Assembly (NCBI RefSeq): GCF_017569205.1
Contig: NZ_CP071870.1
Coordinates: forward strand, 1,922,001-1,986,000
Length of the DNA: 64,000 nt
Source of the DNA: Propioniciclava sp. MC1595
GTDB taxonomy: Bacteria; Actinomycetota; Actinomycetes; Propionibacteriales; Propionibacteriaceae
Direction: 5' to 3'
In this document: positions 1 to 64,000 of the stretch, piece after piece
How positions within the stretch are numbered: position 1 is the first letter of the stretch
Layout: each line of letters starts with the position of its first letter
Position numbers and translations under genes: made by a program
Notes under the pieces: model-generated
Told to the model about the DNA's origin: nothing
Seen by the model: the letters and a program-made list of their open reading frames with translations, nothing else
Databases searched by the model: none

Positions 1-391
1 CCGCGGCGGCGCGCTCGGCCTCGATCTGCGCCTTGGCGTTGGCGAGGAGGCGGCTGCTCTCCTCGGTCGCCTGCTGGCGCATGTCGGCCACGATCGCGGC
101 GCCCTGGGTCTTGGCCTCCTCGCGGATCCGCGAGGCCTCCTCCCGTGCCGTGGCGAGCTGGGCCTTGTACTCCTCCAGTGCGGCAGCGGCTTCGGCCTGG
201 GCGGCCTCCGCCTTCTGGATCCCGCCCTGGATGGCGGCCGTGCGCTCGGCGTACGTCTTCTCGAACATCGGCACGACCACCTTCCACATCACCGCGAGGA
301 TGATGGCGAAGAGGATCAGGCCGACGAAGAGCTCCTCGATGTGCTCCGGGAGGAGCGGACCAAGAGGAGATTCACCTGCGAGGGGCAGCAT
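1..391 (-). CDS. atpF: ATP synthase F0 subunit b (partial, C-terminus off window)
   Basis: Peripheral stalk subunit b of the F1F0 ATP synthase, which ties the F1 head to subunit a. The visible 130 residues show the family layout: a short N-terminus, one membrane helix at about residues 22-41 (VGLILFAIILAVMWKVVVP), then a long charged, Ala/Glu-rich helix suited to coiled-coil dimerisation. The ATG at 391 is the only possible start because an in-frame TGA lies two codons upstream. The gene follows atpE by 15 bases on the same strand, in the usual a-c-b order. The reading frame runs off the window at base 1, so the C-terminus is not seen. Confidence 0.93.
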   Translation of the reverse strand, partial: MLPLAGESPLGPLLPEHIEELFVGLILFAIILAVMWKVVVPMFEKTYAERTAAIQGGIQKAEAAQAEAAAALEEYKAQLATAREEASRIREEAKTQGAAIVADMRQQATEESSRLLANAKAQIEAERAAA

Positions 392-406
392 GTGTCAACC
401 CTCAGG

Positions 407-634
407 TCAGCTGAGCACGAAGGCGAGGGCGATGCCGATGATGGCGAGCGCCTCGACCACGGCGAAGCCGATCCACGCGGTGCCCATCATGGCGCCACGG
501 GCCTCGGGCTGACGCGCGGTGCCGTTGATGACCGACGCGAAGATCCAGGCCACACCGAGGGCCGGGCCGAGGGTCGCCAGCGCGTAGCCGATCATGTTGA
601 TCGAGCCGTTGATCTCCAGGAGGGAGAGGAGCAT
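407..634 (-). CDS. atpE: ATP synthase F0 subunit c
   Basis: Proteolipid ring subunit that carries protons through the membrane. It is 75 residues, the usual size, with two hydrophobic helices joined by a polar loop ARQPE (residues 40-44). The ion-binding carboxylate is Glu61 in the second helix (VVEAL). Residues after it are Ala-Leu rather than Ser/Thr, which suggests a proton rather than a sodium ring; that is inference from known Na+ c-ring signatures. The ATG at 634 has an AAAGGA ribosome binding site. It lies between atpB (47 bases upstream) and atpF. Confidence 0.96.
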
Positions 635-681
635 GGTTCGTTCCTTTCGGATGGTTTCTTTCTGACGAAAGCTCTGGTGGT

Positions 682-1506
682 TTAGTGGTCTTCGGCGATG
701 GCCGAGGACACGTACTGGGCGGTCAGGACGGTGAAGATGTAGGCCTGGATCGAGCCGACCAGCAGCTCGAGGGCGAAGATCGCGAAGCTGAACAGGATCG
801 AGACCACGCCGGCGACGTTGAGCAGCGGGATCGGGAAGCCGCCGAGGTTCTCGGTGGCGGTCAGCAGGAGCGTGCCACCGACGACGAACACCACGATGAC
901 GAGGTGGCCGGCGAACAGGTTGGCGAAGAGACGCAGGCCCAGCGTGAGCGGCCGGACGATGATGTTGGAGAGGAACTCCAGCGGGATGATCAGGGGCCAC
1001 AGGAACTTCGGGACGCCGGCCGGGAGGGTGGCGTGCTTGAGGTAACCGAAGAGGCCGTGCTTCTTGATGCCCGCACCGTTGTAGACGACCCATGCGACGA
1101 GGGCCAGGCCCCAGGCGAAGCCGATCTTGGAGAAGGTCGGGAACATGAAGAGGAAGAACTGCCCGAAGAGGTTGTTCACCAGGATGAAGGAGAACAGCGT
1201 CAGCAGCAGGGGCAGGTACTTGCGGAACTCGGGCCCGAGGATGTCACGGGCGATGCCGTTGCGGACGAAGTCGTACACGAACTCGCCGACGGCCTGCTTC
1301 TTGCCGGGGACGATCGACTGGCCCCGCGCCATCCACAGCCAGAAGCCGATCACCAGGATCGCACCGATGACCGCCTGCGCGGCGTGGTTGGTCAGCCAGC
1401 CGGACTCGACGCCCGGGAAGAGGTAGCGCGAGCCGAAACTGTGCTCGCCGGGAGGCCAGGACGCCTCTCCCTCCAGCGGAAGGATCAGCCCGTTGAGCCC
1501 ACCCAT
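682..1506 (-). CDS. atpB: ATP synthase F0 subunit a
   Basis: Membrane subunit a forms the two proton half-channels against the c-ring. The protein is 274 residues with several membrane helices. It carries the signature [13 protein letters not shown], whose Arg is the essential residue facing the c-ring carboxylate. The ATG at 1506 is preferred over in-frame ATGs at 1524 and 1521 because a strong AAGGAGG (1511-1517) lies just upstream of it; the upstream ATGs would place that site inside the coding region. It follows atpI by about 100 bases and leads into atpE and atpF. Confidence 0.94.
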
Positions 1507-1610
1507 TGCGCCTCCTTGCATCAACCTTCGCTGGACATGCTCCCGAGGATTTCGGGCATTCCTCGGGGTGCGGTCAGGACTCTAGCAACGCCTTTGCCGC
1601 GGAGTCACAT

Positions 1611-2075
1611 TCAACTTCGCCGTGAGATCTCCGACGGTTCGTCGTAGACGAGCACCCGCATGCGGGAGAACCGCCACAGCTCCAGGGCCAGCCAGCCCAT
1701 CACCGTGGCGATGGTCGAGACGAACAGGGCGACCGGGTCGAGCCACGCCCAGCGCTCGGCGTTGGCGAGCACGGCGGCCAGCCCCAGCCCCAGGAGGCTG
1801 ACGCGGGTCACGTAGGAGGCGAACCAGGCGAACAGCACGACCTTGGGCGAGGCGTCCGCCACCGCGAGCTGGACGCCGAGCGCGATCGTGTAGAAGGCGA
1901 TCGTCACCGCCGCGCCGATGGCCGCGGTGGCGGCCGACTGCGTGCCGCCGAGCGCCAGGAACAGCCCCACCACCGTGAGTGCGGCCACGTGGCCGCCCAC
2001 GAGCCCGGCGACGAGCAGCTCCTGCGCGCGGCGGGTGTTCTCGCTGATCGGACGCCGCGGCGCTCGCTCACGCAT
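1611..2075 (-). CDS. AtpI-like membrane protein
   Basis: Small membrane protein of 154 residues with four predicted membrane helices (about 22-42, 49-70, 81-103 and 113-135). It occupies the atpI position directly upstream of atpB. AtpI-family proteins are linked to c-ring assembly or ion handling during ATP synthase biogenesis; the assignment here rests on position, length and topology because the family has few fixed motifs. Its ATG overlaps the stop of the upstream glycosyltransferase gene by 8 bases (ATGCGTGA), so translation is probably coupled. Confidence 0.7.
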   Translation of the reverse strand: MRERAPRRPISENTRRAQELLVAGLVGGHVAALTVVGLFLALGGTQSAATAAIGAAVTIAFYTIALGVQLAVADASPKVVLFAWFASYVTRVSLLGLGLAAVLANAERWAWLDPVALFVSTIATVMGWLALELWRFSRMRVLVYDEPSEISRRS

Positions 2076-3171
2076 GTCCCACGCTCCTGTCCCGGTTGCG
2101 GAAGGTGAGGGCGGCCGCGACGGCCAGCCCGACGGGGAGCACCAGCCACGCCCACCAGGCGTCGGTGATCCCGATCAGCACGACGCCGAAGGCGATGACC
2201 GCCGACCACAGCCACAGCAGGGCCACGGCGACCCGGTGGGAGTGGCCCAGCTCCAGCATCCGGTGGTGCAGGTGCTGCTTGTCGGCCTGGTACCAGAGCC
2301 GGCCCGCGAGCGTCCGGCGCACGTAGGCGCTCACCAGGTCGATGAACGGCAGGGCCATCGCGGCCAGGGGCAGGAGGAGGGGAAGGTATGAGGAGATGAG
2401 CGCTCCCCCGCTGGCGTTGAGCCGCGAGGGGTCGAGCTGGCCGGTGAGGCTGATCATCGACGTGGCCAGCAGGAAGCCCAGCAGCATCGAGCCCGAGTCG
2501 CCCATGAACATGCGCGCGCGATGGATGTTGTGGGGCAGGAAGCCCAGGCACACCCCGACGAGCGCCACGGTGAGCAGCGAGGCCGTGGTGGCACGGACGA
2601 GCTCCTGCTCGTAGCTGAGCAGGTAGGCGTACACGAAGAAGGCGCCCGCACCGATGCCGACGACCCCGGCGGCGAGCCCGTCCAGCCCGTCCATGAAGTT
2701 GATCGCGTTGACGCAGACGAGGATGACGAACACCGCCACCGCGGTGGCGGCGACGTTGTCGAGGGCGATGATCCGGTCCGGCAGCGGGATCCAGTAGAAC
2801 TTCACCCCGTTGAGCACCACGATGCCCGCGGCCAGCGTCTGGCCGGCGAACTTGGGGATCGCCCCCAGCTCGAACATGTCGTCGACGACGCCGACCGTGC
2901 AGATCAGCGCGGATGCCCAGAACACGGCCCACGCGTCGCGCTGGACGAGCTCGAAGCGGCCGAGCCAGGGCAGGTTCGTGGCCAGGATGAGCGCCGCGGT
3001 GGTGCCCGCGAGCATCGCGACCCCGCCGAAGTACGGGATCGGGGTGGTGTGCACGTCGCGGTCGCGGACGAGGGCGACGGCGTTGTAGCGGAACGCCAGC
3101 CGGCGCGCGAGGCTGGCCCCGACGTAGGTCACGCCGGCGGCCACCAGCAGCACCAGCAGGTACTCGCGCAC
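2068..3171 (-). CDS. wecA: Undecaprenyl-phosphate N-acetylhexosamine-1-phosphate transferase, WecA/MraY superfamily
   Basis: Polytopic transferase of 367 residues with about ten membrane helices. The family moves a sugar-1-phosphate from a UDP-sugar to a polyprenyl phosphate, starting cell-wall polymer synthesis on the inner face of the membrane. Visible signatures are the Asp pair in GVVDDMFELG and the NAINFMDGLDGLAAG loop, both typical of the WecA/TagO branch. The N-terminal DVHTTPIPYFGG segment also fits. The GTG start at 3171 lies one base after the tsaC stop. This gene normally sits between tsaC and atpI in actinobacteria. The exact sugar donor cannot be read from sequence. Confidence 0.88.
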   Translation of the reverse strand: MREYLLVLLVAAGVTYVGASLARRLAFRYNAVALVRDRDVHTTPIPYFGGVAMLAGTTAALILATNLPWLGRFELVQRDAWAVFWASALICTVGVVDDMFELGAIPKFAGQTLAAGIVVLNGVKFYWIPLPDRIIALDNVAATAVAVFVILVCVNAINFMDGLDGLAAGVVGIGAGAFFVYAYLLSYEQELVRATTASLLTVALVGVCLGFLPHNIHRARMFMGDSGSMLLGFLLATSMISLTGQLDPSRLNASGGALISSYLPLLLPLAAMALPFIDLVSAYVRRTLAGRLWYQADKQHLHHRMLELGHSHRVAVALLWLWSAVIAFGVVLIGITDAWWAWLVLPVGLAVAAALTFRNRDRSVGHA

Positions 3172-3172
3172 C

Positions 3173-3811
3173 TCAGTCCTCGATCAACCCGGGGACGGCC
3201 TCGTTGAGCTGGGCGGAGGTGATCCGGCCCTCGCGCAGGACCCGGGCCCGGGGGCCGGTCAGGTCCACGATCGTCGAGGGGACGGGCCCACCCATCTCCC
3301 CCGCGTCGAGGTACACCGAGCAGGAGTCCCCCAGCTGGGCGACGGCGGCGTCGACGGTGAGCGCGGGCTCCTCGCCGTGCACGTTGGCGCTGCTCACCGC
3401 GAGGGGCCCCGTCCGGCGCAACAGCTCACGGGTGAAGTCGTGGTCGGGGACCCGCACCGCGATGGTCGCGCCCCGCTCCCCCAGGTCCATCCGCAGGGTC
3501 TCGCGCGCGTTGAGCACGACGGTCAGGGCGCCGGGCCAGAAGGCGGCGGCCAGGCCGTCGAGGCGCTCGTCCGTGCCGGTCGCCAGCGCGCGGACCATCC
3601 CGACCTCGGCGACGAGCACCGGCGGGGGGAAGTCGCGGCCGCGCCGCTTGGCGTCCAGCAGGCGCTGCACGGCCGCGCCCGACGTCGCCTGTGCCCCGAC
3701 CCCGTACACGGTGTCGGTCGGCAGGACGATCACCTCGCCCGCCGCCACCGCGGCCGTGGCCGCGGCGTGGGCCGCCTCGGCGTCGGAGATGTCGATGACA
3801 GTGTGGTTCAC
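3173..3811 (-). CDS. tsaC: L-threonylcarbamoyladenylate synthase (Sua5/YciO/YrdC family)
   Basis: Makes threonylcarbamoyl-AMP from threonine, bicarbonate and ATP, the first step of tRNA t6A37 modification. The 212-residue protein covers a single YrdC domain: the opening VLPTDTVYGVGA, the basic AKRRGRDFP stretch that binds nucleotide, and the late SSANVHGEEP motif. There is no extra Sua5 C-terminal domain. The start is GTG at 3811, overlapping the prmC stop as GTGA. Neighbouring prmC and prfA also serve translation fidelity. Confidence 0.9.
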   Translation of the reverse strand: MNHTVIDISDAEAAHAAATAAVAAGEVIVLPTDTVYGVGAQATSGAAVQRLLDAKRRGRDFPPPVLVAEVGMVRALATGTDERLDGLAAAFWPGALTVVLNARETLRMDLGERGATIAVRVPDHDFTRELLRRTGPLAVSSANVHGEEPALTVDAAVAQLGDSCSVYLDAGEMGGPVPSTIVDLTGPRARVLREGRITSAQLNEAVPGLIED

Positions 3812-4647
3812 GCGCCCATCCTGCCACCCCGCCGGGCGGTCACGAACCGGGGCCGGTCCGTGAGGTCGCGGTGGTCGGCCACGTGCGTGAAGGACCCCTG
3901 CCGCACGAACACCTCCGGGGCCGAGGCCTCCTGCACCTCGGCGTGCTCGGCGCACACCCAGCCGCCGGGCCGGAGCAGGCGGGCGGCCACGTCGGCGACG
4001 ACGCGCATGGCGTCCAGCCCGTCGGCGCCCGACACCAGCGCCAGCGCAGGGTCGAAGTCGCGCACCTCGGCGGGCACGTCGGCCCAGTGGTCCAGCGGCA
4101 CGTAGGGAGGGTTGGCCACGACCAGGTCGACGGTCCCGTCGAGGTCGGCGAAGGCGTCCGCCATGTCCCCCAGCCGCGCGTCGACGCCGAGGCCGGCCAG
4201 GTTGCGCTCGAGGTAGGCGAAGGCGTCCGAGGACAGCTCGACGCAGTGGTACGTGGCCGCGGCGCCGAACTCGGTGGCCAGCGCCTTGGTGATGGCCCCC
4301 GATCCGGCGCACAGCTCGACGACGAACGGCGCGTCGACCTCGGCCATCCGCTCCAGCGCCCAGCCCGTCATCACCTCGGTCTCGGGGCGCGGGATGAACA
4401 CCCCGGGGCCGACCTCGAGGTCGACCGTGCGGAACGGGGCGGTGCCCGTCACGTGCTGCAGGGGCTCGCCGGCCTCCCGGCGCGCCACCAGCCCCTCGAG
4501 GCGGGCGACGGTCGCGGCGTCCGGCGGGTCGGCCACCAGCAGGCGGGACAGGTCGGTGCCCAGGACGTGGGCGAGGAGGATGCGCGCCTCGTGGGCCGGG
4601 ACCCGGCGGGACAGCCGCGCGACGAGGGCCGAGACCGACTCAGGCAC
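3808..4647 (-). CDS. prmC: Peptide chain release factor N5-glutamine methyltransferase
   Basis: Methylates the Gln of the GGQ motif in release factors, including the product of prfA just upstream. The protein is 279 residues: an N-terminal helical recognition domain, then a SAM-dependent methyltransferase domain with a glycine-rich [11 protein letters not shown] loop and the catalytic [10 protein letters not shown] motif. GTG at 4647 is chosen as start; it overlaps the prfA end by 8 bases. The open frame continues upstream, but that part lies inside prfA and has no family resemblance. The pair prfA-prmC is a conserved enzyme-substrate operon. Confidence 0.92.
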
Positions 4648-5716
4648 CGGCGGCACCGAGGCGCTCGGCCAGGTCCGCGGCCTGCAGGGCCTCGACGACC
4701 CCGGACATGTCGCCGCCGAGCACGGCGTCGAGGTTGTGCGCCTTGTAGCCGATGCGGTGGTCGGCGATGCGGTTCTCGGGGAAGTTGTAGGTGCGGATCC
4801 GCTCGGAGCGGTCGACCGTGCGCACCTGCGACTTGCGGGCACTGGACGCCTCGGCCGCGGCCTGCTCCTCGGCCAGGGCGGCGAGGCGCGCCTTGAGGAT
4901 GCGCAGGGCGGAGGCCTTGTTCTGCAGCTGGCTGCGCTCGTTCTGGCAGGTCACCACCAGTCCGGTGGGCAGGTGGGTCAGGCGCACGGCGGAGTCGGTG
5001 GTGTTCACACCCTGGCCGCCCTTGCCGGAGCTGCGGTAGACGTCGACGCGCAGGTCGTCCTCGGAGACCTCGACGTCGGCGTCGTCCTCGACGTCGGGCA
5101 TCACCAGCACGCCGGCGGCCGACGTGTGGATGCGGCCCTGGGTCTCGGTGACCGGGACGCGCTGCACGCGGTGGACCCCACCCTCGAACTTGAGCACGCC
5201 GTAGGGCGAGTCGTCGGGTCCCGCGCTCGCGCTCCCCTTCACCGCCATGGTGAGCGACTTGATGCCGCCCAGGTCGGTCTCGGTGGAGTCGAGGACCTCG
5301 ACCTTCCAGCCACGCTGCTCGGCGTACTTGCTGTACATCCGGAACAGGTCGCCGGCGAACAGGGCCGACTCCTCGCCGCCCTCGCCCGACTTGATCTCCA
5401 GCAGCGCGTCGAGGGAGTCGTGCGGGTCGCGGGGGGCCAACATCTCGGCGAGGCGCGTGGAGGACTCCCCCAGCCGCGCCTCCAGGTCGACGGCCTCCTC
5501 GGCGAACGCCGGGTCGTCGGCGGCCAGCTCGCGCGCGGCCTCGAGGTCGGCTGTCAGCGTGTCGTGCTCGGCCAGGGCGCGCACGATGGGCGTGAGCTCG
5601 GAGTAGCGCCGCCCGACGCGGCGCGACAGGGCCATGTCGGAGTGCGTGGCCGGGTCGGCCATCTGCGCCTCGAGCGAGGCGTACTCCTCGCGCAGCGCGT
5701 CCGCGTTGGTGAACAT
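4640..5716 (-). CDS. prfA: Peptide chain release factor 1
   Basis: Class I release factor for UAA and UAG codons. The 358-residue protein has the peptidyl-transferase motif [10 protein letters not shown] and the stop-codon recognition tripeptide PVT in [13 protein letters not shown], which marks RF1 rather than RF2 (SPF). The ATG at 5716 has an AGGAG site six bases upstream. A strong hairpin separates it from rpmE, so part of its transcription may start from its own promoter. The next gene encodes its methylase PrmC. Confidence 0.96.
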
Positions 5717-5756
5717 CGAGGGCTCCTGCTCCGCCGTGGGTGGTCTGGCAAACACG

Positions 5757-5790
5757 ACGCCGGGTGCCAGCTCGTGCTGGCACCCGGCGT
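5757..5790 (-). terminator. Perfect 15-bp hairpin between rpmE and prfA
   Basis: Arms 5757-5771 and 5776-5790 are perfect inverted repeats (ACGCCGGGTGCCAGC) around a 4-base TCGT loop, ten bases after the rpmE stop codon. There is no long U-tract, as often in actinobacteria. It probably ends most rpmE transcripts or attenuates readthrough into prfA. Confidence 0.8.
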
Positions 5791-5799
5791 GCGGATGGA

Positions 5800-6015
5800 C
5801 TAGTTGCCCTTCTTGGCGCCGTAGCGCTTCTCGAAGCGGGCGACGCGACCACCGGTGTCGAGGATCTTCTGCTTGCCCGTGTAGAAGGGGTGGCACTCGG
5901 CGCAGACCTCGGCGCGGATGGTGCCGCCCTTGGCGGTCGAGTGGGTGGTGAACGTGTTGCCACAGGTGCAGCTGACCTGGGTCTCCACGTAGTCCGGGTG
6001 GATGCCCTGCTTCAT
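5800..6015 (-). CDS. rpmE: 50S ribosomal protein bL31
   Basis: Large-subunit ribosomal protein of 71 residues beginning MKQGIHPDY. It is the zinc-binding (C+) form: Cys16 and Cys18 (CTC), then Cys38 and Cys41 (CAEC), form the ribbon. Zinc-free paralogues induced by Zur lack these cysteines, so this is the zinc-replete copy. The ATG at 6015 has an AAGGAGA site. It heads the rpmE-prfA-prmC-tsaC-wecA-atp gene run. It normally follows rho directly in actinobacteria; here a PTS cassette intervenes. Confidence 0.96.
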
Positions 6016-6153
6016 GAACGTCTCCTTGCGATGGTGTCGTACCGGGTCGCCGAACGGGATTGACCGGGCCATGGGGCCCTGGGCGTGAACCGGCACCGAG
6101 GGTCAAGTATGCCGCACGCGCGCCCGTCGCCCAAATGCGCGGCCGGCGTGCCG

Positions 6154-6993
6154 TCAGGCGGCCGTCTCGGTGACCCGCGCCACGTGCAGCGCGAGGTAGG
6201 AGACCTCGTCGTCGGTGAGCGGCGAGCCCAGCCGTAGCTCCACGATGGACGCCAGCCGCTCGGCGCACGCGACGGCCCGGGGGTAGGCCGCGCGGATGGC
6301 GCCGCCCACCGGGGAGTGCTGCTGGTCGAGCTGCTCGTGCTGCTCGATCCGGACGAACAGGTAGCGCAGGTGGGTCACGAACCGCCCGACGCTCACGCAC
6401 CCCGGGTCGAGCTCGAGGCCGTAGGACTGGCCGATGACGTCCATCATCTGCTGGATGACGCCGGTCATCGTGTAGGTCCACGACAGGTCCCCGGACGCGA
6501 AGCCCGCGTTGACCAGGTGGAGGGCCAGCGCGACGGCCTCTGCGTCCGGGAGCGGTTCGTCGCTGCGCGCGTTGATCGCGGCGAGCAGCGCGCGGGCCTG
6601 CGCGTACTCCCCCGCGTACAGGTTCTTCACCTCGGCGACCACGGGGTACTCCACGGCCACGCCCAGGCGCTGGCGGCGCAGGGCGAAGCTGACGTGGTCG
6701 GCGAGGGCGATGACGAGGGTCGGGCTGGCGGACGCCCTGGCGTCCAGCCCGGCCTCGGCCAGGGCCTCCCCGACCAGCTGGACGTGCTCGGGCGGGATGC
6801 CTGCCAGGAGCTCGGCCAGGTGGTCGGGGTCGCGGCCGTCGGCCGGGATGAAGGTGCGCGTCACCAGCGTCGGGTCGACGGTCCGTCCCGGCCGGGCCTG
6901 GAAGCCCAGGCCCCGGCCGGTCAGGATCACCTCCCGACCCGCGCCGTCCCGGGCGAGGACGACGTTGTTGTTGAAGACGCGCAGGATCTCCAC
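6154..6993 (-). CDS. BglG/LicT-family transcriptional antiterminator
   Basis: RNA-binding regulator of a PTS operon, 279 residues. The N-terminal CAT domain (about 1-57, starting [16 protein letters not shown]) binds a RAT hairpin in leader RNA. Two PRD domains follow (about 65-170 and 172-277), each with conserved histidines (ALADH, ALHLVN; HLRYLF, ALHVARV) that the PTS phosphorylates. It starts one base after the stop of the PTS permease and is therefore cotranscribed with it. A RAT-like site overlapping a terminator lies upstream of the permease (9112-9168), the expected target. This layout matches inducible beta-glucoside operons: substrate flux leaves the protein active and permits readthrough. 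Confidence 0.92.
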
Positions 6994-6994
6994 G

Positions 6995-9076
6995 TCAGCG
7001 GGTGACCTCGATGACGGGCTCGCCGGGCGCGACGTCCGAACCGGTGATCGGGGTCACCGAGGCCATGGCCTTGGTGTTGGTGACGACCACGATCGTGGTG
7101 GTGTCGTAGCCGGCCTCGCGGATGCCGTCAAGGTTCACGTCGGCGAGCAGGTCGCCGGCCTCCACGCGCTGTCCCTTGGTCACGGCCACGTCGAAATGTT
7201 CCCCCTTCAGGCGCACGGTGTCGATCCCCACGTGCACGAGGACCTCCACGCCGTCGTCGGTCTTGATGCCGAACGCGTGCCCACTCTTGGGGACGGTGAC
7301 CAGCGTGCCGGTGACCGGCGCGGTGACCCGGCCGGCGGTCGGGACGACGCCCACGCCCTCGCCGAGCGCGCGGGAGGAGAAGACCTTGTCCTCCACGTCG
7401 TCGAGGCTGACCACGCGGCCGGCCATCGGGGAGCCGACGACCGCGGTCGCGACCAGCGTCGCGGTGGCGGCGGGGGCAGCAGCCGCCGCGGTGGCGGTGG
7501 ACGTCGCGGCGACCGGGGCGGCGGTGGCCAGAGCGAGGTCGGCCTCGGCCTGCTCGCGGGCGGCGAGCGCCTCGGCCTTCTGCTCGGGCGTGCGGTAGTC
7601 GGAGATGATGACCAGCACCATGGCGACGAAGAACGCGATGGCGATGGAGACCACGTAGATCCAGATCGGGTTGAAGACCGGGATCGTCAGCAGCGAGGTG
7701 AAGGCGAACGCGCCGGTGGTGACGCCGCGGACGTCGCCGGAGGTGAACAGCGTGCCGAGGATGCCGATGGTGAGGCCGCCGGCGAGGCAGCCGACCAGCA
7801 TGCGCGGGTAGATCCGCTTGAAGCGCAGGTGGATGCCGTACAGGGAGGGCTCGGAGATGCCGCCGAAGAGGCCCGCGGCGAGGGCGCCGGTGGCGGTCTG
7901 GCGCATGACGGTGTCCTTGTCACGCATCGACAGGAACAGGACGCCGGCGGTCGCGCCGAAGCAGGCGAAGTTCCACGCGCCCATGGGGCCCTGGATGAAG
8001 TCGTAGCCCAGCGTCTGGATGTTGGCCAGCATGAGGGCGTTCAGCGGCCAGTGCAGGCCGAGCGGGACGAGGAAGGGGTAGATCAGCGGGATGATGATCG
8101 CGAACACCATCGGGGCCGAGGTGTTGAGCCACGCGAGGCCCGCGCCGAGGCCGGTGCCCAGCCAGATGCCCAGCGGGCCGATCAGGAATGCGGTGAGCGG
8201 GATCATGACCAGCATCGAGAGGAACGGCACGAAGACCATCTGCACGTTCTCGGGGAAGACCTTCTTCAGGAACCGGTAGACCAGCGCGAGGATCGCGACC
8301 ATCATCAGCGGCACGAACACCTGGCCGCCGTACCCGTTCAGCTGCATCGGCAGGCCGAAGATCGTGGCGACGCACGACTCGGTGCCCAGGGTGGGGTTGG
8401 TGGTGCAGGTCGTACCCGGGAACTTCGCCGTGTCGGTGAGGCTCATGAACTCGGGGGTGAACAGGGCGGCCATGATGGTCGCGCCCAGCCACGGGTCGAC
8501 GTCGAGCTTCTTGGCGGCGTTGTAGGCGACCATGACGGGGAGGAAGTAGAGCACCGAGCGCCACATGGCGTCCCAGAAGATCCAGGTCGCGCCGGCGGCG
8601 GTGGCGCGGTCGACGCCCTGGAAGGGGACGATGCCGAGGGCGTCGAGAACGGCGGCGATGGCGATGATCAGCGATCCGCCCAACAGCACGCCCAGCAGCG
8701 GGCGGAAGCTGTCTGAGAGGTACTCGAAGAAGGCGTCGACCCAGGCGACCTTGCCGCGGGCCTTGGCGCGGGCGGCGGCCTTGACGTCGGCGTCGCTGAG
8801 CGCACCCTTGGCGCCGCGCATGTCCGGCAGGTTCATGATCGCGTTGTAGACCGTCTGGACGCCGCCGCCGATGACGACCTGGTAGCGGTCGCCGCTCTGC
8901 GGCACGGCGCCGAGGACGCCGTCGATGGACTCGACCGCGGGCTGGCTGATGCCCGCGGCGTCCCTCAGCTCGAAGCGCAGCCGGGTCGCGCAGTGGGTGA
9001 GGCTGATGATGTTCTCGGGCCCACCGACGGCGGAGACGATCTGCTCGGCCGTGGAACCCTGTGTCGTTGACTGCAT
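6995..9076 (-). CDS. PTS beta-glucoside-type transporter subunit IIBCA
   Basis: Single-chain PTS permease of 693 residues that imports and phosphorylates a sugar. Domains in order: IIB (about 1-90) with the phosphocysteine Cys29 in THCATRLRF; IIC (about 105-480) with the GGISEPSLYGIHLR signature; an Ala/Thr-rich linker (about 510-550); and IIA (about 555-690) with the phosphohistidine His615 in VLVHVGIDT. This IIB-IIC-IIA order is that of the beta-glucoside/sucrose/trehalose group; the partner antiterminator favours a beta-glucoside, but no phospho-beta-glucosidase is present here. ATG at 9076 has an AAGGAAG site. Expression is probably controlled by the leader terminator and RAT. Confidence 0.92.
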   Translation of the reverse strand: MQSTTQGSTAEQIVSAVGGPENIISLTHCATRLRFELRDAAGISQPAVESIDGVLGAVPQSGDRYQVVIGGGVQTVYNAIMNLPDMRGAKGALSDADVKAAARAKARGKVAWVDAFFEYLSDSFRPLLGVLLGGSLIIAIAAVLDALGIVPFQGVDRATAAGATWIFWDAMWRSVLYFLPVMVAYNAAKKLDVDPWLGATIMAALFTPEFMSLTDTAKFPGTTCTTNPTLGTESCVATIFGLPMQLNGYGGQVFVPLMMVAILALVYRFLKKVFPENVQMVFVPFLSMLVMIPLTAFLIGPLGIWLGTGLGAGLAWLNTSAPMVFAIIIPLIYPFLVPLGLHWPLNALMLANIQTLGYDFIQGPMGAWNFACFGATAGVLFLSMRDKDTVMRQTATGALAAGLFGGISEPSLYGIHLRFKRIYPRMLVGCLAGGLTIGILGTLFTSGDVRGVTTGAFAFTSLLTIPVFNPIWIYVVSIAIAFFVAMVLVIISDYRTPEQKAEALAAREQAEADLALATAAPVAATSTATAAAAAPAATATLVATAVVGSPMAGRVVSLDDVEDKVFSSRALGEGVGVVPTAGRVTAPVTGTLVTVPKSGHAFGIKTDDGVEVLVHVGIDTVRLKGEHFDVAVTKGQRVEAGDLLADVNLDGIREAGYDTTTIVVVTNTKAMASVTPITGSDVAPGEPVIEVTR

Positions 9077-9111
9077 GGGACTTCCTTGTCGTTAGGCACC
9101 CCCCAGGACGC

Positions 9112-9147
9112 AAAAAAGACCTGAGACACGCGGGTGTCTCAGGTCTT
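9112..9147 (-). terminator. Leader intrinsic terminator of the PTS operon
   Basis: On the minus strand, arms 9134-9147 and 9116-9129 form a perfect 14-bp stem with a 4-base loop, ending in a run of six U (9112-9117). This is the most canonical intrinsic terminator in the window, and it lies between the promoter and the start codon. It overlaps the RAT-like site by six bases (9142-9147), so RAT folding and terminator folding exclude each other. Confidence 0.92.
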
Positions 9148-9168
9148 GCCCCTGACGGGTGACAACCC
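9142..9168 (-). promoter_or_regulatory. RAT-like antiterminator protein binding site
   Basis: The minus strand from 9168 to 9142 begins GGGTTGTCACC and ends AGGGGCAAGACC. This matches the ribonucleic antiterminator pattern of BglG/LicT/SacY targets (GGnTTGTnAC...GGCAAnACC). Its 3' end is the start of the leader terminator's 5' arm. The cognate protein would be the antiterminator encoded at 6154-6993. Confidence 0.85.
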
Positions 9169-9191
9169 TGATGAGCTTGAACTCGTGAGCC

Positions 9192-9220
9192 ACGATAGAC
9201 CGCGGCCTCGGGTTGTGCAA
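9192..9220 (-). promoter_or_regulatory. Promoter of the PTS operon
   Basis: The minus strand shows a -35 TTGCAC (9215-9220) and a -10 TATCGT (9192-9197) with an ideal 17-base spacer. Transcription would begin near 9185, about 17 bases before the RAT-like site. It lies just after the rho stop codon, so the cassette carries its own promoter. Confidence 0.72.
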
Positions 9221-9245
9221 GCCCCGCCGGGGGCCCGGCCGGGAG

Positions 9246-10988
9246 CTAGTCCTGGCTGGGCGTGGTGCGGCTGATGACGTGGAGGAACTCGAGGTTCGTC
9301 TGCGTCTTCTTGAGGCGGTTGATCAGCATCTCCAGGGCGGCCTGGTCGTCGAGGCCGGACAGCACGCGGCGGAGCTTCCACATGATCGCGAGCTCCTCGC
9401 GGGTCATGAGCTGCTCCTCGCGGCGGGTGCCGGAGGCGACCGCGTCGATGGCCGGGAAGATGCGCTTGTCGGCCATCTCGCGGCGCAGGCGCAGCTCCAT
9501 GTTGCCGGTGCCCTTGAACTCCTCGAAGATCACCTCGTCCATCTTCGAGCCGGTCTCGACCAGCGCGGTGGCGAGGATGGTCAGGGAGCCGCCGTTCTCG
9601 ACGTTGCGCGCGGCACCGAAGAACTTCTTCGGCGGGTAGAGCGCCGCGGAGTCGACACCACCGGACAGGATGCGGCCGGACGCCGGGGCGGCCAGGTTGT
9701 AGGCCCGCGAGAGGCGGGTGATGCCGTCCAGCAGCACGACCACGTCGTGGCCCAGCTCGACCAGGCGCTTGGCCCGCTCGATGGCCAGCTCGGCGACCGT
9801 GGTGTGGTCGTCGGCCGGGCGGTCGAACGTGGACGCGATGACCTCGCCCTTGACCGAGCGCTGGAAGTCGGTGACCTCCTCAGGACGCTCGTCGACGAGG
9901 ACCACCATGAGGTGCACCTCGGGGTTGTTCTGCGAGATCGCGTTCGCGATGGCCTGCATGACCATCGTCTTGCCCGCCTTGGGCGGGGACACGATCAGGC
10001 CGCGCTGGCCCTTGCCGATGGGCGCGACCAGGTCGATGATCCGCCCGGTCATGTTGGTCGGCGTCGTCTCGAGGCGGAACCGCTCCTGCGGGTACAGGGG
10101 GGTCAGCTTGTTGAACTCGGGGCGTCCCTTCGCCTGCTCGGGGTCGGTGCCGTTGATCGTCTCGACGCGGACGAGCGGGTTGTACTTCTGCCGCTCCCCC
10201 TCGCGCTGGGCGCGCATCACGCCGGTGACGATGTCGCCCTTGCGGAGGCCCCACTTCTTGACCATCGACAGTGAGACGTACGCGTCGTTGGTGCCGGGCA
10301 GGTAGCCCTGCGTACGCACGAAGGCGTAGTTGTCGAGGACGTCGAGGATGCCGGAGATCGGGGTCAGGACGTCGTCGTCGGTGACGGTCGGCTCGGCCTC
10401 CATGCGGCCGATGTCGACGCCTTGGCCGCCACGGTTGGGGCGCTGGCGGTTGGTGCGGTCACGGTTGCGGCGGCGGCGGTTGCGGCGGCCGCCCCCGGCC
10501 TCGTCGTCGTCGTAACGCTGGGGCTGGTTGTTCTGCTGCGGCGCGCGGGCCTCGGCCTGCTCCGCGCCTCGGGAGGGTGCCTCGTCGGCCGGCGCCTGTC
10601 GCGCCTGATCGGTGTCGCCGCCCGCACCACCGTCGCGGTTGCGGTTGCGGTTGCGCTGGCGGCGACCCGGCTCGGCGGCCAGGGCCTCGAGGCGCGCGGC
10701 CACGTCGTCCTGGTCGGACGCCGCGGGTGCGGAGGGCGACGCTGCGGGGGCGGATGCGGGCAGGGCCTCCTGCGGAGCCTGCTCGGGCGCGCCCTCGGGG
10801 CGGCCCGCGCGGCGGCGGGCGGTGCGCTGCGGCTGCTCCCCGGCAGCGGGCGCGCTGGGGGCACCGTTGCCCTGCTGGGCACGAATGGCTGCGACGAGCT
10901 CCGCCTTGCGCAGGCCGGCGGACTTCACGCCGAGCGAGCTGGCGACCTTCTTGAGGTCGGGCAGGAGCATCGAGTCGATGTTGGTCAC
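9246..10988 (-). CDS. rho: Transcription termination factor Rho
   Basis: Hexameric RNA-dependent ATPase/translocase, 580 residues. It starts with a short Rho_N helical domain (about 1-45), followed by a long low-complexity insertion (about 50-190) rich in Arg, Asn, Asp and Gly (RNRNRNRDGG, RRNRRRRNRDRTNRQR). The RNA-binding cold-shock-like domain comes next, then the ATPase with Walker A in SPPKAGKTMVMQ. Such insertions are usual in actinobacterial Rho. GTG at 10988 is chosen since GGAAGG lies six bases upstream; an in-frame GTG at 11006 has no such site. A 7-bp hairpin (11006-11022) sits just before the ribosome binding site and might affect translation. Confidence 0.95.
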   Translation of the reverse strand: MTNIDSMLLPDLKKVASSLGVKSAGLRKAELVAAIRAQQGNGAPSAPAAGEQPQRTARRRAGRPEGAPEQAPQEALPASAPAASPSAPAASDQDDVAARLEALAAEPGRRQRNRNRNRDGGAGGDTDQARQAPADEAPSRGAEQAEARAPQQNNQPQRYDDDEAGGGRRNRRRRNRDRTNRQRPNRGGQGVDIGRMEAEPTVTDDDVLTPISGILDVLDNYAFVRTQGYLPGTNDAYVSLSMVKKWGLRKGDIVTGVMRAQREGERQKYNPLVRVETINGTDPEQAKGRPEFNKLTPLYPQERFRLETTPTNMTGRIIDLVAPIGKGQRGLIVSPPKAGKTMVMQAIANAISQNNPEVHLMVVLVDERPEEVTDFQRSVKGEVIASTFDRPADDHTTVAELAIERAKRLVELGHDVVVLLDGITRLSRAYNLAAPASGRILSGGVDSAALYPPKKFFGAARNVENGGSLTILATALVETGSKMDEVIFEEFKGTGNMELRLRREMADKRIFPAIDAVASGTRREEQLMTREELAIMWKLRRVLSGLDDQAALEMLINRLKKTQTNLEFLHVISRTTPSQD

Positions 10989-11217
10989 GAATGTCCTTCC
11001 GAGCACCGGCGTGGCACGCCGGGCCAGGTGGGGTTTGCCACCTTGAGTGATGGGAGGGTCAGATCCTGCACCGCGTCATGGTCGGTCGCACCCGATCTGG
11101 GGGGCTGTGCGCGAATGCGCCGGTGACGATCGTAGCACGGCACCCCCGAGCGGCCGCGAACCGGACACCCCCGCGTGCGATACTGGGCCGCTCGCACTCA
11201 CACGAGAGGAGGGCCCT

Positions 11218-13152
11218 GTGCCCTGGTCCGCGGCCGTCCCCGCCGTCCTCGTCGCCCTCGTGGCCCTGTACTGGCCGGCCCCGGCGCTGTTCGCCGCGCT
11301 CCGCCTGCCCCCGCTCGCCTCGGCCGCCCTCGCGCCCCCCGTCGCGGTCCTCGTGCTGTCGGTGAGCGCGATCCTCGCCGATGTCGCCGGCGGCCTCTGG
11401 GGCTGGCCCTGGGTGCTCGGGGTCGCCGTGCTGCTGCTCGGCGGGGTCGTGGGCGGCCGGATCCTCGTGCGTCGGGGTCGTCCCCCCGCCGAGGCCGCGC
11501 CCCCGAGCAGGTCGCCCCGGATCCTGCTCGCGTACCTCGCCGGGATCGGGGTCGCGGGGATCGCGATGGGCGGGCTCGTGCTCGACGCGCTGGTCTCCCC
11601 GGAGTCCTTCTCGCAACGCCACGACAACGTCTTCCACCTCAACGCGACGCACCTGGTCGCCTCCGGGCACGCGTCGCCCTTCGCCCTGGCACCGGTCACC
11701 ACCAACTCCTTCTACCCGGCCGCCTGGCACGACTGGGCCGGGCTCGTCATGCAGCTCAGCGGCACCGACGCCCTCGTCGCCAGCCAGGCGTGCACCCTCG
11801 CGATCGTCTTCCTCGTGTGGCCCCTGTCGGTGGCCTGGCTGGTCGAGGTGGTCGTCCGGCCCGGCACCGCGGGGCGGCTCCTCGTGGGCGTCCTCGCCCT
11901 CTCCTCGGTGTCGTTCCCCCTCACGCTGGCCGGCTGGGGCACCCTGTACCCCAACCTCTTGGGCATCGCGCTGGCGCCGGTCCTGTTCACCGTCGTCTGG
12001 GACGCGCTCGGGCGCGACGACCACCCGGTCCTGGGCCTGGGCAGCGCCGTCACGATGGCGGCCCTGACCGGCGCCGCGGTCGCCCTGGCCCACCCGAACG
12101 CCGCCCTGTCCGTGGGCCTGTTCCTGTTCCCGGTCGCGATCGCCGCGGCCTGGCCCTTGGTGCGCCGGGGCGACCTCCGCGCGGTCCGGGGCTCCGTGGT
12201 GTGGACCCTGACGGTGGCGGCGGGCTTCCTCGTCGCCTTCCCCGTGGCCTGGTACGTGCTGGGGGACGCCATCGCCGCCGGGTCGGTGCGCGACCCGTTC
12301 ATGGAGCGGGGCCGCGCGCTGGGCGAGGTGGTCGCCGGCACGTCCATCGGCCGCCCCCCGGTCCCCTCGCTCGCGATCGGCCTCGTGGCGGGCCTGCTCG
12401 TGCTGGTCGCCACCGCGCGCCTGCGCCCGCTGTTGGCGTCCTTCGCGCTGGTCTCGACGGCCTACGTCGCCTCGGTGGCCCTCGAGACGAGCCCGCTCCC
12501 CCTGCTGCTCACCGCGCCCTACTACACCGACCCGTACCGGATCGCGGCCGTGGCGACGGTGCTGGTCGTGCCGATCGCCGTGCTCGGCTGGGACTCCGTG
12601 GCCCGGTGGTTCGGCGAGCGCGGGCCCGGGTGGGTGGGCCTGGTGGTCGCCGTGGCGTTGGCGGGTGCCCTGCTGGCCACGACGCTCGCCTCGGACGGGA
12701 TGCGCGCGCTCCACGACGAGGTGCGCAAGCGCTTCGTCGCCGACCCCACGGCCTGGCTGCTGACCCCGGATGAGCGGGCGCTGATCGAGCGGCTGCCGGA
12801 CACGACCCCGGACGACGCCGTGCTGGTGGTCAACCCCAGCCAGGGCGGCAGCCTCGCCTACGCGATCGCGGACCGGCGGGTCACGCACTACTACATGAAC
12901 ACCCCCGTGACGCCGGCCGCGGAGTACCTGGCCCTGCACCTGCGCGACGCGGCCACGGACCCGGCCGTGTGCGCCGCGGTCGCCGAGACCGGCGCACACT
13001 ACGCGCTGGCCCTGGAGCCCTTCGAGATCGAGGGCGTGTACGAGTCCGAGACCTCGCACCCGGGGCTGCACGGGCTCGACGCGGCGCCGGGGTTCGAGGT
13101 CGTCGACTCCGAGGGGGCCGCGACCCTCTACCGGGTCACGGCCTGCGACTGA
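11218..13152 (+). CDS. Large polytopic membrane protein, DUF6541-like
   Basis: 644-residue membrane protein with roughly twelve to fourteen hydrophobic helices from residue 4 to about 500. A soluble C-terminal part of about 140 residues (from DGMRALHDEVRKRF) is probably extracytoplasmic and contains several cysteines. Topology resembles GT-C/PMT-type membrane glycosyltransferases, and an early loop SQRHDNVFHLN has acidic and polar residues where such enzymes place catalytic groups; this is inference. I recall such proteins being annotated as DUF6541. GTG at 11218 follows a strong GAGGAGGG; the frame is open upstream, but that part overlaps the rho leader. The function is unknown; a cell-envelope role is plausible. 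Confidence 0.75.
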   Translation: MPWSAAVPAVLVALVALYWPAPALFAALRLPPLASAALAPPVAVLVLSVSAILADVAGGLWGWPWVLGVAVLLLGGVVGGRILVRRGRPPAEAAPPSRSPRILLAYLAGIGVAGIAMGGLVLDALVSPESFSQRHDNVFHLNATHLVASGHASPFALAPVTTNSFYPAAWHDWAGLVMQLSGTDALVASQACTLAIVFLVWPLSVAWLVEVVVRPGTAGRLLVGVLALSSVSFPLTLAGWGTLYPNLLGIALAPVLFTVVWDALGRDDHPVLGLGSAVTMAALTGAAVALAHPNAALSVGLFLFPVAIAAAWPLVRRGDLRAVRGSVVWTLTVAAGFLVAFPVAWYVLGDAIAAGSVRDPFMERGRALGEVVAGTSIGRPPVPSLAIGLVAGLLVLVATARLRPLLASFALVSTAYVASVALETSPLPLLLTAPYYTDPYRIAAVATVLVVPIAVLGWDSVARWFGERGPGWVGLVVAVALAGALLATTLASDGMRALHDEVRKRFVADPTAWLLTPDERALIERLPDTTPDDAVLVVNPSQGGSLAYAIADRRVTHYYMNTPVTPAAEYLALHLRDAATDPAVCAAVAETGAHYALALEPFEIEGVYESETSHPGLHGLDAAPGFEVVDSEGAATLYRVTACD

Positions 13153-13761
13153 TCAGCCGACCCGCTCGGCCGCGCGGGTGAACTCGGCGCGCAGGGCGTC
13201 GTAGTCGCGGGCGACCGGGTACTGCGGGAACTCGGCCACCACGTTGTCGGGCGGGCTGAACAGGATGCCGGCCTCGGCCTGCCCGAGCATGCCGGTGTCG
13301 TTGTAGGAGTCGCCGGTCGCCACGACCCTGAGGTTCAGCGACTGCAGCGCGGCCACGGCCTTGGTCTTCTGGTCGGGCTGGCGCAGGTGGTAGTCGACGA
13401 TGCGGTCGTCGGCGACCTCGAGGTTGTGGCAGAACAGGGTCGGGTACCCCAGCTGGGCCATCAGCGGCATGCCGAACTGGTAGAAGGTGTCCGACAGGAT
13501 GACCACCTGGAAGCGCTCGCGGAGCCAGTCGAGGAACGCGGCGGCGCCGGGCAGCGGCCCCATGCCGGCGATGACCTCCTGGATCTGGGACAGCCGGATG
13601 CCGTGGCGGTCCAGCACCCGGAGGCGGTGGGTCATCAGCTCGTCGTAGTCGGCGATGTCGCGCGTGGTGAGGCGCAGGTCGTCGATGCCGGTGCGCTCGG
13701 CGACGTTGATCCAGATCTCGGGGACGAGCACGCCCTCGAGGTCGAGGCAGGCGACCAGCAC
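13153..13761 (-). CDS. thrH: ThrH: phosphoserine phosphatase / homoserine phosphotransferase
   Basis: HAD-superfamily enzyme of 202 residues closely resembling Pseudomonas ThrH over its length. Visible motifs: CLDLEGVLVPEIW (motif I, nucleophile Asp), VVILSDTFYQF (motif II), a Lys in DQKTKAV (motif III) and GDSYNDTGM (motif IV). ThrH dephosphorylates phosphoserine and can pass the phosphate to homoserine, making O-phosphohomoserine. It starts GTG one base after the hom stop, so it is made together with homoserine dehydrogenase. This slot in actinobacteria usually holds thrC and thrB, which suggests ThrH supplies the homoserine kinase activity here (inference). Confidence 0.9.
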   Translation of the reverse strand: MLVACLDLEGVLVPEIWINVAERTGIDDLRLTTRDIADYDELMTHRLRVLDRHGIRLSQIQEVIAGMGPLPGAAAFLDWLRERFQVVILSDTFYQFGMPLMAQLGYPTLFCHNLEVADDRIVDYHLRQPDQKTKAVAALQSLNLRVVATGDSYNDTGMLGQAEAGILFSPPDNVVAEFPQYPVARDYDALRAEFTRAAERVG

Positions 13762-13762
13762 G

Positions 13763-15064
13763 TCAGGCTCCTTCCACGCGCAGCACGCGCACGTTGCCCA
13801 GGACGTCGCCGCCCGCGGTGAGTTCGGCCACCGCGGCGCGCACGTCGCCGTCGAAGGCCCGGTGGGTGGTGATGCCGAGGCGGGCGGACGCGTCGTCGTC
13901 GCGCGTCTGCTCCTGGCGGACGGTGGCGATCGAGATGTCGCGGCGGGCCATCACCTCGGCGACCCGGGAGAGCACGCCGGGCTCGTCGCGCACGACCATG
14001 GCGATGTAGTAGGCCGACACCACGCGCGCGGGGTCGGTGATCCCGGGGCTGGTGTAGGCGGACTCGCCCGGGCCGGCCACCCCGCGCACGCGGTTCCGGG
14101 CGGCGGTGACCACGTCGCCCAGCACCGCGGACGCCGTCGGCGAGCCACCGGCACCCGGCCCCATGAACATGAGCCGGCCCGCGTTCACGGACTCGACGAA
14201 GACGGCGTTGTAGGCGCCGTGGATGCCGGCCAGCGGGTGCTCCAGCGGCACCATCGTGGGGTGGACGCCGACGGCGAGGGTGCCGTCCGGGGAGACCGAG
14301 CACTGGGCCAGCAGCTTGATCACGCAGCGCATGGACTCGGCGGCGGCCACGTCCTCGCTCGTCACCGACGAGATCCCCTCGCAGGAGACATCGGACAGGC
14401 GCACGCGGGTGTGGAACGCCAGCGAGGCCAGGATGGCCGCCTTCGCCGCGGCGTCGTGGCCCTCCACGTCGGCGGTCGGGTCGGCCTCGGCGTAGCCCAG
14501 CTGCTGGGCGTCGGCCAGGGCGGCGTCGAAGGACACCCCGTGGGTGTGCATCTGGTCGAGGATGTAGTTGGTCGTGCCGTTGACGATGCCCTTGACGGCC
14601 GTCACCGCGTCACCGACCAGCGACTCCCGCAGCGGCCGGATGATCGGGATCGCCCCGGCGACGGCGGCCTCGTAGTACACGTCGACATCGGCCAGGCGGG
14701 CCGCGTGGTAGATCTCGGGCCCGTGCTCGGCCAGCAACGCCTTGTTCGCGGTCACGACCGACTTGCCGCCCTGGACGGCGGCCAGCACCAGCTCCTGGGC
14801 GGGGTGGATGCCGCCGATCAGCTCGATGACGAGGTCGATGTCGTCGCGGTCGACGAGTCCGGCGAGGTCGGTGGTGAACAGGCTCGGGTCGATGCCCGGC
14901 CGCTCGCGCACCGTGCGGACGCCGATGCCGGCCAGTTCGAGCGGGCGGCCGACGCGCGCCTGCAGGTCGTCGGCCTGCTCCAGCAGGAGGCGGGCCACCT
15001 GGGACCCGACCACCCCACACCCGAGCAGGGCCACGCGCACAGGGGAGTCCCCCAGGTTCATCAT
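13763..15064 (-). CDS. hom: Homoserine dehydrogenase
   Basis: Reduces aspartate semialdehyde to homoserine, the branch point to threonine and methionine. About 433 residues: N-terminal Rossmann fold with LLGCGVVGSQVA, a catalytic domain containing GIVNGTTNYIL, and a C-terminal ACT domain (about the last 80 residues) that usually gives threonine feedback inhibition. The ATG at 15064 is chosen because GTGAGGA lies upstream; a GTG at 15079 overlapping the lysA stop is an alternative. Operon order is lysA-hom-thrH. Confidence 0.94.
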   Translation of the reverse strand: MMNLGDSPVRVALLGCGVVGSQVARLLLEQADDLQARVGRPLELAGIGVRTVRERPGIDPSLFTTDLAGLVDRDDIDLVIELIGGIHPAQELVLAAVQGGKSVVTANKALLAEHGPEIYHAARLADVDVYYEAAVAGAIPIIRPLRESLVGDAVTAVKGIVNGTTNYILDQMHTHGVSFDAALADAQQLGYAEADPTADVEGHDAAAKAAILASLAFHTRVRLSDVSCEGISSVTSEDVAAAESMRCVIKLLAQCSVSPDGTLAVGVHPTMVPLEHPLAGIHGAYNAVFVESVNAGRLMFMGPGAGGSPTASAVLGDVVTAARNRVRGVAGPGESAYTSPGITDPARVVSAYYIAMVVRDEPGVLSRVAEVMARRDISIATVRQEQTRDDDASARLGITTHRAFDGDVRAAVAELTAGGDVLGNVRVLRVEGA

Positions 15065-15075
15065 CGGTCTCGTCC

Positions 15076-16491
15076 TCACAAGGTCTCGTCGAGGCCGGCG
15101 TCCAGGGCCAGCAGGTCGTCCAGGGTTTCCCGCCGGATCATCGTCGTGATCCTACCGTCCCGGACGGACACGACGGGCGGGCGGGGCGTGTGGTTGTAGT
15201 TGCTCGCCATGGAGCGGCTGTAGGCGCCGGAGGCGGGCACCGCCAGGACGTCGCCGATGCCCGTGTCGCCGGGCAGGAACACGTCACGGACGAGGATGTC
15301 GCCGCCCTCGCAGTGCAGCCCGACCACGCGGGAGAGCACGGGGGCCGCAGGGCTCACCCGGCTGGCCAGCACGGCGGAGTACTCCGCGGCGTAGAGGGCC
15401 GGGCGGATGTTGTCGCTCATGCCCCCGTCGACCGAGACGTAGCGGCGCTGCTGCCCCCCGCCGATCTCGACGTTCTTGGTGGTACCGACGGTGTACAGCG
15501 CGGTGCCCGCCGGGCCCGAGATCGAGCGCCCGGGCTCGACCGACAGCACCGGCTTGTCCAGGCCGAACGCCCGGCACTCGTGCTCGATGATGTCGTCCAG
15601 CCCGCGGGCCAGCTCCTGGGCCGTCGCCGGGGAGTCGTCGATCGTGTAGGCGATGCCGAAGCCGCCGCCCAGGTTGAGCTCCGGGAGCGTGACGCCCGTG
15701 GCCTCCTTGAACTGGCTCATGAGACGCAGCGTGCGCCGGGCCGCCACCTCGAAGCCGTTCGTGTCGAAGATCTGGCTGCCGATGTGGGAGTGGATGCCGC
15801 GCAGGTCCAGGTTGGCGCTGCCGTGGCAGCGCACGAGCGCCACCAGCGCCTGGCCACCCGAGATGGAGAAGCCGAACTTCTGGTCCTCGTGCGCGGTGGC
15901 GATGTACTCGTGCGTGTGCGCCTCGACGCCGGTGGTGACGCGGATCTGCACCGAGGCGGTCACGCCCAGCTCCGCGGTCAGCCGCTCCAGCCGGCTGATC
16001 TCGTCCGGGGAGTCCACCACGATCCGGCCCACGCCCCGGGTCAGGGCGAGCCGCAGGAGGGCGTCCGACTTGTTGTTGCCGTGCAGGCCAATGCGGGCGG
16101 GGTCGAAACCGGCACGGAGCGCGACGGTCAACTCCCCCATGCTGGCGACGTCGAGGTTGAGCCCGGCGTCGTCGATCCAGCGCGCCACCGTGCCACACAG
16201 GAAGCTCTTGGACGCGTAGTAGACCTTCCAGCCCTCGAACGCCTGCCGCCACGTCAGGGCGCGGCCGCGGAAGTCGACCTCGTCGATCACGTAGGCGGGC
16301 GTGCCGACCTGTTCGACGATCTCCTGCACCGTCAGGCCGCCGATCCGGATGGCCCCGTCGTCGGCGCGCGCGACCGTACCGCTCCACAGCCCGTCGACGA
16401 GCACATTGGCGTCGGTGGGCTTCACGAGCCAGTTCGGGGCGGCGGACACCGCGTCCGCGTGGATCGAGCCGGCGACGTGCATGTGGGTCAT
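15076..16491 (-). CDS. lysA: Diaminopimelate decarboxylase
   Basis: PLP enzyme converting meso-diaminopimelate to lysine, 471 residues. The PLP lysine is in VYYASKSFLCG, and later motifs include GLHGNNKSDALLRLAL, HSHIGSQIF, LNLGGGFGIAY and the C-terminal ASGAYSRSMASNYN, all typical of alanine-racemase-fold decarboxylases. ATG at 16491 begins the conserved part; the open frame continues upstream without similarity. No ribosome binding site is evident before it, so the message could be leaderless or start at the nearby ATG at 16482. It lies divergent from tRNA-Arg and overlaps the downstream hom region. Confidence 0.94.
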   Translation of the reverse strand: MTHMHVAGSIHADAVSAAPNWLVKPTDANVLVDGLWSGTVARADDGAIRIGGLTVQEIVEQVGTPAYVIDEVDFRGRALTWRQAFEGWKVYYASKSFLCGTVARWIDDAGLNLDVASMGELTVALRAGFDPARIGLHGNNKSDALLRLALTRGVGRIVVDSPDEISRLERLTAELGVTASVQIRVTTGVEAHTHEYIATAHEDQKFGFSISGGQALVALVRCHGSANLDLRGIHSHIGSQIFDTNGFEVAARRTLRLMSQFKEATGVTLPELNLGGGFGIAYTIDDSPATAQELARGLDDIIEHECRAFGLDKPVLSVEPGRSISGPAGTALYTVGTTKNVEIGGGQQRRYVSVDGGMSDNIRPALYAAEYSAVLASRVSPAAPVLSRVVGLHCEGGDILVRDVFLPGDTGIGDVLAVPASGAYSRSMASNYNHTPRPPVVSVRDGRITTMIRRETLDDLLALDAGLDETL

Positions 16492-16599
16492 GGCGACCAG
16501 TTTCCCAGAGTCGCCGTGGCCGACCCCGCGCGGTCCACCGCCGCGACGTGCGGACCGCCACCGCGGCAGTGGTACAGTTTCCTGCGGCCCACGGGCCAT

Positions 16600-16674
16600 G
16601 CCCCCTTAGCTCAGGGGATAGAGCACCGCCCTCCGGAGGCGGGAGCGCAGGTTCGAATCCTGCAGGGGGCGCCA
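16600..16674 (+). tRNA. tRNA-Arg (anticodon CCG)
   Basis: Full cloverleaf: acceptor GCCCCCT/AGGGGGC, D-arm GCTC/GAGC, anticodon stem CCGCC/GGCGG with loop CTCCGGA (anticodon CCG, reads CGG), T-arm GCAGG-TTCGAAT-CCTGC. The CCA end is encoded (16672-16674). It faces the lytic transglycosylase gene, which ends five bases away. No integrase or duplicated 3' end was seen, so it is not being used as an attachment site here. Confidence 0.97.
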
Positions 16675-16678
16675 CAGA

Positions 16679-17602
16679 TCAGCCGGACACCTTCTGCGCG
16701 TAGGTGTTGGCCACGCGGGCCACGTCCGCCAGGTACTGCTCCGAGCGGTTGTAACCGATCACCGCGCTGCGCCACCCGCCCGCCGAGTCCATGCCACCGC
16801 GGGCACAGAGGTAGCGCGCCGCCGCCAGGGACGCGTCGTCGATGTTGTGGGGGTCCTTCGCCCCGTCGCCGTTGCCGTCCGCGCCGTACAGCTTCCACGT
16901 GCCCGGGATGAACTGCATGGGCCCCACCGCGCGGTCCCACTTCGTGTCGCCGTCGTGGGCCCCGCCGTCGGTGTCCGGGATCGAGGCGTACCCGTTGCCG
17001 TCCAGCGCCGGCCCGATGATCTTGGGCGAGGCCACCCCGTCCTCGCCGAGGGTCGCGCCCCCGAACGACCCGTGCCGGGACTCGATCTGCCCGATCGCGG
17101 CCAGCGTGTTCCACCCCAGCGAGCACGAGGCGTCCTCCCGCTGGAGGGTCAGCGTCGCGGCGGCGTACGCCTCCAGCGCGCGGCGCGGGACGCCCGTCCG
17201 CTCCGCCACGTCCGCCAGCCATTGCGGGTCGACCCGGCTGGTGGGCCGGGTCACCGGCCGTGCGGACGCCGTGGGCGCGGCCGGGCTCGGGGTTGCGCTC
17301 GGTGTCTCCCCGCCCGGGCTCGGGACCGGGCTGGCGGACAACTCCGCCGTCGCCGACGGGGTGGGGGTCGGGGTCGGGCTGGTCGTGGGGGCCGGGGACA
17401 GCATCGTGGGCTGCGCGGGCGGGCCCGGCGAGGCCTCCCCCACCGACGGCGCCGGGGACGCCAGCCCCGCGGACCGGGTCGCCACCGCGCCCCCGATCAC
17501 GCCGCCGACGATCGCGAGGACGACGAGGCCGCCCACGACGGGGCCCAGCACCCCGGCCTGCGACTCGACCGGGGGCGTGGGAGGACTGGTGTCGGGGTGC
17601 AC
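16679..17602 (-). CDS. Membrane-anchored lytic murein transglycosylase (SLT/MltB-like)
   Basis: Peptidoglycan-cleaving protein of 307 residues. A short cytoplasmic tail is followed by one membrane helix (about 20-41, VVGGLVVLAIVGGVIGGAVAT), a Pro/Ser/Thr-rich linker (about 45-120) and a transglycosylase domain. Domain motifs include AIGQIESRHGSFGG with the presumed catalytic Glu, VGPMQFIPGTWKLYG, DGDGNGDGAKDPHNIDDA-like calcium/loop features and YLCARGG near the end. This architecture is common in actinobacterial cell-wall hydrolases. GTG at 17602 is chosen; another GTG at 17638 would add twelve residues. Confidence 0.85.
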   Translation of the reverse strand: MHPDTSPPTPPVESQAGVLGPVVGGLVVLAIVGGVIGGAVATRSAGLASPAPSVGEASPGPPAQPTMLSPAPTTSPTPTPTPSATAELSASPVPSPGGETPSATPSPAAPTASARPVTRPTSRVDPQWLADVAERTGVPRRALEAYAAATLTLQREDASCSLGWNTLAAIGQIESRHGSFGGATLGEDGVASPKIIGPALDGNGYASIPDTDGGAHDGDTKWDRAVGPMQFIPGTWKLYGADGNGDGAKDPHNIDDASLAAARYLCARGGMDSAGGWRSAVIGYNRSEQYLADVARVANTYAQKVSG

Positions 17603-17670
17603 GACCCCAGTCTCCCAGCAGTCCGCCCGGGATGGCACGACGCAGTCTGTCCACCACGCCGCCCGGGTAT

Positions 17671-17700
17671 TTAGTCCGGGGCCCGTTTCCTCGCTACCAT
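17671..17700 (+). promoter_or_regulatory. Possible kgd promoter
   Basis: TTAGTC (17671-17676) and TACCAT (17695-17700) are spaced by 18 bases, 57 bases ahead of the kgd GTG. Both hexamers are moderate matches to housekeeping promoters. Confidence 0.35.
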
Positions 17701-17757
17701 CGCACGAGGGCGATGTCGACGGGATCGCCCAGTGCGACCTGATGGAAGAAGGCGATT

Positions 17758-20700
17758 GTGGCGACGGCGCCCGGCAACAGCTCCAACGACGATCTCTCGA
17801 ACTTCGGGGCCAACGACTGGCTCATCGAGGAGATGTTCGAGGCCTGGAAGAAGGACCCCAACTCGGTGGACACTTCCTGGCGTGAATTCTTCGACAAGCG
17901 GGCAGGCCAGGCGACGCCTCAGGCCGCCCCTGCAACCGCCCCGGCTCCGGCGCCCGCGCCGGCTCCCGCCAAGGCCCCTGCGCCCGCGCCGGCCCCGGCA
18001 GCCCCTGCCGCGGTGACCGCGGCTCCGGCGGCCCCGGCCCCCGCTCCCAAGGCGGCCGAGGCCCCGGCCCAGAAGCCGGCGGCCCCCTCCGCGCCCCCGC
18101 AGCCGCGGGCAGAGTCCGTCTCCGGGCCGAAGAACCCGGGCTCGGCGGGCGGCCTCTCGGCCAACCGCCCCTCGGCGGCGCGCAAGATCGAGGAGTCGGC
18201 CGAGCCGACCCGCACCGTGATGCGCGGCGCGCCGATGCGCACCGCGAAGAACATGGACCTCTCGATTCAGATGCCGGTGGCCACCTCGGTGCGCAACGTG
18301 CCGATGAAGCTGATCATCGAGCAGCGCGACGTCATCAACAAGCACCTGGCCCGCACCACGGGCGGCAAGGTCTCCTTCACCCACATCCTCGGCTACGCCA
18401 TGGTCAAGGCCCTGTCGATGCTGCCGGACATGAACGTCGCCTACGACGAGGAGAACGGCAAGCCCGTCCTGGTCCAGAACCACCAGGTCAACATCGGCCT
18501 GGCGATCGACCTGCCCAAGCCCGACGGCACCCGCCAGCTGATCGTCCCCAACATCAAGGCCGCCGACAAGATGAACTTCCGCGAGTTCTGGCGCGCCTAC
18601 GAGGAGATGGTCCGCAAGGCCCGCAAGAACGAGCTGACCGTCGACGACTTCGCCGGCACGACCGCGTCGCTGACCAACCCCGGCGGCATCGGCACCAGCC
18701 ACTCCGTCCCGCGCCTCATGATGGGCCAGGGCGTCATCCTGGGCGTCGGCTCGATCGACTACCCGCCGGAGTTCCAGGCCGCCTCCGACACCCGCCTGCG
18801 CGAGCTGGGCGTCAGCAAGATCACGACCCTGACCAGCACCTACGACCACCGCGTCATCCAGGGCGCGGTCTCGGGTGAGTTCCTCAAGGTCATGCACGAG
18901 CTCATCATCGGCCAGCACGACTTCTACGACGAGATCTACCTCTCGCTGCGCGTCCCCTACCTGCCGCTGCGCTGGGCGTCCGACGACTCGGCCCACCGCT
19001 CCTACGAGCTGGCCAAGGGCACCCGCGTCATCCAGCTGATCAACGCCTTCCGCAGCTGGGGCCACCTGATGGCCGACATCGACCCGCTCGAGTACTCCCA
19101 GCGCAGCCACCCCGAGCTCGAGCTCGAGGCCCACGGCCTGTCGATCTGGGACCTCGACCGCGAGTTCCCGGTCGGCATCTTCGGCGGCAACGAGAAGGAG
19201 ACGATGACGCTGAAGAAGGTGCTCGAGCAGCTGCGCGGCGCCTACTGCGGCCACGTCGGCGTCGAGTACATGCACATCGCCGACACCGAGAAGCGGCGCT
19301 GGCTCGAGTCCTACTTCGAGAGCCCGATCGTCCGCTGGGGTCGCGACGAGCACCTCCGCATCCTCGACAAGCTCAACGAGGCGGAGATCTTCGAGACCTT
19401 CCTGCAGACCAAGTTCGTCGGCCAGAAGCGCTTCTCCCTGGAGGGCGCCGAGTCGACCATCGTGCTGCTCGACGAGATCTGCGACAGGGCGGCCAACGAC
19501 GGGCTCGATGAGGTCGCGATCGGCATGCCGCACCGCGGTCGCCTCAACGTCCTGGCCAGCATCGTCGGCAAGAGCTACGGCCAGATCTTCCGTGAGTTCG
19601 AGGGCTCCATCGACCCCAAGCAGGTCATGGGCACCGGCGACGTGAAGTACCACCTGGGCGCCGAGGGCGAGTTCACCTCGCTGGCCGGCAACACGGTGAA
19701 GACCTCGGTCGCCGCCAACCCGTCCCACCTCGAGGCCGTCAACCCGGTCGTCGAGGGCATCGCCCGCGCGAAGATGGACGCCGCCGGCACCCTCGACAAG
19801 GGCGCGGTCCTGCCCGTCCTGCTGCACGGTGACGCGTCCTTCTCCGGCCAGGGTGTCGTCTACGAGACCCTGCAGATGAGCCAGCTCCGCGGCTACAAGA
19901 CCGGCGGCACGATCCACATCGTGGTCAACAACCAGGTCGGCTTCACCACCGCCCCGTCCGAGTCGCGCTCCTCGACGTACTGCACCGACGTCGCGAAGGC
20001 GATCAGCGCCCCGATCTTCCACGTCAACGGGGACGACCCCGAGGCCGTGGCCCGCGTCGGACGCCTCGCGTTCGAGTACCGCCAGCGCTTCGGTGGCGAC
20101 GTCGTGATCGACCTCGTCGCGTACCGCCGCCGCGGCCACAACGAGGGCGACGACCCGAGCTTCACCCAGCCCAAGATGTACGACCTCATCGAGCAGAAGC
20201 GCTCGGTGCGCCGCCTGTACACCGAGGCCCTCATCGGCCGTGGCGACATCTCCAACGAGGACGCCGAGGGCGTGATGGAGCGGTTCCGCGCCCGCCTGGA
20301 GGGCGTCTTCAAGGAGGTCAAGGAGGCCGACGGCGAGGACGACTCCTACCGCAAGGTGCCGTTCTACCCGGCGAAGCTCGGTCGCGACCAGGGCACGGCC
20401 ATCTCCCGCGAGACGATGCAGCTCATCGCCGACGCGCAGGTGACCTACCCCGAGGGCTTCGCGGTGCACCCCAAGGTGCTCCCGCAGATGCAGCGCCGCG
20501 CCGAGGCGATCATGAACGGCCCGATCGACTGGGCGACCGCCGAACTGTTGGCCTTCGGTTCCCTCCTGATGGAGGGCCGCACGGTCCGCCTGACCGGCCA
20601 GGACAGCCGACGCGGCACGTTCTCCCAGCGCTTCGCGGCGGTCGTGGACCGCAACACGAACGAGGAGTACATCCCGCTCAAGCACCTGACCGACGACCAG

Positions 20701-21573
20701 GGCCAGTTCCACGTGTTCGACTCCCTGCTGAGCGAGTACGCGGTCATGGGCTTCGAGTACGGCTACTCGGTGGCCTCACCGCAGTCGCTCGTGCTGTGGG
20801 AGGGCCAGTTCGGCGACTTCGCCAACGGCGCCCAGACGGTCGCCGACGAGTTCATCTCCTCGGGTGACGCGAAGTGGACGCAGAAGTCCGGTGTGACCCT
20901 GCTGCTGCCACACGGCTACGAGGGCCAGGGCCCCGACCACAGCTCGGCGCGCATCGAGCGCTGGCTGCAGCTGTGCTCCGAGGGCGCGCTGGCGGTCTGC
21001 CAGCCGTCGACGCCGGCGTCGCACTTCCACCTGCTGCGCACGCACACCTACGTGAACTGGCACCGCCCGCTGGTGATCATGACCCCGAAGTCGATGCTGC
21101 GCAGCAAGGCCGCGGCCTCGTCGCCCGAGGACTTCACCAACGGCAGCTGGCGTCCGGCCATCGGCGACGAGTCGATCACCGACCCGTCCGCGGTGCAGGC
21201 GGTCATCCTCTGCTCCGGCAAGATCCGGTGGGAGCTCGTCGCCCAGCGTGCCAAGCGCGGCCTCGAGGGCAAGGTGGCCATCGTGTCGCTCGAGCGGCTC
21301 TACCCGCTCCCGACCGACGACCTGGCCGCCGAGCTGGCCCGCTACCCACACGTCACGGACATCCGCTTCGTGCAGGACGAGCCGCTCAACCAGGGCTCGT
21401 GGCCGTTCATGGCCCTCCACCTCCCGGCGGCGCTCGCCGAGAAGATGGGTGGCCGCGAGGTCGAGCTGACCCCGGTGGCCCGCCCCGAGTCCTCCTCCCC
21501 GTCGGTGGGCCTGCTCAAGGTGCACCAGGCGCAGGAGAAGGTGCTCATGGACCAGGCCTTCGAAGGGATGTGA
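17758..21573 (+). CDS. kgd: Multifunctional 2-oxoglutarate metabolism enzyme (E1 with E2 catalytic domain)
   Basis: 1271-residue actinobacterial fusion that decarboxylates 2-oxoglutarate and serves the TCA cycle. Order: an N-terminal segment (SNFGANDWLIEEMFEAW); a Pro/Ala-rich linker (about 50-125); an acyltransferase (E2-type) core ending in TSTYDHRVIQGAVSGEF (about 365); and a thiamine-diphosphate E1 part with MPHRGRLNVLASIVGK, HGDASFSGQGVVYETL and IHIVVNNQVGF. The lipoyl domain is absent, as in Mycobacterium Kgd, so a separate lipoyl protein must serve in the dehydrogenase complex. GTG at 17758 has an AAGAAGG site. In relatives the enzyme is inhibited by the FHA protein GarA, which is not encoded here. 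Confidence 0.96.
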   Translation: MATAPGNSSNDDLSNFGANDWLIEEMFEAWKKDPNSVDTSWREFFDKRAGQATPQAAPATAPAPAPAPAPAKAPAPAPAPAAPAAVTAAPAAPAPAPKAAEAPAQKPAAPSAPPQPRAESVSGPKNPGSAGGLSANRPSAARKIEESAEPTRTVMRGAPMRTAKNMDLSIQMPVATSVRNVPMKLIIEQRDVINKHLARTTGGKVSFTHILGYAMVKALSMLPDMNVAYDEENGKPVLVQNHQVNIGLAIDLPKPDGTRQLIVPNIKAADKMNFREFWRAYEEMVRKARKNELTVDDFAGTTASLTNPGGIGTSHSVPRLMMGQGVILGVGSIDYPPEFQAASDTRLRELGVSKITTLTSTYDHRVIQGAVSGEFLKVMHELIIGQHDFYDEIYLSLRVPYLPLRWASDDSAHRSYELAKGTRVIQLINAFRSWGHLMADIDPLEYSQRSHPELELEAHGLSIWDLDREFPVGIFGGNEKETMTLKKVLEQLRGAYCGHVGVEYMHIADTEKRRWLESYFESPIVRWGRDEHLRILDKLNEAEIFETFLQTKFVGQKRFSLEGAESTIVLLDEICDRAANDGLDEVAIGMPHRGRLNVLASIVGKSYGQIFREFEGSIDPKQVMGTGDVKYHLGAEGEFTSLAGNTVKTSVAANPSHLEAVNPVVEGIARAKMDAAGTLDKGAVLPVLLHGDASFSGQGVVYETLQMSQLRGYKTGGTIHIVVNNQVGFTTAPSESRSSTYCTDVAKAISAPIFHVNGDDPEAVARVGRLAFEYRQRFGGDVVIDLVAYRRRGHNEGDDPSFTQPKMYDLIEQKRSVRRLYTEALIGRGDISNEDAEGVMERFRARLEGVFKEVKEADGEDDSYRKVPFYPAKLGRDQGTAISRETMQLIADAQVTYPEGFAVHPKVLPQMQRRAEAIMNGPIDWATAELLAFGSLLMEGRTVRLTGQDSRRGTFSQRFAAVVDRNTNEEYIPLKHLTDDQGQFHVFDSLLSEYAVMGFEYGYSVASPQSLVLWEGQFGDFANGAQTVADEFISSGDAKWTQKSGVTLLLPHGYEGQGPDHSSARIERWLQLCSEGALAVCQPSTPASHFHLLRTHTYVNWHRPLVIMTPKSMLRSKAAASSPEDFTNGSWRPAIGDESITDPSAVQAVILCSGKIRWELVAQRAKRGLEGKVAIVSLERLYPLPTDDLAAELARYPHVTDIRFVQDEPLNQGSWPFMALHLPAALAEKMGGREVELTPVARPESSSPSVGLLKVHQAQEKVLMDQAFEGM

Positions 21574-21579
21574 GCCCGC

Positions 21580-21759
21580 TTGTACTTCACCGACCGCGGG
21601 ATCGAGGAGCTCGAGACCAGGCGGGGCGCCGATGAGGTCAGCCTCGCCTGGCTCGCCGAGCAGTTGCGCACGTTCGTCGACCTGAACCCCGAGTTCGAGG
21701 TGCCGGTCGAGCGGCTGGCCACGTGGTTGGCGCGGCTGGACGACGAGGACGATGACTGA
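21580..21759 (+). CDS. Small DUF6104-like protein
   Basis: 59-residue acidic protein starting at TTG (21580). It reads YFTDRGIEELETRRG near the start and ends RLATWLARLDDEDDD. I recognise it as the conserved small protein (DUF6104) found after kgd in Streptomyces and relatives. It starts six bases after the kgd stop and overlaps galK by 8 bases (ATGACTGA), so it is translated with both. It has no cysteines, signal peptide or membrane helix. The function is unknown; the constant position suggests a link to 2-oxoglutarate dehydrogenase. Confidence 0.8.
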   Translation: MYFTDRGIEELETRRGADEVSLAWLAEQLRTFVDLNPEFEVPVERLATWLARLDDEDDD

Positions 21760-22852
21760 ACCCGCCCTCGGGACCTCCCCCGGCCGGGTCAACCTGGTCG
21801 GGGAGCACACCGACTACAACGACGGGTTCGTCCTGCCGATCGCCCTGGGCCACGTCGCCCGCGTCGAGGCGACCCCACGTGACGACGGCCGCGTGCTCAT
21901 CAGTTCCGCGCAGCTCGGCGAGTCCGTCGAGCTGGAGGAGCTGTCCCCCGGGCCGCGCGCCTGGTGGGGCTACGTGGCCGGGGTGCTGTGGGCCCTGCGG
22001 CAGCGCGGGCACGCCCTCGGCGGCGTGGACCTCGCCCTCGACAGTGCCGTCCCCCTGGGCGGTGGGCTCTCGAGCTCGGCCGCCATCGAGTGCGCGACCG
22101 CGCTGGCCCTGGACGCCCTCGCCGGGCTGGGGCTCTCCCCCGCCGAGCTGGCCGAGGTCGCCCAGGCGGCCGAGAACGACTTCATGGGCGTCCCCACCGG
22201 CCCCATGGACCAGCGGGCGAGCCTGTGGTGCACCACCGACCACGCCCTGCTCCTGGACTGCCGCACGCTGACCCCCGAGCAGGTGCCGTTCGCGCTGCCG
22301 AACGACCTCGTGCTCGCCCTCGTGGACACCCGCAGCCCGCACGTCCTCGCGGACGGGCACTACGCGCAGCGCCGCCGGGCCTGCGCGAGCGCGGCCGAGG
22401 CCCTCGGCGTCCGGGCCCTGCGAGACGTCACCCCCGCCGACCTGCCCGCCGCGCTGGCCCGCCTCACCGACGACGAGCAGGTGCGTCGGGTGCGGCACGT
22501 GGTCACCGAGAACGCCCGGGTGCTCGACGCGGTGGCGGCGCTGGAGGCGGGCGACTGGGCGTCCTTCGGCCGGATCCTGACGGCCTCGCACGCCTCGATG
22601 CGCGACGACTACGAGATCACGGTCCCGACGGTCGACCTCGCCGTCGAGACGGCCCTGGCCTGCGGCGCGCTGGGCGCACGCATGACCGGCGGTGGCTTCG
22701 GCGGCACGGTGATCGCGCTGCTCCCGGTGGGCTCGCTCGACTCCTTCGCGGACGCGCTGGGCGCCGCCTACGCCGAGCGGGGGTTCGCCGCCCCGGGGCT
22801 GTCCACCACGCGCGCCGCGGCCGGCGGGATCGAGCTCAGCGCGGCCCGTTGA
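21752..22852 (+). CDS. galK: Galactokinase
   Basis: GHMP kinase of 366 residues that phosphorylates galactose at C1 for the Leloir pathway. The signature GRVNLVGEHTDYNDG (residues 11-25) is the galactokinase motif. The ATP loop is PLGGGLSSSAAIECA, the catalytic Asp is in TGPMDQRAS, and the third GHMP motif is ARMTGGGFGGTVIALL. No galT or galE accompanies it. It overlaps the small gene before it, and its 3' end overlaps the convergent membrane protein gene by 17 bases. Confidence 0.93.
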   Translation: MTEPALGTSPGRVNLVGEHTDYNDGFVLPIALGHVARVEATPRDDGRVLISSAQLGESVELEELSPGPRAWWGYVAGVLWALRQRGHALGGVDLALDSAVPLGGGLSSSAAIECATALALDALAGLGLSPAELAEVAQAAENDFMGVPTGPMDQRASLWCTTDHALLLDCRTLTPEQVPFALPNDLVLALVDTRSPHVLADGHYAQRRRACASAAEALGVRALRDVTPADLPAALARLTDDEQVRRVRHVVTENARVLDAVAALEAGDWASFGRILTASHASMRDDYEITVPTVDLAVETALACGALGARMTGGGFGGTVIALLPVGSLDSFADALGAAYAERGFAAPGLSTTRAAAGGIELSAAR

Positions 22853-23210
22853 GCCAGGCCCGGCTGATGGGGTGCAACGCCCCGACGACGATCGCGAGCG
22901 CGGCCACCGCCCCGATGAGCGCCTGGGGGGCCGACCCGTCGGTGGCGAACTGGGCGAACGAGAAAACGTGCAGCAGCGCGGCGGCCACGACGGGCCCCAT
23001 GGCCCAGCGCGCGCCCCGCAGCAGGGCGACGCCGACGCCGCCCACCAGCAGGCCCCACAACACCAGCGCGAGGGCGACACCACCGCTGAACGCGCCGTGC
23101 CCGGAGGCCAGCGACAGCCCCGCCATGCCCAGGAAGAACAGGCCGAAGAGGATCGTCGTGACGGCCGCCACGGTCAGGCCGAGCGGGCGCGGGGAAGCGT
23201 TTTCGGGCAC
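22836..23210 (-). CDS. Four-helix membrane protein of unknown function
   Basis: 124 residues with four hydrophobic segments (about 12-33, 41-60, 68-86 and 96-113) and short loops. No known motif was recognised. Its end overlaps the end of galK by 17 bases on the opposite strand. Codon use resembles its neighbours, and the ATG start at 23210 leaves a 180-base divergent gap to whiB1. It may be a small envelope protein. Confidence 0.6.
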   Translation of the reverse strand: MPENASPRPLGLTVAAVTTILFGLFFLGMAGLSLASGHGAFSGGVALALVLWGLLVGGVGVALLRGARWAMGPVVAAALLHVFSFAQFATDGSAPQALIGAVAALAIVVGALHPISRAWLNGPR

Positions 23211-23396
23211 CGGGTGATTCTACGCCGTCCACTCGGTGACCCCCGGGTGTCCGAAAGATGGCGCGGGGCTGACCATTCCCGGCCGTGCCCCTTGTTTTCG
23301 GCTCAACAAGTTGGCAAGGTAGTCAGGCGTGCCCGGCGGACCCCACCACGGGGCACTTTTCCTGAGAGCGTCCCATCTACGAGGAGTGGTTGCCGC

Positions 23397-23645
23397 ATGG
23401 ACTGGCGCCATCGGGCTGCATGCCTGACCGAGGACCCGGAGCTGTTCTTCCCCGTGGGGAACACGGGCCCGGCCATCATGCAGATCGCCGAGGCCAAGAA
23501 GGTCTGCGCGCGCTGCGAGGTGCGTACGGAATGCCTTCAGTGGGCTCTCGACGCAGGACAGGACCACGGGGTGTGGGGCGGACTGTCCGAGGACGAACGC
23601 CGCGCGATGAAGCGGCGCAACGCACGGGCCCGCGTCCGCACCTGA
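23397..23645 (+). CDS. whiB1: WhiB1-type iron-sulfur transcription factor
   Basis: 82-residue Wbl protein. The four cluster ligands are Cys9, Cys37, Cys40 and Cys46 (CARCEVRTEC), binding a [4Fe-4S] cluster that senses NO/O2 and contacts the housekeeping sigma factor. The GVWGG turn (about 58-62) and a basic C-terminus (KRRNARARVR) for DNA contact follow. The opening MDWRHRAACL and overall length match WhiB1 best among Wbl classes. ATG at 23397 has GAGG upstream. About 190 bases separate it from the divergent gene before it. Confidence 0.94.
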   Translation: MDWRHRAACLTEDPELFFPVGNTGPAIMQIAEAKKVCARCEVRTECLQWALDAGQDHGVWGGLSEDERRAMKRRNARARVRT

Positions 23646-23676
23646 CGCACGGGCCCCGACTCTGGGGGACGATGGC

Positions 23677-24786
23677 ATGCCGACCCGACGCTGGTCACTC
23701 GATCCGACGAGCCTGCGCGTCGCCCTGACCGTCCTCCGCCACGGACCGATCTCGCGCGCCGGCCTCGGCCGCATGCTCGACCTCTCCTCCGCGAGCGTCA
23801 CCCGCCTGACCAAGCCGATGGTGTCCGCCGGCCTGCTCCTGGAGGGCGCCCCGCTGGGGCGGTCCACCGGCCGGCCCGCGCTCCCCCTGGACATCGCTGC
23901 CGAGAGCGCCACCTTCGTGGGCCTCAAGGTCTCCCACGAGGGCCTCCACGCCGTCCTCACCGACCTGCGCGGCACGATCCTGGCCACGGCCTCCTGCGAC
24001 GGCGACCGCCTCTCCCCCGCCCGGGTCGCCGGCGCCGTCCACGCGCTCGTGGACGAACTGACCGAGGGCCGGCGCGCGCCCGACGCGCTCGGTGTCTCCC
24101 TGGGCGCGACGGTCGACCGCGACGGGCTGGTCCGCGGGGCGACCTTCCTCGGCTGGCCCGCCCCCGTGGACCTCGCCGCCCTCCTCGAGGCGGAGACCGG
24201 GCTGCGGACCACCATCGACAACGACGTGAACGCGTTCACCGTCGCCGAGCACTGGTTCGGCGTCGGTCGGGACACCCAGGAGTTCGCGGTGCTGACCATC
24301 GGCGCCGGCGTCGGGCTGGGCCTGGTCTGCCGCGACGAGGTGGTGCGCGGCCGGGCCGGCGCCGTCGGCATGGTCGGCCCGCTCAAGGTCCTCGACGGAC
24401 GCCGGGCCGAGGAGGTCCTCAACCGGGACCGGTTCCTCGCCGCGGTCGACGAGGCCGTGGGGGCGTCCGTGGAACCGGGCACCGACATCGTGGCGCTGGG
24501 CACCGAGGTCCCCGGGGTGGCGGCCCTGCTCGACGACGTGGCCGACGCCGTGGGCGAACTCGCCGGCACGGTGTCGGCCATCACCGCCCCCGAACGCATC
24601 CTGGTCGCCGGGGAGGGCGCCCCCCTCCTCGCCGGCCGCGAGGACCGCGTGCGCGCCCTGGTGGGGCGGATGAGCCCCGACCACATCCCGGCCCCCACCG
24701 TGGTGGTCGAGGTCGTCGGGGACGCGGAGTGGGCCCGGGGCGCGGCGGCCCTGGCGATCCGCGCCCACATGGGCGTCGGCGACTAG
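23677..24786 (+). CDS. ROK-family transcriptional regulator, degenerate sugar-kinase core
   Basis: 369 residues: an N-terminal winged helix (about 10-70, with SRAGLGRMLDLSSASVTRL) and a ROK/ASKHA fold with DNDVNAFTVAEHWFG. ROK repressors normally hold a zinc site (GH...CxCGxxGC) that shapes sugar binding. Here the matching stretch reads GAVGMVGPLKVLDG, with no His and no cysteines, so zinc and perhaps sugar binding are lost. It may respond to another ligand or act constitutively. Its TAG stop lies within the CTAG that borders the IS1182-like element, and removing the IS would leave the same stop. Regulatory targets cannot be told. Confidence 0.82.
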   Translation: MPTRRWSLDPTSLRVALTVLRHGPISRAGLGRMLDLSSASVTRLTKPMVSAGLLLEGAPLGRSTGRPALPLDIAAESATFVGLKVSHEGLHAVLTDLRGTILATASCDGDRLSPARVAGAVHALVDELTEGRRAPDALGVSLGATVDRDGLVRGATFLGWPAPVDLAALLEAETGLRTTIDNDVNAFTVAEHWFGVGRDTQEFAVLTIGAGVGLGLVCRDEVVRGRAGAVGMVGPLKVLDGRRAEEVLNRDRFLAAVDEAVGASVEPGTDIVALGTEVPGVAALLDDVADAVGELAGTVSAITAPERILVAGEGAPLLAGREDRVRALVGRMSPDHIPAPTVVVEVVGDAEWARGAAALAIRAHMGVGD

Positions 24787-24801
24787 GAGCCTGCTGAACA
24801 A
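24783..24801 (+). repeat. Left end: CTAG plus 15-bp inverted repeat
   Basis: CTAGGAGCCTGCTGAACAA, the exact reverse complement of 26606-26624. The first four bases contain the stop codon of the ROK gene. Confidence 0.95.
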
Positions 24802-26620
24802 TCTGTCCGCGTGCCCACGGGACTGACCGGCAGCTGGCTGGAATTGTTGGGTTGTGCAGGGTGAGTCGAGTCCGCAGCGGGATGTGTTGGACGTGGAGTC
24901 GCTGGCGGGGCATTTGTTGCCGGCTGGCAGCGTGTTCCGGTTCTTGGCCGAGCACCGGCACCGCCTGTTCCCGGACGCGTTGTTCGCCGACCTGTTCCCG
25001 TCGGGGCGGGGCCGGCCATCGATCCCGGGCGAGGTGATCGCCTCGGTGATCGTGCTGCAGGCGTTGAACGGTTTGTCCGATCGGGAAGCCGTCGAAGCGC
25101 TCACGTTCGACCTGCGGTGGAAAGCGGCGTGTGGCTACCCGGTCGACAAGAAGGCGTTTGATGCGTCGTCGTTGACGGTGTGGCGGGCTCGGCTGGCAGC
25201 GTCGGAGCGGCCGCAGCGGATCTTCGAGGTGGTCCGGGACGTGATTGACGCCACGGGTGCGGTGAAGGGCCGGACGCGGCGTGCCCTGGACTCGACGATC
25301 CTGGATGACGCGGTGGCAAGGCAGGACACGGTCACCCAGCTGATCGCGCAGGTGCGCCGGGTGGGCCGGGAGGTGCCCGGCGCCCAGCAGGTAATCGAGC
25401 AGCGCTGCACCCGGCTGGCCGCGCTGACCGGCCAGGGGTACGACAGCACCGGCAAGCCGCGGATCGCGTGGGACGACCGCCAGGCCCGCGACGAACTGGT
25501 CACGGCGCTGGTCAACGACGCGCTCGCCCTGCTCGCCGGCCTGGACGCCGAAGCGATCACGGCTGCTGGCGGCAAGCCGGCCGAGGCGGTCGCGTTGCTC
25601 GCCTTGGTGGCCGGTCAGGATGTTGAACCAGCCGAGGGTTCCGTCGGCACGGATGGCCGGTGGCGGATCGCCCGCCGGGTCGCCCCGGACCGGGTCATCT
25701 CAACGGTCGACCCTGATGCGCGGCATGCGCACAAGACCGTGGAGCGCCGCCAGGACGGGTTCAAGGCCCACGTGGTGATCGAGCCCGACACCGGCCTCGC
25801 GACCATGGTCGAGTTGACCAAGGCCGCCGGGCCGGACAACAGCGACGCCACCGTCGGTGCCAGGCTGGTGGTGGCTGATCCGACCATCGACAGCCCGGTC
25901 GAGGTGCTGGGCGATTCGGCCTACGCCACCGGCGACATGCTCGCCGTCCTTGAGGCCAAGAGGTGGGTGCCGCTGGTCAAACCCTGGCCGATCCGGCCGG
26001 CCGTCGAGGACGGGTTCACCATCGACGACTTCACCCACGACCCTGCCGCCGGCACCCTGACCTGCCCAGCAGGAGTAACGAAGACCATCACCAAGACCCG
26101 CAAGGCGGTGTTCGGCATCGCCTGCCGGGCCTGCCCGTTCAGGCAGCGATGCACGACCGCCGCGAAAGGCCGCACCATCCAGCTGCACCCCCACGACCTG
26201 CTGCAACGCGCACACCCCAACGGGCCGCCGGCGAGGGCTTCCAAGCCACCTACCGCCGGTACCGGCCCATGGTCGAACGCACGATCGCGTGGCTGGCCCG
26301 AGGCAACCGCAAAGTGCCCTACCGAGGCGTCACGAAGAACGACAACTGGCTCCACCAACGAGTCGCGGCGATCAACCTCCGCCGCCTCCTGAACCTCGGC
26401 CTCAGCTTCGGCAACACCGGCTGGGCGATCGCCTGACCAGCCCCGCAACGAGCTTGAACACCAACCACACGGGTCCACCACGACCCTCAGACAAGCGCGA
26501 CGACCCCGCTGTCGCACTCAACTGCGCTGACTCACACTCGCGGCTCGACAGCCGCGGCGGCGTCCCACCCGCCACCCACGTCCAACCCGCCGTCAGATAG
26601 CCGCCTTGTTCAGCAGGCTC
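24787..26620 (+). mobile_element. IS1182-like insertion sequence (1834 bp)
   Basis: Bounded by perfect 15-bp inverted repeats (GAGCCTGCTGAACAA) and flanked on both sides by CTAG. CTAG may be a 4-bp target duplication or, being a palindrome, the outer end of a 19-bp inverted repeat. The transposase resembles the IS1182 family but is interrupted by a frameshift near its C-terminus. The element lies between the convergent ROK and pdtaS genes and disrupts neither. Confidence 0.92.
24854..26436 (+). pseudogene. IS1182-family transposase, frameshifted
   Basis: Opens at GTG 24854 with a typical IS1182 N-terminus (HRLFPDALFADLFPSGRGRP), followed by DDE-fold segments (ALDSTILDDAV; DGFKAHVVIEPDTG; VLGDSAYATGDML) and a cysteine pair region (IACRACPFRQRC). 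Through about 26205 the frame is intact. The expected end (YRRYRPMVERTIAWL to LSFGNTGWAIA, stop 26436) continues in the minus-one frame. The break falls at about 26205-26225, near a CACCCC run, and fits a 1-base deletion. No good slippery heptamer is present, so programmed frameshifting is less likely. In the original frame the protein would end with an unrelated tail at 26392. Confidence 0.85.
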
Positions 26621-26624
26621 CTAG
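26606..26624 (+). repeat. Right end: 15-bp inverted repeat plus CTAG
   Basis: Reverse complement of the left end at 24783-24801, with no mismatch over 19 bases. Confidence 0.95.
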
Positions 26625-26633
26625 GCGTCCGCC

Positions 26634-28103
26634 TCAGGACAGCGGGACCACGATCCGGGCCCGGGTGCCGCCGCCGGAGGGGCGGGGCGCCATCTCGAAG
26701 GTGCCGTCCAGGTCGGCGACCAGCGTCGTCACGATCGACAGGCCCAGCGAGCCGGACGCCGCCACCGAGAAGTCGTCGGGCAGCGCGGTGCCGTCGTTCT
26801 CGACCTCCACCACCAGCTGCCCGTCCCGCTGGCCGGCCCGGACGACCACCTCGCCGGGGGCCTCCCCCAGCCCGTGCTCCAGCGCGTTCTGGACCACCTC
26901 GGTGAACACCAGCGACAGGTTGGTCGCGACCTCGGCCGGGATGAGCCCGAAGCTGCCCTGGCGGGTCATGGCGACCTTGCTGCGCGACGTGGCGACGTCG
27001 CGCACCATCGTCATGAGCCGGTCGGCGACCTCGTCGAAGCGCACGGACGCGTCGAAGCCCTGGGACAGGATCTCGTGCACCACCGCGATGGCGGCGACCC
27101 GCTTCTGCGCGTCGCTCAGGGCCCCGGACGCCTCGGGCGAGGTGGTCCGGCGGGCCTGGAGGCGGAGCAACGCCGCCACCGTCTGCAGGTTGTTCTTCAC
27201 CCGGTGGTGGATCTCACGGATGGTCGCGTCCTTGGTGACCAGCTCGCGCTCGCGGGAGCGCAGGTCGGTGATGTCGCGCCCCATGACGAACCAGCCGGAC
27301 TGGATGCCCTCGACGAGCAGGGGCTGGACCCGCAGCCGCATCGACCCCTGCCGCGTCTCGATCTCCTGCTCGCGGACCCGCGCGGCGCACAGCAGCGGCG
27401 CGGCGACCTGGTCCACCGGCTCGCGGCGGTTGCGGGCCAGCTCGGCGACGACGGCGCGCAGGTCGTCGCCCAGGAGGTCGCCTCCCCAGCCCAGGCGCCG
27501 GAACGCGCTCATCGCGTTGGGGCTGGCGAACGTGACCACGCCCTGGGCGTCCAGTCGCATGGATCCGTCGCCCACGCGGGGGGTCTCCCACGGGACGGGC
27601 TTGTCACCGACCATCGGGAACTGGCCCACCCGCAGCATGGCCATCAGCACCTGGGCGGTCTCGAGGTAGGTGTCCTCCAGGGCGCCCGGGGCGCGCACGC
27701 CCATGCGGTTGGTGTGCATCTCGACCACGGCGATGACCTTGTCGCCCCGGATGACCGGGACCGCGTGCACGTCGACCGGGATCCCGGCGTGGAGCTTGTT
27801 GCCGCTGGTGCCGCAGATCTCGCGGGAGAGGTAGGCCTCGACCACGAGGCTCTCAGGGTCGTACGCCACGTCCTCGCCGACCACGTCGTCCTCGAGCGCG
27901 GTCGGGCCGGTCGTGGGCCGGCACTGCGCCGCCGCCCAGAACACGTTGTCGTCGACGTCGGGCACCCACAGGAGCAGGTCGCTGAACGACAGGTCGGCGA
28001 GCATGTCCCACTGGTCCACCAGCCCGCCCAGCCACAGGGTGTCCTCGGCCGACAGGTCACTGTGGGCGGCCACGACATCGGTGAGCGTCAGCATGCGGCC
28101 CAT
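26634..28103 (-). CDS. pdtaS: PdtaS-like soluble sensor histidine kinase
   Basis: Cytoplasmic sensor kinase of 489 residues with no membrane helix. The N-terminal half is a GAF-like sensor (about 1-160), followed by a PAS domain (about 185-285). A HisKA_2 dimerisation box comes next, with the phospho-acceptor His in IREIHHRVKNNLQTVA (about 299-300), then an HATPase with ALEHG (N box) and GSLGLSIV (G box). This is the architecture of mycobacterial PdtaS, which signals to an ANTAR-type RNA-binding regulator, PdtaR; no pdtaR is encoded in this window. It diverges from the bL37 gene, as in many actinobacteria. The ATG at 28103 lacks an obvious ribosome binding site. Confidence 0.9.
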   Translation of the reverse strand: MGRMLTLTDVVAAHSDLSAEDTLWLGGLVDQWDMLADLSFSDLLLWVPDVDDNVFWAAAQCRPTTGPTALEDDVVGEDVAYDPESLVVEAYLSREICGTSGNKLHAGIPVDVHAVPVIRGDKVIAVVEMHTNRMGVRAPGALEDTYLETAQVLMAMLRVGQFPMVGDKPVPWETPRVGDGSMRLDAQGVVTFASPNAMSAFRRLGWGGDLLGDDLRAVVAELARNRREPVDQVAAPLLCAARVREQEIETRQGSMRLRVQPLLVEGIQSGWFVMGRDITDLRSRERELVTKDATIREIHHRVKNNLQTVAALLRLQARRTTSPEASGALSDAQKRVAAIAVVHEILSQGFDASVRFDEVADRLMTMVRDVATSRSKVAMTRQGSFGLIPAEVATNLSLVFTEVVQNALEHGLGEAPGEVVVRAGQRDGQLVVEVENDGTALPDDFSVAASGSLGLSIVTTLVADLDGTFEMAPRPSGGGTRARIVVPLS

Positions 28104-28165
28104 GGTAGATCCGTGGCAGAATGGGTCCTCGCGCCGTCCGGCGCACTGACGTGAGGAGAACTCCT

Positions 28166-28240
28166 ATGGGCAAGACCGGACGCAAGCGCCGCGCACGCAA
28201 GAAGAACAAGGCGAACCACGGCAAGCGCCCCAACGCCTGA
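28166..28240 (+). CDS. 50S ribosomal protein bL37
   Basis: 24-residue, strongly basic peptide MGKTGRKRRARKKNKANHGK followed by RPNA. Length and ending match the actinobacterial large-subunit protein bL37, first seen in mycobacterial ribosome structures. ATG at 28166 follows a clear GAGGAG. A strong hairpin at 28266-28299 ends the short transcript. It is easily missed by gene callers because of its size. Confidence 0.8.
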   Translation: MGKTGRKRRARKKNKANHGKRPNA

Positions 28241-28265
28241 GGCACGGTAGCTGTACCCGAAGCGA

Positions 28266-28299
28266 CGGACGCCCCCACCGATACCGGTGGGGGCGTCCG
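28266..28299. terminator. Bidirectional 15-bp hairpin between bL37 and rsrA
   Basis: Arms 28266-28280 (CGGACGCCCCCACCG) and 28285-28299 are perfect inverted repeats around an ATAC loop. They sit between convergent bL37 (plus) and rsrA (minus, ending at 28309), so the hairpin can serve both strands. Confidence 0.85.
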
Positions 28300-28308
28300 A
28301 GCGTCTGG

Positions 28309-28563
28309 TCAGAACTCGAAGCGGGTGACGGTCACCGACTGGATCTGGGTGACGATCCGCAGGCGGAGCGCCGCCGGGGCCGGCGGGCACGCGCAGGAGC
28401 GCTTGACGAGCTTCTTCAGCGCGTCGATCAGGTCGGTCTCGTCGAGGCAGTGGGCGCACGCGTCGATGTGGTGGCGCAGGTCGTCGGCCTCGCGCTCGGT
28501 CAGCTCCCCGTCCAGGAACTGGTGCACCTTCTGCTCCACGGTGCTGCAGTCGATCTCACGCAT
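28309..28563 (-). CDS. rsrA: Zinc-binding anti-sigma factor RsrA/RshA
   Basis: Redox-sensing anti-sigma factor of 84 residues. The ZAS motif is His32-x3-Cys36-x2-Cys39 (HIDACAHC), with additional Cys6, Cys57 and Cys59. Under oxidative stress, disulfide formation expels zinc and frees the sigma factor. Its ATG overlaps the sigR stop by 8 bases (ATGCGTGA), so pair stoichiometry is probably kept by coupled translation. Confidence 0.93.
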
Positions 28564-29182
28564 CGCGGTCCCCCGTCCCGATCCCGAGCGAGGCGGCGTG
28601 GTCGGCCAGCAGCTTGCGCAGCTGGGTGCGACCGCGGTTGAGGCGCGACATCACGGTGCCGATCGGCGTGCCCATGATCTCGGCGATCTCCTTGTAGGAG
28701 AAGCCCTCGACGTCGGCGAGGTAGACCGCCATCCGGAAGTCGGGGGCCAGCTGGCCCATCGCGTCGGTGACCACCGAGTCGGGCATCCGGTCCAGGGCGT
28801 CCATCTCGGCCGAGCGCAGGCCCGTCGAGGTGTGCTTCTCGGCCGCGGCCAGCTGCCAGTCCTCGATGTCCTCGCCGAACCCCTCCTGGGGCTGGCGCTG
28901 CTTCTTGCGATAGCTGTTGATGTAGGTGTTGGTGAGGATGCGGTACAGCCAGGCCTTCAGGTTCGTGCCCGGCTTGAACTGGTGGAAGGACGCGAAGGCC
29001 TTCGCGTACGCCTCCTGCACCACGTCCTCGGCGTCGGCGGGGTTGCGCGCCATCCGCAGCGCGGCGCCGTAGAGCTGGTCGAGGTACGGCAGGGCGTCAC
29101 GCTCGAAGCGGGCGGACCGCTCCTGCGGGGTCTCGGTGGCGACGTCGACCTCGTCGGGTGCGTCGGTGCTCGGCAGGTTCAT
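28556..29182 (-). CDS. sigR: ECF sigma factor SigR/SigH
   Basis: Group 4 (ECF) sigma factor of 208 residues for thiol-oxidative stress. Region 2 (about 27-95) contains [14 protein letters not shown] and [20 protein letters not shown]; region 4 (about 135-195) contains [21 protein letters not shown]. The sequence matches Streptomyces SigR and Mycobacterium SigH in layout. ATG at 29182 lacks a ribosome binding site but has a -10-like TACTCT eight bases before it. A SigR-type promoter (29267-29296) lies about 85 bases upstream, so the operon is likely self-activating. Confidence 0.94.
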
Positions 29183-29190
29183 CGCATACG

Positions 29191-29196
29191 AGAGTA
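29191..29196 (-). promoter_or_regulatory. Possible leaderless -10 of sigR
   Basis: The minus strand reads TACTCT (TANNNT pattern) eight bases before the sigR ATG, a spacing typical of leaderless actinobacterial messages. It would give sigR a basal promoter in addition to the stress promoter upstream. Confidence 0.45.
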
Positions 29197-29266
29197 CCGC
29201 CGAAGACCTCGGGGCGTGCCGCCCCGTGCCCGGGGACACCACGGTCGCGCTGCTTGCCATGCCGGA

Positions 29267-29296
29267 ATCAACACCGGCGCCCACCACTTTGTTCCC
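29267..29296 (-). promoter_or_regulatory. SigR-dependent promoter upstream of sigR
   Basis: The minus strand shows GGGAAC (29291-29296), an 18-base spacer and GTTGAT (29267-29272). This matches the SigR/SigH consensus GGGAAT-N18-GTTG apart from the last base of the -35. It points at sigR-rsrA and implies autoregulation. Confidence 0.7.
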
Positions 29297-29326
29297 GTGC
29301 CTTGTCGCCCGTGGTAGGAATGGCAC

Positions 29327-29938
29327 ATGAATCTCGTGCGCGGAATCGGCCGCCTGCTCCTGGGTGGCTTCTTCATCGTCCAGGGCGCCAAGGCCGTGAA
29401 GGACCCGGCCCAGTTCGCCACCGCCGCTGAGCCCATCGCCCAGCGGTTCGTGCCCCTCGCCCAGCGGACCCTGCCGCCCGAGGCCTCGGCCTACGTGCCG
29501 GAGGACCCGGAGACCCTCGTGCGCCTCAACGGCGTCGCGTCGGTGCTCGGCGGGCTCGGCATGGCCACCGGCATCGGCCGCCGGGGCGGCGCCTACCTCG
29601 CCGCCGCGTCCATGCTGCCGCACGTGCTCGCTGCCGACCCGCGGGGTGCGACGCCGGCCGAGAAGAACTCGATCCGCAGCGTCTTCCTGCGCAACCTGGC
29701 CCTGCTGGGTGCTGCCCTCGTGGTGTCCCAGGACACGGCCGGCCAGCCCAGCCTGCTGTGGCGCGCCTCCGACAGCCGCAAGCGCCTGGCCCGCGAGGCC
29801 GACCGCACCGCGAAGTTCGTGGCCCGCGAGACCGGCAACACCGGCCGCGCGCTCGCCAAGGACATCAAGCGCTACAAGCGCGAGGCCCAACTGCAGGCCC
29901 GGATCGCCCGCAAGACCATCGAGGGCGCCCTTCCGTGA
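29327..29938 (+). CDS. DoxX-like membrane protein
   Basis: 203 residues. The first 140 have the DoxX layout: an N-terminal helix with [19 protein letters not shown], then hydrophobic segments at about 68-84, 89-105 and 122-137. The final 60 residues are a basic helical tail ([16 protein letters not shown]). DoxX-family proteins take part in oxidative stress or sulfur-compound metabolism in some bacteria. The gene diverges from sigR, but the short region before its ATG shows only a GGAATGG ribosome binding site on this strand. It is followed closely by aroA. Confidence 0.8.
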
Positions 29939-29951
29939 CCCCGCGCGTCTC

Positions 29952-31208
29952 GTGACCCGCTGGGTCGCCCCCACCGCGGGGGGTCCGGTACGCGGCCGGG
30001 TCACCATACCGGGCTCGAAGTCGGCCACGGCACGCGCGTTCGTGCTGGCCGCCCTCGCCGACGGCCCGTCGACGCTGTCGGGGGTGCTCGAGGCCCGCGA
30101 CACCCGGCTGATGCGCACCGCGCTAGGGTCGCTGGGCGTCGGCTTCACCGACCACCCGGACGCCTCGGTCACCGTCACGCCCCCCGCCCGGTTCGCCGCC
30201 GGCGCGGTGGACGTCGGCCTGGCCGGGACCATCATGCGCTTCGTCCCGCCCCTGGCCGCCCTGGCCGACGGCGTCACCCCGTTCACCGGCGACCGGGAGG
30301 CCGAAGTGCGACCCATCGCCCCCCTCCTCGACGGCCTGCGCCAGGCGGGGGTCCAGATCGAGGGCGACGCGCTGCCCTTCACGGTCCGCGGCACCGGCTC
30401 GGTGCCCGGGGGCGAGGCCACCATCGACGCCTCCGGCTCCAGCCAGTTCGTCTCCGGCCTCCTGCTGGCGGCCGCCCGCTTCGACGCCGGGCTGGTCGTC
30501 CACCACCGGGGCGGCGCCGTCCCGTCCCGACCGCACATCGGCCTCACCCTGGCGATGCTGCGCGACCGGGGCGTCGACGCCGAGGCCGTCGGTGACGCCT
30601 CCTGGCGCGTGGCCCCTGGGCCCATCGCGGCACGCGATGAGGCGATCGAGCCCGACCTGGTCAACGCGGCGGTCTTCCTGGCCGCAGCCCTGCCCACGGG
30701 CGGCTCCGTCACCGTCGCGTGGCCCCGGCACACCCTGCAGGCCGCCGACGCGATCCTGGGCACGCTGGAGGCCCTCGGCGGCACCGTCACCCGCGACGGC
30801 GACAGCGTCACCGTGACCGGCACCGGCGTCGTGCGCGGGGCCGACCTGGACCTCACCGACGCCAGCGAGCTCACCTGCATCGCCGCGGCCCTGCTGGCGC
30901 TGGCCGACGGCCCCGGCTCGATCCGCGGCGTCGCGCACGTGCGCGGGCACGAGACCGACCGGCTTGCCGCCCTCGAGACCGAGCTGCGCGCCCGCGGGGC
31001 GGGCGTGCACCAGACCCCCGACGGCCTGGCCATCGTGCCCGGGCCGCTCACCGGTGGGGTGTGGGGCTGCTACGCCGACCACCGCATGGCCCACGCCGGC
31101 GCCGTCCTCGGCCTGGCCGTGGCCGGGGTCGAGCTCGACGACGTGGGGTCCACCACCAAGACCATGGCCGACTTCCCCGGCCTGTGGTCGGGGCTGGTGG
31201 CCCCGTGA
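29952..31208 (+). CDS. aroA: 3-phosphoshikimate 1-carboxyvinyltransferase (EPSP synthase)
   Basis: Shikimate pathway enzyme joining PEP and shikimate-3-phosphate. The 418-residue protein has [20 protein letters not shown] (substrate-binding Lys), [50 protein letters not shown] and the C-terminal [15 protein letters not shown]. The usual GNAGTT reads GLAGTIMR, as in other actinobacterial forms. GTG at 29952 is the start, 13 bases after the doxX-like gene. Its stop overlaps the rsgA start as GTGA. Confidence 0.95.
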
Positions 31209-32215
31209 GCAGCCGCGCCTGGTCGCGCGACGAGCACGACGGCTACGGCCGGCCCCCGCGCCGCACGCGCCCCCGCACCAAGGACCGCCCCGACTACTCC
31301 GACGCCGAGGTCGGGCTGGTGATCACGGTCGACCGCGGCCGGTACTCGGTCGACCTCGACAACGACGCCGGCCACCGCCGCGTCCTGGCCACCAAGGCCC
31401 GCGCGCTGGGCCGCAAGGGCGTCATCGTGGGCGACCGCGTCCGGGTCGTGGGCGACACCACCGGCGACGAGGGCACCTTGGCCCGCATCGTCGAGGTGGT
31501 CGAGCGCGAGACCGTCCTGCGACGCACGGCCGACGACGACGACCCGCACGAGCGCCCGATCGTCGCCAACGCCGACCAGCTCGCGATCGTCACCGCGCTG
31601 GCCGACCCGCCGCCGCGGATGGGCATGATCGACCGGATCCTCGTGGCCAGCTTCGACGCGGGCCTGCGCCCGCTGCTGGTCCTCACCAAGGCCGACCTCG
31701 CCGCTCCCGACCGACTGCTGGCCGCCTACGCCGGCCTCGACGTGGACGCCGTGGTGGTCCAGCCCGGCGCCGACCTGACCGAGCTGCGCGACCTCCTGGC
31801 CGGCCACCGGACCGTCTTCGTCGGGCACTCCGGCGTGGGCAAATCCACGCTGGTCAACGCGCTGATCCCCGACGCGGGCCGCGCGATCGGGCACGTCAAC
31901 GAGGTGACCGGGCGGGGGCGGCACACCTCCACGTCCGCGATCGCCCTCGAGCTCCCCGAGCCGGGTGGCTGGGTGATCGACACCCCGGGCGTCCGGTCGT
32001 TCGGGCTGTCGCACGTGACCACGGACACGATCCTGGCGGCGTTCGACGACCTGGCCGCCCTCGTCGCCGACTGCCCGCGCGGCTGCCAGCACGACTCCAC
32101 CGCGCCCGAGTGCGCGCTCGACGAGGCCGTCGCCCGGGGCGACCTGCGCCCCGAGCGGCTGGAGTCGTTCCGCCGCATGGAGAAGGTCTGGACGAGCCCG
32201 CCCGCGTGGGACTGA
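31205..32215 (+). CDS. rsgA: Ribosome small subunit GTPase RsgA
   Basis: Circularly permuted GTPase that acts late in 30S maturation. 336 residues: an N-terminal OB domain (about 40-110), then the permuted G motifs in order G4 (LTKADLA), G5, G1/Walker A (GHSGVGKSTLVNALI) and G3 (DTPGVRSF). A C-terminal zinc knuckle follows with Cys-His ligands (DCPRGCQHDSTAPECALDEA). The start is GTG overlapping the aroA stop. This aroA-rsgA-hisN order is conserved among actinobacteria. Confidence 0.95.
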   Translation: MSSRAWSRDEHDGYGRPPRRTRPRTKDRPDYSDAEVGLVITVDRGRYSVDLDNDAGHRRVLATKARALGRKGVIVGDRVRVVGDTTGDEGTLARIVEVVERETVLRRTADDDDPHERPIVANADQLAIVTALADPPPRMGMIDRILVASFDAGLRPLLVLTKADLAAPDRLLAAYAGLDVDAVVVQPGADLTELRDLLAGHRTVFVGHSGVGKSTLVNALIPDAGRAIGHVNEVTGRGRHTSTSAIALELPEPGGWVIDTPGVRSFGLSHVTTDTILAAFDDLAALVADCPRGCQHDSTAPECALDEAVARGDLRPERLESFRRMEKVWTSPPAWD

Positions 32216-32237
32216 TCCGGCGCCCACGGTGCGCCGC

Positions 32238-32243
32238 TAGGGT
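32238..32243 (+). promoter_or_regulatory. Possible leaderless -10 of hisN
   Basis: TAGGGT lies six bases before the hisN ATG, with no ribosome binding site between. The spacing fits a leaderless transcript starting at the A of ATG. Confidence 0.5.
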
Positions 32244-32249
32244 GAGCGC

Positions 32250-33074
32250 ATGCCCGAGACCTCCTACGTGGACGACGTGCGGCTGGCGCACGTGCTCGCC
32301 GACAACGCCGACGCGCTCACCATGGCGCGGTGGAAGGCGCTGGACCTGCAGGTGAGCGCGAAGCCCGACCTGACCGAGGTCACCGACGCCGACCTCGCCG
32401 TCGAGGACGCCCTGCGCGCCACCCTGAAGCGGGCCCGGCCGCGCGACGCCGTGCACGGCGAGGAGCGGCAGGACACCGGCCACGGGCCGCGGCGCTGGAT
32501 CATCGACCCGATCGACGGCACGCGCAACTTCGTGCGCGGCGTCCCGGTCTGGGCCACGCTCATCGGGCTCATGGACGGCGACGAGGTCGTGGTGGGCATG
32601 GTGTCGGCCCCGGCGCTGCAGCGCCGCTGGTGGGCCTCGAAGGGCGGCGGGGCGTTCACCGGCAAGACGCTCGCCTCGGCCACGCGGCTGCAGGTCTCGG
32701 GGGTGGACGCCGTGGAGGACGCGTCGCTGTCCTACAGCTCGATCGGGGGCTGGGTCTCCTCCGGGCGCGGGCAGGAGTTCGTCGACCTGATGCGCGAGTC
32801 CTGGCGGACCCGCGCCTACGGCGACTTCTGGAGCTACATGCTCGTGGCCGAGGGCGCGGTCGACATCGCCTGCGAGCCCGACCTGGCCCTGTACGACATG
32901 GCCGCCCTGGTCCCGATCGTCACCGAGGCCGGCGGTCGCTTCACGAACCTGGACGGCGTCCCGGGGCCGGTGGGCCCCGGCGCCCTGGCCACCAACGGCC
33001 GCCTGCACGACCTGGTCGTCGGCCGGCTCACGCCGTCCGAGCCCACGGTCGACCTCGGGCGCCTGACCCCCTGA
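32250..33074 (+). CDS. hisN: Histidinol-phosphatase, inositol monophosphatase family
   Basis: 274-residue Mg2+-dependent phosphatase for the penultimate histidine step in actinobacteria. Metal-binding motifs: HGEE (Glu ligands), WIIDPIDGTRNFVRGVPVW and the late CEPDLALYDMAALVPIVTEAGG. The strict position downstream of aroA-rsgA supports HisN over a general inositol monophosphatase. It ends seven bases from the convergent serA. Confidence 0.9.
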   Translation: MPETSYVDDVRLAHVLADNADALTMARWKALDLQVSAKPDLTEVTDADLAVEDALRATLKRARPRDAVHGEERQDTGHGPRRWIIDPIDGTRNFVRGVPVWATLIGLMDGDEVVVGMVSAPALQRRWWASKGGGAFTGKTLASATRLQVSGVDAVEDASLSYSSIGGWVSSGRGQEFVDLMRESWRTRAYGDFWSYMLVAEGAVDIACEPDLALYDMAALVPIVTEAGGRFTNLDGVPGPVGPGALATNGRLHDLVVGRLTPSEPTVDLGRLTP

Positions 33075-33080
33075 GCGGCG

Positions 33081-34271
33081 TCAGCGCACCTCGACGCGGA
33101 TGGCCTCGGGCATCGCGGTGAGGGCCTCGACGACCGCGTCGGTGACCTCGCCGCCGATGTCGAGCACGACGTAGCCGACGTGCCCGCGGGTGGCGAGGGT
33201 CTGCCCGTCGATGTTGGTGCCGTGCTCGGCCAGGATGGTGTTGATCTTGGCCAGCACGCCGGGCACGTTCTGGTGCAGGTGCATGATCCGGCGCGCGCCG
33301 GGGCCCTGCGCGGCGACGGCGGGCAGGTTGACCGACAGCACCGTGGAGCCGTTCTCGGAGTAGTCGGCCAGCTTGCCGGCCACGAAGGAGCCGATGTTCT
33401 CCTGCGCCTCCTCGGTGGAGCCGGCCACGTGCGGGGTCAGGATCACGTTCGGGGTGCCGCGCAGCGGGCTGGTGAAGTAGGGGCCGTTCTTCTTCGGCTC
33501 GGTCTCGAACACGTCGATGGCCGCCCCGGCGATGTGGCCCGAGTCGAGGTGGCGCTTGAGCGCCTCGGTGTCGACGACGAAGCCGCGCGACAGGTTCAGG
33601 AACAGCGAGCGGGGGCGCATCATCTGGAACTCGGCGTCGCCCCACAGGCCGCGGTTGCCCGCCCGGCCGTCGACGTGCAGCGAGATGGTCTCGGCGGTGG
33701 CCAGGAGCTCCTCCAGCGAGCCCATCCGGCGGGCGTTGCCCAGCGCGAGCCGATCGACGATGTCGTAGAAGTAGACGCTCATGCCCAGCGACTCGGCAAC
33801 CACCGACAGCTGCGAGCCGATGTTGCCATAGCCGACGATGCCCAGCGACCGTCCGCGGATCTCGTGGGACCCCTTGGCCGACTTCACCCACTCACCGGCG
33901 TGCATGCGCGCGTTGTGGTCGGTCAGGTGGCGCGCCATCGCGATGATCTCGCCGATCGCGAGCTCCACCACCGAGCGGGTGTTGCTGTAGGGGGCGTTGA
34001 ACACCGCCACGCCGCGGGCGGTGGCTTCGTCGAGCGCGATCTGGTTCGTGCCGATGCAGAACGCGCCCACCGCCTTGAGCTGCGGGGCCGACTCGAACAC
34101 CCGCTTGGTCAGCATCGTGTTGGACCGGATGCCGAGCAGGTCGACACCCTGCAGCGCGGCGATCAGGTCGTCCTCACCGAGCGCGCTCGGCAGCGTCTCG
34201 ACGTCGTAGCCCTTCTCGGTCAACAGCTTGATGCCGGACGGGTGGATGTTCTCGAGCAGGAGCGCCTTCAC
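33081..34271 (-). CDS. serA: D-3-phosphoglycerate dehydrogenase
   Basis: First enzyme of serine synthesis, 396 residues. NAD-binding motif IVGYGNIGSQLSVVAESLG, active-site region LNLSRGFVVDTEAL, catalytic His in TPHVAGSTEEAQENIG, and a C-terminal ACT domain (about 325-396, with NVPGVLAKINTILAEHG) for serine inhibition. This length and single ACT domain fit the E. coli type rather than the longer mycobacterial type with an intervening domain. The GTG start at 34271 lies ten bases after the dppF-like stop, so it is probably the last gene of the transporter operon. Confidence 0.95.
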   Translation of the reverse strand: MKALLLENIHPSGIKLLTEKGYDVETLPSALGEDDLIAALQGVDLLGIRSNTMLTKRVFESAPQLKAVGAFCIGTNQIALDEATARGVAVFNAPYSNTRSVVELAIGEIIAMARHLTDHNARMHAGEWVKSAKGSHEIRGRSLGIVGYGNIGSQLSVVAESLGMSVYFYDIVDRLALGNARRMGSLEELLATAETISLHVDGRAGNRGLWGDAEFQMMRPRSLFLNLSRGFVVDTEALKRHLDSGHIAGAAIDVFETEPKKNGPYFTSPLRGTPNVILTPHVAGSTEEAQENIGSFVAGKLADYSENGSTVLSVNLPAVAAQGPGARRIMHLHQNVPGVLAKINTILAEHGTNIDGQTLATRGHVGYVVLDIGGEVTDAVVEALTAMPEAIRVEVR

Positions 34272-34281
34272 CCGGGGGATT

Positions 34282-35064
34282 CTACGGCCGGGCGCGGAAG
34301 GTGGGGATCGCGGCCACCAGTCGGGCGGTGTAGGGGTGCTCGGGCTCGCTGAACAGCCGCTGGGTGGGACCGGCCTCGACGATCCGGCCCGCCTGCATGA
34401 CGACCGCGTCGGGGCAGACGTGCCGGACCACGGCCAGGTCGTGGCTCACGAACAGCAGGGTCAGGCTCAGCTCGTCGACGAGCCCCATCAGCAGGTTGAG
34501 CACCTGGGCGCGCACCGACACGTCGAGCGCCGAGACCGCCTCGTCGGCGATCAGCACCTCGGGGGACGGGGCGAGCGCCCGGGCGATCGCGATGCGCTGG
34601 CGCTGGCCGCCGGAGAACTCGTGGGGGTAGCGCCGGGCGGCGTCGACCGGCAGGCCCACGGCGTCCAGCACCTCGGCCACGCGTGCGCGCGGGTCGAGGT
34701 CGCCGCGCTCGCGCCGGATGATCGGGCTGCGCAGCGGCTCGGCGACGATGTCGCCCACGTTCATGCGGGGGTTCAGCGAACTGCGCGGGTCCTGCAGGAC
34801 CAGCTGCACCGAGGCGCGCAGGAAGCCCAGGCGCCGCTCGGGCACCCCCGAGACCACACGGCCGTCGAACCGCACCTCCCCCGAGGTGGGCCGGTCCAGC
34901 GAGGCCATCAGCCGGATCAGGGTGGACTTTCCGGAGCCGGATTCCCCCACGATGCCCAGGCGCTGGCCACGCTCGACGGTGAGGCTCACGTCGTCGAGGG
35001 CCACGACCCGGCGCGGGCCGCTGCTGTAGACGCGGGTCAGGTTCTCGACCTCGTACAGGCTCAT
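34282..35064 (-). CDS. Peptide-type ABC transporter ATP-binding protein (DppF-like)
   Basis: 260-residue ABC ATPase. Walker A GESGSGKSTL, Q-loop VQLVLQDPRSSLNPRM, signature FSGGQRQRIAIARAL, Walker B VLIADEAVSALD and the H-loop LFVSHDLAVV are intact. The C-terminal EHPYTARLVAAIP is typical of Dpp/Opp ATPases. It pairs with the similar ATPase upstream, whose stop it overlaps by four bases (ATGA). It energises the two permeases of this operon. Confidence 0.92.
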   Translation of the reverse strand: MSLYEVENLTRVYSSGPRRVVALDDVSLTVERGQRLGIVGESGSGKSTLIRLMASLDRPTSGEVRFDGRVVSGVPERRLGFLRASVQLVLQDPRSSLNPRMNVGDIVAEPLRSPIIRRERGDLDPRARVAEVLDAVGLPVDAARRYPHEFSGGQRQRIAIARALAPSPEVLIADEAVSALDVSVRAQVLNLLMGLVDELSLTLLFVSHDLAVVRHVCPDAVVMQAGRIVEAGPTQRLFSEPEHPYTARLVAAIPTFRARP

Positions 35065-35909
35065 CGGTCCCTCCGCACGTGGTCGGCGACGGTGGGCAGG
35101 CGGGTTCCGGGCTCGAGCAGGTCGAGGCGGGCGGTGGCGACCAGGCCCGCGGCGTACGGGTGCCGGGGCTCGTTGAAGACCTGGTCGGCAGTGCCGCGCT
35201 CCACGACCTCGCCGTCGAGCATCACGACGACGTCGGAGCAGATCTGCGAGACCACGGCCAGGTCGTGGCTGATGAACAGGCAACTGGCGCCCACGGCGTC
35301 CAGCACCTCGTCGAGGACCCGCAGGACCGTCGCCTGGACGGTCACGTCGAGGGCCGTGGTGGGCTCGTCGCAGATGACGAGGTCGGGCCGGTTGACCAGC
35401 GCCATGGCGGTGACGACGCGCTGCCGTTGGCCGCCCGAGAGCTGGTGGGGGTAGCTGTCGGCGATCCGCTCGGGGTCGTCGAACCCGACGGCGCCGAGCA
35501 CCTCGAGGACGGCGGCGCGGGCGCGCCCGGCGTCGCGGTCGCGGTGCAGCCGGAAGACCTCGGCGACCTGCCGACCGGCGGTCATGGTCGGGTCCAGGGC
35601 GGTCATGGGCTCCTGGAAGATCATGCCCATCTGGTCGCCGCGCAGGCGGGACAGCGCACGGTCGCTCAGCCCCACGAGCTCGCGCCCGTCGAGGCGGATG
35701 GAGCCGCTCACACGGGCGTTCTCGGGCAGCAGGCCCATGATCGCCAACGCGGTGACGGTCTTGCCCGAACCGGACTCCCCGATGATGCCCAGGCGCTGGC
35801 CCGGGGCGAGGTCGAGGTCGAGGCCGCGCACGACGGGCTTTTGCCGGCCGAACGCGATCGACAGGTCGCGGACCGCCAGGGTGGCGCCGGGGCCGTTCGT
35901 GGCGGTCAT
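35061..35909 (-). CDS. Peptide-type ABC transporter ATP-binding protein (DppD-like)
   Basis: 282-residue ABC ATPase. Walker A GESGSGKTVTALAIMG, Q-loop MIFQEPMTALDPTM, signature LSGGQRQRVVTAMALV, Walker B LVICDEPTTALD and SHDLAVVSQIC are intact, and RHPYAAGLVATA marks the Dpp/Opp group. ATG at 35909 overlaps the permease stop by four bases. Together with the DppF-like protein it forms the expected heterodimer. Confidence 0.92.
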   Translation of the reverse strand: MTATNGPGATLAVRDLSIAFGRQKPVVRGLDLDLAPGQRLGIIGESGSGKTVTALAIMGLLPENARVSGSIRLDGRELVGLSDRALSRLRGDQMGMIFQEPMTALDPTMTAGRQVAEVFRLHRDRDAGRARAAVLEVLGAVGFDDPERIADSYPHQLSGGQRQRVVTAMALVNRPDLVICDEPTTALDVTVQATVLRVLDEVLDAVGASCLFISHDLAVVSQICSDVVVMLDGEVVERGTADQVFNEPRHPYAAGLVATARLDLLEPGTRLPTVADHVRRDR

Positions 35910-36718
35910 GCGACCTCCCGCAGCTTCGGGTCGAGGAAGTCGCGCAGGCCGTCGCCGACGAGGTTGAACCCCAGCACGGCGGCGGCGATGGCGAGGCCGG
36001 GCCACACGGCCTGGGCGGGGTGGCTGAACAGGTAGGTCTGGGCGTCGCCCAGCATGCGGCCCCACGACGGCACGGTGGGCGGGGTGCCCAGCCCGAGGTA
36101 GGACAGCGCGGCCTCGGCGAGGATCGCCATCGCGAAGCTCACCGACGCCTGCACCCCGATCAGGTGGGCGACGTTGGGCAGCACGTGGCGCACCGCGATG
36201 GCCGGGACCGGCGTGCCGGAGGCGCGCGCGGCCAGCACATAGTCGGACGCCAGCACCGACAGCGCGCCCGCGCGCGTGACCCGGATGAACGCGGGGATCG
36301 TGGCGATGCCGATCGCCACCATGGCCGTCTCGGTGGACGCCCCGAACACGGCCGCCAGCAGGATGGCGAGCAGGAGCGCCGGGAACGCGTAGGCGACGTC
36401 GGTCGCCCGCATCATTACCTCGGCCCCCCAGCGGGGAAGCCACGCCGCGAGGATGCCGAGCGGGACGCCGACCAGCGCCGCGATGCCGACCGCGATGATG
36501 CCCACGTACAGGGCCGCGCGGGCGCCCACCAGGATGCGGCTGAACGTGTCGATGCCCATGTGGTCGGTGCCGAGCACGTGCGGCCACCCCGGGTTCTGCA
36601 GGCGGGGTGCCGAGCCGACGGCGGTCGCGTCGAACGGCGTCCAGATGAAGGACAGCAGGGCCAGGGCCACCACGGTCGTGACCAGGACCAGGCCCACCCA
36701 GAGCTCGGCGCGCTTCAC
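35906..36718 (-). CDS. Peptide-type ABC transporter permease (DppC-like)
   Basis: 270-residue inner-membrane permease with about six helices. The N-terminal LGTDHMGIDTFSRILVGAR and the EAA loop ARASGTPVPAIAVRHVLPN are characteristic of the DppC group, as is the late LSYLGLGTPPTVPSWGRML. The GTG start overlaps the dppB-like stop (GTGA). Substrate could be peptides, nickel or opines; sequence alone does not decide. Confidence 0.92.
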   Translation of the reverse strand: MKRAELWVGLVLVTTVVALALLSFIWTPFDATAVGSAPRLQNPGWPHVLGTDHMGIDTFSRILVGARAALYVGIIAVGIAALVGVPLGILAAWLPRWGAEVMMRATDVAYAFPALLLAILLAAVFGASTETAMVAIGIATIPAFIRVTRAGALSVLASDYVLAARASGTPVPAIAVRHVLPNVAHLIGVQASVSFAMAILAEAALSYLGLGTPPTVPSWGRMLGDAQTYLFSHPAQAVWPGLAIAAAVLGFNLVGDGLRDFLDPKLREVA

Positions 36719-37668
36719 GACTCCTCCCGGGTGCGCAGGCGCGGGTCGATCAGCACGTAGCTCAGGTCGACGACCGCGTTGATGACGAGCACGGCGAAGA
36801 CCAGCAGCATCGTGATCCCGCGGACCACGACCAGGTCGCTGGTCGCGACCGCGTCGAGCAGGGCCGAGCCCAGGCCGGGCAGGACGAACACGCGCTCGAT
36901 GACGATCGCCCCCACGATCACCGAAGCCAGCTGGAGCCCCAGGACCGTGACCAGCGAGAGCGCGGCGTTGCGGATGCCGTGGCGGACGAGCGCGCGCCCC
37001 TTCGTCCACCCGACGGCGCGCGCGGTGCGGTAGTAGTCCTCCGACAGGACCTCGAGGAACGCCGAGCGCACGTAGCGCACCAGGACGGCGGCCTGGATCA
37101 CCCCCAGCGTGACCACGGGCAGCACGAGGTGGGACGCCCAGCGGCCCGGGTCGCGCCCGAAGGGGACGTAGCCGTTGGGCGGCAGCCAGCGCAGCAGGAC
37201 GCCGAACACGAAGACCAGCAGGATGCCGGCCCAGAAGGCCGGGATGGCCATGCCGACCTGGGCGGCCGCCGAGGTGAGCAGGCCGGGGAGGCGGCGCCGC
37301 TTGAGCGCGGCCAGGGCCCCGAGCGGGAGCGCGATCAGGACGGCCAGGGCCAGCCCGCCCACGACCAGGGAGCCGGTCACCTCGAGGCGGGGTGCGATCA
37401 GCGTGGAGATCGGCAGCGACGAGAACCAGGAGCGGCCGAGGTCGCCGGTGAGCAGCCCACCGACCCACTCGAGGTACTGGACGCCGAACGGCCGGTCGGT
37501 GCCCAGCTCGGCCCGCTTCGCGGCGAGCTGCTCGGGCGTGGCGCCGTGCCCGAGGATGACGGCGGCCACGTCGCCGGGCAGCGCCTGGGTGATCACGAAG
37601 ATCGCGAAGGAGGCGGCTGCGAGGCTGAGCAGGAAGATGCCCAGCCGTGCCACCACCTGGCGCGCCAC
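36715..37668 (-). CDS. Peptide-type ABC transporter permease (DppB-like)
   Basis: 317-residue permease with six membrane helices. An N-terminal helix (FLLSLAAASFAIFVITQALPG) is followed by the GTDRPFGVQYLEWVGGLLTG segment seen in DppB proteins and the EAA loop ARAVGWTKGRALVRHGIRNA. GTG at 37668 is eight bases after the stop of the binding protein. An open frame extends upstream but overlaps that gene and is not needed. Confidence 0.9.
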   Translation of the reverse strand: MARQVVARLGIFLLSLAAASFAIFVITQALPGDVAAVILGHGATPEQLAAKRAELGTDRPFGVQYLEWVGGLLTGDLGRSWFSSLPISTLIAPRLEVTGSLVVGGLALAVLIALPLGALAALKRRRLPGLLTSAAAQVGMAIPAFWAGILLVFVFGVLLRWLPPNGYVPFGRDPGRWASHLVLPVVTLGVIQAAVLVRYVRSAFLEVLSEDYYRTARAVGWTKGRALVRHGIRNAALSLVTVLGLQLASVIVGAIVIERVFVLPGLGSALLDAVATSDLVVVRGITMLLVFAVLVINAVVDLSYVLIDPRLRTREES

Positions 37669-37676
37669 GACGGGTG

Positions 37677-39296
37677 TCAGGCCTTGGCGATCGTGGTGAC
37701 GTCGAACGAGAGCGAGCTGTTGGCGTTCTCCGCCACCCCGGTCACCCCGTGCTGGGTCACGACGAGGTTGGGCAGGGCGAACAGCCACACCGACGCGGCG
37801 TCCTCGGCGATCAGCCGAGCGGCCGTGCGCAGCTCGGTGGTGTACTCCTCCACCGTGCCCTCGGTGCCCTTCTTCACGGCCTCCTGGACCGCCGGGTTGT
37901 CGTAGCGCCAGTAGAACGCGGGGTTGGCGTAGGTCAGGACGTCACGCGGCTCGACGTGCGCCACGATGGTCAGGTCGTAGTCGGCGTTGGTCATCGCGGT
38001 GTCGATCCACTGGCGCGGGAACTGGAGCTCCTCGACCTGGACGGTGATGCCCACGGCGCCCAGCTGCGAAGCGATGAACTGTGCCGCCTTGGTGGCGTAC
38101 GGCAGCGTCGGCGGGCGCAGGCGCAGCGTGAGGTTGGTCTGGCCGGCCTCGGCGAGCAGGGCCTTGGCCTGCTCGGGGTCGTACGGGTAGAGCTGCGACA
38201 GGTCCTCGTAGTACGGGTCGGTCGGGACGGCCATGGAGCCGATCAGCGTGCCCTTGCCGTGCCACACGGTGTCGAGCAGCGCCTTGCGGTCGATCGCCAT
38301 GGTGATCGCCTTGCGGACGCGTACGTCCTTCAGCGCCGGGTTGCCCGTCCCCGCGGGCACGCCCTCGGGGGCGGCGCCGTTGTTGATCGCCATCGTGACC
38401 TCACCCTCGGTGCTGCCCTCGATGACCGTGAACCGGCTGGTGTCGCTGAACTGGTCGATCGTCTCGGGCGCCTGCAGGTTGGAGATGATGTCGAGCTGAC
38501 CCGAGAGCATCGAGGCGTTCATCGCGTTCGGGTCCTTGAAGTACCGGAACGTGACCTCGTCGAAGCGGGTCGGCGTCCCCCAGTACGCGTCGTTGCGCTT
38601 CAGGGCGATGCTGTCGCCGGGGGTCCAGCGGTCGAGGGTGAGCGGCCCGGACCCTGCGGTCTGGGAACCGGCGTCGGCGAAGCCGGTCGGGTTCATGACG
38701 ATGCCGGCGGCGCCGGCCATGTCGAACAGCCAGGTCACGCTGGGGCGGCTCAGCACCACGTTCACCGTCTGCGCGTCGACCGCCTCGGTGCTCGCGACGA
38801 CCTCCATGGCCCGCTTCAGCTTGGGGGCGACCGTGCCCGTCCGGATCCGCTCGATGTTCGCGACGACCGCGTCGGCATCCACGGGCGACCCGTCGGAGAA
38901 CTTGGCCGACGGGTTCAGCCGGAAGGTGTAGGTCAGGCGGTCGGGGGTGACGTCCCATGCCTGGGCCAGGAGCGGCTTGAGCTCGCCGGCCGAGTCGAGG
39001 CGGATCAGCGTCTCGAAGACGTTGTAGAGCAGCGCCTGCGGACCCGCAGCCGCGTCCGTCGCGGTCGGGTCGAGCGTCTGCGGCTCGGCGGTCGCGCCGA
39101 TGACGAGGGTCCTCGCCTCACCGGCGGGCGCCTCGGTGGGCGCCGCGGTCGACCCGCTGGGCGCCGGTGCGGGCGCCGGGAGCTGCTGGCCACCGGCCGT
39201 GCAGGCCGTGAGCACGAGCGCGGCCGCAGCCACGAGTGCGGCGAACGCACGCCCCCGCGTGCGCACCCCGACAGTGCGGGCCTCTGACTTCGCCAT
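37677..39296 (-). CDS. Peptide-type ABC transporter substrate-binding lipoprotein
   Basis: 539 residues, exported and lipid-anchored: basic start, hydrophobic stretch and lipobox LTAC near residue 32, then a Pro/Ala/Ser linker and an SBP_bac_5 fold. Family features include TLVIGATAEPQTLDPTATDA, the GPLTLDRWTPGDSIALKRND segment and VRVRKAITMAIDRKAL. ATG at 39296 has GGGAGGA upstream. It leads an operon with two permeases, two ATPases and serA. A TAAGCT -10-like hexamer lies at 39334-39339 (minus), about 35 bases from the end of the neighbouring IS. Confidence 0.92.
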   Translation of the reverse strand: MAKSEARTVGVRTRGRAFAALVAAAALVLTACTAGGQQLPAPAPAPSGSTAAPTEAPAGEARTLVIGATAEPQTLDPTATDAAAGPQALLYNVFETLIRLDSAGELKPLLAQAWDVTPDRLTYTFRLNPSAKFSDGSPVDADAVVANIERIRTGTVAPKLKRAMEVVASTEAVDAQTVNVVLSRPSVTWLFDMAGAAGIVMNPTGFADAGSQTAGSGPLTLDRWTPGDSIALKRNDAYWGTPTRFDEVTFRYFKDPNAMNASMLSGQLDIISNLQAPETIDQFSDTSRFTVIEGSTEGEVTMAINNGAAPEGVPAGTGNPALKDVRVRKAITMAIDRKALLDTVWHGKGTLIGSMAVPTDPYYEDLSQLYPYDPEQAKALLAEAGQTNLTLRLRPPTLPYATKAAQFIASQLGAVGITVQVEELQFPRQWIDTAMTNADYDLTIVAHVEPRDVLTYANPAFYWRYDNPAVQEAVKKGTEGTVEEYTTELRTAARLIAEDAASVWLFALPNLVVTQHGVTGVAENANSSLSFDVTTIAKA

Positions 39297-39374
39297 TCGA
39301 TCCTCCCGACCAACGCTGGCTCCAAGCGCGGACAGCTTACTCCACGCATCAACGGGCGGCCGATCGTGGTGCCT

Positions 39375-39415
39375 CATAGTCAAGTCCCCGGCTGATGGGG
39401 CGTGTGCCTCACAGA
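39375..39415 (-). repeat. Left terminal inverted repeat of the second IS
   Basis: Contains CATAGTC at the edge and TGTGCCTCACAGA further in; both have inverted counterparts in 40758-40794. The spacing between the two parts is similar at both ends, with small indels. Confidence 0.7.
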
Positions 39416-39436
39416 TTTTTCCCCGGGAACGGGGGT

Positions 39437-40693
39437 CTAGCCGGCGCGGATCTTGAGGGCTTTGATGTCGGGGGCTCGCCAGGTGAGTTGGTCTTCGAGG
39501 CGGCGGGTCTTGGTGGCGGCCAAGCGGGTCAGTTCGGCTTGGAGTTCGGTGATCTGCCGGGCGATCCGGGTGGGTTTGAGGGTGGCCCGGTAGGCGGCGA
39601 GTTCGTGTTCTTGGGCGGGGCTGAGGACGCCTGCCTCGAGGAGCCGCCGGTAGGGGGAGCGGGGCTGGTCGTAGAGGCGCTTGCGGCGGCCGAGCTTGTC
39701 GGTGCCGTACCCGATGGGTTTCTTGGTCGGGGTGAAGAAGTTCAACCTGTCGTTGACCAAGGGCCACAACTGGGTCAGGAGGTCGAGTTCGGCCGGGGTG
39801 TCGTAGCGGTGGTAGAACCCGTATCGGCGCACGAGGTGGCCGTTCTTGGACTCGATGGTGGCTTGGTCGTTGCTCTTGTAGGGCCGGGATCGGGTGAAGA
39901 ACACATCCCGGTCACCGGCCCAGCCGATGATCTGGTGGTTGATGAACTCCGAGCCGTTGTCGCAATCGATGCCCGTCACGGCGAACGGCACCGCCTCAAC
40001 GAACGCGTCGAAAGCGGCCAGCACGTGCACGCGGGCGTTGTTCCGGATGGGATGGGTGTACACCCAGCCGGTGTGCACGCAGGTGAAGTTCACACTCCTG
40101 GCGAACTCGCCCTTCAGGGTGGGCCCGCAATGGGCGACCGTGTCGACCTCGAAGAACCCGGGTTCGCCCTCGACCTCGTCACCGGCCTTGCGTACCTGGA
40201 TCGATTGGCGCAACAGGTGCCCGGGCTTGGTGCTGGTCTTGCCGCGGATCGGGTCCCGCGCTTTGGCCGGCGCCAGGTAGCGGTCGATCGTGGCCGCCGA
40301 CATGGCCTCGAGCTCGGCACGGACCCCGTCGTGGTAGTGCTCCACCCCGGGCACCAGTGACCCTTCGGCCTCCATCGCGTCCAGCCAGTCGCCCATCGCG
40401 GCAGCCAGGTACTTGCCGCAACTACCGCCACTGGTGGCCCACACCTGTTGCAGGACCTTGGTCGCATCGTAGGAGTACCGGCGAGGCTTGGTCTTGCGCC
40501 GATCGATCACCGCGACCGTTGCCACTGCCCGTCCCGGCGCCTGCAGCAACCGCAAGCGGAGTTGCTGACGGGCATGGTCACGGTTCCAGCCCGTCACCCC
40601 CACCACCTGGTCCAAGATCACGCTCTTGCCCTGCTTCGGCGCGTCCGCGTACGCCTGCGCGTACCGCTTGGTGACCTCGACCCTGGCCTTCAT
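39437..40693 (-). CDS. IS transposase with integrase catalytic core
   Basis: 418 residues, apparently intact. The N-terminal helical region is followed by an RNase-H-fold core with the DDE triad placed at FFEVDTVAHCG (Asp), TGIDCDNGSEFINH (Asp) and ATIESKNGHLVRRYGF (Glu). After it come a segment contacting DNA ends (FTPTKKPIGYGTDKLGRRKR) and a helical C-terminus. ATG at 40693 follows GAGGAGAAG; earlier in-frame codons lie in the terminal repeat. I could not assign it confidently to an IS family. The intact frame and matching ends suggest it may still be active. Confidence 0.85.
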   Translation of the reverse strand: MKARVEVTKRYAQAYADAPKQGKSVILDQVVGVTGWNRDHARQQLRLRLLQAPGRAVATVAVIDRRKTKPRRYSYDATKVLQQVWATSGGSCGKYLAAAMGDWLDAMEAEGSLVPGVEHYHDGVRAELEAMSAATIDRYLAPAKARDPIRGKTSTKPGHLLRQSIQVRKAGDEVEGEPGFFEVDTVAHCGPTLKGEFARSVNFTCVHTGWVYTHPIRNNARVHVLAAFDAFVEAVPFAVTGIDCDNGSEFINHQIIGWAGDRDVFFTRSRPYKSNDQATIESKNGHLVRRYGFYHRYDTPAELDLLTQLWPLVNDRLNFFTPTKKPIGYGTDKLGRRKRLYDQPRSPYRRLLEAGVLSPAQEHELAAYRATLKPTRIARQITELQAELTRLAATKTRRLEDQLTWRAPDIKALKIRAG

Positions 40694-40757
40694 CGACAAC
40701 TTCTCCTCAAGCCGCACACCCCATCGTGGCCGGCCCCACCCCCTCACGCGGGGAAAG

Positions 40758-40794
40758 TCTGTGAGGCACAGCACCCTGCTACGCGGGGACTATG
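40758..40794 (-). repeat. Right terminal inverted repeat of the second IS
   Basis: TCTGTGAGGCACA (40758-40770) and GACTATG (40788-40794) mirror the left end. The outer end lies only about 20 bases before the -35 of the initiator tRNA promoter. Confidence 0.7.
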
Positions 40795-40813
40795 TGTGAG
40801 TGTCGTCGCCGAT

Positions 40814-40842
40814 TTGGCCTTCCCCGGTGGTTGGGCTAAAGT
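40814..40842 (+). promoter_or_regulatory. Promoter of the initiator tRNA gene
   Basis: TTGGCC (40814-40819) and TAAAGT (40837-40842) with an exact 17-base spacer; the predicted start near 40849 is about nine bases before the mature tRNA. Confidence 0.7.
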
Positions 40843-40857
40843 GGTCCGAGCAACCAA

Positions 40858-40931
40858 CGCGGGGTGGAGCAGCTCGGTAGCTCGCTAGGCTCATAACCTA
40901 GAGGTCAGGGGTTCAAATCCCCTCCCCGCTA
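40858..40931 (+). tRNA. Initiator tRNA-fMet (anticodon CAT)
   Basis: Cloverleaf with the initiator hallmark of an unpaired first acceptor position: C1 faces T72, while positions 2-7 pair (GCGGGG with CCCCGC). The anticodon loop CTCATAA gives CAT, and the T-arm is AGGGG-TTCAAAT-CCCCT. The anticodon stem is CTAGG/CCTAG, so only two G:C pairs border the loop; the third expected pair is A29:U41 in place of G29:C41. CCA is not encoded. It has its own promoter and terminator. Confidence 0.95.
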
Positions 40932-40940
40932 CGACACACG

Positions 40941-40968
40941 AAGGGCCCGGATCTGATCCGGGCCCTTT
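40941..40968 (+). terminator. Terminator after the initiator tRNA
   Basis: AAGGGCCCGGA (40941-40951) and TCCGGGCCCTT (40957-40967) form an 11-bp stem with a short loop, ten bases after the tRNA. It lies just before the M16 peptidase gene. Confidence 0.82.
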
Positions 40969-40989
40969 CGCATGTGCTTGACTGGCCCG

Positions 40990-42288
40990 GTGACCACCGC
41001 CGTTCCCCTCGGGTACCCGATCCACGAGCACACCCTCGAGAACGGCCTACGGGTGGTGGTCAGCCCCGACCACGCGGTCCCCTTCGTCGCGGTGAACCTC
41101 TGGTACGACGTGGGTTCGCGCGACGAGCAGCCCGGGCGCACCGGCCTGGCGCACCTGTTCGAGCACGTCATGTTCCAGGGCTCGGAGAACGTCGCCAGCG
41201 GCGAGCACTTCAACACCCTGCAGGCCTCCGGGGCCACCGGCAACGCGACCACGTGGTTCGACCGCACCAACTACTTCGAGGCCGTGCCGACCGGCGTGCT
41301 GGACCTGGCCCTGTGGCTCGAGGCCGACCGGATGGCCAACCTCCTGCCCGCCCTGACCCAGGAGAACCTCGACACCCAGCGCGAGGTGGTCAAGGAGGAG
41401 AAGCGCCAGCGCTACGACAACGCCCCCTACGGCGACACCATCGACCACGTGCTGGCCCTGGCGTTCCCGCCCGAGCACCCGTACGGGCACACGGTCATCG
41501 GCTCGATGGCCGACCTGGACGCCGCCTCGCTCGACGACACCCACGCCTTCTTCACCCGCTGGTACTCCCCCGCCAACGCCGTGCTCACCCTGGTCGGCGA
41601 CGTCACCGCCGAGGACGGGCTGGCCAAGGCCCGGGCCCTCTTCGGGCACCTCCCCACCCGCGGTGTCCCGGCCCGCGCCCGGGTGAGCCCGCTGCCGCCG
41701 CACGCCGGCGTCCCGCGTCGGGTCGCGACGGCGCCCGTCCCGGCCGACATGCTGTACCTCCAGTGGCGCACGCCCGCCCGCGGCTCCCGGCTCGCCGACG
41801 CGGTCGACATCGCGCTCACGGTGCTCGGCGGCAGCGAGACGTCGCGGCTCTACCGACGCCTCGTCCGCGAGGACGGGACCTGTTCGGGGGCCGGCTCGTC
41901 GGCCATCCCCCTGGCCTGGGGCAACTCGCTGTCCCTGGCGTACACCCGCGCGCTCGACGGCGCCGACCTCGCCGCGATCGAGCAGGCCCTGTGCGACGAG
42001 GTCGAGCGGCTCTGCGCCGACGGGCCGACCGACGCCGAGCTGCAGCGGGCCCACATCCAGTTCGAGCGCGAGTGGCTGGGCGAGTGCGCCCGCCTGGAGT
42101 CGCGCGCCGACCTGTTCAGCGCGCACGCCACGATGTTCGGCGACCCGGGGCGGGTGAACCGCCGCATCGTCGAGTACACGGCCGTGACCGCGGCCGAGGT
42201 GCGGGACGCCGCGCGCGCCTGGCTGCGCCCCGACCAGCGCGCCGTGCTGGAGTACCGCCGCGGACCGATGGGACCCGACCAATGGTGA
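40990..42288 (+). CDS. M16-family zinc metallopeptidase (catalytic partner)
   Basis: 432-residue M16 (insulinase/pitrilysin) peptidase. The inverted zinc motif HxxEH is present as GLAHLFEHVMFQG, and a downstream Glu-rich segment (REVVKEEKRQRYDN) supplies the third ligand. The C-terminal M16 half is included (SPANAVLTLVGDVTAEDG). No signal peptide is seen, so it probably acts in the cytoplasm. GTG at 40990 is chosen; an ATG at 40972 lies against the tRNA terminator. It overlaps the next gene, which encodes a related but motif-less partner. Confidence 0.88.
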   Translation: MTTAVPLGYPIHEHTLENGLRVVVSPDHAVPFVAVNLWYDVGSRDEQPGRTGLAHLFEHVMFQGSENVASGEHFNTLQASGATGNATTWFDRTNYFEAVPTGVLDLALWLEADRMANLLPALTQENLDTQREVVKEEKRQRYDNAPYGDTIDHVLALAFPPEHPYGHTVIGSMADLDAASLDDTHAFFTRWYSPANAVLTLVGDVTAEDGLAKARALFGHLPTRGVPARARVSPLPPHAGVPRRVATAPVPADMLYLQWRTPARGSRLADAVDIALTVLGGSETSRLYRRLVREDGTCSGAGSSAIPLAWGNSLSLAYTRALDGADLAAIEQALCDEVERLCADGPTDAELQRAHIQFEREWLGECARLESRADLFSAHATMFGDPGRVNRRIVEYTAVTAAEVRDAARAWLRPDQRAVLEYRRGPMGPDQW

Positions 42289-43634
42289 CGATGCCGACCC
42301 GCCCGACGACCACCCCGCCCGGGCCCTGGTCGTTCCCCAGCAGCCAGCGCTTCACCCTCGACAACGGTCTGCGCGTCATCGTCCACGACCTGCCCGGCCA
42401 GTACGTGGTCTCGGCCGGCCTCATGCTGGACGTCCCGCTCACCAGCGAGCCGGAGGACCTCGAAGGCGTGGCGCTGCTCACGGCGTCCACCCTGAGCGAG
42501 GGCACCCACGACCACCCCGGGACGAGCTTCACCGAGGCCGTCGAGTCCTGCGGGGCGGTGCTGGACGCCGCCGTCGGCCAGAGCCACGCGCACGTGCTGG
42601 TAGACGTCCCGGGGGCACGCCTGCCCGAGGCGATGGCGCTCCTGGCCGAGGCGATCACGCAGCCCCAGCTCGCCGACGCCGACGTCGAGCGGCACCGCCT
42701 CCTCCACGCCGCCCAGCTCGAGCAGCAGCTCGCGACGGGTGCGGGCCGGGCCAACCACGCGCTGCGCCGCGCCCTCATCGACCCGGCCTTCCGCGCCTCC
42801 CGGGGCAAGCAGGGCATGCCGGGCAGCCTCCAGGCCGTCACCGGTGCCGACGTGCGCGCCCACCACGCCGCCACGCACGGGCCGCGCGGGTCGGTCCTCG
42901 TGATCTCCGGCGACTTCGACCACGGCGTCCTCGACTGCGTGGCGTCCAGCTTCGGGTCCTGGGACAACCCCGACCAGTCAGCCGCCCGGCACGAGGTGCC
43001 GACCGGCCGTGCCCCCGCGGCGTGGCTGATCGACCGGCCGGGGTCGGTCCAGGCCGACATCCGCTGGGGCTGGTTCACGCTCGACCGCGCCCACGCCGAC
43101 TGGGCGAACCTGCAGGTCGCCGCCAACGCCCTCGGCGGGGCCTACCTCAGCCGGCTCAACCGCGTGCTGCGCGAGGAGAAGGGGTTCAGCTACGGGGTCA
43201 GCCTCGTCAACTCCCCGCTCCGCCACGGCGGGTACACCTCCACGCACGGCTCGTTCCGCAACGAGGTCGTCGGCGAGGCGCTCGCCCTGATGCCCCAGCT
43301 CCTGGACGTGGCGGCCGAGCCGATCACCGCCGACGAGGTGGCGCGTGCCCGCGACTACCTCGTCGGGACGAGCCCGCTCCGCTACGCGACGGCCCCCGGG
43401 GTGACCCTCGGGGTCCTGAGCCTGATCGCGGCCGGCCTGGACGCCGACCACGTCGGCCGCCAGCTGGACGCCTACCGCGCGGTCACCCCCGACACCGCGA
43501 CCGAGGCCGCCGCGCGCCTCGTGGACGTGCACGCCGGGTCGCTGGTGGTCGTCGGCGACGCGGGCGCCCTCGAGCAGCCCCTGCGCGACGCCGGGTGGGA
43601 GCCGACGGTGGTGCCCGCCGGGGCGTGGATCTGA
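42282..43634 (+). CDS. M16-family peptidase-like protein (non-catalytic partner)
   Basis: 450-residue M16 fold without the zinc motif: where HxxEH should lie, the sequence reads LEGVALLTASTLSEGT. The later LREEKGFSYGVSLVNS region, an M16 substrate-contact loop, is preserved. Pairs of one active and one inactive M16 protein work as heterodimers in several bacteria, and the 7-base overlap with the active gene supports that here. ATG at 42282 or 42291 could be the start. Confidence 0.87.
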   Translation: MVTMPTRPTTTPPGPWSFPSSQRFTLDNGLRVIVHDLPGQYVVSAGLMLDVPLTSEPEDLEGVALLTASTLSEGTHDHPGTSFTEAVESCGAVLDAAVGQSHAHVLVDVPGARLPEAMALLAEAITQPQLADADVERHRLLHAAQLEQQLATGAGRANHALRRALIDPAFRASRGKQGMPGSLQAVTGADVRAHHAATHGPRGSVLVISGDFDHGVLDCVASSFGSWDNPDQSAARHEVPTGRAPAAWLIDRPGSVQADIRWGWFTLDRAHADWANLQVAANALGGAYLSRLNRVLREEKGFSYGVSLVNSPLRHGGYTSTHGSFRNEVVGEALALMPQLLDVAAEPITADEVARARDYLVGTSPLRYATAPGVTLGVLSLIAAGLDADHVGRQLDAYRAVTPDTATEAAARLVDVHAGSLVVVGDAGALEQPLRDAGWEPTVVPAGAWI

Positions 43635-43656
43635 GCCGGCCCACCCCGCCGCGGGC

Positions 43657-46542
43657 CTAGCGGCCCATCGCCCGGATGGCCTCCTCGAGCGCCGCCTTGG
43701 CCTCGTTGGTCTTGGCCTGGTACTCGGCGAGGTTGCCCGCGCGCAGGGCCGCCTCGGCGTCCGTGAACGCCGTCTCGGCCCGCTGCATCGCCGCCACGGC
43801 CGCCGCCTCGTCGACCACGCCCGTGGGCGCCTGGCCGGGGGCGGGCGTCTCGGTGGGCGCCGGGGTCTCCCCCGTCGTCGGCGGCGGGGTCGCACCCGAG
43901 CCGACCGGCAGCTCGCCCGTCTCGGCCCCCGCGTCGCCGCGGAACACCAGGTCGAGCGCCTCCTGCAGCGTGTTGCCGATGCCGACGTGCTCACCGAAGC
44001 GCACCACGACGAACGTGAGGGCCGGGTAGGCGCCGGCGCTGCCGGTCCGCTCGGTGTAGATCGGCTCGACGTAGAGCAGGCCGTTGCCCATCGGCAGGGT
44101 CAGCAGGTTGCCGAACTTGATGGACGCCGACCCGCGCGTCTGCGTGTACGGCAGCAGCTTGGCCGCGACCTCGGGGTTCTGCGTGATCGCGTTCTGCGTC
44201 TGGCCGGGCCCGTCGATCTGCTGGGTGTCGGACATCCGCAGGATGCGCAGCTCGCCGTACTTGTCGCTGGAGGCGTCGGCGTTGACCGCCAGGTAGCTGG
44301 CCAGGTTGGCGCGGTTCTGGGGGACGAACACGGCGGTCTGGCTGAACACGGGCTCGTCGTCGGTGGGCCACTTGATCGACAGGTAGTACGTCGGCTCCTT
44401 CAGCCGCTCGTTCTGCTGCACCGGGTCGACCGGCACCTGCCACATGTCGGTGCCGCCGTACCAGACGCGCGGGTCGTCGACGTGGTAGCGGCCGAGCAGC
44501 TCGCGCTGCACCTTGAACAGGTCCTCGGGGTAGCGCAGGTGCGCCAGCAGGTCGTCGCTGATCTCGCTGCGCGGGGTGACCGTGCCGGGGAAGCTGGCGG
44601 CCCACGTGCGGACCAGCGGGTCCTCCTCGTCCCACTGGTAGAGCTTGACGGTGCCGTCGTAGGCGTCGACCACGGCCTTGACCGAGTTGCGCATGTAGTT
44701 GATCGGCTGGTCGAGCTGGGCGCCGAGCACGGTCGTCTGCGTGGTCGAGGTGGCGTCGCGCAGCAGCACCCGCTGGCTGTTGGGGTACGTCGCGGACGTC
44801 GTGTAGGCGTCCACGATCCACACCAGGCGGCCGTCGACGATCGCCGGGTACAGGTTGTTGTCGACGGTCAGCCACGGCGCGACCTTCTCGACGCGCTGCT
44901 TGGGCGTGCGGTCGTACAGGATGCGCGAGTTCTCGTTGACCCGCTCCGAAAGCAGGATGTTGATGTCGGCGAAGCGGGTGGCGTACAGCAGGCGGTGCCA
45001 CAGGTCGCCCATGGGGACGCCGCCGGTGCCGTCGTACTCGTTGTACTGCTCGCCGCCGCCCTCGGCGCCACCGGGCGAGTCGAGCTCGATCGGCTGCTGG
45101 CCCTCGGCGCGCCCGACGATGGCGAAGTTGTCGGACTGCTCACCGAAGTAGATGCGCGACTGGCCCTCCTCGATCTTGCCCACCGGCGGGATGTCGCGGG
45201 TGATCCAGACCGGCTCGCCGTTGCCCTGGCGGCGGTTGCCGTAGGCCGACACGAACCCGTGGCCGTGGGTGTACACGGTGTGGATGTTGTTCCAGTTGGG
45301 GTCGGGGATGTTGGCCTGGTTCAGCTCGCGGGCCGCGATCACGACGTCGGTCATCTGCTCGTCGATCATGTAGCGGTCGATGTCGAGGATCTCGGGGAAC
45401 GCGTAGTAGCCGCGCACCTGCTGGAGCTGGTCGAACGTCGGGCCGATCACCTGCGGGTCCATCAGGCGGATGCCGGGCAGGGCCGCGGCGTCCTCGGCCA
45501 GCTGGCCGGGCGAGACCTGCGTCACCGCCTCGTACTCGGTGATGTCGGTGCCCTCGATGCCGTAGGCCTGCTTGGTCGCCTTGAGGTGCATGGCGATGTA
45601 GTCGTTCTCGCGGTCGGGCTCGTTGGGGCGCACCTGCAGGGTCTGGACGATCATCGGGTAGATCGCCGACAGGATCAGGCTCGACACCACCATGAGCACC
45701 ACGCCCGCGCCGGGCACGACCGTCCGCTGCCAGAAGATGTTCACGACGAACAGCACCGCGACGATGAACGCGATGATCGCGATGACGAGCTTGGCGTTCA
45801 TCCGCGCCTGGTCGTCGGTGTAGTGCAGGCCGGTGAACAGCGTGCCCTGGTCGAGGACCAGCGCGTAGCGGTCGAGCAGGTTCTGCAGGCCGTAGAGCGC
45901 GAGCACGGCCGCGCCGAGCACCGACAGGTGCACCAGCGCCGGACGCGTCGCGCGCCGGCCCGGCTCCCGACCGGCCCCGAGGTTGCCGACGGCGAAGTGG
46001 ACCGCGGCCGCGGCCACGAAGGAGAACACCAGCCCGCTCATCAGCAGGGACGCCGCCAGGCGCCACACCGGGTACTCGAGCATGAAGAACGTCGTGTCCA
46101 GCCCGAACGTGGGGTCGGTCACCCCCGATGTCTGCCGGTTGAGCCAGCCCAGGACCGGCAGGGTCTGGGTCGCGGTCGACAGCCCCGCCATGAAGCCGAA
46201 CACACCCGCGGGCAGCGCCAGGGCGGCCAGGGCGTTCTGCTCGAGCAGGTCACGGTAGCGGTCGAGGACGGCGGAGGCGCCCGTGCGGCGGTGCTGGGGC
46301 CGGCTGCGGAACGCCAGGGCCATGTTCACCCACAGCAGGCCGCCGACGACCAGGGCACCCACCAGGAAGAGCACGGCGCGGGTGACCAGCTGGGTCCAGA
46401 ACACGCCGGTGAACCCGATCGAGTCGAACCAGAGCTTCTCGGTCCAGATCCCCGAGAACAGCAGGAACGCTCCGAGCACGGCGGCCAGGATGACCGCAGT
46501 GACCACGAGGGGGCTGCGGCGGGGGGAGGCGGGTGCTTGCAC
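43657..46542 (-). CDS. UPF0182 family membrane protein
   Basis: 961 residues. About seven membrane helices occupy the first 320 residues (for example SPLVVTAVILAAVLGAFLLFSG), followed by a long extracytoplasmic domain with YEAVTQVSPGQLAEDAA and TVYTHGHGFVSAYGNRRQG segments that are conserved in this family. The last 100 residues are a Pro/Thr-rich linker and a short charged helix. The function is unknown. It lies next to a PDZ-Lon protease gene, as in mycobacteria (Rv3193c-Rv3194c). GTG at 46542 is preceded by AGAGGAG. Confidence 0.9.
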   Translation of the reverse strand: MQAPASPRRSPLVVTAVILAAVLGAFLLFSGIWTEKLWFDSIGFTGVFWTQLVTRAVLFLVGALVVGGLLWVNMALAFRSRPQHRRTGASAVLDRYRDLLEQNALAALALPAGVFGFMAGLSTATQTLPVLGWLNRQTSGVTDPTFGLDTTFFMLEYPVWRLAASLLMSGLVFSFVAAAAVHFAVGNLGAGREPGRRATRPALVHLSVLGAAVLALYGLQNLLDRYALVLDQGTLFTGLHYTDDQARMNAKLVIAIIAFIVAVLFVVNIFWQRTVVPGAGVVLMVVSSLILSAIYPMIVQTLQVRPNEPDRENDYIAMHLKATKQAYGIEGTDITEYEAVTQVSPGQLAEDAAALPGIRLMDPQVIGPTFDQLQQVRGYYAFPEILDIDRYMIDEQMTDVVIAARELNQANIPDPNWNNIHTVYTHGHGFVSAYGNRRQGNGEPVWITRDIPPVGKIEEGQSRIYFGEQSDNFAIVGRAEGQQPIELDSPGGAEGGGEQYNEYDGTGGVPMGDLWHRLLYATRFADINILLSERVNENSRILYDRTPKQRVEKVAPWLTVDNNLYPAIVDGRLVWIVDAYTTSATYPNSQRVLLRDATSTTQTTVLGAQLDQPINYMRNSVKAVVDAYDGTVKLYQWDEEDPLVRTWAASFPGTVTPRSEISDDLLAHLRYPEDLFKVQRELLGRYHVDDPRVWYGGTDMWQVPVDPVQQNERLKEPTYYLSIKWPTDDEPVFSQTAVFVPQNRANLASYLAVNADASSDKYGELRILRMSDTQQIDGPGQTQNAITQNPEVAAKLLPYTQTRGSASIKFGNLLTLPMGNGLLYVEPIYTERTGSAGAYPALTFVVVRFGEHVGIGNTLQEALDLVFRGDAGAETGELPVGSGATPPPTTGETPAPTETPAPGQAPTGVVDEAAAVAAMQRAETAFTDAEAALRAGNLAEYQAKTNEAKAALEEAIRAMGR

Positions 46543-46565
46543 GACGGCGGGCTCCTCTGTGGGGA

Positions 46566-47081
46566 TCAGGCGGACAGGGTGCGGGCGAGGGCGTCGCCCA
46601 GACCGGGGACGAGGTCGTCCGCGGCCAGGAGGTCTTCGGGGTTGCTGCGCAGGCGTGCCACGCCGTAGCGCGTGCCCGCCCGGGTGACCCCCACCACGAC
46701 GCGGACGTCACGGCGCTCGGGGTGCTCGGCGACGAAGGACGCCGCGGCCTCGGGGTCGTCCGGGATGTCGGCCTCCAGGTGCGGGGGGACGAACAGTCGT
46801 TCGACGGCCAGCGCGCAGCCGTGCACGGTCGCCGGCCACGTGATGCGGTCCAGGTCATCGACCAGGTCGGCGCCGGTGCGGAAGCCGTCCTGCTCGATGG
46901 AACTCAGCGCACCGTCGGGGAGGTCGTCGACCCGGGCGACCTGCTCGGCCAGCGACGGCTCGGCGGCCACCAGCTCGGCGGTCGGCACGAGGGCGAACAG
47001 CCGCGCCGGCTGGTCCCACCCCCCGTGGGACACGTGGCGCTCGATCTCCATCAGGGCTGCCACCAGGGCGTCGTCGGTCAT
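46566..47081 (-). CDS. PPA1309-family protein
   Basis: 171-residue acidic cytoplasmic protein with WPATVHGCALAVERLFVPPH and RRDVRVVVGVTRAGTRYGVARLR segments that I recognise from the PPA1309 family of actinobacteria. No catalytic motif is evident. ATG at 47081 overlaps the PDZ-Lon stop (ATGA) and has GAAGGGA upstream; an ATG two codons earlier is less well placed. Its constant position between the PDZ-Lon protease and UPF0182 genes suggests a common role. Confidence 0.8.
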   Translation of the reverse strand: MTDDALVAALMEIERHVSHGGWDQPARLFALVPTAELVAAEPSLAEQVARVDDLPDGALSSIEQDGFRTGADLVDDLDRITWPATVHGCALAVERLFVPPHLEADIPDDPEAAASFVAEHPERRDVRVVVGVTRAGTRYGVARLRSNPEDLLAADDLVPGLGDALARTLSA

Positions 47082-48127
47082 GCACATCCCTTCACGAGGT
47101 GTTCGTTGGCCGGGTCGTTCAGCAGGTCGAGCGAGGCGATCGCGTCCTCGAGCGTGCCCACGCTGACGACGCGGACGCGGGACTGCACGCCGGCCAGGTC
47201 GCTGCAGTTCGCGTCGGGCACGAGGAACACGTCAGCCTGCGCGCGCTCGGCGCTGGCCAGCTTCTCACGGATGCCGGCGACCGCGGTGACCGTCCCGGCG
47301 CCGTCGATGGCACCGGTGCCGGCCACGACGCGGTCCCCCGCCATGTCGCCGGGCGTGACGCGCTCGAAGACAGCCAGCGCCATCATGAGGCCCGCGCTCG
47401 AGCCGCCGAGTGCCGGGTCGAGGCGGATGTCGATGCGCGGGGCGTAGGAGTAGCCCATGACCAGGTTGCCGCCCCAGACCGGGACGCCAGCCTGGGTCTT
47501 GGACGCCGCCGTGTCGATCGCGACGACCCGCTCGGTGCGGTCGCGGCGCACGGTGAACATCACCGACTGGCCGATGCCGCGCTTCTCGATCGCCTCGCGC
47601 ACGGCCGCGACCGTCGGCGTCGGCGTGTCGTCGATCGCGACCACGAAGTCGCCGGGGAACAGCTTGTCCGCCGCCGGGCCGGTGCTGGCCACCGACTGGA
47701 CCATGGGGATCTGCTCCACCGAGATGCCGGCGGCGCGCAGGGCCGCGGCCGCGGCGTCCGCCCGCGAGGTGGCCATCTGCTGGGCCTCGCGGTTGCGCAC
47801 GTCGGTGGCGTTCGTCCGGGCGGGGTAGACGTACTCGCGGGGGTAGACCTCGCGGTCGGGGGCCCAGTGCGCGTACAGGACCTCGGGGAGGCTGATCGGC
47901 GCGTCGGGCCTCGTGATGCTCACGGTGGGGACCAACATCTGCCCGGCGGACTCGAAGGTGTCGAGGCCCTCGACCGCGATCACGGGCTCGCCGCCGGACG
48001 GTGACAGGAGCTCGTGGGTCGCCCCCGGGGAGTACGTCACGAACGGCACCGGCGTCATGGCGATGATGGCCGCGGCGATGACGAACAGCAACGCGGACAC
48101 GGCGGCCGTCCACGTCTGTCTGTTCAT
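47078..48127 (-). CDS. Membrane-anchored PDZ domain / Lon-like (S16) serine protease
   Basis: 349 residues: an N-terminal membrane helix (about 7-27), a linking region, a PDZ domain (about 150-215, KLFPGDFVVAIDDTPTPTV) and a Lon-type proteolytic domain. The Ser-Lys dyad is expected at the Ser of LGGSSAGLMMALAVFE and the Lys of AGIREKLASAERA. YlbL/Rv3194c proteins have this form, with the protease on the outer face of the membrane. ATG at 48127 begins the helix. The downstream overlap with the PPA1309-family gene indicates an operon. Confidence 0.9.
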   Translation of the reverse strand: MNRQTWTAAVSALLFVIAAAIIAMTPVPFVTYSPGATHELLSPSGGEPVIAVEGLDTFESAGQMLVPTVSITRPDAPISLPEVLYAHWAPDREVYPREYVYPARTNATDVRNREAQQMATSRADAAAAALRAAGISVEQIPMVQSVASTGPAADKLFPGDFVVAIDDTPTPTVAAVREAIEKRGIGQSVMFTVRRDRTERVVAIDTAASKTQAGVPVWGGNLVMGYSYAPRIDIRLDPALGGSSAGLMMALAVFERVTPGDMAGDRVVAGTGAIDGAGTVTAVAGIREKLASAERAQADVFLVPDANCSDLAGVQSRVRVVSVGTLEDAIASLDLLNDPANEHLVKGCA

Positions 48128-48209
48128 GCGGGCGATCCTACCGTGCGGTCCGGACGCCCCCCCTTGCCCGATGCACCACAATGGGGGCGTCGAGGAAGGG
48201 AGTCAGACC

Positions 48210-49562
48210 ATGGCAGCCGAGGACCAGCCGAACCCGATGGAGGAGTTCCTCCGGCAGTTCGGCATCACGCCCGGCCCGGACGGCACCTTCGACCTCAACC
48301 AGCTGATGGGTCCCCTGCAGCAGGCGATGCAGCAGTTCAGCCGCCAGATGTCGGCGGCCGGCACCGGGACCGGCGACGGGCTCAACTGGACGCTCATCAA
48401 GGACATCGCCCGCAAGGTGACGGCGTCCTCGGGGCCGGACCCGTCGCCCGCGGCGTCCGAGGCGGTCGCGATCCGCGACACGGTCGGGCTGGCGGAACTG
48501 TGGCTGGACGAGCACACCTCGTTCGGCCGCACGTCGGCCTCGGCGGCCACCTGGAGCCGCGCCGAGTGGGTGGAGGCCACGATCGGGACGTGGGAGCAGC
48601 TGGCCGGCAGCGTCTCCAACTCGCTGGCCGCCGCGGTCGGGTCGCTGCTGCAGCGGGCAGAGCCCGAGGCCGCCGCCATGGTGCAGATGATGGAACCCAT
48701 GATGCGGATGGCCGCCGCCGGCATGCTGTCGGCCCAGGTCGGCCAGGGCATCGGACGCCTCGCGACCGAGGTGCTCTCGGGCTCCGACCTCGGCTTCCCG
48801 CTGACCCCGAAGCCCGTGGTCGCGCTGCTGCCGACCAACATCTCCCACTTCGCCGAGGGGCTGGACGTGCCGCTCGCCGACGTCCGCCTCTACCTGGCCC
48901 TGCGCGAGGCCGCACGCCAGCGGCTCTTCGCCAACGTGGCCTGGCTGGGCCCCCAGATGCTGGCGCTCATCGAGCACTACGCGCGCGGCATCAGCATCGA
49001 CCCCTCGGCGTTCGAGGAGGCCATGGAGGCCCAGATGCAGGGCGGGCTGACCCCCGAGAAGATGGAGGAGTTCGGCCAGCAGATGGCCGGGCGCATCTTC
49101 CAGCCGGCGCTGTCGGAGGAGCAGGTCGAGATCCTGGGCCGCCTCGAGACGCTGGTCGCCAACGTCGAGGGCTGGGTCGACGACGTGGTCTCGCAGGCCA
49201 CCGCGAACCTGATGCCGCGCGCCGACGCGCTGCTGGAGATGGTGCGCCGCCGCCGTGCGAGCGCCGGGGCGTCCGAGAGCGCGCTCAAGACCCTGCTCAA
49301 CCTCGAGTTGCGCCCCCGCCGCGTCCGCGACGCGGCGAACGTGTGGGCCGCCGTGCGCAGCGCCAAGGGCGTCGACGAGCGGGACGCCGTGTGGAGCCAC
49401 CCCGATCTCGTGCCCACCGGCGCCGACCTGGACGACCCGCTCGGCTTCGCCGCCCACGGCCACGTGGCCGAGCAGGCCGCGGCCGAGCTGGACGACCTCG
49501 ACGCGGCGCTGGCACGCCTGATCGAGGAGGAGCGCGGCGGCGAGGGGCCCCGGGCCGACTGA
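48210..49562 (+). CDS. Zincin-like protein, DUF2342 family
   Basis: 450 residues. The start MAAEDQPNPMEEFLRQFG and the middle ALREAARQRLFANVAWLGP match the family often called zinc-dependent metalloprotease (DUF2342/F420-associated type). The His that usually follows in REAAH is Arg here (REAARQRLF), and I find no HExxH, so catalysis is doubtful. A Met/Gln-rich N-terminus precedes the domain. ATG at 48210 follows GAGGAAGGGAG. It diverges from the PDZ-Lon operon, as in mycobacteria. Confidence 0.82.
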   Translation: MAAEDQPNPMEEFLRQFGITPGPDGTFDLNQLMGPLQQAMQQFSRQMSAAGTGTGDGLNWTLIKDIARKVTASSGPDPSPAASEAVAIRDTVGLAELWLDEHTSFGRTSASAATWSRAEWVEATIGTWEQLAGSVSNSLAAAVGSLLQRAEPEAAAMVQMMEPMMRMAAAGMLSAQVGQGIGRLATEVLSGSDLGFPLTPKPVVALLPTNISHFAEGLDVPLADVRLYLALREAARQRLFANVAWLGPQMLALIEHYARGISIDPSAFEEAMEAQMQGGLTPEKMEEFGQQMAGRIFQPALSEEQVEILGRLETLVANVEGWVDDVVSQATANLMPRADALLEMVRRRRASAGASESALKTLLNLELRPRRVRDAANVWAAVRSAKGVDERDAVWSHPDLVPTGADLDDPLGFAAHGHVAEQAAAELDDLDAALARLIEEERGGEGPRAD

Positions 49563-49563
49563 C

Positions 49564-50088
49564 TCAGGCCGGGTTGCGGGCGGCGAAGTCCACGCCCTCG
49601 AGGAAGCCGCGCGCCCGCGACGACGACGGGTGCGCGTTGACCAGCTGCCAGAACCGGGCGCTGTGCTCCCGCTCCTCCAGGTGCGCGACCTCGTGCAACA
49701 GGACGTAGTCGACCACCCAGGTCGGCAGCGTGCGCAGCCGGTCGCTGATCCGGATCTCCCCCGTGGCGATCGTGCACGACCCCCAACGCTGGGACATGTT
49801 CGACACCCAGCGCACCCCGATGGCCGGCTCGGGCCCCGACGCGTGCGGGGCGATGTGCGTGCGGTACAGGTCCTTGGCGCGGGCGGTGAGCTCGTCGTCG
49901 GCCCGCGGCGGGCGGTTGCGCGCCTCCTTGGCCAGGAAGCGGGCCACGAGCCCCGGCACGAGGTCACGGCGTTGCCGGGCGGTCATGTGGTCGGGCACCA
50001 CGACGACCAGCCTGCCGCCCTCCCGGAACGCGGTCATGGTCCGCGTCCGCCGCGTCGAGGTGCGCACCTCGTAGTCCTCCTGGGCCAT
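49564..50088 (-). CDS. M48/YgjP-type metallopeptidase
   Basis: 174 residues with a SprT/YgjP-like zinc site: YVLLHEVAHLEEREHSARFW gives HExxH plus a distal His. The upstream MSQRWGSCTIATGEIRISDRL is the family's second marker. No signal peptide is present, so it is probably cytosolic. It ends two bases from the convergent DUF2342 gene. Its substrate is unknown. Confidence 0.88.
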   Translation of the reverse strand: MAQEDYEVRTSTRRTRTMTAFREGGRLVVVVPDHMTARQRRDLVPGLVARFLAKEARNRPPRADDELTARAKDLYRTHIAPHASGPEPAIGVRWVSNMSQRWGSCTIATGEIRISDRLRTLPTWVVDYVLLHEVAHLEEREHSARFWQLVNAHPSSSRARGFLEGVDFAARNPA

Positions 50089-50111
50089 GGTTCACAGCGT
50101 AGGACGCATGT

Positions 50112-50141
50112 TTGACCCCGCGCGTCGGCGGCCAGTAGGTT
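50112..50141 (+). promoter_or_regulatory. Promoter in the gap before the zinc ribbon gene
   Basis: TTGACC (50112-50117) and TAGGTT (50136-50141) with an 18-base spacer. The start near 50148 would open directly into the hairpin described next. Confidence 0.55.
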
Positions 50142-50147
50142 GTGCGC

Positions 50148-50220
50148 AGGACCCCCGGGAAGGGGTCGGATGCCCGCAGGGGAAGGCAGGCGTCCGACAC
50201 GCCCGGGGGTCTTGCCTTGT
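50148..50220 (+). ncRNA. Candidate structured RNA, unknown class
   Basis: A 10-bp perfect outer stem (50150-50159 with 50202-50211) encloses a second 10-bp stem (50165-50174 with 50189-50198, one G:U) and a 14-base purine-rich loop CGCAGGGGAAGGCA. A partially U-rich tail TTGCCTTGT follows. Outer bases GCGCAG (50144-50149) could also pair with CTGCGC (50223-50228). It is preceded by a promoter and followed by a second -10-like TATGCT (50250-50255) for the next gene. It resembles no riboswitch or housekeeping RNA that I can recognise. Confidence 0.45.
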
Positions 50221-50313
50221 CGCTGCGCGGTCCCTGTGGGCGTTTCCCCTATGCTTGGCAGGGTCAGTCCCAGCGGGAGTCCGGTGGGGAACCGAACAGC
50301 CAGGAGGAAACCC

Positions 50314-50475
50314 GTGTCGAACGACACCTACAGCGGCAAGTTCTACTGCGTGAAGTGCAAGGACCACCGCGAGGCCGAGGGCGCCGTCTCTGTCAACGAG
50401 AAGGGCACCCGCATTGCCAAGGCGAAGTGCCCCGAGTGCGGCACCAACCTCACCCGCTTCCTGCCGAAGGCCTGA
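50314..50475 (+). CDS. Small zinc ribbon protein (DUF5679-like)
   Basis: 53 residues with two CxxC knuckles: FYCVKCKDH (Cys11/Cys14) and AKCPECGTN (Cys39/Cys42), forming a zinc ribbon. It resembles DUF5679 proteins. GTG at 50314 has a strong AGGAGGAAA site. The upstream gap holds a structured RNA candidate, and a hairpin at 50493-50528 follows. The function is unknown; nucleic-acid binding is plausible. Confidence 0.8.
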   Translation: MSNDTYSGKFYCVKCKDHREAEGAVSVNEKGTRIAKAKCPECGTNLTRFLPKA

Positions 50476-50492
50476 GTCCTCGGCAGACAGCC

Positions 50493-50528
50493 ACGAGGGG
50501 CGTCGGGATCATTCCCGGCGCCCCTCGT
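50493..50528 (+). terminator. Hairpin after the zinc ribbon gene
   Basis: Arms 50493-50507 and 50514-50528 (ACGAGGGGCGTCGGG and its complement with one G:U) around a 6-base loop, 17 bases after the stop. Confidence 0.78.
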
Positions 50529-50617
50529 CCGTCCCCGGACGGGACGGTGTTGTCCGATTGTTGTCCGTCCTCCGTGGTCCCTCCCCCCGACGCCCCCGCT
50601 GCGGCACGCTGGTGCGC

Positions 50618-51415
50618 GTGCCCACCCCACGCCTGACCCTCACCCGCCCCCTGTGCGTCCTCTGGCGCCCCGACGGGCGCCTCCAACTCGGCCTCGACTG
50701 CGAGGACGGCCTGGTCCTGGCCGACGTCCCCGCCGGCACGGACGCCGCCCTGCGCGCCTTCCGCTCCCCCCGCACCCCGCTCGAGGTGTCGCGCCTGGTG
50801 CCGCTGGTCCCCCGTGAGGACCTGGACCGCGTCCTGGGTGCCCTCCTCGACCGCGGGCTCCTCGCGCCCGAGCCCGCCGGTCACGCCGGCACCGCGACGG
50901 TGCTCGGCACCGGGCCGCTGGCCGAGCACGTCGCCGAGCTCCTGGCCGGCGAGGGGATGGCCGTCCGCACCGGCACCCGGGCCGCCACCGACGCGGTGGG
51001 CCTCGTCGTCGTATGCACGGCGACGGTGGAGCCCGACCGGGTGCTCACCCGGGACCTCACGGCCGCGGGCATCCCCCACCTGGTCGTGCGCGCGGAACCG
51101 GAGCGCGCGGTGGTCGGCCCCTTCGTCGTCCCGGGACGGACCGCGTGCGTCCACTGCTCCGACCTCGTCCGGCGGGAGCTGGACCCCGGCTGGCCGCACC
51201 TGCTGGCCCAGCTGTGCCGCAGCGAGCACCTCCCCGCACCCCGGCAGGCGGCCTGGGCGGCCGCGATGGCTGCCGCGCAGGTGGCGTGCTGGCGCTCCGG
51301 CCAGGTGCCTGAGACGGGCGGGACGACCCTGGAACTGGACGCCCACACCGGCGCGCTGGGGGCGCGCCGCTGGCCGCGCCACCCCGACTGCGGGTGCGTG
51401 CTCGCCGCCGCGTAG
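50618..51415 (+). CDS. ThiF/E1-like protein (cyclodehydratase-related)
   Basis: 265 residues. The first third is a small winged-helix-like region with PLEVSRLVPLVPREDLDRVL; a Rossmann part (TVLGTGPLAEHVAELLAGEG) and an E1-like end follow. The zinc pairs are CVHC (in GRTACVHCSDLVRRELDP) and CGC near the C-terminus (HPDCGCVLAAA), as in the ThiF/MoeB superfamily and cyclodehydratases. It has no partner peptide or YcaO gene here. The equivalent location in mycobacteria holds a comparable gene next to uvrD2. GTG at 50618 or 50612 could start it. Confidence 0.75.
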   Translation: MPTPRLTLTRPLCVLWRPDGRLQLGLDCEDGLVLADVPAGTDAALRAFRSPRTPLEVSRLVPLVPREDLDRVLGALLDRGLLAPEPAGHAGTATVLGTGPLAEHVAELLAGEGMAVRTGTRAATDAVGLVVVCTATVEPDRVLTRDLTAAGIPHLVVRAEPERAVVGPFVVPGRTACVHCSDLVRRELDPGWPHLLAQLCRSEHLPAPRQAAWAAAMAAAQVACWRSGQVPETGGTTLELDAHTGALGARRWPRHPDCGCVLAAA

Positions 51416-51421
51416 GGCCCG

Positions 51422-53479
51422 TCAGCGGTGCTCGGCCAGCACGGCCAGCACCCCGGCGCCGTGACGCTCGAGCTTGGTACGGCCCACGCCACTGATCGTG
51501 CCCAGCGCCGCGAGGTCGCCCGGCATCTGCTCGGCGATCGCCATCAGCGTCGCGTCGGTGAAGACCACGAAGGCGGGCATGCTCGCCGCGTCGGCCTCGG
51601 CCTTGCGCCAGGCGCGCAGCGCCTCCCACGTCGCCTCGTCGTAGGTCGCCTCGCAGTCGGCGTGCCGGCGCAGCTTGCGCTCGGCGCCCGTGGTCAGGCC
51701 GCGGCCACACACCCGGCAGGTCTGCGAGAGCGCCGAGGTCGTGCCCCGCTTCCGGCCACCCCGGGACGCCGTCGCCGCGGGGGCCGCGTCCGCCACGATC
51801 CCGTCCAGGAAGCGGCTCTGCCGCCGCCGCTGGCCCCCGCCGTTGCGGGTGACCGACCACGAGACCCGCAGGTGCTCGCGGGCGCGGGTCACCCCGACGT
51901 AGAACAGGCGTCGTTCCTCGGCGACCTGCTCGGGCGACGTGGCCAGGACGAAGGGCAGGCTCCCCTCGTGCGCGCCGATGATCGCCACGGCGTCCCACTC
52001 CAGGCCCTTGGCCGCGTGCAGGGTGGACAGGGTGACGCCCTGCCCGATGGGCGCGTGCTGGGCCCGCGCACGGGTCTCGAGCTCGTCGACGAGGCCCGCC
52101 ACGTCGGCCTCGGGGTGGGTGCGGGCGAACTCGTCGCCCAGCCCGGCCAGGGCGGACCAGGACTCCCAGCGCTCCCGCGCCGTGCCCTGCCCGGCGGGGG
52201 GCTCGTCGGTGAAGCCGAGGCCGGCCAGCGCGGCCCGCAGCGCCTGCCCGGGCGGCTCGTCGGGCCCGACCTTGGCGGTGGCCGCGAGCGCGCGCAGGGC
52301 GGCGCGCACCTCGGCGCGCTCGAAGAAGCCCTCGCTGCCCCGGGTGGTGAACGGGATCGCGGCGTCGGCCAGCGCGGCCTCCAGCGCGGGCGACTGGGCG
52401 TGGATGCGGTACAGCGCCGCCATCTCGTGCCACGGCGTCCCGGCGCTGTGCCGGGCCCGCAGCCAGGCCGCGACGTCGCCGGCCTCGGCCGCCTCGCTCG
52501 CGGCGGCGGCGAACGCCGGGTCGGGGCCGTCGGGCCGCTGGGCCCGCAGTTCGACGCCGGGCCCGTGGCCGCGCACCACGGCATTGGCGAGGGCGACGAC
52601 TTGCGGGGTCGAGCGGTAGTCCCGGACCAGCTCGACCACGGTCGCGTCGGGGTGGCGGCGGGTGAAGCCGGTCAGGAAGGACGCCTGCGCCCCGGCGAAG
52701 GAGTGGATGGTCTGGGCGGGGTCGCCGACCACGCAGATCTCCTCCGACGGGCCCCGCCACAGGTCGAGCAGCGCCTGCTGGAGGGGGCTGACGTCCTGAT
52801 ACTCGTCGACGACGAAATGCCGGTAGGTGCGGCGCACCTCGCCCGCGACGTCGGCGTCGTCGGCCAGCAGGCCCGCAGTGCACAGCAGGATGTCGTCGAA
52901 GTCGATCACGCCACGTGCGGCCTTGACCGCCTCGTAGTGGGCCAGCACCCGGCCCACCTGGTCGGGCGCGACGCCGTTCACGGCGCGCCCACGACCGGTG
53001 GCGAGCGCCGCGTACTCCCCCGGCGCCACGTTGCTGACCTTCGCCCAGCTGATCTCGCCCGCGACGTCGCGCAGGAGCCCGGTGTCGGGCTGCAACCGGT
53101 CCCGCCGCAGCGCGTCGGCGACCAGGCCCAGCCGGTTGTCGGCCACCGGGGGCAGCTCGGTGCCGTAGGCGCGCGGCCAGAAGTACTGGGCCTGGCGCAG
53201 CGCCGCCGAGTGGAACGTGCGCGCCTGCACCCGGCCCACCCCCAGCGCGCGCAGGCGCTCGCGCAGTTCGCCGGCCGCGCGCGTCGTGAAGGTGAGCGCG
53301 AGGACGGCGGTGGGGTCGAAGGTTCCGGTGGCGACGCCGTAGGCGATGCGGTGGGTCATGGCGCGCGTCTTGCCGGTACCGGCACCCGCGAGGACGACGA
53401 CCGGCCCCTCCAGCGCCGTGGCGGCACGGCGTTGCTCGGGGTCGAGTCCTTCGAGGATGCGGTCGGGATCGGCGGTCAC
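51422..53479 (-). CDS. uvrD2: ATP-dependent DNA helicase UvrD2
   Basis: SF1A 3'-5' helicase of 685 residues. Motifs include VVVLAGAGTGKTRAMTHRIA (Walker A), FVVDEYQDVSPLQQALL (motif II), VVGDPAQTIHSFAGA (III), LSTLHAAKGLEWDAV (V) and FYVGVTRAREHLRVSWS (VI). A tetracysteine element follows (TCRVCGRG with RRHADCEATYDE) and then a C-terminal HRDC domain, which together define actinobacterial UvrD2. GTG at 53479 is chosen since a -10-like TAGAGT lies seven bases upstream, consistent with a leaderless message. Confidence 0.93.
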   Translation of the reverse strand: MTADPDRILEGLDPEQRRAATALEGPVVVLAGAGTGKTRAMTHRIAYGVATGTFDPTAVLALTFTTRAAGELRERLRALGVGRVQARTFHSAALRQAQYFWPRAYGTELPPVADNRLGLVADALRRDRLQPDTGLLRDVAGEISWAKVSNVAPGEYAALATGRGRAVNGVAPDQVGRVLAHYEAVKAARGVIDFDDILLCTAGLLADDADVAGEVRRTYRHFVVDEYQDVSPLQQALLDLWRGPSEEICVVGDPAQTIHSFAGAQASFLTGFTRRHPDATVVELVRDYRSTPQVVALANAVVRGHGPGVELRAQRPDGPDPAFAAAASEAAEAGDVAAWLRARHSAGTPWHEMAALYRIHAQSPALEAALADAAIPFTTRGSEGFFERAEVRAALRALAATAKVGPDEPPGQALRAALAGLGFTDEPPAGQGTARERWESWSALAGLGDEFARTHPEADVAGLVDELETRARAQHAPIGQGVTLSTLHAAKGLEWDAVAIIGAHEGSLPFVLATSPEQVAEERRLFYVGVTRAREHLRVSWSVTRNGGGQRRRQSRFLDGIVADAAPAATASRGGRKRGTTSALSQTCRVCGRGLTTGAERKLRRHADCEATYDEATWEALRAWRKAEADAASMPAFVVFTDATLMAIAEQMPGDLAALGTISGVGRTKLERHGAGVLAVLAEHR

Positions 53480-53486
53480 GCCCAGC

Positions 53487-53492
53487 ACTCTA
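53487..53492 (-). promoter_or_regulatory. Possible leaderless -10 of uvrD2
   Basis: The minus strand reads TAGAGT seven bases before the GTG start, with no ribosome binding site. Confidence 0.5.
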
Positions 53493-53509
53493 GGCGGCCC
53501 CGCCGACAC

Positions 53510-54013
53510 TCACTGCGCGACGAGCAGCACCTCGGCCAGCGGCAGGCGGCTGCGGGCCGCGGCGTCCCGCTCGCGCACCTGGGGCGCGACCGCGTCGGAG
53601 TCGTCGTGGCGGCCCACGGCCATGACCACCAGGGGCCGGACGCCCTCCGGCAGGTCGAGGGCCGTGCGGAGGGCGTCCGCGTCGAAGCCGCCCATCTGGT
53701 GGGCGTTGAGGCCCAGGTGCTCCACCTGCGCGGTCGCGTGGGCGGACGCCGCGGGCGTCCAGACCTGGTTGAACCCGGCCAGCGTCGCGTGGATGGCGGC
53801 GAACGCCTCGGTGCCGCGGCGCGCGGCGGCGAACGCCCACGGCTGGGTGTTGCCCGCGGACGGCGCCCAGCGGGCGGCCTCCACGATGCAGACCAGCTCG
53901 TCGCTGTTGATGACGTGGTCGGCGTCGAACCCGCGCGGGCTCCACCGCTGCGCCAGGAGGGGGGCGATGGGCAGGTCGGTCGCGTTGCGGGTCGCGGTCG
54001 CGGCGGGCGTCAT
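53510..54013 (-). CDS. Nitroreductase-family flavoprotein
   Basis: 167-residue FMN-dependent oxidoreductase fold. The phosphate-binding opening is RWSPRGFDAD, then VEAARWAPSAGNTQPWAFAA, and a late MAVGRHDD; these match the nitroreductase superfamily. It is shorter than the usual 200 residues in its C-terminal part. ATG at 54013 has AGAGGA upstream. An imperfect palindrome (54036-54051) lies in the divergent gap to recC, so regulation by a ligand-binding repressor is possible. The substrate is unknown. Confidence 0.83.
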   Translation of the reverse strand: MTPAATATRNATDLPIAPLLAQRWSPRGFDADHVINSDELVCIVEAARWAPSAGNTQPWAFAAARRGTEAFAAIHATLAGFNQVWTPAASAHATAQVEHLGLNAHQMGGFDADALRTALDLPEGVRPLVVMAVGRHDDSDAVAPQVRERDAAARSRLPLAEVLLVAQ

Positions 54014-54035
54014 GGAGGGGTCCTCTCGCATCGTT

Positions 54036-54051
54036 GGTCGAAGTTTCAACC
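54036..54051. promoter_or_regulatory. Imperfect palindrome upstream of the nitroreductase gene
   Basis: GGTCGAAGTTTCAACC matches its own reverse complement at 12 of 16 positions. It is placed between the divergent nitroreductase and recC genes, where an operator would be expected. No known consensus was recognised. Confidence 0.3.
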
Positions 54052-54104
54052 CTCACGGTGTCCGTTCTGTTCTCGGGCCGCGGGGAATTGTCGGGGCCGC
54101 CCTC

Positions 54105-54110
54105 TAGGGT
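54105..54110 (+). promoter_or_regulatory. Possible leaderless -10 of recC
   Basis: TAGGGT lies eight bases before the recC ATG, the same hexamer as before hisN; there is no good ribosome binding site. Confidence 0.45.
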
Positions 54111-54118
54111 GATCTGCG

Positions 54119-57100
54119 ATGAACGAGATGCGCCTCCACACCGCCGGCGACCTGGGCACCCTGGCCCGGGCCTTCGTGGCGGCCTCGGCCAGCGAGGGCG
54201 ACCCCTTCGCCCGCCCCCTCCTGCTCGTCCCGGGCGCGGGGGTGCAGCGCTGGCTCGGCCAGCAGGTGGCCCGCGCGAGCGCCGCCGACGGCGAGGGCGT
54301 GTTCGCCGGTTTCGACGTTCACCGGGTGGGCGCCCTCGAGCGGTTGCTCACCGGCGAGGGGGCGGTCGACGGGTGGGAGGCCGAGCGCCTCGTGTGGGCG
54401 GTCCTCGCCGCCGTCGGCGCCGGGTCCCCGGGGCTGGAGCCCCTGGCGGCCCACCTGGCTGCCAACGACCAGCGCTACGCCAACGCCCTGCGGGTCAGCA
54501 GGCTGCTGCGCCGCTACGCCGACCACCGGCCCGCGATGCTGGCCGCCTGGTCGTCCGACCCCGAGGCCGAGGCGGCGGCCCTGGGCTTCGACGGCTGGCA
54601 GGTCCGGCTCTGGTCCGCCCTGCACGACCACGCGACCGGGGAGGACCCGGTCGCCCGCCGGGCCGGCCTGGCCGCCGCGATCGCGGCCGGCCGCGTGCCG
54701 GTGCCGTGGCCCGCCGTGCACGTGTTCGCCCCGCGCCGCTCCACGCCCGTGCAGCGGGCGCTGCTGGCGGCCCTGGCCACCCGGGTGCCCGTCCACGTCT
54801 GGCTGCCCGCCTCCGGGCCGGAGGCGCCCGCGAACGCCTTGGGCAGCAGCCTGGGCCGCGCGGCCCGCGAGGCGCAGGCGCAGTGGTCGGCGCTCTCCCC
54901 CGTCGTCGAGGTCCACGACGACCACGCGCCCCGGGCCACCGCGCTGGGCCGTCTGCAGGCCTCGGTGCTGGCCGGCGTCCCCGTCCCCGAGCCCGTCGAC
55001 GACGGCACGGTCCAGGTGCACGCCAGCCACGCGGCCGGCCGCCAGGTCGAGGTGCTCCGCGAGGTGCTGACCGGCCTGTTCGCCGACGACCCGACGCTCG
55101 AACCCCGCGACGTGGTGGTGGCCTGCCCCGACCCCGCGGCGCTGGCCCCCCACCTGGCGGCGGCCTTCACCGACCCGGGTGGCACCGCCCGCGCCTGGCG
55201 GCACCCCGCGACCGGGTTGCGGCTCCAGGTCGTGGAGGCCGACGCGGCGGGCGCGAACCAGCTGTTCTCGCTGCTGCGCGACCTGCTGACCCTCGGCGCG
55301 AGCCGGGCGACGGCGTCCCAGCTGCTCGACCTGGCGGCGCACCCCTTCGTCGCGCGCCGGTTCGGGTTGGGCCCCGACCAGCTCGAGCGGCTGGAGGAGC
55401 TCGTGGCGGCGTCGGCGATCCGGTGGGGCATCAACCCCGAGCACCGCGCCCGCTTCGGCCTGCGCGACGTGCAGCAGAACACCTGGCAGCTGGGCGTCCA
55501 GCGGCTCGTGCTGGGCGAGGCGTTCAGCGACGACCACCTCGCCAGCGTGGGCGTGGTGGCGACCGTCGACGACGTGTCCTCGACCGACACCGGCCTCGTG
55601 GGGGCGCTGGCCGAGCTGGTCAGCCGGGTGTCGCGCCTGGTCCGCACCCTGTCGGGCGACGGCACGGTCGCCGAGTGGGTCGCCCGCCTGCGCGACGCCG
55701 TCGAGCTGATGGCCGACGTGCCGTTCGCCGAGGGGTGGCAGCTGTCCCAGGTCTGGGCGTTGCTCGAGTCCATCGAGGCGCGCGGCGCGGCCAGTGGCGC
55801 CCGGCTCGCCCCGGCCGACGCGCTCGCGCTGCTCACCGACGCCTTCGCCGAGCGGGGCGTCCGCCCGGCGTTCGGCAGCGGCGCCCTCGTGGTGTGCTCC
55901 CTCGAGGCCCTGGCCCGGGTCCCCCACCGCGTCGTCTGCCTCGTCGGGCTCGACGAGCGCAGCTTCCCCCGGCGCGGGCTGGGCGACGGCGACGACCTGC
56001 TCGCCCGCGATCCCGCCCCCGGCGACCCCGACCCCGGGGCCGACGACCGCCAGGCCGTGCTGGACGCGCTGCTCGCCGCGCGCGACCACCTCGTGGTGGT
56101 CTACCAGGGCCAGTCGTCGCTGACGCCCGAACCCCACCACCCGCCGGCAGGGGTGCAGGAGCTGATCGAGGCCGTGGGCGGGGAGGCGGCCGTGCGCCGG
56201 GCCTCCCTGCAGGGCTTCGCCTGGACGAACTTCGTCGACGCCCCGTCCTCCTTCGACGTCACCGCCCTGGACGGGGCGCGCGCCCTCGTCGCCGAGCGCA
56301 CCCCGGCTCCCGAGCGGTGGGCCGTCGGCCACCTGCACCGCACCACCCCCCTCACCGAGCTGGGCGTCGACCGTCTCGCCGCCCTGCTCAAGCACCCGGG
56401 CCGGTTCCTGCTCAAGGAGCGGGCCGACCTCACGCTGGGCGACGACGAACCGCCCGCCGACTCCATCCCGCTCGAGCTGGGCCACCTCGAGGCCTGGCAG
56501 GTCGGGGACGCGATGCTCGGCGCCCTCCGTGCCGGGCACACGCTGGACGCCGTGACCACCGCCCAGTGGCTCAGCGGCGGCCTGCCGCCGCGCAACCTCG
56601 GGGCGGAGGCCATCCGCGGCATCGCGGCCAAGGCCGGCCGCGTGCACCGCGACTTCCTGGCGGTCGCCGACGCCCCGCCCGAGGTGCAGGTCGTCGACCT
56701 CGACGTCGACGGGGTGCGCCTCACCGGGCGGTTCGCGCTGCGCGGTGGGGTGCTCGCCGAGTCCCACTACGGCAGCGTCGGCCCCCGGCACCTGGGCGAG
56801 GCCTGGGTGCGGCTGCTGGCGCTGACGGTCCAGCTCGGCCGGCGCACCGACGCCGTGCTGGTCGGGGGGCGCGGTACCCAGCGCCTGGTGGCGCCACCGG
56901 CCGATCTTGCGCGGGCGTTCCTGGCCGACCTCGTCGTGCTGGCGGGCCACGCGACCGAGCGCGTGCTGCCGCTGCCCCCGCGCGTGGCCCAGTTCTGGGT
57001 CGAGGACCGGGCCCGCGGCCGCGACCCCAAGGACACGACCGAGCAGCTGGAAAAGCTGTGGCGGTGGGACCGCGACGAGGTGTGGAAGCTCTGGTTCCCC

Positions 57101-57226
57101 GGCGACCGGACGCCGTGGGCCCTGCGCCGCGAGGCCGACGACCCGTGGGGCCACCCCGCGGAGGACACCCAGCTCGGTGCGCTCGCGATGCGGGTGTGGG
57201 AGCCGATCAGGAAGGCGACGCCGTGA
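54119..57226 (+). CDS. recC: Exodeoxyribonuclease V subunit gamma (RecC)
   Basis: 1035 residues. RecC is an inactivated helicase-nuclease that guides DNA strands in the RecBCD repair complex. The N-terminal LLLVPGAGVQRWLGQQVAR replaces the Walker loop of true helicases. Other family segments are WAVLAAVGAGSPG, HVFAPRRSTPVQRALL, RWGINPEHRARFGL and the C-terminal DRDEVWKLWFPGDRTPWA. Its stop overlaps the recB start as GTGA. The gene order recC-recB-recD indicates one operon. Many actinobacteria rely on AdnAB instead. Confidence 0.93.
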   Translation: MNEMRLHTAGDLGTLARAFVAASASEGDPFARPLLLVPGAGVQRWLGQQVARASAADGEGVFAGFDVHRVGALERLLTGEGAVDGWEAERLVWAVLAAVGAGSPGLEPLAAHLAANDQRYANALRVSRLLRRYADHRPAMLAAWSSDPEAEAAALGFDGWQVRLWSALHDHATGEDPVARRAGLAAAIAAGRVPVPWPAVHVFAPRRSTPVQRALLAALATRVPVHVWLPASGPEAPANALGSSLGRAAREAQAQWSALSPVVEVHDDHAPRATALGRLQASVLAGVPVPEPVDDGTVQVHASHAAGRQVEVLREVLTGLFADDPTLEPRDVVVACPDPAALAPHLAAAFTDPGGTARAWRHPATGLRLQVVEADAAGANQLFSLLRDLLTLGASRATASQLLDLAAHPFVARRFGLGPDQLERLEELVAASAIRWGINPEHRARFGLRDVQQNTWQLGVQRLVLGEAFSDDHLASVGVVATVDDVSSTDTGLVGALAELVSRVSRLVRTLSGDGTVAEWVARLRDAVELMADVPFAEGWQLSQVWALLESIEARGAASGARLAPADALALLTDAFAERGVRPAFGSGALVVCSLEALARVPHRVVCLVGLDERSFPRRGLGDGDDLLARDPAPGDPDPGADDRQAVLDALLAARDHLVVVYQGQSSLTPEPHHPPAGVQELIEAVGGEAAVRRASLQGFAWTNFVDAPSSFDVTALDGARALVAERTPAPERWAVGHLHRTTPLTELGVDRLAALLKHPGRFLLKERADLTLGDDEPPADSIPLELGHLEAWQVGDAMLGALRAGHTLDAVTTAQWLSGGLPPRNLGAEAIRGIAAKAGRVHRDFLAVADAPPEVQVVDLDVDGVRLTGRFALRGGVLAESHYGSVGPRHLGEAWVRLLALTVQLGRRTDAVLVGGRGTQRLVAPPADLARAFLADLVVLAGHATERVLPLPPRVAQFWVEDRARGRDPKDTTEQLEKLWRWDRDEVWKLWFPGDRTPWALRREADDPWGHPAEDTQLGALAMRVWEPIRKATP

Positions 57227-60200
57227 ACCCGACGCTGTTCGACCTCACCGGCCCCCTGCCGTCGGGGACCACCGTGCTCGAAGCGTCGGCGGGCACCGGC
57301 AAGACCTTCGCCATCGCCGCCCTGGCCGCCCGCTACCTCGCGGAGGGGGCGGCCGAGGTCGACCACCTGCTGCTGATCACCTTCTCCCGGGCGGCGACGG
57401 CCGAGCTGCGCTCGCGCGTCCGCGAGCGCATCCGGGACACCGCCGAGGCGCTGCGGGCCGCAGCCGGGGGCGTCCGGCCCCTCGAGGCGGTGGCGGCGCA
57501 CCTGGCCGACGCACCCGCCGACGAGGTCGCGCGGCGGGCCGACCGGCTCGCCACCGCGTTCGCGCGCTTCGACCGCGCCGCCATCATGACCACCCACGAG
57601 TTCTGCCACGGCATGCTCGCCGGGCTGGGAATCCTGGCCCCCCAGACCCCCCAGTCGTCGCTCGTCGAGGACCTGCGCGGGCTGGCCGACGAGGCCGCCG
57701 AGGACGTGTACGTCCGCATGTTCGCCGACGAGCCCCACGGCGCACCCTTCCCGTTCGGCAAGCAGTGGGACGCCGACCCCGGCGCGCAGGAGATCGCCCG
57801 CCAGGCCGTCAGCGAGGTCGCGGACCTCGTCGGCGCGGGCTCCCCCGGGCCGGCCGGCGCGCGGGTCGCGTTCGCCGAGTCGGTGCGCCACGAGGTCGAG
57901 CGGCGGAAGGCCGAGCGGCGGCTGTTCTCCTTCGACGACCAGCTGACCCGGCTGGACCAGGCGCTGTCCGACCCCGCCACGGGCGCGCAGGCCCGGGCCC
58001 GGCTGGCGGCGCGGTTCCCCGTGGTGCTGGTGGACGAGTTCCAGGACACCGACCCCACCCAGTGGAGCGTGCTGCGGCAGGCGTTCTCGGGGGTGGGCAC
58101 GCTCGTGCTCATCGGCGACCCCAAGCAGGCGATCTACGGCTTCCGCGGCGGCGACGTGCACACCTACGCGCTGGCGGTGGGTGCCGCCGACGCCCGCACG
58201 ACGCTGGGGGTCAACCACCGCTCCGACCCCGAGGTCGTGGAGGGCGTGGCGACCCTGTTCGACGGGGTCCGGCTCGGCGCCGACATCGGGGTGCCACCCG
58301 TGGCGACCGCGCGGCGGGCGCGCCTCGTCGGCGCCACCGGGACGCCGTGGGAGAAGGGCGTCCAGGTGCGCGCCGTCGAGGCCGAGAAGGCCGTCCACCC
58401 GGCGACCGCCCGCAACGCCATCACCCGTGACCTCGTGGCGGTCGTCGGCGACCTGCTCAGCCCCTCCGCGCCCCTGCGCCGGCCCGGCGGCGGCCTCGCC
58501 CCGTCCGACATCGCCGTCCTGGTCCGGTCGAACGAGCGCGGGCAGGAGCTGGCGACGGCGCTCGCCGCGGCGGGCGTGCCGGCGACCTTCAACGGGTCCA
58601 ACAGCGTGCTCGCCACCGCGGCCGCCGGCGACTGGCTGACCCTGCTGCGGGCCCTCGACCAGCCCCGGCGCCCGTACCTGCGCCGGGCCTTCCTGACCGA
58701 CTTCGTCGGGGCCACCGTGGCCGAGCTCGCCTCGGCCGACGAGCGTGCCGTCGAGCGCTGGACCCTCCTCGTGCACACCTGGGCCCGGGTGCTGGAGCGC
58801 CACGGCGTCCCGGCGCTGTTCGCCGCGTTCGACGCCGACACCGACTTCCGGGCCCGGCTGCTCTCCCGCCCCGACGGGGAGCGGCTGGTCACCGACCACC
58901 GGCACCTCGCCGAGCTGCTGCACCACCACGGGTCCGGGTCCGGCGCGGGCCGGGCGCGCGAGCTGGTCGCGTGGCTGGTGGGCGAGCGCGAGGGGGCGTC
59001 GCTGGGCGGGGGCGACAGCACCCGCCGGCGCGACACCGACGCCGACGCCGTGCAGGTCATGACCGTGCACCGCGCCAAGGGCCTGCAGTGGCCGGTCGTC
59101 CTGCTGCCCGAGGTCAGCCACCAGCGCGAGGCCGACCGCGACACCGGGCGCCAGCTGGTGCTCCCCCGCGGCGACGGTCGGCTGCTCGACGTGGCGGGGC
59201 GCCGGACGCCGGCCCGTTCCGACCGCTGGGAGCGGTGGCGGACCGAGGAGGCCGACGAGTCGTTGCGCTCGCTGTACGTCGGGCTGACCCGCGCCCAGTC
59301 GCGGGTGGTCGCGTGGTGGGCCCACCACTGGGACACCGCGGCATCCCCCCTCCACCGGCTGCTCCACGCGACACACGACCCGGGGTCCCCGGCCCGCCCC
59401 GCGCTGAGCTACCCCACCCGCGAGCTGCCCGGCGGCGGCTCCCCCGTGGGGCTGGCCTGGCTCGCCGGGTCCCAGGTCGCCTGCGTCCGGGTGGACCAGT
59501 CCGCCGCCCCGGCCGGGTCGGGGTACGCCGCCGTGCTCCCCGCCCCCGATGAGCTCCGGGCCCGGCCGTGGACCCGGACCATCGACCGCGACTGGCGGCG
59601 CACCTCCTACTCGGGGCTGACCGCGGCCGCCCACGAGTTCGCCCCGGTCGTCGACTCGCCGCTGGTGGCCGACGAACTCGTCACCGACCTCGAGGTGGAC
59701 GCCGACCCGACCTGGGCGCAGCCCTCCCCGATGGCCGGCCTCCCCGCCGGCGCCGCGTTCGGCACGCTGGTCCACGCCATCTACGAGCACACCGACGCCA
59801 CGGGCGACGACTGGCGCGCGGCCCTGTCCGACGCGGTGGCCGAGGCCCTGCGCCGCTGGCCACTGGGCGACGTCGAGGCCGCGGCGCTGGCGTCCGCGCT
59901 CGAGCCCTCGCTGACCACCCCCTTGGGGGTCCTGGCACCGGGCCGCACCCTGCGCAGCTTCGGCCCCGCCGACCGCCTGTCCGAGATGGACTTCGAGTTC
60001 GCCCTCGACAACCCCGCCGCCACGCTGGCCGACGTCGCCGCCCTGCTCGCCGAGCACCTGCCGGCCGACGACCCGCTCGCGGGGTACGCAGCCCGCCTCG
60101 ACCACCCGGGCCTGGCCGACCAGGTGCTCCACGGCTTCCTGACGGGGTCGGTGGACTCGGTCCTGCGGCTGCGCGAGGGCGAGGACACGACCGGCTTCCT

Positions 60201-60537
60201 CGTCGTGGACTACAAGACGAACCGGCTGGCCGGGGTCGAGGAGGAGCTGACGCTGGGCCACTACACGCCCGCCGCCATGGCCGAGGCCATGATGGCCAGC
60301 CACTACCCGCTGCAGGCGCTGCTGTACTGCGTGGCGCTGCACCGGTTCCTGCGCCTGCGCATGGCCGGATACGACCCCGAGCGCCACCTCGCGGGCGTGC
60401 TCTACCTGTTCGTGCGCGGCATGGCCGGGCCCGACACCCCCGTGGTCGACGGCTCCCCCCTCGGCGTGTTCGCGTGGCGCCCGCCCACGGCGCTCGTCCT
60501 GGCCACGTCCCGCCTGCTGGCCGGAGGTGCCGCATGA
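57223..60537 (+). CDS. recB: Exodeoxyribonuclease V subunit beta (RecB)
   Basis: 1104-residue helicase-nuclease. Helicase motifs: EASAGTGKTFAIAALAARYL (Walker A), VVLVDEFQDTDPTQW (II), LIGDPKQAIYGFRGGDVH (III), VQVMTVHRAKGLQWPVVLLP (V) and LYVGLTRAQSRVVAWW (VI). The C-terminal RecB nuclease domain keeps its metal site, seen in GSVDSVLRL and FLVVDYKTNRLAG (Asp and Lys), so it is expected to cut DNA and load RecA. It overlaps recC and recD by four bases each, consistent with fixed subunit ratio. Confidence 0.95.
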   Translation: MNPTLFDLTGPLPSGTTVLEASAGTGKTFAIAALAARYLAEGAAEVDHLLLITFSRAATAELRSRVRERIRDTAEALRAAAGGVRPLEAVAAHLADAPADEVARRADRLATAFARFDRAAIMTTHEFCHGMLAGLGILAPQTPQSSLVEDLRGLADEAAEDVYVRMFADEPHGAPFPFGKQWDADPGAQEIARQAVSEVADLVGAGSPGPAGARVAFAESVRHEVERRKAERRLFSFDDQLTRLDQALSDPATGAQARARLAARFPVVLVDEFQDTDPTQWSVLRQAFSGVGTLVLIGDPKQAIYGFRGGDVHTYALAVGAADARTTLGVNHRSDPEVVEGVATLFDGVRLGADIGVPPVATARRARLVGATGTPWEKGVQVRAVEAEKAVHPATARNAITRDLVAVVGDLLSPSAPLRRPGGGLAPSDIAVLVRSNERGQELATALAAAGVPATFNGSNSVLATAAAGDWLTLLRALDQPRRPYLRRAFLTDFVGATVAELASADERAVERWTLLVHTWARVLERHGVPALFAAFDADTDFRARLLSRPDGERLVTDHRHLAELLHHHGSGSGAGRARELVAWLVGEREGASLGGGDSTRRRDTDADAVQVMTVHRAKGLQWPVVLLPEVSHQREADRDTGRQLVLPRGDGRLLDVAGRRTPARSDRWERWRTEEADESLRSLYVGLTRAQSRVVAWWAHHWDTAASPLHRLLHATHDPGSPARPALSYPTRELPGGGSPVGLAWLAGSQVACVRVDQSAAPAGSGYAAVLPAPDELRARPWTRTIDRDWRRTSYSGLTAAAHEFAPVVDSPLVADELVTDLEVDADPTWAQPSPMAGLPAGAAFGTLVHAIYEHTDATGDDWRAALSDAVAEALRRWPLGDVEAAALASALEPSLTTPLGVLAPGRTLRSFGPADRLSEMDFEFALDNPAATLADVAALLAEHLPADDPLAGYAARLDHPGLADQVLHGFLTGSVDSVLRLREGEDTTGFLVVDYKTNRLAGVEEELTLGHYTPAAMAEAMMASHYPLQALLYCVALHRFLRLRMAGYDPERHLAGVLYLFVRGMAGPDTPVVDGSPLGVFAWRPPTALVLATSRLLAGGAA

Positions 60538-62192
60538 CCGAGTCCCACGTCGCCGTCAGCGCGACCGGCCTGCTGGCCGACTTCAACCGGGCCGGCGCCC
60601 TGACCTGGGGCGACGTCCACCCCGCCCAGCAACTCGGCCACCTGTTCGGCGAGAAGGACCAGCGCGTCCAGCTCGCGCTGGCGCTCACCGTCCGCGCACT
60701 GCGCTCGGGATCGATCTGCGTGGAGCTGGACCGCATCCGCGAACTCGACCTCGGCGAGGAGGAGGTCACCATCCCCGACGACTGGTGGCCCGACCAGCCG
60801 GGGTGGGAGGCCGCGCTGCAGGCCAGCCCGGCCGTCACCGCTGGTGACGGCCCCGCGGGCGAGCGTCCGCTCCGGCTCGTCGACGGGGCCCTGTACCTGG
60901 AGCGGCACTTCGCCGACCAGGAGTCCGTGCGCCGGGCCCTGCTGGCGCGCCTGGGCTCGGCCCCGCACACCGGCGAGCCCGAGGGCCAGGACGCGGCGGT
61001 GGACCTCGCGCTGACCAGCCCCGTGACCGTCATCGCCGGCGGGCCGGGGGTGGGCAAGACCTACACGATCCGCCGGATCATCGACCGGCTGCGCGCCGAA
61101 CACCCCGACGCCCTCGTCGCGCTCGCCGCCCCGACGGGCAAGGCGGCGGCCCGCATGACCGAGTCGCTGGGCGACGGCTCGCTGACGGCGCTGACCCTGC
61201 ACGCACTCCTCGGCAAGCGCCCCGGCTCGATGACCCGGTTCCGGCACCACGCCGACAACCCGCTGCCGCACGACGTCGTGGTCGTCGACGAGATGTCCAT
61301 GGTCTCGATGGTGATGATGAGCCGGCTGCTGGAGGCCCTCAAGCCCTCGGCCCGCCTCGTGATGGTCGGCGACCCCGACCAGCTGTCCTCCGTCGACGCC
61401 GGCAGCGTGCTCGCCGACATCACCCGCGCCCCCGCGGCCGCGGGCATCGTGGCCCGGCTGGTGCGCAACTACCGGTTCACCGGGGCGATCGCCGACCTGG
61501 CCACCGCGATCCGCACCGGGGACGCCGACGCCGCGCTGGCCGTCCTGACAGGGCCGGATCCCTCGGTGCGCCTCGCCGGGGTGGCCGAGGGGGCGACCTC
61601 GCTCCGCGAGCGGGTGGTCGCCTCGGGCGGCCGCGTGTTCGAGGCGGCCGCCGCGGGGCGCCCGGACGGGGCCTTGGCCGCCCTGGACGCCCACCGCCTC
61701 CTGTGCGGCCACCGGCGTGGCCCGTTCGGGGTGGCGCACTGGACGCGGCAGGTCCAGTCCTGGCTCGTCGAGGGTGTGCCGGGCTACTCGGTGGACGGCG
61801 AGTTCCACGCGGGGCGTCCGGTGATGGTGACCGCCAACCGGCCCGAGTTCGGCCTCTACAACGGCGACACCGGCGTCGTGCTGGTCGACGAAGACCGGCC
61901 CCAGGCCTGGTTCGCCCCGGGCGGGGTCCCGAAGTCGTTCTCGCCCTTCCTGCTCGACGGGCTCACCTCGGTGCACGCGATGACCGTCCACAAGGCGCAG
62001 GGCAGCCAGTTCGACGACGTCTCGGTGGTCCTCCCGCCCCCGGGTTCGCCGTTGCTGACCCGCGAACTGCTGTACACGGCGGTGTCCCGCGCGCGGTCCT
62101 CGGTGCTGCTCCTGGGTGACCCCGAGGCCGTCGCCGAGGCCGTCGCGAACCCCGCTCGCCGGATGAGCCGGTTGGCGCAACGCCTGCGGTGA
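60534..62192 (+). CDS. recD: Exodeoxyribonuclease V subunit alpha (RecD)
   Basis: 5'-3' helicase of 552 residues, the fast motor of RecBCD. Motifs include VIAGGPGVGKTYTIRRII (Walker A), ALAAPTGKAAARMTESLG (Ia), DVVVVDEMSMVSMVMM (II), MVGDPDQLSSVDAGSVL (III) and VHAMTVHKAQGSQFDDV (V/VI). The short acidic N-terminal domain that contacts RecB precedes them. Its ATG overlaps the recB stop (ATGA). Confidence 0.95.
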   Translation: MTESHVAVSATGLLADFNRAGALTWGDVHPAQQLGHLFGEKDQRVQLALALTVRALRSGSICVELDRIRELDLGEEEVTIPDDWWPDQPGWEAALQASPAVTAGDGPAGERPLRLVDGALYLERHFADQESVRRALLARLGSAPHTGEPEGQDAAVDLALTSPVTVIAGGPGVGKTYTIRRIIDRLRAEHPDALVALAAPTGKAAARMTESLGDGSLTALTLHALLGKRPGSMTRFRHHADNPLPHDVVVVDEMSMVSMVMMSRLLEALKPSARLVMVGDPDQLSSVDAGSVLADITRAPAAAGIVARLVRNYRFTGAIADLATAIRTGDADAALAVLTGPDPSVRLAGVAEGATSLRERVVASGGRVFEAAAAGRPDGALAALDAHRLLCGHRRGPFGVAHWTRQVQSWLVEGVPGYSVDGEFHAGRPVMVTANRPEFGLYNGDTGVVLVDEDRPQAWFAPGGVPKSFSPFLLDGLTSVHAMTVHKAQGSQFDDVSVVLPPPGSPLLTRELLYTAVSRARSSVLLLGDPEAVAEAVANPARRMSRLAQRLR

Positions 62193-62214
62193 CGGTGGCA
62201 ACAGACGGCAACCA

Positions 62215-62236
62215 TCGCACGCATGTTCGATAGAAT
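62215..62236 (+). promoter_or_regulatory. LexA-like SOS box abutting a -10 (carD remnant promoter)
   Basis: TCGCACGCATGTTCGA (62215-62230) matches the actinobacterial SOS box TCGAAC-N4-GTTCGA at 11 of 12 fixed positions. The -10-like TAGAAT (62231-62236) begins immediately after it. The site lies between recD and the carD remnant and points to the latter. LexA binding would block RNA polymerase here. Confidence 0.55.
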
Positions 62237-62268
62237 CGGACCACCGAACGACGTAGTGAGAGGGAGCC

Positions 62269-62480
62269 GTGCAGTTCACCGTGGGCCAGACCGTCATCCA
62301 TCCGAACGTGGGCTCTCGCTGGCCGAGAAGGACCTCCTGCAGGAGGGCGTCGCGCCCCTCGTGGCCGAGGTCGCCATCGCCGTGCGCTCCGACGAGGAGG
62401 ACGCCCTCGCCGTGCTCGAGGCGATGGTCGCCGAGCGCAGCGACGACGTCCTGCAGCGCCGTGGGCTGGTGGCCGCCTAG
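62269..62480 (+). pseudogene. CarD-family regulator, internally deleted
   Basis: GTG at 62269 (after GAGAGGGAG) begins QFTVGQTVIHPNVG, the N-terminus of a CarD-type RNA polymerase-binding protein. After residue 15 the frame breaks. The family's C-terminal part (GLSLAEKDLLQEGVAPLVAE to RRGLVAA, about 56 residues) follows in another frame and ends at TAG 62480. About 90 residues (roughly 270 bases) are missing between the halves, at about 62308-62313. CarD is commonly essential, so a second intact copy probably exists elsewhere. Confidence 0.8.
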
Positions 62481-62497
62481 GGCGTGTCGCGTAACTG
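62477..62497 (+). repeat. Left end of the IS5-type element: CTAG plus 17-bp inverted repeat
   Basis: CTAG (62477-62480) followed by GGCGTGTCGCGTAACTG; exact reverse complement at 63363-63383. The CTAG holds the stop codon of the carD remnant. Confidence 0.93.
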
Positions 62498-63379
62498 ATT
62501 TGGGTGGTGGGGGTCAGGGTTGTCTTTGTGACCAGGAGTCCTCAGTTCAGTGACGAGATGTGGGCGCGGATTGAGCCGTTGATGCCGCGTGGGGGCGCGA
62601 AGGGCGGCCGTCCGTGGAATGACCACCGGCGGACGGTGGAGGGCATCTGTTGGCGGTTGCGGACGGGGTCGCCGTGGCGGGACGTGCCGGCCGAGTTCGG
62701 ATCGTGGTCGAGCTTGTGGCGCCGCTTCAACGCGTGGGCCCAGGACGGTACCTGGGACAAGATCCTCACCGCCATCGCCGGTTCACCGGAGGCAGAAGGT
62801 CTGGTCGCGGTGGTGGACGGCACGATCGTGCGGGCCCACAAGCACGCTGCCGGCGCCCGAAAAGGGGGATCCACCGAACTACAAGAATCCTCGGGCCGAA
62901 CCAGCTGATCACGCCTTGGGGCACTCCCGTGGCGGGTGGACGACGAAGTCCCACGCCCTGGTCGACGCCTCCGGTCACCTGTGCTCGCTGGTGGTCACCC
63001 CGGGTCAGGCCGGTGAGAACCCCCGCCTGTTGGATGTGATCGATCTTGCCCCTCACCGGGTTGTCCGGGTGGTCGCGGACAAGGCCTACTCCCATCCCTC
63101 GACCCGAACCGAGCTCCGGCGGCGAAGGATCAAGGTGACCATCCCCGAACGCTCCGACCAGATCGCCCGTCGCAAGGCCAAGGGCAGCCGCGGCGGTCGC
63201 CCACCTGCCTTCGATCCCACCATCTACAAGGGCAGGAACGTGGTGGAACGCTTCTTCAACCGGATCAAGGAGTTCCGCGCCATCGCCACCCGCTACGACA
63301 AACTCGCTCGCAACTACCGCGCCGGCCTCGTCCTGGCCAGCACCATCATCTGCCTACGAGACCAGTTACGCGACACGCC
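62481..63379 (+). mobile_element. IS5-family insertion sequence (899 bp)
   Basis: Bounded by perfect 17-bp inverted repeats and flanked by CTAG on both sides; size, ends and transposase fit the IS5 family, IS427-like group, whose members often duplicate a CTAG-type target. It carries two overlapping transposase frames. It lies precisely between the carD remnant and the convergent uvrA-like gene. Confidence 0.92.
62528..62908 (+). CDS. IS5-family transposase, first frame (OrfA)
   Basis: 126 residues from GTG 62528. It contains the IS5 N-terminal domain: SDEMWARIEPLMPRGGAKGG, RRTVEGICWRLRTGSPWRDV and the first catalytic Asp in VAVVDGTIVRAHKHAAGARK. It ends shortly after an A4G5 run (62860-62868), where the rest of the protein continues in the +1 frame. 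Confidence 0.85.
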   Translation: MTRSPQFSDEMWARIEPLMPRGGAKGGRPWNDHRRTVEGICWRLRTGSPWRDVPAEFGSWSSLWRRFNAWAQDGTWDKILTAIAGSPEAEGLVAVVDGTIVRAHKHAAGARKGGSTELQESSGRTS

Positions 63380-63383
63380 CTAG
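62862..63383 (+). CDS. IS5-family transposase, second frame (OrfB)
   Basis: Encodes the remainder of the DDE core: DHALGHSRGGWTTKSHALVD, LVVTPGQAGENPRLLDVI, VVADKAYSHPSTRTEL (second Asp) and GRNVVERFFNRIKEFRAIAT (Glu), ending RDQLRDTP. It lies +1 to OrfA; a full enzyme would need a shift at CGA-AAA-GGG. The interval given starts at the predicted shift. Its TAG stop is formed by the flanking CTAG, outside the IS proper. Confidence 0.8.
   Translation, partial: KGDPPNYKNPRAEPADHALGHSRGGWTTKSHALVDASGHLCSLVVTPGQAGENPRLLDVIDLAPHRVVRVVADKAYSHPSTRTELRRRRIKVTIPERSDQIARRKAKGSRGGRPPAFDPTIYKGRNVVERFFNRIKEFRAIATRYDKLARNYRAGLVLASTIICLRDQLRDTP
63363..63383 (+). repeat. Right end of the IS5-type element: 17-bp inverted repeat plus CTAG
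   Basis: CAGTTACGCGACACGCC followed by CTAG. The CTAG gives the stop of OrfB (plus strand) and of the uvrA-like gene (minus strand). Confidence 0.93.
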
Positions 63384-64000
63384 GCTCCCACGTAGCGGGC
63401 CAGGTGCTGGGCGGTGAGGGTCGAGCCGTCGGCGACCAGCTGGGCGGGCGTGCCCTCGAACACGACCCGGCCGCCGTCGTGGCCCGCACCCGGACCGAGG
63501 TCGATGACCCAGTCGGCGTGCGCCATGACGGCCTGGTGGTGCTCGATCACGATCACGTTCTTGCCGGCGTCGACGAGGGCGTCCAGCAGGCCCAGGAGCT
63601 GGTCCACGTCGGCCAGGTGCAGGCCCGAGGTCGGCTCGTCGAGGATGTAGGTGCCGCCCTTCTCCCCCATGTGCGTGGCCAGCTTCAGCCGCTGGCGTTC
63701 GCCGCCCGACAGCGTGTTCAGCGGCTGCCCGATGTGCACGTAGCCCAGGCCGACGTCGGCCATCCGCTTCAGGATCGTGTGGGCGGCGGGCAGCTTGGCC
63801 TCGCCCTCGGCGAAGAACGAGACGGCCTCGTCGACGGGCATGTCGAGCACCTCGCGAATGTTCCGCCCGCCGAGGGTGAACTCCAGCACCTCGGGCCGGA
63901 AGCCCTTGCCCTCGCACTCCTCGCAGGTCGAGGCGACGGTCTCCATGAACCCGAGTTCGGTGAACACCTGGCCGGCGCCGTTGCACGTCGGGCAGGCGCC
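63380..64000 (-). CDS. UvrA-like excinuclease ABC subunit A (C-terminal part)
   Basis: The last 206 residues of a UvrA-type ATPase; the gene runs past the window end. Visible: the second-half zinc finger (CPTCNGAG...CEECEGKGF), the ABC signature LSGGERQRLKLATHMG, Walker B TYILDEPTSGLHLADV and the switch His in VIVIEHHQAV. The end TAQHLARYVGA resembles the shorter UvrA2-like class linked to drug tolerance rather than canonical UvrA, but this is a weak cue. The stop TAG belongs to the IS-flanking CTAG; without the IS it would overlap the carD remnant's stop on the other strand. Confidence 0.88.
   Translation of the reverse strand, partial: GACPTCNGAGQVFTELGFMETVASTCEECEGKGFRPEVLEFTLGGRNIREVLDMPVDEAVSFFAEGEAKLPAAHTILKRMADVGLGYVHIGQPLNTLSGGERQRLKLATHMGEKGGTYILDEPTSGLHLADVDQLLGLLDALVDAGKNVIVIEHHQAVMAHADWVIDLGPGAGHDGGRVVFEGTPAQLVADGSTLTAQHLARYVGA

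Follow-up and report, generated by a model that had tools for sequence, protein, structure and literature searches.

Is the strongly structured gap in front of a small zinc-ribbon gene in Propioniciclava sp. MC1595 the gene of an RNA in its own right, and, if so, on what would such an RNA act? The window, i.e., the whole stretch of 64,000 nucleotides of DNA that was analysed, had been described in preliminary form as carrying in this gap a promoter-like TTGACC-18-TAGGTT followed by two nested 10-bp stems with a 14-base loop, which matched no known RNA class and could be either an independent small RNA (sRNA) or a leader regulating the 53-residue zinc-ribbon protein. The features of the locus are as follows, in window coordinates.

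49564–50088, minus strand: YgjP-like metallopeptidase gene, the divergent neighbour (domain match)
50112–50117, plus strand: −35 element TTGACC of the predicted sRNA promoter (sequence; kept in homologous loci)
50136–50141, plus strand: −10 element TAGGTT of the predicted sRNA promoter, 18-nt spacer to the −35 element (kept in homologous loci)
50148–50222, plus strand: predicted small RNA of ~75 nt, its start placed from the −10 element and its end from the end of the outer stem and a T-containing tail
50146–50159, plus strand: 5′ arm of the outer stem, GCAGGACCCCCGGG (RNA folding; covariation)
50165–50174, plus strand: 5′ arm of the inner stem (RNA folding; covariation)
50178–50185, plus strand: apical loop A-GGGGAAG, 8 nt, with 50179–50185 complementary over 7 nt to CUUCCCC, the loop of mraW RNA
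50189–50198, plus strand: 3′ arm of the inner stem (RNA folding; covariation)
50202–50215, plus strand: 3′ arm of the outer stem, CCCGGGGGTCTTGC, with TTGTC coming next (RNA folding)
50250–50255, plus strand: TATGCT, a second −10-like element, assigned to the DUF5679 gene (sequence; in most congeners by eye)
50314–50475, plus strand: DUF5679 zinc-ribbon gene, 53 aa, GTG start (PF18930, E = 3e-11), a neighbour outside the system

Both promoter hexamers and the 18-nt spacer are present as described, and the structure exceeds chance: folding of 50112–50230 yields −74.4 kcal/mol (z = −4.31), and 0 of 200 shuffled sequences folded equally well or better. The opposite strand reaches z = −3.94, which is expected because the hairpin is nearly perfect. 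The nesting of the stems is retained, whereas their dimensions are revised: the outer stem has 14 bp and the inner stem 10 bp, plus 2 bp closing an 8-nt loop, and the former 14-base loop corresponds to these 8 nt together with the two pairs that close them and the mismatch alongside. The structure does end ahead of the second −10-like element, TATGCT. A simple promoter scan of 49400–51000 reported zero sites because TAGGTT resembles TATAAT poorly, and the promoter call rests on conservation. The outer 3′ arm CCCGGGGGTCTTGC and the following TTGTC probably act as a terminator. A terminator-like hairpin also lies behind the DUF5679 gene (50536–50556, plus strand).

The hairpin almost certainly represents a real sRNA family, as judged from comparative sequence analysis. 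A DNA search of 57 genomes, including its own, returned 11 matches, and in an early alignment the stems vary and the loop GCAGGGGAAGGC is constant, including at L011 (Granulicoccus), a locus lacking a detected DUF5679. A covariance model, R1, was constructed from 17 loci and used with a cut-off of E ≤ 0.01 for class counts; it matches the window RNA at G000:C1:1972148-1972213 (E = 3.3e-9), the window sequence being among the 17 used to build it. Of the 246 genomes of the class Actinomycetes, 50 match, and all 50 were inspected: each has a TTGA-type promoter followed by a long hairpin whose loop contains GGGGAAG, with A or AA ahead of GGGGAAG except for U in G184 and AC in G285. R1 also detects the RNA in 17 of 21 additional genomes from the window's family; G015, of the same family, has mraW RNA and no sRNA match at E 1. 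A search of 39 chosen genomes at E ≤ 1 gave 27 with matches, one of which, G064, was not borne out on inspection, and its locus L342 (E = 0.36) was rejected as a family copy, the loop not being seen.

Compensatory change among homologous gaps, for which the preliminary description had proposed a check, is strong. The alignment examined comprised 82 distinct loci, i.e., the 97 matches of alignment A4 minus 15 rows representing the opposite strand of kept loci; 86 loci were considered, L156, L341, L342, and L343 fell short of E 0.01, and the near-duplicates L311 and L313 were left out. Compensatory changes are found at 17 of 18 modelled base pairs, including 10 of 10 in the outer stem, and paired cells amount to 94.1%, compared with a mean of 81.9% and a maximum of 83.2% in 500 shuffles, a value that leans upward because the alignment was fitted to the R1 model. 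A MAFFT alignment of 17 loci agrees (89.0% paired vs 79.7%; 12 of 18 pairs changed on both sides). While the stems diverge, GGGGAAG is constant in 82 of 82 loci, all of them found by R1, which itself contains the seed. Furthermore, TTGA[CT]-17/18-TANNNT occurs upstream in 81 of the 82 loci, compared with 3 of 4100 shuffles (the less conforming locus, L340, has TTGCC), and the hairpin begins 5–12 nt past the −10 element. A T-rich tail follows the hairpin in some AT-richer genomes (L156, L324, and L328), as expected of an intrinsic terminator.

The wider searches are consistent with this distribution. The pattern TTGAC-N45/70-GCAGGGGAAGGC was found at 12 places in 11 of the 246 genomes; eight belong to the family (L042, L043, L045, L046, L047, L049, and L051, by fold and promoter, and L050, which is the window), L053 is the leader of the DUF3145 gene in the same genome, discussed below, and L044, L048, and L052 were rejected because they look like chance. 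Extension of R1 to E 10 in 14 genomes contributed L156 (G164), a weak match that is genuine, and the DUF3145 leaders L158 and L163; the remaining new matches in these genomes have no GGGGAAG, except L165, which looks accidental and was rejected. A pattern scan of named genomes gave 44 stretches, including ones from Propioniciclava, Granulicoccus, many Nocardioides, and Pimelobacter, and from metagenome-assembled Frankiaceae, Sporichthyaceae, and Geodermatophilaceae; among 13 stretches inspected, the promoter is present in 12 and missing from one labelled Thiodictyon. A typical sRNA copy is also found in L132 (JAJAYQ010000210.1), titled as a Spirochaetaceae metagenome-assembled genome, and this title or the binning is doubtful because the same contig occurs as G148 in the actinobacterial class set. 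No Rfam 15 family matches the window hairpin at the gathering threshold, and for 19 further sRNA or DUF3145-leader loci the sole Rfam 15 matches are two tRNAs. The family is absent from Rfam 15 and is carried by Actinomycetes.

The two readings offered at the outset can be separated by the position of the zinc-ribbon gene, which is confirmed as DUF5679. It lies downstream on the same strand at 34 of 68 distinct loci (33 by pattern match and L010 by eye), as would suit a leader or attenuator of this gene. However, a −10-like element of its own lies between the hairpin and the gene, and by eye a TATGCT-like −10 element lies behind the hairpin in the window's genus; the gene is ~1.1 kb away in L060, L067, L071, L077, and L081 (family f3, Nocardioidaceae-type), and no DUF5679 was found in a fetched flank of up to 1.5 kb at the other half of the 68 loci, of which four have <1.4 kb downstream, L342 being counted though an unconfirmed copy. 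The hairpin is thus not always upstream of DUF5679, and its loop is constant whether or not DUF5679 adjoins. A leader function is very unlikely on this evidence, and the synteny looks like an old neighbourhood with no cis function. A GC-rich hairpin sited between genes could also be a DNA-level element or a terminator without function of its own, which is scarcely credible: the promoter is conserved in register with the hairpin, the loop is constant on freely changing, covarying stems, and the structure is too complex for a plain terminator. An independent small RNA is the reading that the sequences favour, by the kept promoter, the covariation, and the copies away from DUF5679; from the promoter signal we infer transcription, and the transcript is a predicted one.

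The loop points to a partner for this predicted RNA. GGGGAAG and CUUCCCC, the apical loop of the Rfam mraW RNA (RF01746), are exactly complementary, and CUUCCCC was found in the loop of mraW RNA at 30 of 30 loci fetched. The earlier view that the hairpin belongs to no known RNA class thus holds for Rfam 15, whereas its loop is the complement of that of a known class. A permissive Rfam scan placed RF01746 on the minus strand of the window hairpin at 20.9 bits (E = 0.038; cut-off 50) and listed no plus-strand match up to E 10; this weak match arises because the mraW loop CUUCCCC complements GGGGAAG. Membership of the window hairpin in mraW RNA was rejected on the score of 20.9 bits, the complementary loop, and a locus apart from mraZ and rsmH. 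The mraW RNA of the same genome lies in the dcw cluster of cell-division genes, flanked by the stop codon of mraZ and what is probably the rsmH (mraW) ribosome-binding site:

G000:C1:1183356-1183461: mraW RNA of the same genome (L019), 0.79 Mb from the sRNA

In either RNA the loop is built from the seven complementary bases and, in most cases, one or two unpaired ones 5′ of them, a shape that we take to suit kissing loops. For two random GC-rich loops of these sizes, the chance of a 7-nt match is 0.0009, which refers to one pair chosen post hoc when other RNA families could have matched too. In the 64-kb window, both strands together contain 13 GGGGAAG and 13 CUUCCCC, of which 3 and 4 sites, respectively, are flanked by pairs at 6 or more of 8 positions (the sRNA loop included), and against this background a CUUCCCC hairpin would occur by chance in a given 500-nt region in ~2% of cases.

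An Rfam mraW match is present in 36 of the 50 sRNA-positive genomes, and CUUCCCC was found in all 35 that were read, with a clean stem in 33 and a bulged one in two (G127 and G148). Among the 14 sRNA-positive genomes missed by Rfam mraW, seven were readable 3′ of mraZ, and all seven have CUUCCCC hairpins, with two such sites in G037 and G233 (by fold) and G284 (by stem count). The target loop is accordingly present in 42 of 42 sRNA-positive genomes read, the eight left out of the 50 being four without an rsmH match, one with an rsmH fragment, two others, and G218, which has an mraW match. Two hairpins with CUUCCCC or UUCCCC loops, missed by Rfam mraW, lie 3′ of mraZ and upstream of rsmH in L205, L208, L214, and L216. 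Presence of the sRNA is not significantly associated with that of Rfam mraW in 246 genomes (p = 0.14) because mraW is so widespread. In 117 of 153 genomes with an Rfam mraW match there is no sRNA match at E 0.01, and the sRNA therefore cannot be needed for mraW function everywhere. No compensating change between the two loops was found in nature, because both seeds are constant. Two properties of a trans-acting base-pairing sRNA are observed, namely, a conserved RNA structure and a conserved seed complementary to a conserved target site, and mraW RNA is, on the evidence of these sequences, probably the partner.

The same loop has a second carrier. A GGGGAAG hairpin lies directly upstream of DUF3145 genes at 27 of 28 loci of the first set, which spans Actinomycetes, with a sequence that is typically CGY(A/U)GGGGAAGRCG and a closing pair that is, by eye, C-G in some loci and U-A in others. 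This leader is also present in families without a detected sRNA, e.g., f7 and f39; where the sRNA is undetected, it would be the only known partner of the mraW hairpin. It has no Rfam 15 family match. DUF3145 (PF11343) is a family of unknown function, for which a structure search gave no solved relative (best E 0.063); in the available part of PMC13118837, DUF3145/Rv2239c is merely listed. In the genome of the window, the gene and its leader are located as follows.

L053:981-1472, minus strand: DUF3145 gene (PF11343)
G000:C1:2041221-2041290, minus strand: DUF3145 leader hairpin with a GGGGAAG loop

The two complementary loops are kept and lost together. Among 56 genomes with DUF3145 and a readable mraZ–rsmH region, 35 lie outside family f22 (probably Streptomyces), and 35 of these 35 combine GGGGAAG in front of DUF3145 with a CUUCCCC hairpin close to rsmH; for G224, with a short flank, the DUF3145 loop was taken from the first set of DUF3145 loci. 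When a strict threshold of 5 of 8 stem pairs is applied to each loop, 28 of the 35 remain. Of the 21 genomes of f22, 19 are without both hairpin loops, the mraW loop having decayed or been lost together with the DUF3145 leader loop (L197, L199, L202, and L252-L268), and some f22 DUF3145 leaders show a decayed loop, e.g., GGGAAAG. G094 is the sole f22 genome that retains GGGGAAG, and it has kept CUUCCCC too; CUUCCCC in G247 was judged accidental, and in G172 the seven bases occur without a stem. Fisher's test for joint presence or loss gives p = 5e-14 class-wide, ignoring phylogeny, and p = 0.095, not significant, within f22; the joint loss is a matter of few evolutionary events. Outside this set, G032 (98% complete) has no mraW hairpin, DUF3145, or sRNA, and its mraZ abuts rsmH. 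In G019, G060, and G066 (95, 93, and 99% complete), the mraW loop and the sRNA are kept and DUF3145 was not detected, which speaks for the mraW hairpin, as opposed to DUF3145, as the element to which the sRNA responds.

From these observations, we infer binding in the cell, a regulatory effect of either sign, and an order of regulator and target. The sRNA of ~75 nt would be transcribed from its own housekeeping-type promoter as a single two-part hairpin with a terminator-like base, and this rigid rod would present the constant 7-nt seed GGGGAAG at its apex. The seed would pair with the CUUCCCC loop of the mraW hairpin, 3′ of mraZ and before rsmH, in a kissing-loop complex that would alter rsmH translation or transcript stability at the mraZ–rsmH junction, and the division and cell-wall genes behind rsmH would be controlled along with rsmH. 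In the window's genome, the mraW hairpin reaches to just before the ribosome-binding site of rsmH, and in f3 genomes it can be 270–375 nt away, so that an effect on stability or processing is no less likely than direct blocking. The DUF3145 mRNA leader, with the same GGGGAAG hairpin, may bind the same dcw loop, and the sRNA may work in parallel with this leader or as a decoy for it. That a trans-acting sRNA controls dcw expression by pairing with the mraW hairpin in a 7-bp kissing-loop complex appears fairly likely from the sequences; for dcw control as the main outcome, the chances are even.

The three RNAs also permit other assignments of roles. The sRNA and the DUF3145 leader share a loop and similar closing pairs, and conservation of both would suit recognition by a protein; an RNA-binding protein on GGGGAAG hairpins, possibly DUF3145 itself, would then control DUF3145 translation, the sRNA would be its sponge, as CsrB is for CsrA, and the match to the mraW loop would be chance or secondary. 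Such a protein would leave unexplained both the exact 7-nt complementarity to a second widely conserved loop (0.0009 for one pair) and the joint loss of the mraW loop in f22, and we regard it as improbable; DUF3145 in particular is unlikely to be the protein because the sRNA occurs in G019, G060, and G066 without detected DUF3145. The direction of regulation could instead be reversed, with the dcw hairpin, either within the mRNA or after release by RNase III as a stable fragment, regulating the DUF3145 leader by kissing and the sRNA serving as a decoy that relieves DUF3145. The position of the DUF3145 hairpin directly upstream of the start codon, its occurrence in families without a detected sRNA (f7 and f39), and the cleavage of mraZ mRNA by RNase III in Corynebacterium glutamicum (Maeda 2016, as cited in PMC8247434) favour this order of events. 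The same three genomes, with sRNA and mraW hairpin and no detected DUF3145, would have nothing to relieve, and the reversed direction seems rather unlikely, if less so than a shared protein. Actinomycetes could also keep a class-wide RNA–RNA network, in which the constant 7-nt loop pair links dcw mRNA, through the mraW hairpin, to DUF3145 mRNA by mRNA–mRNA kissing, and an sRNA copying the DUF3145-side loop was added in many lineages as a tunable competitor; this is plausible at slightly less than an even chance. If the network reading is true, the orphan mraW RNA motif gains a function. The function of mraW RNA becomes directly testable with two short RNAs, which bears on how actinobacteria control division genes and provides a first clue to DUF3145. 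Furthermore, the system is an example of one loop pair held constant as the surrounding stems drift.

Several known RNAs are comparable. In S. aureus RNAIII-rot, E. coli OxyS-fhlA, and ColE1 RNAI-RNAII, short complementary loops start binding; compared by description, the present case differs in that one loop pair is apparently kept across much of a bacterial class. The 6C RNA (RF01066) of Actinobacteria is likewise a small RNA with hairpin loops, which are C-rich and thought to pair with targets, whereas the loop of the window sRNA is purine-rich and its hairpin has no Rfam match at the gathering threshold. The mraW RNA itself is, like the sRNA, an Actinomycetes hairpin with a conserved apical loop, complementary to that of the sRNA; unlike the sRNA, a free-standing gene elsewhere, it is a cis element 3′ of mraZ. 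It was named as a candidate structured RNA in 2010 (PMC2864571). In the open-licence literature, at the level of titles and abstract beginnings, no dedicated sRNA tied to mraW RNA and no mechanism for mraW RNA were found. The nearest working precedent known to us, by analogy, is StsR of Rhodobacter sphaeroides, an sRNA that binds UpsM/dcw 5′ UTR RNA and affects dcw expression and cell division (PMC8307010; PMC5089854); Hfq is a binding partner of both StsR and UpsM, and UpsM is affected by way of RNase E (PMC8307010). Both cases would involve a trans-acting sRNA on an RNA of the dcw transcript, as is proposed here from sequence; compared by description, StsR belongs to Proteobacteria and targets a long 5′ leader, whereas the target here is a hairpin behind mraZ. 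CoryneRegNet predicts 22 sRNAs on mraZ in C. glutamicum, according to the available part of PMC8247434. A transcript of the present family may already have been detected and stand unnamed in a Propionibacterium RNA-seq list such as that for P. acnes (PMC3848588).
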